From Acidobacteriaceae bacterium (lineage in GTDB: Bacteria; Acidobacteriota; Terriglobia; Terriglobales; Acidobacteriaceae), in contig PLHN01000487.1 of NCBI GenBank assembly GCA_003139975.1, forward strand, positions 336 to 13,555: a stretch of DNA of 13,220 nucleotides, read 5' to 3'. Shown here piece by piece: positions 1 through 13,220 of the stretch. Numbering within the stretch: the stretch's first letter is position 1; every line of letters starts with the position of its first letter. The position numbers and the translations under genes are program-made. Below the pieces are notes generated by a model that saw nothing but the letters and a program-made list of their open reading frames with translations, had not been told where the DNA came from and made no database searches.

Positions 1-180
1 GCAGGCCGCCTGTCTGTGCGCCGCGAAGCCGGCGAACACCTGTTCCATCGACTGCTGGCGGCAGATGTGAAAAGCGGCCTCGCGCACGCCGCCGCCGCGG
101 ACTAAGACCGTCTGCGCTTTTGCCGAATCGCGACCGATGACGCAGAAGTCACCTTCGTGCAGGTGCAAGCGGAGGTGCAT
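1..180 (-). CDS. Possible 5' end of an unrecognised gene, cut by window edge
   Basis: An open frame runs from an ATG at 180 leftwards off the window, giving 60 codons with GC-rich third positions. A TAA stop lies eight codons upstream of the ATG, and a weak AAGG lies about 11 bases before it. The peptide begins MHLRLHLHEGDFCVIGRD and contains a glycine-rich VLVRGGG followed by a helix-like stretch. I do not recognise the family. An alternative is a plus-strand gene tail in frame 1 that ends at a TAA at 103-105. Both frames are short and similar in codon use, so the choice is uncertain. If the minus-strand reading is right, the gene is divergent from the secreted protein at 413 and the gap 181-412 holds both promoters. 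Confidence 0.25.
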   Translation of the reverse strand, partial: MHLRLHLHEGDFCVIGRDSAKAQTVLVRGGGVREAAFHICRQQSMEQVFAGFAAHRQAAC

Positions 181-313
181 ACCGCCAGCAACCTTCGAAT
201 CTTAATGTTCCTGGCTTGTCCCGCGTTCTTGCCTTCAACGTGAATGTTTTGCGTCCATTACGACAACAATCCAAAACAGAGATGTTCTCGCCGGGGTTGC
301 AAAATGCTTCACA

Positions 314-342
314 TTGACGCGAACAGGGATTGAGCGCACAAT
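314..342 (+). promoter_or_regulatory. Sigma-70-type promoter for the secreted protein
   Basis: TTGACG at 314-319 is separated by exactly 17 bases from CACAAT at 337-342. These match the -35 and -10 consensus at 5 of 6 and 4 of 6 positions. Transcription would start near 349, leaving a leader of about 64 bases before the ATG at 413. I see nothing else recognisable between 181 and 412. Confidence 0.5.
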
Positions 343-412
343 AACGGCGGTTGTGGGGCCCCAAAGGGAAATTCCTGGCTAGACGGACCCAAGCAGGGAA
401 GAGGAGGGCACC

Positions 413-1159
413 ATGATTTCCAAAGCGCTTCGCATCGCCCGAGTGATTGTTCTTGCCACCTTTGCGTTCAGTTCAGCCTGGGCGGCGACTTGTTCAAACG
501 CCTCTCTGAGTGGTACCTACGGGTTTCTGCACGACGGCACAGATAGCAACGGCACTCCTGCCACGGCCGCCGTGAGCCAGGTCACGTTTGACTCAACCAC
601 AGGCACGTTTACGGGAGAGACCACAGCATCCCATGACGGCGTGATTGCCACCGAGTCTCTTACCGGAACATACGCAGTCGCATCGAACTGCACCGGTACG
701 GGTACGCCCACTGGAGGCAGCCCCTTCTCAATTGTGATTACGCCAGCAGGGTTTTTGGCCCTTCACCTTTTTTCGGAGGGATTCGCCGTGAAACAAGGCT
801 CCCCGATCTGCACCAACGCCGGAGTTAAGGGCAGGTTTGGGCTTGAAACAACCGGTGTTTTCCTCGCAACGGGAGCGGTGGCTTTCATCGGTGAGTTGAA
901 ATTAACCGTCAATCCTTCTGGAGAAGGAGTGATAAGCGGACACGTAGCGAGCAGCGAAGATGGCACGTTTCTAACGTTCGAGCCTGTCACCGGTTCTTAC
1001 AAGGTGGGCACGAACTGCAGGGGCAGGGCTACCATAACGCCGAAGGGACTCCCCGAAATGCGCTTCAGCCTCGTGATTGTGGATGGCGGGAAGGAAATGC
1101 TAGCCATTGAGACGGACGCGGACACGGTTGTCAGCGGGACTCTGGTGAAGCGCAATTAA
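413..1159 (+). CDS. Secreted two-repeat protein of unknown function
   Basis: This 248-residue protein has an N-terminal signal peptide: basic start, hydrophobic core at about 8-20, and an AWA|A cleavage site after residue 24. The mature part looks like two tandem copies of one beta-rich unit. Copy one starts CSNASLSGTYGF at 27 and has TGTYAVASNCTG at 84-95. Copy two starts CTNAGVKGRFGL at 133 and has TGSYKVGTNCRG at 193-204. Each copy carries two cysteines (27/93 and 133/202), which suggests one disulfide per unit outside the cytoplasm. A strong GAGGAGGG ribosome-binding site lies just before the ATG at 413. Similar repeat proteins are, from memory, common in Acidobacteria without known function. 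No enzyme motif is visible. It converges on the hydrolase gene, 44 bases away. Confidence 0.85.
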   Translation: MISKALRIARVIVLATFAFSSAWAATCSNASLSGTYGFLHDGTDSNGTPATAAVSQVTFDSTTGTFTGETTASHDGVIATESLTGTYAVASNCTGTGTPTGGSPFSIVITPAGFLALHLFSEGFAVKQGSPICTNAGVKGRFGLETTGVFLATGAVAFIGELKLTVNPSGEGVISGHVASSEDGTFLTFEPVTGSYKVGTNCRGRATITPKGLPEMRFSLVIVDGGKEMLAIETDADTVVSGTLVKRN

Positions 1160-1163
1160 GTAA

Positions 1164-1181
1164 CGAAGACGGGGCTCTTCG
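1164..1181. terminator. Possible bidirectional terminator hairpin
   Basis: CGAAGA at 1164-1169 and TCTTCG at 1176-1181 form a 6-bp stem with a 6-base loop between two convergent genes. There is no clear T-run on either side, so termination strength is doubtful. Confidence 0.3.
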
Positions 1182-1203
1182 CCAGTGAACAGTCGTACCT
1201 TCC

Positions 1204-3276
1204 CTACTGGTGATCCCTCGGTACCGTCTCCTCCCACGTTTTGTTCTTCACCAGCTTGCCGTCCTGATACAGCTCGCGCACGTATTTGTAGTAGAAATTC
1301 TTGGCGTCACTAGTCAGCGTCAAGTGGCCGCGCCACGTTAGCGTGCGGTCTTTCAGAGCCATCGCGATCTCGGCTTCGCCGTGAACCGAACTAACATCCG
1401 GATGGTTGTCGTCAGCCTCATAAGTCAGCGCCTCAAGATCCGTTTCCTTTCCCCACGGATAAGTCTCTTCCGATTTCCCATTCCAAATTACTTTTGTCTT
1501 CCCGGCTAACTCGTCGCGCTCGGTCTTCCATTCGCCGGGCCAGGGGAAACCTGCGGCCTGCATGTCCTTGCGTTCTTCCATCGGTTCGGGCGCGGAAAAC
1601 TGCGGCAGGGCATACCTCGAAGGCGGCACCAGCGGCAGCACGAGGCGCGAACCATTGCTCGTGCCAAGCTGCAGCGTGGTCGTCATCGCATACGGAGTCG
1701 GCCACGCCATCGGCCACAAAGCATTCGAAACCGCCAGCCGGATGCGATGGCCTCTCGGGAAAGTCCATGTCGTAAAGTGCATCTCGATGTCGAGCGCGTA
1801 AGCCTTGTTGGGTTCGAGGTCCTTTGGGTCGGAAGCAGAATCGCGCTGCGCGCCGCTCAACCCTGCGCCCGTCACCTGCGTGACCGTGCCGTCGGGAGCA
1901 ACGTCGGAAAGGCGCGCGAACCAATCCGCCAGCGGAGCCGTCGCAATCGCCCGCCGTATCGCGTGCGGCCGCCCCATAAGAGTGAGCTCTTCATTGAGCG
2001 GAGCCGAATCGTACGTGAGGCTGAAGGCGTCAGTGGGCCGCTGATCCGGCAGCAACTCGCCCCACCAGAAGCCGGCCTCGACTCCGATGGAGGGTACATA
2101 GCGCAGCACGTTCTCGCCCGGCTTGGCCGGATCGGTGGCGAGTGCGTGCCCGTCGTAAAGATAGAGCGTGCTGTCGCTGATGCCCTCCGGCGGCCACTTC
2201 GGCTCGGTGCGCCACGTTCCCGGCACTTCCTTGAGTTGAGGATCAGGCGCATGCCACGACCGCATATAGATGGCAAGTGCGCCTCCGTCCATGATTCCGC
2301 TGTTGCGGTTCTTCAGCCAGTAGTCCCACCAGCGGACCGCCTCATCGCGCCACTCGATCCGGGGGCCGAAGTCGGCATCGTTGGGAAAGTTGTGGTTCCA
2401 CGGGCCGATGATCGCCTTGAGCGGCGCTTTGACTTGCTCAAACATGTGCGGGATGGAATCGCGGTAGCCATCGAGCAACCCGCCGATCAAAAAGCACGGA
2501 ATCTTGATGTCGCTGAGGGGGTGGACGGGAGCGTGCCAGAAATCGCCGTCACGCTGATGCTTCAGATAGAGCAAAGACCAAGGCGCGGATTCGAAGCGCG
2601 GGCCGAGGACTTTGTCGTCGAGCGTGTAGTCGGGCGCGCCGGTCATCGCTGGCGCAAGGTCCATGTTGAGTTCGAACTCGTCGAAGTGCATCAGGCCGTC
2701 GACGTAGTGGATATCGTCGTGAAACAAGGCGTCGGTGGCGTCGACCGCGAGAATCGCCTTGAGCGCGGGCGGATGGCGCATCGCCATCTGGATGGAATTG
2801 AAACCGCCCCAGGAGATTCCGAACATTCCGACTTTGCCGTTCGACCAAGTCTGACTGGCGAGCCAGGCGATAACCTGCTCGCAGTCGAGTTGCTCCTGCT
2901 GCGAGTATTCGCGGTCAGTGGGCACGCCTTCGCTCGCGCCAAAGCCGCGGATGTCCACGCGCGCGCTGACGTATCCGCGGGCTGCGAAATAGGAGTGAAT
3001 GGGGTAGTCTCGGGCAGCCGTGGCGTCGTCTTTACGATAAGGAAGGTATTCCAGCAGGGCAGGGAATTTTTCGCCCGGCTTGGCGTTGTCGGGCATATAG
3101 AGCGTGGCCGAAAGCCGGACGCCGTCCGGCATCGGAATCCACTCCTGAACCATACGGACCGAGTACTTGGCGCGTGGGACGGGGGATGTCGCCGGGGCAG
3201 CGTACAGGTTTGAGGAAAGGGCAGCTAGGATGATGAAGGCAAAGGATGTGCGTGCAAATCTCGAGATGAAAAGCAT
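1204..3276 (-). CDS. Secreted CocE/NonD family alpha/beta hydrolase (X-Pro dipeptidyl-peptidase S15-like)
   Basis: This 690-residue protein has a signal peptide (MLFISRFART, hydrophobic core to about 24, cleavage near YAA at 27), so it is probably periplasmic or exported. Residues about 40-330 are the PepX/CocE catalytic domain. The nucleophile motif is GISWGG with Ser155. Asp269 in GGLLDGYRD and His295 in GPWNH fit the family's Ser-Asp-His triad spacing. The remainder (about 340-600) matches the position of the C-terminal jelly-roll domain of the family, with a further C-terminal extension. Members hydrolyse ester or amide bonds, including X-Pro dipeptides, acylated beta-lactams and cocaine esters. 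The substrate here cannot be told from sequence. The ATG at 3276 has no Shine-Dalgarno sequence but sits 8 bases after a TATGAT. A 488-codon open frame antisense to this gene is a shadow. Confidence 0.93.
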   Translation of the reverse strand: MLFISRFARTSFAFIILAALSSNLYAAPATSPVPRAKYSVRMVQEWIPMPDGVRLSATLYMPDNAKPGEKFPALLEYLPYRKDDATAARDYPIHSYFAARGYVSARVDIRGFGASEGVPTDREYSQQEQLDCEQVIAWLASQTWSNGKVGMFGISWGGFNSIQMAMRHPPALKAILAVDATDALFHDDIHYVDGLMHFDEFELNMDLAPAMTGAPDYTLDDKVLGPRFESAPWSLLYLKHQRDGDFWHAPVHPLSDIKIPCFLIGGLLDGYRDSIPHMFEQVKAPLKAIIGPWNHNFPNDADFGPRIEWRDEAVRWWDYWLKNRNSGIMDGGALAIYMRSWHAPDPQLKEVPGTWRTEPKWPPEGISDSTLYLYDGHALATDPAKPGENVLRYVPSIGVEAGFWWGELLPDQRPTDAFSLTYDSAPLNEELTLMGRPHAIRRAIATAPLADWFARLSDVAPDGTVTQVTGAGLSGAQRDSASDPKDLEPNKAYALDIEMHFTTWTFPRGHRIRLAVSNALWPMAWPTPYAMTTTLQLGTSNGSRLVLPLVPPSRYALPQFSAPEPMEERKDMQAAGFPWPGEWKTERDELAGKTKVIWNGKSEETYPWGKETDLEALTYEADDNHPDVSSVHGEAEIAMALKDRTLTWRGHLTLTSDAKNFYYKYVRELYQDGKLVKNKTWEETVPRDHQ

Positions 3277-3284
3277 AACGGCGC

Positions 3285-3290
3285 ATCATA
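3285..3290 (-). promoter_or_regulatory. -10-like box immediately before the hydrolase start
   Basis: On the minus strand TATGAT (3290 to 3285, 5 of 6 match to TATAAT) ends 8 bases before the ATG at 3276. Initiation 7 or so bases downstream would put the RNA 5' end at or next to the start codon. No convincing -35 box lies 17 bases upstream. Confidence 0.4.
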
Positions 3291-3386
3291 ACACCAAGCC
3301 TGAGCGACGGATCCAGGGATTTGCATAGCGTCCGTGATGGCTAGGGCATTTCGCTTGAGATGAGTGCAGGATGTGGGTTTTAGCGA

Positions 3387-3533
3387 ATGCCCGGCCCGCC
3401 GCCAGGTGGCGGCATGTGGGGTCGTGGGGTTGGGCCGGGCAATGCTATGTACTTCCCGTTGCTTCTATTAGTGCTGTATTTGTACATGGCAGCTTGGGCG
3501 GGTGACTGTGATGCGGGTCACGTATCGGTGTGA
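3387..3533 (+). CDS. Doubtful small membrane protein ORF (48 aa)
   Basis: An ATG at 3387 opens a 48-residue frame that starts with a Pro/Gly-rich stretch (MPGPPPGGGMWGRG). It continues into a strongly hydrophobic segment, about residues 21-38 (YFPLLLLVLYLYMAAWAG), which could span the membrane once, and ends at TGA 3531-3533. The first ATG has no good ribosome-binding site. An internal ATG at 3414 has AGGTGG a few bases upstream and would give 39 residues. Codons such as TTA, CTA and TTG are unlike the neighbouring genes. The reading frame also overlaps a GC hairpin and a regulator-like palindrome. It may be only promoter DNA. No homologue is recognised. Confidence 0.22.
   Translation: MPGPPPGGGMWGRGVGPGNAMYFPLLLLVLYLYMAAWAGDCDAGHVSV
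3388..3441 (+). repeat. Nested GC-rich inverted repeats
   Basis: The outer arms TGCCCGGCCC (3388-3397) and GGGCCGGGCA (3432-3441) pair perfectly over 10 bp. Inside, GCCGCC (3398-3403) and GGCGGC (3408-3413) form a second stem with an AGGT loop. No T-run follows, so a normal terminator is unlikely. Confidence 0.5.
3507..3522 (+). promoter_or_regulatory. CRP/FNR-like palindrome, distal site
   Basis: TGTGA-N6-TCACG, with core GTGAT-gcgg-GTCAC at 3508-3521. It lies 46 bases upstream of a second copy of the same motif, upstream of the ferredoxin gene. The half-sites match the generic CRP/FNR-family recognition pattern. The regulator itself is not in the window. Confidence 0.45.
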
Positions 3534-3552
3534 CAGATTGGCTACATTGCCC

Positions 3553-3594
3553 TGTGATCATGGTCACGGCGCGGCTGGCCGCCACGTCTTAACT
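3553..3594 (+). promoter_or_regulatory. CRP/FNR-like palindrome plus putative -10 of the ferredoxin gene
   Basis: TGTGA-N6-TCACG spans 3553-3568, with core GTGATCATGGTCAC at 3554-3567. A -10-like TTAACT lies at 3589-3594. If transcription starts near 3602, the palindrome is centred about 41.5 bases upstream, the classical class II activator position. The first palindrome would then sit near -87.5. The arrangement is inferred from spacing only. Confidence 0.45.
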
Positions 3595-3627
3595 TGAGTG
3601 GGAAGGCAGGAAAGGACTCCGAAGAAT

Positions 3628-3879
3628 ATGGCGTATGTAATCACCGACAATTGCACCAAGGATCATCTCTGTGTGGACGTGTGTCCCACTGACTGCATTC
3701 ATCCCAAGACGGATGAGCCCAAGGTCGAGGAAGTAAAGCAGCTCTTTGTCGATCCGGTCGGCTGCATCGACTGCGGCGCCTGCGTACCGGTCTGTCCGTC
3801 GGAAGCGATCTTCGCAGCAGAAGATCTGCCCGAAGAGAAGAAAGCTTTTCTGGACACGAACGCGGCTTACTACAACTAA
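3628..3879 (+). CDS. Two-cluster ferredoxin (83 aa)
   Basis: A small soluble electron carrier with two iron-sulfur motifs and no signal peptide, so cytoplasmic. The second motif is a textbook CIDCGACVPVCP (Cys46, 49, 52, 56). The first motif has Cys9, Cys15, Cys19 and Cys23 in NCTKDHLCVDVCPTDC. Its CX5CX3C spacing is two residues shorter than the CX7CX3C I remember for close relatives of this MAYVIT-type ferredoxin. The first cluster could therefore be altered or be [3Fe-4S]. The start at 3628 is preferred over a GTG at 3598 because MAYVIT is the usual family N-terminus and AAAGGA (3611-3616) precedes it. The gene stands alone, with two regulator-like palindromes upstream and a hairpin terminator downstream. 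Its redox partner is not evident. Confidence 0.93.
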   Translation: MAYVITDNCTKDHLCVDVCPTDCIHPKTDEPKVEEVKQLFVDPVGCIDCGACVPVCPSEAIFAAEDLPEEKKAFLDTNAAYYN

Positions 3880-3906
3880 GCTCTTTTCGTGGTTGTTTCC
3901 TCCCAT

Positions 3907-3940
3907 CACCCGCGCCCCTTGGGGGCGTGGGTGGCTATTT
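3907..3940 (+). terminator. Hairpin terminator after the ferredoxin
   Basis: CACCCGCGCCCC (3907-3918) pairs with GGGGCGTGGGTG (3922-3933) over 12 bp with one G-U, a 3-base loop and a short T-rich tail (GCTATTTCC). It starts 28 bases after the ferredoxin stop. The T-run is weak. Confidence 0.6.
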
Positions 3941-3991
3941 CCTCAAGCCCGCCGCGCCTGCTAGACCCACGCCCTCACTCCGCCCCGTGCC

Positions 3992-4020
3992 TTGACACCA
4001 CATTCCCTCCTCCTTATCGT
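3992..4020 (+). promoter_or_regulatory. Sigma-70-type promoter of the DUF2252 gene
   Basis: A perfect TTGACA (3992-3997) is followed after 17 bases by TATCGT (4015-4020, 4 of 6). Transcription would start near 4027, only about 6 bases before the ATG at 4033. No Shine-Dalgarno sequence lies between, so a near-leaderless mRNA is predicted. Confidence 0.55.
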
Positions 4021-4032
4021 TGCTAGCCAACC

Positions 4033-5106
4033 ATGAATATCGTCAAAGCCACAAGAAAGTACGAGGAATGGCTCGGGCAGCATCTGCAGATTCTGGAAAA
4101 GGACCTGCAGTTGAAACACGAGCGGATGGCGCAATCCGGTTTTTCCTTTCTGCGGGCCACATTCTATCGCTGGTTGCAACTGTGGGAAGACGTCTGTGCG
4201 GATCTGCAGAAGGCTCCGCTAATCCTCTCCGTCGGCGACCTCCACGTGGAAAATTTCGGCACTTGGCGCGACACCGACGGCAGGCTGGTTTGGGGAATCA
4301 ACGACTTTGATGAAGCATGCTTGTATCCCTACACGCTCGATCTGGTGAGGCTGGCGGCAAGCGCCGTGCTGGCTGCACGTGAAAGCCGGCTCACGATGAA
4401 ACCTGACGAGGCGGCCGACGCGATCGCAGTTGGTTATCAGAAAAGGCTCCAGCAAGGTGGTCGCCCGTTCGTTCTGGAAGAGGAGCATACGTGGCTGCGC
4501 GCGATTGCCGAGAGCAAGCTCCGGGACCCGGTCGTGTTCTGGCAGAAAATGGAGCGGCTCCCGGCGATCCGCGGGGAAGTTCCGGAGAGCGCACGCGAGG
4601 CGTTGGAACATCTGCTGCCGGAGCCGGGGATCGAGTACCGGCTGACCCATCGGATAGCAGGATTGGGAAGCCTTGGGCGCGTCCGCATCGTGGCGATCGC
4701 GGAGTGGAAGGGCGGACTCGTCGCGCGGGAAGCGAAGGCGCTGGCGCCTTCTGCCGCCCACTGGGCCGATGCGCACGCACCTCGCGAAATCCTGTATGGC
4801 GCAATCTTGCGTCGTTCCGTGCGCTGTCCGGACCCGTATGTACAACTCCGCGGGCACTGGATCGTGCGCCGCCTGTCGCCGCATTGTTCGCGCATCGAAC
4901 TGGACGCGCTCGGCACAGCCCGGGGAGAGTGCCGCCTGCTGGAAGCGATGGGTCAGGAAACGGCCAACATTCACGCGGGAACGGAAGAGAAACGCCGCGC
5001 CATTCTCAAGGACCTGCGCACGCGCAAAGCAGGTTGGCTGGTCAAAGCCGCCGAGGCCATGGCCGAAAAATTAGACAAGGACTGGCGCGCTTGGAAGGAG
5101 CGCTGA
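4033..5106 (+). CDS. DUF2252 family protein, kinase-like fold
   Basis: This 357-residue cytoplasmic protein shows the DUF2252 signature. GDLHVENFG (Gly68-Gly76) resembles the catalytic loop of aminoglycoside/choline phosphotransferases, with Asp69, His71 and Asn74. NDFDE follows, with Asp91 and Asp93 at the place of the metal-binding DFD. The order and spacing of these motifs suggest a phosphotransferase-like active site, but no substrate is established for the family. No signal peptide or membrane segment is present. The ATG at 4033 is chosen because a strong promoter sits directly upstream and the frame starts cleanly there. The C-terminus is Lys/Arg/Glu-rich and helical. The gene appears monocistronic and converges on the zinc-ribbon pair. 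Confidence 0.9.
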   Translation: MNIVKATRKYEEWLGQHLQILEKDLQLKHERMAQSGFSFLRATFYRWLQLWEDVCADLQKAPLILSVGDLHVENFGTWRDTDGRLVWGINDFDEACLYPYTLDLVRLAASAVLAARESRLTMKPDEAADAIAVGYQKRLQQGGRPFVLEEEHTWLRAIAESKLRDPVVFWQKMERLPAIRGEVPESAREALEHLLPEPGIEYRLTHRIAGLGSLGRVRIVAIAEWKGGLVAREAKALAPSAAHWADAHAPREILYGAILRRSVRCPDPYVQLRGHWIVRRLSPHCSRIELDALGTARGECRLLEAMGQETANIHAGTEEKRRAILKDLRTRKAGWLVKAAEAMAEKLDKDWRAWKER

Positions 5107-5125
5107 CAGAACCAAACTTTGTCAT

Positions 5126-5140
5126 GAACCGGCTCGGTTC
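5126..5140. terminator. Small hairpin between convergent genes
   Basis: GAACCG (5126-5131) and CGGTTC (5135-5140) form a 6-bp stem with a 3-base loop, between the DUF2252 stop and the end of the opposing gene. There is no T-run, so its role as a terminator is uncertain. Confidence 0.25.
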
Positions 5141-5155
5141 GGGTCTGCCAGCGCC

Positions 5156-5656
5156 TTAATGAAGGGGTAGTCCGCGGGGCTCGTGAGGAGGTCGAAGAAG
5201 CGGGAACTCGGCCGCTAGGGACTGAGCGGGATACTCAATGGGCATGAGAGCGTCAAGAATCGCTTCCAGCGTTGCCGGCGAGCCTGTCCACACGTGCGAG
5301 AAAGCTTCGCGGAACACGGACAGTTCGCCCACCAGCTTTCCGGATGCCTCCGCCCCGAGTTCGGTCTCGTCGGGTCCAGCATTGCTGGTGATGGGCATGA
5401 GTTCATTGGCCTGCGGAACAAGGCCGAGGCTAGCCTCATCGAGCCAGTAGCCAATCAGGATCTTAAGATGCTCTCGCCCGCATGCGCTTTTGAAACCCTG
5501 CTGGGAAGCAAGCGACGGGTGCCAGGTCAATATCTTGAGACGGTCGAGCCATCGGTTCTCAACCACCAGGAACCATCCGTCGCGGCGCAACGTGTCCAAG
5601 CCACAGACACTGCAAGGCGGGCGTTTTGTGACCGCAGAGCCCATGATGTTTCTCAT
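5156..5656 (-). CDS. Hypothetical protein with cysteine-rich N-terminus
   Basis: This 166-residue protein starts at the ATG at 5656, chosen because it overlaps the stop of the upstream gene as TGATG, a classic translational-coupling junction. An in-frame ATG at 5674 and another at 5644 are alternatives. CSVCG (Cys15, Cys18) and ACGREH (Cys59, His63) could bind zinc. A WFLVVENRWLDRLKIL stretch lies between them. From memory this layout (CxxC, NRWxDRLKIL, ACGxxH) recurs in small acidobacterial proteins of unknown role. The last 60 residues are unremarkable. No DNA-binding or enzymatic function can be claimed. It is almost certainly co-expressed with the next gene upstream. Confidence 0.72.
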   Translation of the reverse strand: MRNIMGSAVTKRPPCSVCGLDTLRRDGWFLVVENRWLDRLKILTWHPSLASQQGFKSACGREHLKILIGYWLDEASLGLVPQANELMPITSNAGPDETELGAEASGKLVGELSVFREAFSHVWTGSPATLEAILDALMPIEYPAQSLAAEFPLLRPPHEPRGLPLH

Positions 5657-5994
5657 CAAGCCGTGCTCGCGCATGCAGCTCGCGCCACCGGCGGACGGCG
5701 GACACTTCCTGGACTGATCGGTACGGTCAGCATCCCGTGCGACGCATCGAAGTGCAGCGTGAAGTGAGCCGAGCAAGCAGCGCACAGCCAGAAATGCTCG
5801 CGCTTGCGGATCTTGCGCCGGCTGCCATCGAGGTTGCCATCAGAGTCGAGGGCAAGGGTCTCCGCCAGGAACAGCTTGCCCTCGTGAAGTGATCGGAAAG
5901 GGACAGTACACCCGGGGTTCGCGCATTTTTGTAACATCGGCTGGGTCCAGTCTTCTCTGCGGAGTATCTGCGGCCAGAGAGATTTCATCTTCAT
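5656..5994 (-). CDS. Small zinc-ribbon-like hypothetical protein
   Basis: This 112-residue protein has a CX4C knuckle (Cys24 and Cys29 in KCANPGC) and a CX2C knuckle (Cys71 and Cys74 in CAAC), the shape of a zinc ribbon. Between them, PFRSLHEGKLF resembles a conserved core that I recall from small acidobacterial proteins. The ATG at 5994 has AGAGG about 7 bases upstream. The ATG at 5937 (MLQKCANPG) would also fit and may be the family's usual start. Its stop overlaps the start of the downstream zinc-finger-like gene. The 257 bases between this gene and the archaemetzincin gene hold nothing I can recognise, so it is probably a separate transcript. Confidence 0.72.
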   Translation of the reverse strand: MKMKSLWPQILRREDWTQPMLQKCANPGCTVPFRSLHEGKLFLAETLALDSDGNLDGSRRKIRKREHFWLCAACSAHFTLHFDASHGMLTVPISPGSVRRPPVARAACASTA

Positions 5995-6251
5995 TGCACG
6001 CCTCTGGCCGAAGGCTGTAAGAAAAACTCAACGCATCTTCCACTCGCAGGCACAGAGACTTAACTCTCGCGCAACTTCTCGCATTGGGAAGGCGGTTACA
6101 GAAGATGACGAAAACCGGTCGCCTGCGACGAGGACCCGGCAATCAGCACGAACGCGTGTGATCCTGGATGGTCATTGAATGTGACAGAATAATTTCCGAG
6201 CAAGATGCAATTCACAACACCCTTCGATCTCGCCGTAGCGTGTCGCGGCAT

Positions 6252-6785
6252 TCAGCTGACTGACTCCAACGCGCGCGTCTGGCATGACGAGCACAACGTC
6301 GACTCCTTCAGGTCAATCCATTCCACCGCATGCGACGGCGCCATGGCGCAGGAGAAGTCGTCGCAATGCGTCAGATCGAAGGTGTGACCGACTTCGTGCA
6401 CCGCTTCCTTAACCAGGCGCTCAGCGAGAATCCCCGGATCATGGGGCAGCCCGTAAAACTGCTGCGTGAGCCTGTGAAACGAAACTACGGCACAGGGGCC
6501 GCCCATCTGCGCCTCGCCGAAAACAAACGTCAAAATGGGAATGTAGAGGTCGACGGCGGTGACGCCAAGTACACGCCACGCGCCATCGGCCGCGTACCGC
6601 TGCATAGCCTGGAGTAGCTCCGAGGAATGGTACTGCCCACGCTCCGGGTGATAGGCAAACTGCGGATCGAAGCCCCGTTCCAGAATGCGGCACGGGACGC
6701 GGAAGGAATCCGCGAGCGCGGGCGCTACAGTCCGGAGCAGCCGCGCGTCGAAGTCTCCGATCGGCAGCAGGTCGAGCATCTTCAT
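6252..6785 (-). CDS. Archaemetzincin-like zinc metalloprotease
   Basis: This 177-residue protein has the archaemetzincin signature. His130, Glu131 and His134 lie in HEVGH, followed by His140-Cys141, Cys146, Met148, and Cys165/Cys168. The upstream DLYIPILTFVFGEAQ is also typical. The family binds one catalytic zinc through three histidines and a structural zinc through four cysteines, and acts as an aminopeptidase-type metalloprotease. Two oddities are visible. The metzincin glycine after HExxHxx is Asp137 (HTFDLTHC). The spacing from Met148 to the CxxC is 16 residues, where I recall 17. The start at 6785 overlaps the regulator stop as ATGA, so the gene is translationally coupled. No signal peptide is present, so it is cytoplasmic. 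Its partnership with a two-component system is unexplained. Confidence 0.88.
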   Translation of the reverse strand: MKMLDLLPIGDFDARLLRTVAPALADSFRVPCRILERGFDPQFAYHPERGQYHSSELLQAMQRYAADGAWRVLGVTAVDLYIPILTFVFGEAQMGGPCAVVSFHRLTQQFYGLPHDPGILAERLVKEAVHEVGHTFDLTHCDDFSCAMAPSHAVEWIDLKESTLCSSCQTRALESVS

Positions 6786-7630
6786 CGCGTCTCGAGGGGG
6801 CGGCTCCAACCGTACTTTTTCAGCTTGTGATGCAACGTCACGCGGTCGATCTCAAGGGTTTCCGCGGCCTTGGTCTGGTTCCAACCGCATTGTTCAAGCA
6901 CCCGCATGATGTGCGCTTTTTCCATGTCCTCGAGCGATTTCGGACTTCCATTGGGTGTGCTGCCATTGTGCGCCTTAAAAGCGAAATCCTGCTCGCGGAT
7001 CTCCGGTTCCTGCGCGACCACCATGGCCCGCTCCACTGCATTTTCGAGTTCGCGGATGTTCCCCGGCCAAGGCTGCTGCTGCAGTAAATCCATGGCAACC
7101 GGGTTGACGCGGTTGATCTTCTTGTTCATCTGCAGCGAGAACTTGCGCACGAAGTGGTTGACCAGCGATGGGATGTCTTCCCGCCGCTCGCGAAGCGCAG
7201 GAAGCTCAATACGAAAGACATTGAGCCGATAGAAAAGATCGGGCCGGAATTTACCTTCCTCGATCAGTTGCTCGAGGTTTTTATTGGTAGCAGCCACACA
7301 GCGAAAGTCAACCTTGATTTGCTGCGTGCTCCCCACACGGACGATCTCGTGCTCCTGCAGCACGCGCAGAAGATCCGTCTGGGTCTTCAGGCTGATGTCC
7401 CCGATCTCGTCGAGAAAAACCGTCCCACCCTCGGCAATTTCGAACTTGCCTTTCTTGCGGTATTGCGCGCCGGTGAAAGCTCCTTTTTCGTGGCCAAAGA
7501 GTTCGCTTTCCAGCAGTGTTTCGGTGAGTGCGCCGCAATGGATCACGACCAGAGGATGAAACCGGCGCGGGCTGGCGTGGTGGATGGCCCGGGTCACCAG
7601 TTCTTTCCCGGTTCCACTTTCGCCCGTCAC
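6782..7630 (-). CDS. AAA+ and DNA-binding half of an NtrC-type sigma-54 regulator (split gene)
   Basis: This open frame continues, in the same frame, the receiver-domain gene upstream after a TAA at 7661-7663. From a GTG at 7630 it carries Walker A GESGTGKE (residues 3-10), the sigma-54-contacting GAFTGA loop (50-55), Walker B GGTVFLDEIGD (68-78) and an FRPDLFYRL segment (128-136). A Fis-type helix-turn-helix sits at the C-terminus (about 237-275). With the upstream half it would make a normal 455-codon bacterial enhancer-binding protein. On its own it lacks the strand leading into Walker A, so independent function is doubtful. The GTG has no good ribosome-binding site. Its stop overlaps the archaemetzincin start. 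Target promoters are not visible in this window. Confidence 0.85.
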   Translation of the reverse strand: MTGESGTGKELVTRAIHHASPRRFHPLVVIHCGALTETLLESELFGHEKGAFTGAQYRKKGKFEIAEGGTVFLDEIGDISLKTQTDLLRVLQEHEIVRVGSTQQIKVDFRCVAATNKNLEQLIEEGKFRPDLFYRLNVFRIELPALRERREDIPSLVNHFVRKFSLQMNKKINRVNPVAMDLLQQQPWPGNIRELENAVERAMVVAQEPEIREQDFAFKAHNGSTPNGSPKSLEDMEKAHIMRVLEQCGWNQTKAAETLEIDRVTLHHKLKKYGWSRPLETR

Positions 7631-7660
7631 AAGAACGGTCGCGTCGGTAGGCCCGACCGT

Positions 7661-7663
7661 TTA
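7661..7663 (-). other. In-frame TAA interrupting the sigma-54 response regulator
   Basis: Reading the minus strand, ...KVYHAI is followed by TAA and then TVGPTDATVLVTGESGTGKE without any frame change. Family members have a sense codon here. Confidence 0.9.
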
Positions 7664-8149
7664 GATCGCGTGATAGACCTTCTGCATGGCTTCGCTTTCG
7701 CCGATGATCTCCTCGGGGCGGGCGACTTCGGCAACGGTTTCGCGCAGCCGCACATTTTCTTCTTCCGTCCGCTTATGCGCCAGCGCCTTCTTGACCAGGT
7801 GCGCGATTTCATCCGGATCGAGCGGTTTGGTCACGTAATCGTACGCGCCATTCTTGAGAGCGGTCACGGCGGTTTCGACCGATGCGTACCCCGTCATCAT
7901 GATCACGATGAGATCGGGGTTGATCTCGTGCACCCGGCGCTGCAGCTCGATGCCGTCCGTGCCGCGCATTTTGATGTCGCACAGCACCGCGTCCCACGAC
8001 TTTTCGGCCAGCTTCGTCAACGCGCTGCTGGCATCCTCGGCGGTTCCGACTTCATATCCTTCTTCGTGGAACCATTTGGCAAGCGAATCGCGCACGCTCA
8101 GTTCGTCGTCCACGATCAGCAGCTTTGCTTGTTGCGTCAAGGCGTTCAC
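7661..8149 (-). CDS. Receiver-domain half of the NtrC-type response regulator (split gene)
   Basis: A complete CheY-like receiver: acidic pair Asp14-Asp15, phospho-acceptor Asp58 in LCDIKM, Thr86 and Lys108. It is followed by the linker and the first residues of the AAA+ domain (EEIIGESEAMQKVYHAI), then a TAA. The product would be a 162-residue receiver with a linker and no output domain. The start is a GTG at 8149 whose bases overlap the kinase stop as GTGA, so kinase and regulator are translationally coupled and form a cognate pair. The stop needs only one base change from a sense codon such as CAA. It may be a real nonsense mutation or a sequence or assembly error. Confidence 0.88.
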   Translation of the reverse strand: MNALTQQAKLLIVDDELSVRDSLAKWFHEEGYEVGTAEDASSALTKLAEKSWDAVLCDIKMRGTDGIELQRRVHEINPDLIVIMMTGYASVETAVTALKNGAYDYVTKPLDPDEIAHLVKKALAHKRTEEENVRLRETVAEVARPEEIIGESEAMQKVYHAI

Positions 8150-9822
8150 CTCGTCTTTGTTTCCGTGCCCGCGAGGGAAAGCTCAGGCGTTGAGCCAGAG
8201 CGGCCGGGCACAGGCAATGTGATCGTTACAGTGGTTCCTTTTCCAACTTCGGATTCGATCGAAATCTTGCCGCTGTGCCGTTCCACGATGCCCTGGCTGA
8301 CGGCCAGCCCGAGACCGGTTCCATGGTTCAAGTCTTTCGTGGTGTAGAACGGCTCGAAAATCTTGGGCAGGATTTCGGGGGGAATTCCGGCGCCATCGTC
8401 GCGAACCGACAGGGCAGCCTGGCTGCCGTCTTCCGATAAACGGGATTCGACCCAGAGGTTGCCACCTCGCGGCATGGCGTCGGCGGCGTTGACGATCACG
8501 GCCAGCAGCACCTGCTCAATCTTGGAAGCGTCGCCTTGCAGCCGGGGTAGTCCCTCAGCCAGCCTGGGATGCACCTCGATTCCGGCGTTTTCCATATTGT
8601 GGCGCATCAGCAGCAAACACTGCTCTGCAACTCGATTTATATCGGTCGGCTGTACATTCATGGGCGCCTGGTGCGAGAAGGTGAGAAGATTCTTCACCAG
8701 TTCCCCGCAGCGGCGGCTTTCGGACGAGATCAAGTCCAGGCACTGCACCGCCTCCTGCTTTTTCTCATTGACTACCTGGCCGCTGTCGACCCATTTCTTC
8801 AGGAGTTTGGAATACGTAAGAATGCCGGAGAGCGGATTGTTGATCTCGTGGGCGACCACGGCGGCCATTTTCCCCACCGACGCCATCGTCTCGCTGTGCA
8901 AAACCTGATCGTGAGCGCGCTGCAGTTCGCCGGTTTTCTCCTGAACCCGTTCCTCCAGATTGCGCCCCCAATTGACCAACATTTCATTGGCGCTCCGCAG
9001 CTGCAAGCTCATCGAGTTGAACGATCCAGCCAGGTCCCCAATCTCGTCGTTGGAGGCCAACTCGATCTGGTAACCGAGCGCGCCCCCGCTCAGCTTGTGG
9101 GTTCCGGCCTGCAGTCGCTTCAGCGGCCGTCCCACCACCCGTCGGATGAACAACCAACTCAAAAAGGCAATCCAGAAGATGGCCAACACGTCGCAGGCAA
9201 TGATTCGCCACGACACTTGCGCCAATTGCTGATCGGTGCGGGCGAGAGAGAGATGAGTGTCGAGCACGCCTAGAATCTGCTGACTCGCTGGGTGCTCGTG
9301 GCAGGCTGCGTTCGAGCACTGGGGCTGATTTTCGATGGGCGTAATGATGGCCAGTACTCGTCCCTCCCCGCCACGGTAAACGCGGAAGCGGTCGGGACGG
9401 TTCAGCCGTGCCAGTGTCTGCCCGTGGGCGTGGCAGGCGTAGCAGGCTTCGGCATCCTTATCCAGCGTGCGGTTCACTTCCGAACGATCGGTCGAGTAGC
9501 TGATGTGGCCTTCCCGGTCAAAAACCCGCACCCGCACCACGCCCGGTTCGCTGGCCATCGCCGACATAGCGCGGTGCAGTCCTTCGCTATCGTTGCGCAA
9601 CATGTAGTCCGATGTGTTGCGTTGGATGACGTCGCTGATGCGCTCGGCGCTTAGCAGCGTCGCCGCCTCCAGATCCTGGCGCTGCAACCGGATCGTGAGG
9701 TATCCGAGAAGCGCAAAAATCACCAGCATGGCCCCCAGCAGCAAAACAATGAGCTTGGTTCCAAGCCCACAGCGAATGCGGTCCAGCAGACCAATTGCCG
9801 GTTTTTTTTCAGTCTCCTGCAT
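8146..9822 (-). CDS. Sensor histidine kinase with periplasmic haem-c-like motifs
   Basis: This 558-residue membrane kinase has a first membrane helix at about 24-46 and a periplasmic domain at about 47-206. A second helix lies at about 207-228, then HAMP (about 228-282) and a coiled coil. The HisKA domain has phospho-acceptor His325 in VVAHEINNP. The ATPase domain has Asn445 (N box), DDGAGI 475-480, FEPFYTTK 489-496 and GTGLGLA 501-507. The periplasmic part contains CYACH (Cys127, Cys130, His131) and CSNAACH (Cys169, Cys174, His175). These match or extend the c-type haem attachment pattern, so redox, gas or electron-flow sensing is plausible. It phosphorylates the adjacent NtrC-type regulator by inference. 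Its start overlaps the HybB-like gene by 14 bases. Confidence 0.93.
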   Translation of the reverse strand: MQETEKKPAIGLLDRIRCGLGTKLIVLLLGAMLVIFALLGYLTIRLQRQDLEAATLLSAERISDVIQRNTSDYMLRNDSEGLHRAMSAMASEPGVVRVRVFDREGHISYSTDRSEVNRTLDKDAEACYACHAHGQTLARLNRPDRFRVYRGGEGRVLAIITPIENQPQCSNAACHEHPASQQILGVLDTHLSLARTDQQLAQVSWRIIACDVLAIFWIAFLSWLFIRRVVGRPLKRLQAGTHKLSGGALGYQIELASNDEIGDLAGSFNSMSLQLRSANEMLVNWGRNLEERVQEKTGELQRAHDQVLHSETMASVGKMAAVVAHEINNPLSGILTYSKLLKKWVDSGQVVNEKKQEAVQCLDLISSESRRCGELVKNLLTFSHQAPMNVQPTDINRVAEQCLLLMRHNMENAGIEVHPRLAEGLPRLQGDASKIEQVLLAVIVNAADAMPRGGNLWVESRLSEDGSQAALSVRDDGAGIPPEILPKIFEPFYTTKDLNHGTGLGLAVSQGIVERHSGKISIESEVGKGTTVTITLPVPGRSGSTPELSLAGTETKTR

Positions 9823-10981
9823 GGCTCAAAACCCCGGTTCCGACACTAATGTGTTCCGGTCGTTCGAGCTTGTGTCCAGTTTCCGTCTCAAAAATCGGCA
9901 GATACCTCACCGCCAATCCGAACAGTGCGAAGCCCATCGCAACAATCATCAGCGTGATGGAGAACTCGGTCCACTTCGGCATGTAGTGATGTCCGACGTA
10001 AGTCTCAAAGCCGATGAGGGCAATGTTCAGCCGGTTGGTGATGAATCCCAGCACCGTAAAGATCGACGCCAGATACAGCCACTGTGGTGACAACCGCACC
10101 TTCTTAAAGCTCAACATCGTGATCGGAATCAGGTAGGTCAGCGTCAGTTCGAGCCACAAAAAGTAGGACTCGTAGCTCGGTTTAAAGATCTGCCCGATCA
10201 ACCCGCGATGAAAGAAGTCCTCGAGGTGCAACAGCAGATTGACCCAGAGAGCAATCAGCAATGCGCCACCCAGTGTGACCAGGACCGGAAGCTCCAGTTG
10301 TCGCCCGAACGCTTTCGCGCTCTGCGTCGACTCGAAGATCGTCATCGCCAGACCTACCGCCACGGCCGAAGCGAAGAAAAAGAACGGCAGCGCCGGCGTG
10401 TACCAGAACGGATGCAGCTTACTCGGCATGATCAGATACAACGATCCGAGCGAACTCTGGTGGAGCGTGGAGAGCAGGATGCCTCCCACAATCAGCACCG
10501 GATAGATCTTGTTGATGTACTTGATCGGAGTCTTCCAGTTCAGCCGCTCGAACACGTTGGGCAGAAATTCGAAGAACAGGACCGTGGTGTAGAACATCAC
10601 ACACATGCCCACCTCGAACATCACCGAGTGCAGGTTCCGGTAGATCATCTGGTGCCAGATGAACCAGGGGCGGCCCAAGTCAAACAACAGTCCAACAATA
10701 AAGAGCACGTAACCTAGGAACGCCGTCAGCACAGCCGGGCGCACCACCGGGTGCAGGCGCTCGACGTTGAACAGATAGACCGCGCCCACCATGCAGAAGC
10801 CGCCCGCCGCCAGCATCACACCGCACAGGCAGTCGAACCCGATCCAGAGCCCCCAAGGAAACTGGTCCGTCATGTTGGAAACCGCGCCCAGGCCCCGGAA
10901 ATAGCGAATAAACGAGGAATACAGGCCCAGGACCATGATCACAATGAAAATAACTCTCCACAATGTCAGCTTGAATTTCAT
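9809..10981 (-). CDS. HybB/NrfD-like integral membrane protein
   Basis: A 390-residue protein with about nine or ten hydrophobic helices. Conserved-looking segments include FPWGLWIGFDCLCGVMLAAG, HPVVRPAVLTAFLGYV, LLFDLGRPW and HSVMFEVGMC. These resemble HybB, the quinone-interacting membrane subunit of hydrogenase-2-type and related NrfD/PsrC complexes. Its role would be to pass electrons between the quinone pool and the iron-sulfur partner encoded just upstream. The ATG at 10981 is chosen over an upstream in-frame start. It overlaps the stop of the ferredoxin-like gene as ATGA and has GGGGG seven bases before it. No catalytic subunit gene lies in the window, so the substrate of the complex is unknown. 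No haem-binding role is assumed. Confidence 0.92.
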   Translation of the reverse strand: MKFKLTLWRVIFIVIMVLGLYSSFIRYFRGLGAVSNMTDQFPWGLWIGFDCLCGVMLAAGGFCMVGAVYLFNVERLHPVVRPAVLTAFLGYVLFIVGLLFDLGRPWFIWHQMIYRNLHSVMFEVGMCVMFYTTVLFFEFLPNVFERLNWKTPIKYINKIYPVLIVGGILLSTLHQSSLGSLYLIMPSKLHPFWYTPALPFFFFASAVAVGLAMTIFESTQSAKAFGRQLELPVLVTLGGALLIALWVNLLLHLEDFFHRGLIGQIFKPSYESYFLWLELTLTYLIPITMLSFKKVRLSPQWLYLASIFTVLGFITNRLNIALIGFETYVGHHYMPKWTEFSITLMIVAMGFALFGLAVRYLPIFETETGHKLERPEHISVGTGVLSHAGD

Positions 10982-11745
10982 TGCTTGCCCCCGTTTTTGT
11001 GTAATGCTTCCGCCTCGGCGACTTCGTCGCGCCGATGCGAGACCCAATAGATTCCTCCCAATACCAACGTCCAGACCGGAATGAAGTCAGGGATTCTCTC
11101 CATCACGCGCCCCGTGTATTCCGGCATTGGCGTCTCGCCGATTTTCGCCGAGGCCGGATACCCGTAGTCCTCCGCCTTTGCCGCTGCAATAATAAGGATC
11201 GACGTTCCCCCAACCTCATGTAGACCGTAAATACGAGGCAGGTAACCGGATGGATTCTGCCGGATGCGGTCTTGTGCTTCCACCACCAGGTCGTCGCGCT
11301 CCCCAAACTTCGTCGCCCCAGTTGGACAAATCTCGGCACATGCCGTGTGCTTCCCCGCAACTACCCGATCCGGGCACATAACGCACTTGCGCACTCGCGG
11401 ATTCAGGGCACCCCACTCGTATTTCGGTTGGTTGAACGGGCACGCCACCATGCAGTAGCGGCATCCGATGCACTTCCAGACGTCATACACGACTGGCCCT
11501 TCTTTGGTTTTATGCAGGGCTCCCACGGGGCAAACCGAGGCGCACGCAGGTTCTTTGCAGTGCATGCACAGCCGCCGCATGAATTTGTCTTCTTTGGTGA
11601 GAACGACCGTGTATTTGTGTGCCGATTGCACCGACTCCGCCGCTACCGTGTCGTCGTAGGGCAGTTTGTTCTGTTGCGCACATGCGCCTTCGCACTGTTT
11701 GCAACCGATGCACATCGTTGCGTCATACAGGATGGCCTTACTCAT
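10978..11745 (-). CDS. HybA/DmsB-like four-cluster iron-sulfur protein
   Basis: This 255-residue protein has sixteen cysteines in four groups, for four [4Fe-4S] clusters: Cys12/15/18/22, 60/63/68/72, 92/95/98/102 and 121/124/136/140. YGLHEVGGTSILII (173-186) is typical of HybA. A membrane helix at about 219-236 (IPVWTLVLGGIYWV) with a basic tail would anchor it next to the HybB-like protein. The ATG at 11745 has GGAG about 9 bases upstream and starts directly with MSKAILYDATMCIGC. There is no Tat or Sec signal, although HybA proteins are normally exported. The clusters may therefore face the cytoplasm, or export may need a partner. This is the first gene of the overlapping five-gene cluster. 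Confidence 0.93.
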   Translation of the reverse strand: MSKAILYDATMCIGCKQCEGACAQQNKLPYDDTVAAESVQSAHKYTVVLTKEDKFMRRLCMHCKEPACASVCPVGALHKTKEGPVVYDVWKCIGCRYCMVACPFNQPKYEWGALNPRVRKCVMCPDRVVAGKHTACAEICPTGATKFGERDDLVVEAQDRIRQNPSGYLPRIYGLHEVGGTSILIIAAAKAEDYGYPASAKIGETPMPEYTGRVMERIPDFIPVWTLVLGGIYWVSHRRDEVAEAEALHKNGGKQ

Positions 11746-11862
11746 GGGTTGATCTCCGGGCCACTCCGGACAGGACTGTAGGCGCGCACTACGAGCGCAT
11801 GCGCGGATGCGTGGGCTGTGGCGAAGCGGCAAACAGGGGCTGGCTCAGCAGGCCGCCCCGTC

Positions 11863-11907
11863 GATTAAACAAAAGCCCGGGTTCCACGCGTTTCGCAGGA
11901 CCCGGGC
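11863..11907 (-). terminator. Intrinsic terminator between cytochrome c and the HybA operon
   Basis: On the minus strand GCCCGGGT (11907-11900) pairs with ACCCGGGC (11882-11875) over 8 bp, with further pairing possible past a bulge, and is followed by TTTTGTTTAA. It lies about 180 bases after the cytochrome stop and before the HybA-like gene. The HybA operon should therefore have its own promoter between about 11746 and 11862. I could not identify that promoter. The rest of the 345-base gap holds no convincing gene. Confidence 0.75.
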
Positions 11908-12090
11908 GGGCTGTTCCGTGTGTTTTGTGCGGAGGCGTCTCGGCGCTCACTCAGTTTCGGGGAGCCACCGCTAATCCTGGTCGTTCGTCCACTTCTCCTG
12001 GACATCGGCACCATGCGCCCGCGCAGGTGTTCCGCCGCCGTGGGGAAGGGCAAAAACCGGCACGGACACCAAAGCGGAACAGCAAATCCC

Positions 12091-12405
12091 TTACTTCTGC
12101 AGCGTGCGAACGAAGGTCACGATCGCTTTCGCGTCGTCGGCCGACAGACCCTTTACCGGGGCTGGGTGCTTCGCAGTGCCACTGATCGCGCTCACCAGAT
12201 CGGCATCGGACTTCGCCTTTACTTCAGGACCATTCAGCGCGGGGATCTTGGCTGCGGGCTTTCCGGCTCCGTCTGCACCATGACACGCAGCGCATTTCGC
12301 TTTGTACAGCGCGCCGCCGTCATCGGCCCATGACAGACTCGGAATCAGAATGAACAGAGCAACCGCGATCGTCAGTACCAGCACCGCGATTTTGGTGGTT
12401 TTCAT
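12091..12405 (-). CDS. Small secreted monohaem cytochrome c
   Basis: This 104-residue protein has a signal peptide (KTTK, hydrophobic core 7-22, SWA|DD cleavage after residue 27) and one CAACH haem site (Cys38, Cys41, His42), as in class I cytochromes c. The fold is supported by LYKAKCAACHG at the start and the C-terminal helix AKAIVTFVRTL. The distal axial ligand is normally a methionine in a KMP-like loop. Here the mature protein has no methionine and the place reads AKHPAPVKGLS, so His80 may be the sixth ligand. It would shuttle electrons in the periplasm, possibly for the HybAB-like complex or the haem kinase nearby. GAGAGG lies before the ATG. It is separated from the downstream operon by a terminator. 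Confidence 0.93.
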   Translation of the reverse strand: MKTTKIAVLVLTIAVALFILIPSLSWADDGGALYKAKCAACHGADGAGKPAAKIPALNGPEVKAKSDADLVSAISGTAKHPAPVKGLSADDAKAIVTFVRTLQK

Positions 12406-12550
12406 GATTGCTTTTCCTCTCGGGTAGTTAAGTTGGCGGGCAAGCTGATGGGCGTGGACAAGGGCTGGGGGAGGTAGCTGTTGCTATTTTCACCACCCGA
12501 AACCTCCTGGAGCCACTTTCTTTCCAATCGGGTCTCCTGCCGCGCTGATG

Positions 12551-12594
12551 CAAGTTTCATCATTGTGGCGAAATGCTGCGGTGACGGTAGTCAC
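12551..12594 (-). promoter_or_regulatory. CRP/FNR-like palindrome upstream of cytochrome c
   Basis: A perfect palindrome with half-sites GTGAC and GTCAC around a 4-base spacer lies at 12581-12594. On the minus strand AACTTG (12556-12551) follows 24 bases later. In the ferredoxin promoter the same hexamer follows the proximal palindrome by 23 bases. A class II position would place the RNA start near 12546, giving a leader of about 140 bases. Confidence 0.45.
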
Positions 12595-12731
12595 GTCCAA
12601 GCGTGACCCAGATGCGTGTCCCAATGTTCATGGAACACAACCACTTCCGCCTCCACCCATTCTGCCAGTAAGGCTAGCTGCCCAATCGCCAAAACGCTGC
12701 CAAACCCGAAATTCCAGCCCCAGCTGGCCAT
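12591..12731 (-). CDS. Doubtful 46-aa ORF upstream of cytochrome c
   Basis: An ATG at 12731 opens a 46-residue frame rich in Trp, Glu and Val (MASWGWNFGFGS at the start, HEHWDTHLGHAWT at the end). It ends in a TGA that overlaps the palindrome at 12581-12594. The frame extends upstream to 12887, but the longer version runs through the repeat element and looks unnatural. No usable ribosome-binding site is seen, and no family is recognised. Confidence 0.18.
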   Translation of the reverse strand: MASWGWNFGFGSVLAIGQLALLAEWVEAEVVVFHEHWDTHLGHAWT

Positions 12732-12771
12732 CCTAAAACGGGGGCCTGTTTCCGCCCAGGCAAGTAGCGAC

Positions 12772-12826
12772 GGCAGGTCCAAACGAAGTAGCGCCGGCGT
12801 CCCGTCGGCTGTCCGGCGGACCTGCC
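12772..12826. repeat. REP-like nested palindrome in the mfd upstream region
   Basis: The outer arms GGCAGGTCC (12772-12780) and GGACCTGCC (12818-12826) are perfect 9-bp complements. An inner pair, GCCGGCG (12793-12799) and CGTCGGC (12803-12809), matches with one wobble around a 3-base loop. The core AGCGCCGGCGTCCCG resembles, from memory, intergenic repeats in acidobacterial genomes. No T-run follows. Confidence 0.5.
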
Positions 12827-12915
12827 CCGAGCTTGCCGAAGCGGTCCTCGCCCGCGCCTTTCCACAATTCCCAAAACTGAACCTCATCTCCCGTACCCCC
12901 CACCGTCCGCCTTGA

Positions 12916-12921
12916 TAAAAT
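12916..12921 (+). promoter_or_regulatory. -10-like box immediately before mfd
   Basis: TAAAAT at 12916-12921 lies 9 bases before the ATG at 12931, and no Shine-Dalgarno sequence is present. A leaderless or near-leaderless mRNA would follow. The -35 region is not distinctive. Confidence 0.35.
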
Positions 12922-12930
12922 CAAATCTGC

Positions 12931-13220
12931 ATGCTCCTCCCATTTGTCCGCGAAATTTTCGCGGAGGTGGAACAACTTCCCGCTTTCCGGCGTGCGTCCT
13001 CCCATCTGAGGGAGAGCACGGGGCGGATTCGTGTCTCTGGCCTGTCCCCCGCCGCTAAAGCCCTAATCACCGTTCTGCTTCAACAGCACACCGGACGCCC
13101 TTTCATCCTCGTCGTTGCCGATAACCGCGCCGCCGAGGATCTGCTTCCCGTCCTTGCCGCCTTCGCCGAACTCACCGGCGCTGCCGATCCCGATTCCATC
13201 GTCAGCCTTCCCGCGCTAGA
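12931..13220 (+). CDS. mfd: Transcription-repair coupling factor Mfd, N-terminal fragment
   Basis: The gene begins at the ATG at 12931 and runs off the window after 96 complete codons. The residues LLPFVREIF, LPAFRRASSHL, RIRVSGLSPAAKALI and FILVVADNRAAEDLLP resemble the UvrB-homology N-terminal domain of Mfd, ahead of the SLPA...-type segment where the window ends. Mfd is a DNA translocase of usually 1100-1200 residues. It removes RNA polymerase stalled at lesions and recruits UvrA. All motor motifs lie outside the window, so the call rests on the N-terminus alone. The 525-base gap before it holds the cytochrome promoter, a REP-like palindrome and the mfd promoter. Confidence 0.82.
   Translation, partial: MLLPFVREIFAEVEQLPAFRRASSHLRESTGRIRVSGLSPAAKALITVLLQQHTGRPFILVVADNRAAEDLLPVLAAFAELTGAADPDSIVSLPAL

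Follow-up and report, generated by a model that had tools for sequence, protein, structure and literature searches.

Five genes that run into one another on the minus strand of a bacterial contig raise the question of which of them belong together and, in particular, which partner an archaemetzincin has in a gene set that also encodes an electron-transfer pair and a two-component system (Table 1). The window, by which we mean the whole stretch of 13,220 nucleotides that was analysed, comes from a soil acidobacterium. It had been proposed that the five genes are joined by overlaps, and this is confirmed: the overlaps measure 4, 14, 4 and 4 bases, and the 14-base overlap of the NrfD and kinase genes recurs in all 16 loci in which both ends are readable, the window counted among them. 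The suggested comparison of gene order across genomes also gave a positive answer, with related gene sets found in distant families of Acidobacteriota and in other phyla (those of a 'Deltaproteobacteria' MAG and an Archangiaceae MAG, as well as an Ignavibacteriales genome). A unit of all five genes is not supported in the form proposed: the FeS and NrfD genes are dispensable for the link between the archaemetzincin and the regulator, and the sets of FeS, NrfD and haem-motif kinase do not form a fixed combination with the archaemetzincin, such sets being found without it as well (two of them, L206 and L051, have a sigma-54-type regulator).

Table 1. Features of the window discussed in the text (positions counted from its first nucleotide)
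Feature	Position	Strand	Basis
Archaemetzincin, peptidase family M54, HEVGHTFDLTHC with Cys4 motif	6252..6785	-	NF033823, 157.6 bits vs cut-off 145
NtrC-type sigma-54 response regulator (REC, AAA+, Fis HTH), interrupted in the assembly	6782..8149	-	domain scan
In-frame TAA at residue 163 of the regulator, between receiver and AAA+	7661..7663	-	sequence
Sensor histidine kinase (predicted periplasmic haem c motifs, HAMP, HisKA, HATPase_c)	8146..9822	-	domain scan, alignment
Second haem c motif of the kinase, CX4CH (CSNAACH), residues 169-175	9298..9318	-	sequence, alignment
Haem c motif of the kinase, CX2CH (CYACH), residues 127-131	9430..9444	-	sequence, alignment
NrfD-family membrane subunit, HmcC/HybB-like	9809..10981	-	PF03916 above its cut-off
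Iron-sulphur subunit (FeS), HmcB/HybA-like, with C-terminal hydrophobic stretch and no Tat motif	10978..11745	-	profile and motif scans
G+C-rich inverted repeat between the cytochrome c and FeS genes	11875..11907	.	sequence
Small monohaem cytochrome c, encoded at the head of the conserved set	12091..12405	-	PF13442/PF00034
CRP/FNR-type palindrome GTGA-N6-TCAC upstream of the cytochrome c gene	12580..12595	.	motif scan

On sequence evidence, the core of the cluster is the archaemetzincin together with the sigma-54 regulator. An archaemetzincin tree was built from 174 rows (197 before duplicates of the same locus were merged). In it, a sigma-54 regulator is the neighbour in 94 of the 104 rows of one branch and in none of the 70 rows of the other, where a neighbour is a regulator within 600 bp, on the same strand and extending past residue 300; this rule omits L042, whose regulator is truncated by the contig end, and L187, whose regulator lies about 1.2 kb away. 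Occurrence of the archaemetzincin apart from the two-component pair, an outcome that the original prediction had named as refuting it, is seen in the other branch and in the 10 remaining rows of this one, and not in the 94. For other ORFs the baseline is 8 of 443, with regulators taken from ORF clusters and not from tblastn. Viewed from the regulator side, an archaemetzincin lies within 1.5 kb of 54 of the 58 closest Acidobacteriota regulators among the matches listed, and is a neighbour of 60 of all 81 listed Acidobacteriota copies; the latter figure includes the near pair G302:C199, which depends on a weak archaemetzincin match, and some of the 21 regulators without such a neighbour, G233 among them, lie at contig edges. 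The link extends over several phyla and several gene orders (RR-AMZ, HK-AMZ-RR). In the phylum of a Nitrospira MAG, archaemetzincins occur in 10 of 118 genomes; by the 600-bp rule none of the 13 archaemetzincin loci there has the regulator link, and in three of them (L365-L367) the end of a sigma-54 regulator lies more than 1 kb from the archaemetzincin. One of the comparisons was made on 85 loci, which comprised the window, four loci of its genus, 40 Acidobacteriota picked for genus spread and 40 from other phyla; the archaemetzincin was compared with NrfD on the basis of 112 archaemetzincin places (E <= 1e-20) and at least 150 NrfD places.

The predicted target of the regulator is a GcvH-like gene located outside the window. 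Sigma-54 matches of at least 10/12 precede 17 of 47 GcvH-like genes versus 9 of 577 ORFs of other kinds (p 7e-15 by Fisher's test, a type of value that overstates independence because the loci are related by descent), and 33 shuffled-consensus controls gave a mean of 0.33 of the 47 genes and a maximum of 2; the other 30 GcvH-like genes score below 10/12, which counts against the switch reading proposed below. Within the genus of the window, 16 of the 17 GcvH orthologues with readable upstream sequence (L295-L312 minus L311, which is obscured by Ns; the 33-38 % paralogues L313, L314 and L203 were left out) are preceded, at a distance of 50-63 bp, by a site of at least 8/12, a threshold that yields second matches too in some loci; at the single exception, L303, another 8/12 match is found at -32. 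Searches of 41 genomes with the exact genus promoter pattern returned nine matches, all just before GcvH genes. When one mismatch was allowed, 6 of 14 matches were at GcvH genes and 8 elsewhere, the reversed control giving 9 in all. GcvH orthologues are encoded in 18 of the 19 genomes with the kinase and in none of the 22 without it; the genus genome G017 has the kinase and no orthologue, and in the genome from which the window comes, Ns interrupt the GcvH promoter. All five predicted-target proteins scanned match PF01597, the family of glycine cleavage H proteins. Unlike the latter, GcvH-like proteins have a membrane segment or a Cys-rich N-terminus, and the position of the lipoyl Lys is occupied by Gly in the one copy aligned (L034). 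Two genomes (L384, L385) share a promoter-like site with one mismatch before the same membrane protein gene; this sign of a wider regulon may be due to chance, because at that stringency the reversed control gives its nine matches.

Haem attachment motifs had been attributed to the kinase earlier, and both are present, CYACH and CSNAACH. Their key residues (C127, C130, H131 and C169, C174, H175) are invariant in a 35-row kinase alignment, and two CX2-4CH motifs occur in 67 of 73 kinase homologues, a set from which matches starting after residue 60 were excluded and in which two rows are shortened, L051 gives two rows and L046 is the same locus as L156. NrfD is encoded in the fetched segment of 28 of the 35 regulator-linked loci with a kinase aligning over the sensor (match beginning by residue 60 and extending past 200) versus 1 of the 22 loci without one; the 1 is L291, in which no kinase was found. 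Among the 35 sensor loci, L169, L177, L187 and L262 have fewer than two motifs by the criterion of the script, and L267, with a sub-threshold NrfD fragment, was scored as having no NrfD. This co-occurrence of sensor type and NrfD lends support to the suggestion that the kinase reads electron flow. However, the contrast arises only from loci outside Acidobacteriota (6/8 vs 1/22), which counts against the switch reading. The kinase resembles the c-type haem sensors GSU0582 and GSU0935 in having haem c motifs in the predicted periplasmic domain, the match to PF21563 being weak (22.5 for the window, below the cut-off of 27, and 28, just above it, for P0187). Some c-type haem periplasmic sensors have two haem motifs, according to an excerpt of PMC3831638, and relatives of this kind include Gsu0591, Gsu0599, Adeh_2011 and Adeh_3383; what sets the window apart from the GSU0582/GSU0935 group is that its kinase combines CX2CH with CX4CH and is associated with FeS/NrfD and an archaemetzincin. 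In the AlphaFold model of the kinase, mean pLDDT is 59.5 and falls below 50 at residues 121-206, where the fold, PAS-like or otherwise, is uncertain. In PDB searches with the kinase, none of the matches listed (60 of 81 and 60 of 88) begins before residue 254 or lies in the haem sensor.

The regulator had been described as a sigma-54 regulator. Its REC, Sigma54_activat and Fis HTH domains bear this out, but the gene is not a single open frame in the window: the domains are detected in two pieces flanking an in-frame TAA, the receiver (162 aa) being one and the sigma-54/HTH part the other. The homologue P0241 is uninterrupted and matches the window regulator at all other 454 residues. Among the 17 relatives read, the codon position of the TAA is occupied by Glu in 15 and Gln in 2, and 16 have no stop. 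The same-genus MAG L028 has a different stop in that linker, at residue 156; in a set of 106 distinct regulators, a stop before residue 440 is seen in the window and in L028 alone. It is unlikely that the regulator is two genes by design, because P0241 and 16 of the 17 relatives are uninterrupted; the idea keeps some probability because the sole other stop among the 106 is in the same linker. The linker stops count against the switch reading proposed below, and errors alone would account for the pair only by coincidence. Also weighing against that reading, no convincing sigma-54 promoter was found before the operon itself in 13 loci, which gave scattered weak hits only, and an 11/12 site in L025 is located downstream of the archaemetzincin.

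We favour, with a probability of about 55%, a two-component switch that responds to redox conditions, has an archaemetzincin of its own and acts through a GcvH-like output. Electron exchange linking the quinone pool with the NrfD/FeS pair and with small c-type cytochromes would determine whether the two c-type haems predicted in the periplasmic domain of the kinase are oxidised or reduced. The kinase would phosphorylate its NtrC-type partner, and the phosphorylated regulator, together with sigma-54, would switch on the separately transcribed GcvH-like gene, whose product is predicted to be membrane-anchored and devoid of the lipoyl lysine. The archaemetzincin, presumably a cytoplasmic zinc protein co-produced with the regulator, would act on the output side, tuning how much regulator or GcvH-like protein is present, or how active either is, through binding or through cleavage of high specificity. 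More tentatively, the archaemetzincin branch found across several phyla might be a dedicated third component of one family of sigma-54 two-component systems, directed at the regulator or the GcvH-like protein, with a fixed core behind interchangeable sensor modules, haem c with NrfD/FeS being one of them.

The archaemetzincin of the window belongs to the same M54 family as CarG of Myxococcus xanthus, an archaemetzincin homologue with Gln in place of the HEXXH Glu that works in transcription, according to an excerpt of PMC3427221. A rather unlikely alternative is that it acts in a similar way, namely as a zinc protein without proteolytic function whose binding to the regulator or the transcription machinery would make it a co-activator or anti-activator, with no cleavage involved. 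The constant pairing with a transcription regulator would fit such a role, and the same excerpt reports AmzA of two archaea as inactive on the substrates tested. In addition, the Gly of HEXXHXXGXXH, there termed 'strictly conserved' in metzincins, is Asp in the window protein (HEVGHTFDLTHC) and D/S/N/Q in the aligned copies of its genus except the diverged L042, most others having Gly. The window protein matches Pfam PF07998 (80.8 vs 24.4) in addition to NF033823 and has HEXXH, the third His, the Met-turn and all four Cys (HEVGHTFDLTHCDDFSCAM...CSSC). Against the alternative, it retains the catalytic Glu, and its score against the CarG-like profile NF033824 is far short of the cut-off (98 vs 250 bits). 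The HExxH...HCx4CxM pattern with Glu is found in 93 of the 94 regulator-linked archaemetzincins, the 94th (L294) deviating in spacing alone, and 71 of the 93 keep the Gly. CarG-like rows with HQxxH are placed in the other branch of the tree and have no regulator neighbours, whereas the window protein adjoins a sigma-54 two-component pair. Moreover, proteolytic activity has been reported for the archaeal relative AMZ-tk, as stated in an excerpt of PMC4681839.

Improbable, in our view, is the module envisaged in the original prediction, namely one that monitors its own redox state, here with the protease taken to be a general effector that might, for instance, remove damaged electron-transfer proteins as the kinase fires. 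Overlap of the archaemetzincin and regulator genes, retention of the catalytic residues and the presence of NrfD in most modules with a haem sensor would all agree with it. However, 21 regulator-linked loci have the archaemetzincin where neither the sensor type nor NrfD was found, and the constant partner of the archaemetzincin would therefore be the regulator or its output; besides, sigma-54 matches of at least 10/12 precede none of 60 archaemetzincin genes. Least probable by far is an ordinary operon for electron transfer that includes a two-component system of its own, with the archaemetzincin as a functionally unlinked passenger. The FeS/NrfD/haem-kinase sets lacking an archaemetzincin and the regulator stops in two MAGs of the genus (if not errors) would suit this reading, but it appears strained by the depth of the archaemetzincin-regulator link, found in several phyla and gene orders and defining one branch of the family.

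The switch that we favour shares with NtrBC, ZraSR and AtoSC a kinase and a REC-AAA+-Fis regulator, and differs from them in the haem c motifs of the sensor, the archaemetzincin partner and the GcvH-like predicted target. No description of such a module was found in the literature searched (open-licence papers), nor was a link between archaemetzincins and two-component systems (open-licence papers; titles and beginnings of abstracts). Very little is known about the biological importance of archaemetzincins, as an excerpt of PMC3427221 puts it. One branch of the family is now tied to a named regulator family, a sensor type and a predicted target gene, which gives a concrete place to seek a substrate or partner in bacteria, and a candidate redox-sensing switch is added to NrfD-type electron transfer.

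The electron-transfer genes share the FeS and NrfD pair with HmcBC of the Desulfovibrio Hmc complex and HybAB of hydrogenase 2, which are their best NCBIfam matches. The label HybAB, given in the original prediction, was rejected: the scores are below the equivalog cut-offs for HybA (183 vs 263 bits) and HybB (290 vs 450), as they are for HmcB (252 vs 420) and HmcC (293 vs 550), the FeS scan including 29 additional upstream codons, and the likeness is at the family level only. Unlike in those systems, neither a hydrogenase nor a multihaem HmcA is encoded by the window ORFs scanned, and a simple motif test found no Tat motif on the FeS subunit; the absence of this motif bears on the side of the membrane on which the subunit resides and was counted against the switch reading. 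The small cytochrome c gene is at the same place in 11 of 20 same-genus regions, 7 of the other 9 being truncated by contig ends. The GTGA-N6-TCAC palindrome is found 151-199 bp before the cytochrome c start in all 14 loci scanned, and a second, more distant site is present upstream in 8 of them.

The original prediction, an overlapping operon of five genes, was borne out in its layout: on the minus strand of the window, which covers nearly the whole 13.6-kb contig of a 73 % complete Acidobacteriota genome (G000; its named relatives include MAGs assigned to Terriglobales and Acidobacteriaceae), the genes overlap by 4, 14, 4 and 4 bases and are preceded by a cytochrome c gene. The 14-base overlap of NrfD and kinase genes is retained in all 16 loci with both ends readable. 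The ATGA overlap between regulator and archaemetzincin genes is confined to nearer relatives, and elsewhere the two are separated by a gap of about 20-200 bases. The order of six genes is complete in 11 of 20 same-genus regions, with the kinase frame broken in two of the 11 (L032 and L035); the remaining nine comprise seven cut by contig ends, a diverged cluster with the order HK-archaemetzincin-RR (L042) and a spurious match (L044). The name HybAB proposed for the FeS/NrfD pair did not hold, as these proteins score best against the HmcBC and HybAB models, yet under their cut-offs.

Features of the window and their positions
Feature	Position	Strand	Basis or remark
GTGA-N6-TCAC palindrome	12580-12595		CRP/FNR type; upstream of cytochrome c gene
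Cytochrome c		minus	ORF and profile match
FeS subunit	10978-11745	minus	ORF and profile match
NrfD	9809-10981	minus	ORF and profile match
Histidine kinase	8146-9822	minus	ORF and profile match
NtrC-type regulator	6782-8149	minus	ORF and profile match
In-frame TAA of regulator	7661-7663	minus	residue 163
Archaemetzincin	6252-6785	minus	ORF and profile match
DUF2252 protein	4033-5106
Ferredoxin	3598
CRP/FNR-type sites	3507 and 3553		ahead of ferredoxin gene
S15/CocE-type hydrolase	1204-3276

Across loci, the archaemetzincin tends to partner with the sigma-54 regulator, the two forming the core of the cluster, and the haem sensor with NrfD. With NF033823, archaemetzincins turned up in 128 of the 396 genomes of Acidobacteriota (56 above the cut-off) and, in the phyla of a 'Deltaproteobacteria' MAG, an Archangiaceae MAG and a Nitrospira MAG, in 84 of 198, 77 of 117 (E <= 1e-20) and 10 of 118 genomes, respectively; gene contexts were taken from loci of these searches. 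For 94 of 174 distinct archaemetzincins, a same-strand sigma-54 regulator lies no more than 600 bp away, whereas for ordinary ORFs more than 4 kb away in such loci one is equally near in 8 of 443 cases. In the archaemetzincin tree (quick search, midpoint root) all 94 linked proteins fall into one branch of 104 rows (SH-aLRT support 98), as opposed to 0 of 70 in the other, where HQxxH (CarG-like) archaemetzincins are placed. Catalytic residues are retained: 93 of the 94 match the pattern with Glu, and L294 is off in spacing alone. In the window genus (diverged L042 excepted) and in some nearby copies, D, S, N or Q stands where the metzincin Gly is expected, with HExxH and Cys4 kept. Viewed from the regulator, 42 of the top 45 and 54 of the top 58 Acidobacteriota matches listed have an archaemetzincin within 1.5 kb, as do 60 of all 81. 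One branch of the regulator tree is archaemetzincin-linked in 82 of 85 rows, a sample biased because most loci were fetched via archaemetzincins. NrfD, among its matches listed, occurs within 15 kb of at least 41 of 112 archaemetzincin places (about 0.7 expected).

The CX2CH and CX4CH haem c motifs of the kinase are invariant in a 35-row alignment. Of 73 kinase rows from several phyla, 67 contain two CX2-4CH motifs; these include Calditrichia, Bacteroidetes and Elusimicrobia loci with a multihaem cytochrome between NrfD and kinase. The chemoreceptor sensor family PF21563 matches the window kinase below threshold and the protein P0187 slightly above it. Related haem sensors with one and two motifs are described in PMC3831638, and PMC12889525 deals with a separate c-haem family with Cache domains. 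Among 57 regulator-linked loci with longer flanks, NrfD is present in 28 of 35 having a kinase with this haem sensor and in 1 of 22 without it (p 1e-8). Of these 22, 21 have another kinase and in one none was found; this kinase-less locus is the exception carrying NrfD. As this sensor occurs in every one of the 27 Acidobacteriota loci, the contrast comes from non-Acidobacteriota loci only (6 of 8 versus 1 of 22). Furthermore, six loci (L195, L197-L200 and L208), mostly of family f26, which we take to be Geothrix-like, and distant-phylum loci combine FeS, NrfD and haem kinase with regulators matching in the receiver only; no archaemetzincin was found in their fetched segments. In two exceptions, L206 and L051, a sigma-54-type regulator is present with no archaemetzincin next to it.

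Clustering of all ORFs in 85 archaemetzincin loci revealed one further recurrent family, GcvH-like, in 35 of them. All five proteins scanned match PF01597; the N-terminus is a membrane segment or Cys-rich, and in the aligned L034 copy a Gly stands opposite the lipoyl lysine of true H proteins. In many GcvH-like proteins of L255-L294 the N-terminus has a Cys4 repeat (CxWMxAGxVxxKxC...DCxxC), either single or double, as a possible metal or Fe-S site. This gene is probably driven by the sigma-54 regulator, judging from its upstream sequences. A -24/-12 match of at least 10/12 precedes 17 of 47 GcvH-like genes versus 9 of 577 other ORFs; the same scan gave 0/60 for archaemetzincin, 0/52 for regulator, 2/58 for kinase, 2/21 for FeS and 0/24 for NrfD genes, and shuffled consensi reached a maximum of 2/47 GcvH-like genes. 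Within the genus, 16 of 17 readable GcvH orthologues have a site scoring at least 8/12 at 50-63 bp upstream, which forms a conserved block in the alignment. The exact genus pattern has nine matches in 41 genomes, all directly upstream of GcvH genes, which reflects its rarity elsewhere rather than independent proof, because it was derived from these same promoters. One mismatch adds 14 matches, six at GcvH genes; the other eight are no more than background, given nine in all for the reversed control pattern. In two genomes (L384 and L385) the promoter-like site TGGCATCGCGATTGCCTTTC stands upstream of the same membrane protein gene, possibly a second target or, given the control matches, chance. 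A GcvH orthologue with at least 70 % identity was seen in 18 of the 19 genomes that have the kinase and in 0 of the 22 that lack it. The G000 orthologue is on another contig (G000:C362:2437-3108), its promoter spanned by Ns.

No convincing sigma-54 site was found upstream of the operon itself, and a CRP/FNR-type palindrome lies 151-199 bp upstream of the cytochrome c start in all 14 loci scanned (window and 13 related). Therefore control of the sensor operon, or of the cytochrome gene at least, probably lies with a CRP/FNR-family regulator. The two further sites in the window hint that cytochrome c and ferredoxin genes may share a CRP/FNR regulon.

Taken together, the evidence best supports a switch in which electron flow linked to NrfD would set the state of the two haems c in the kinase, the kinase would then signal to the regulator, the latter with sigma-54 would bring about production of the GcvH-like membrane protein, and the archaemetzincin might trim or bind either the regulator or the GcvH-like product. 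Sequence evidence underlies the first links, whereas the kinase signalling and the archaemetzincin's act are our inference. A precedent for archaemetzincins in transcription is CarG (PMC3427221; see also PMC4374960). Precedent for cleavage is mixed: PMC3427221 reports that the A. fulgidus and M. kandleri proteins showed no activity with the substrates tried, and cites the aminopeptidase activity of AMZ1 and AMZ2 from human as awaiting confirmation, whereas archaeal AMZ-tk is reported in PMC4681839 to be proteolytically active. Titles and abstract openings of open-licence literature yielded no description of haem sensor, NrfD, regulator, archaemetzincin and GcvH-like target in combination. The separate parts are already known; together they would make up a two-component system that has the archaemetzincin as its fixed partner and for which a target is predicted.

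The predicted sigma-54 regulator is present, but its frame in the window is broken by a TAA. The corresponding codon is Glu in 15 and Gln in 2 of 17 relatives read, and an uninterrupted database protein of 455 aa is otherwise identical (20 member sequences, 11 contigs); thus, intact copies exist. A same-genus MAG (L028) has a different in-frame stop at residue 156, in the linker between receiver and AAA+ domains, seven codons from that of the window. Of 106 distinct full-length regulator matches, only these two are interrupted ahead of residue 440. It would be a coincidence for two independent errors to fall seven codons apart, and a genuine tendency toward splitting the regulator between its domains is possible.

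The FeS subunit of the window begins with MSKAILYDATMCIGC and has no Tat motif. A simple motif test on the 38 FeS proteins read gave 19 with this motif and 19 lacking it, one of the 19 (L168) having been misread by the script; the Tat-less group includes the window and ten genus copies. Tat-bearing and Tat-less partners of one NrfD family would differ in the membrane side faced. The DUF2252 protein and hydrolase neighbouring the module are ordinary. Finally, G000 has a second FeS/NrfD set (L203, G000:C71:1802-6430); no archaemetzincin was found in its 6.4-kb contig, where the set is accompanied by separate regulator and kinase pieces as well as a GcvH-like gene (38 %).
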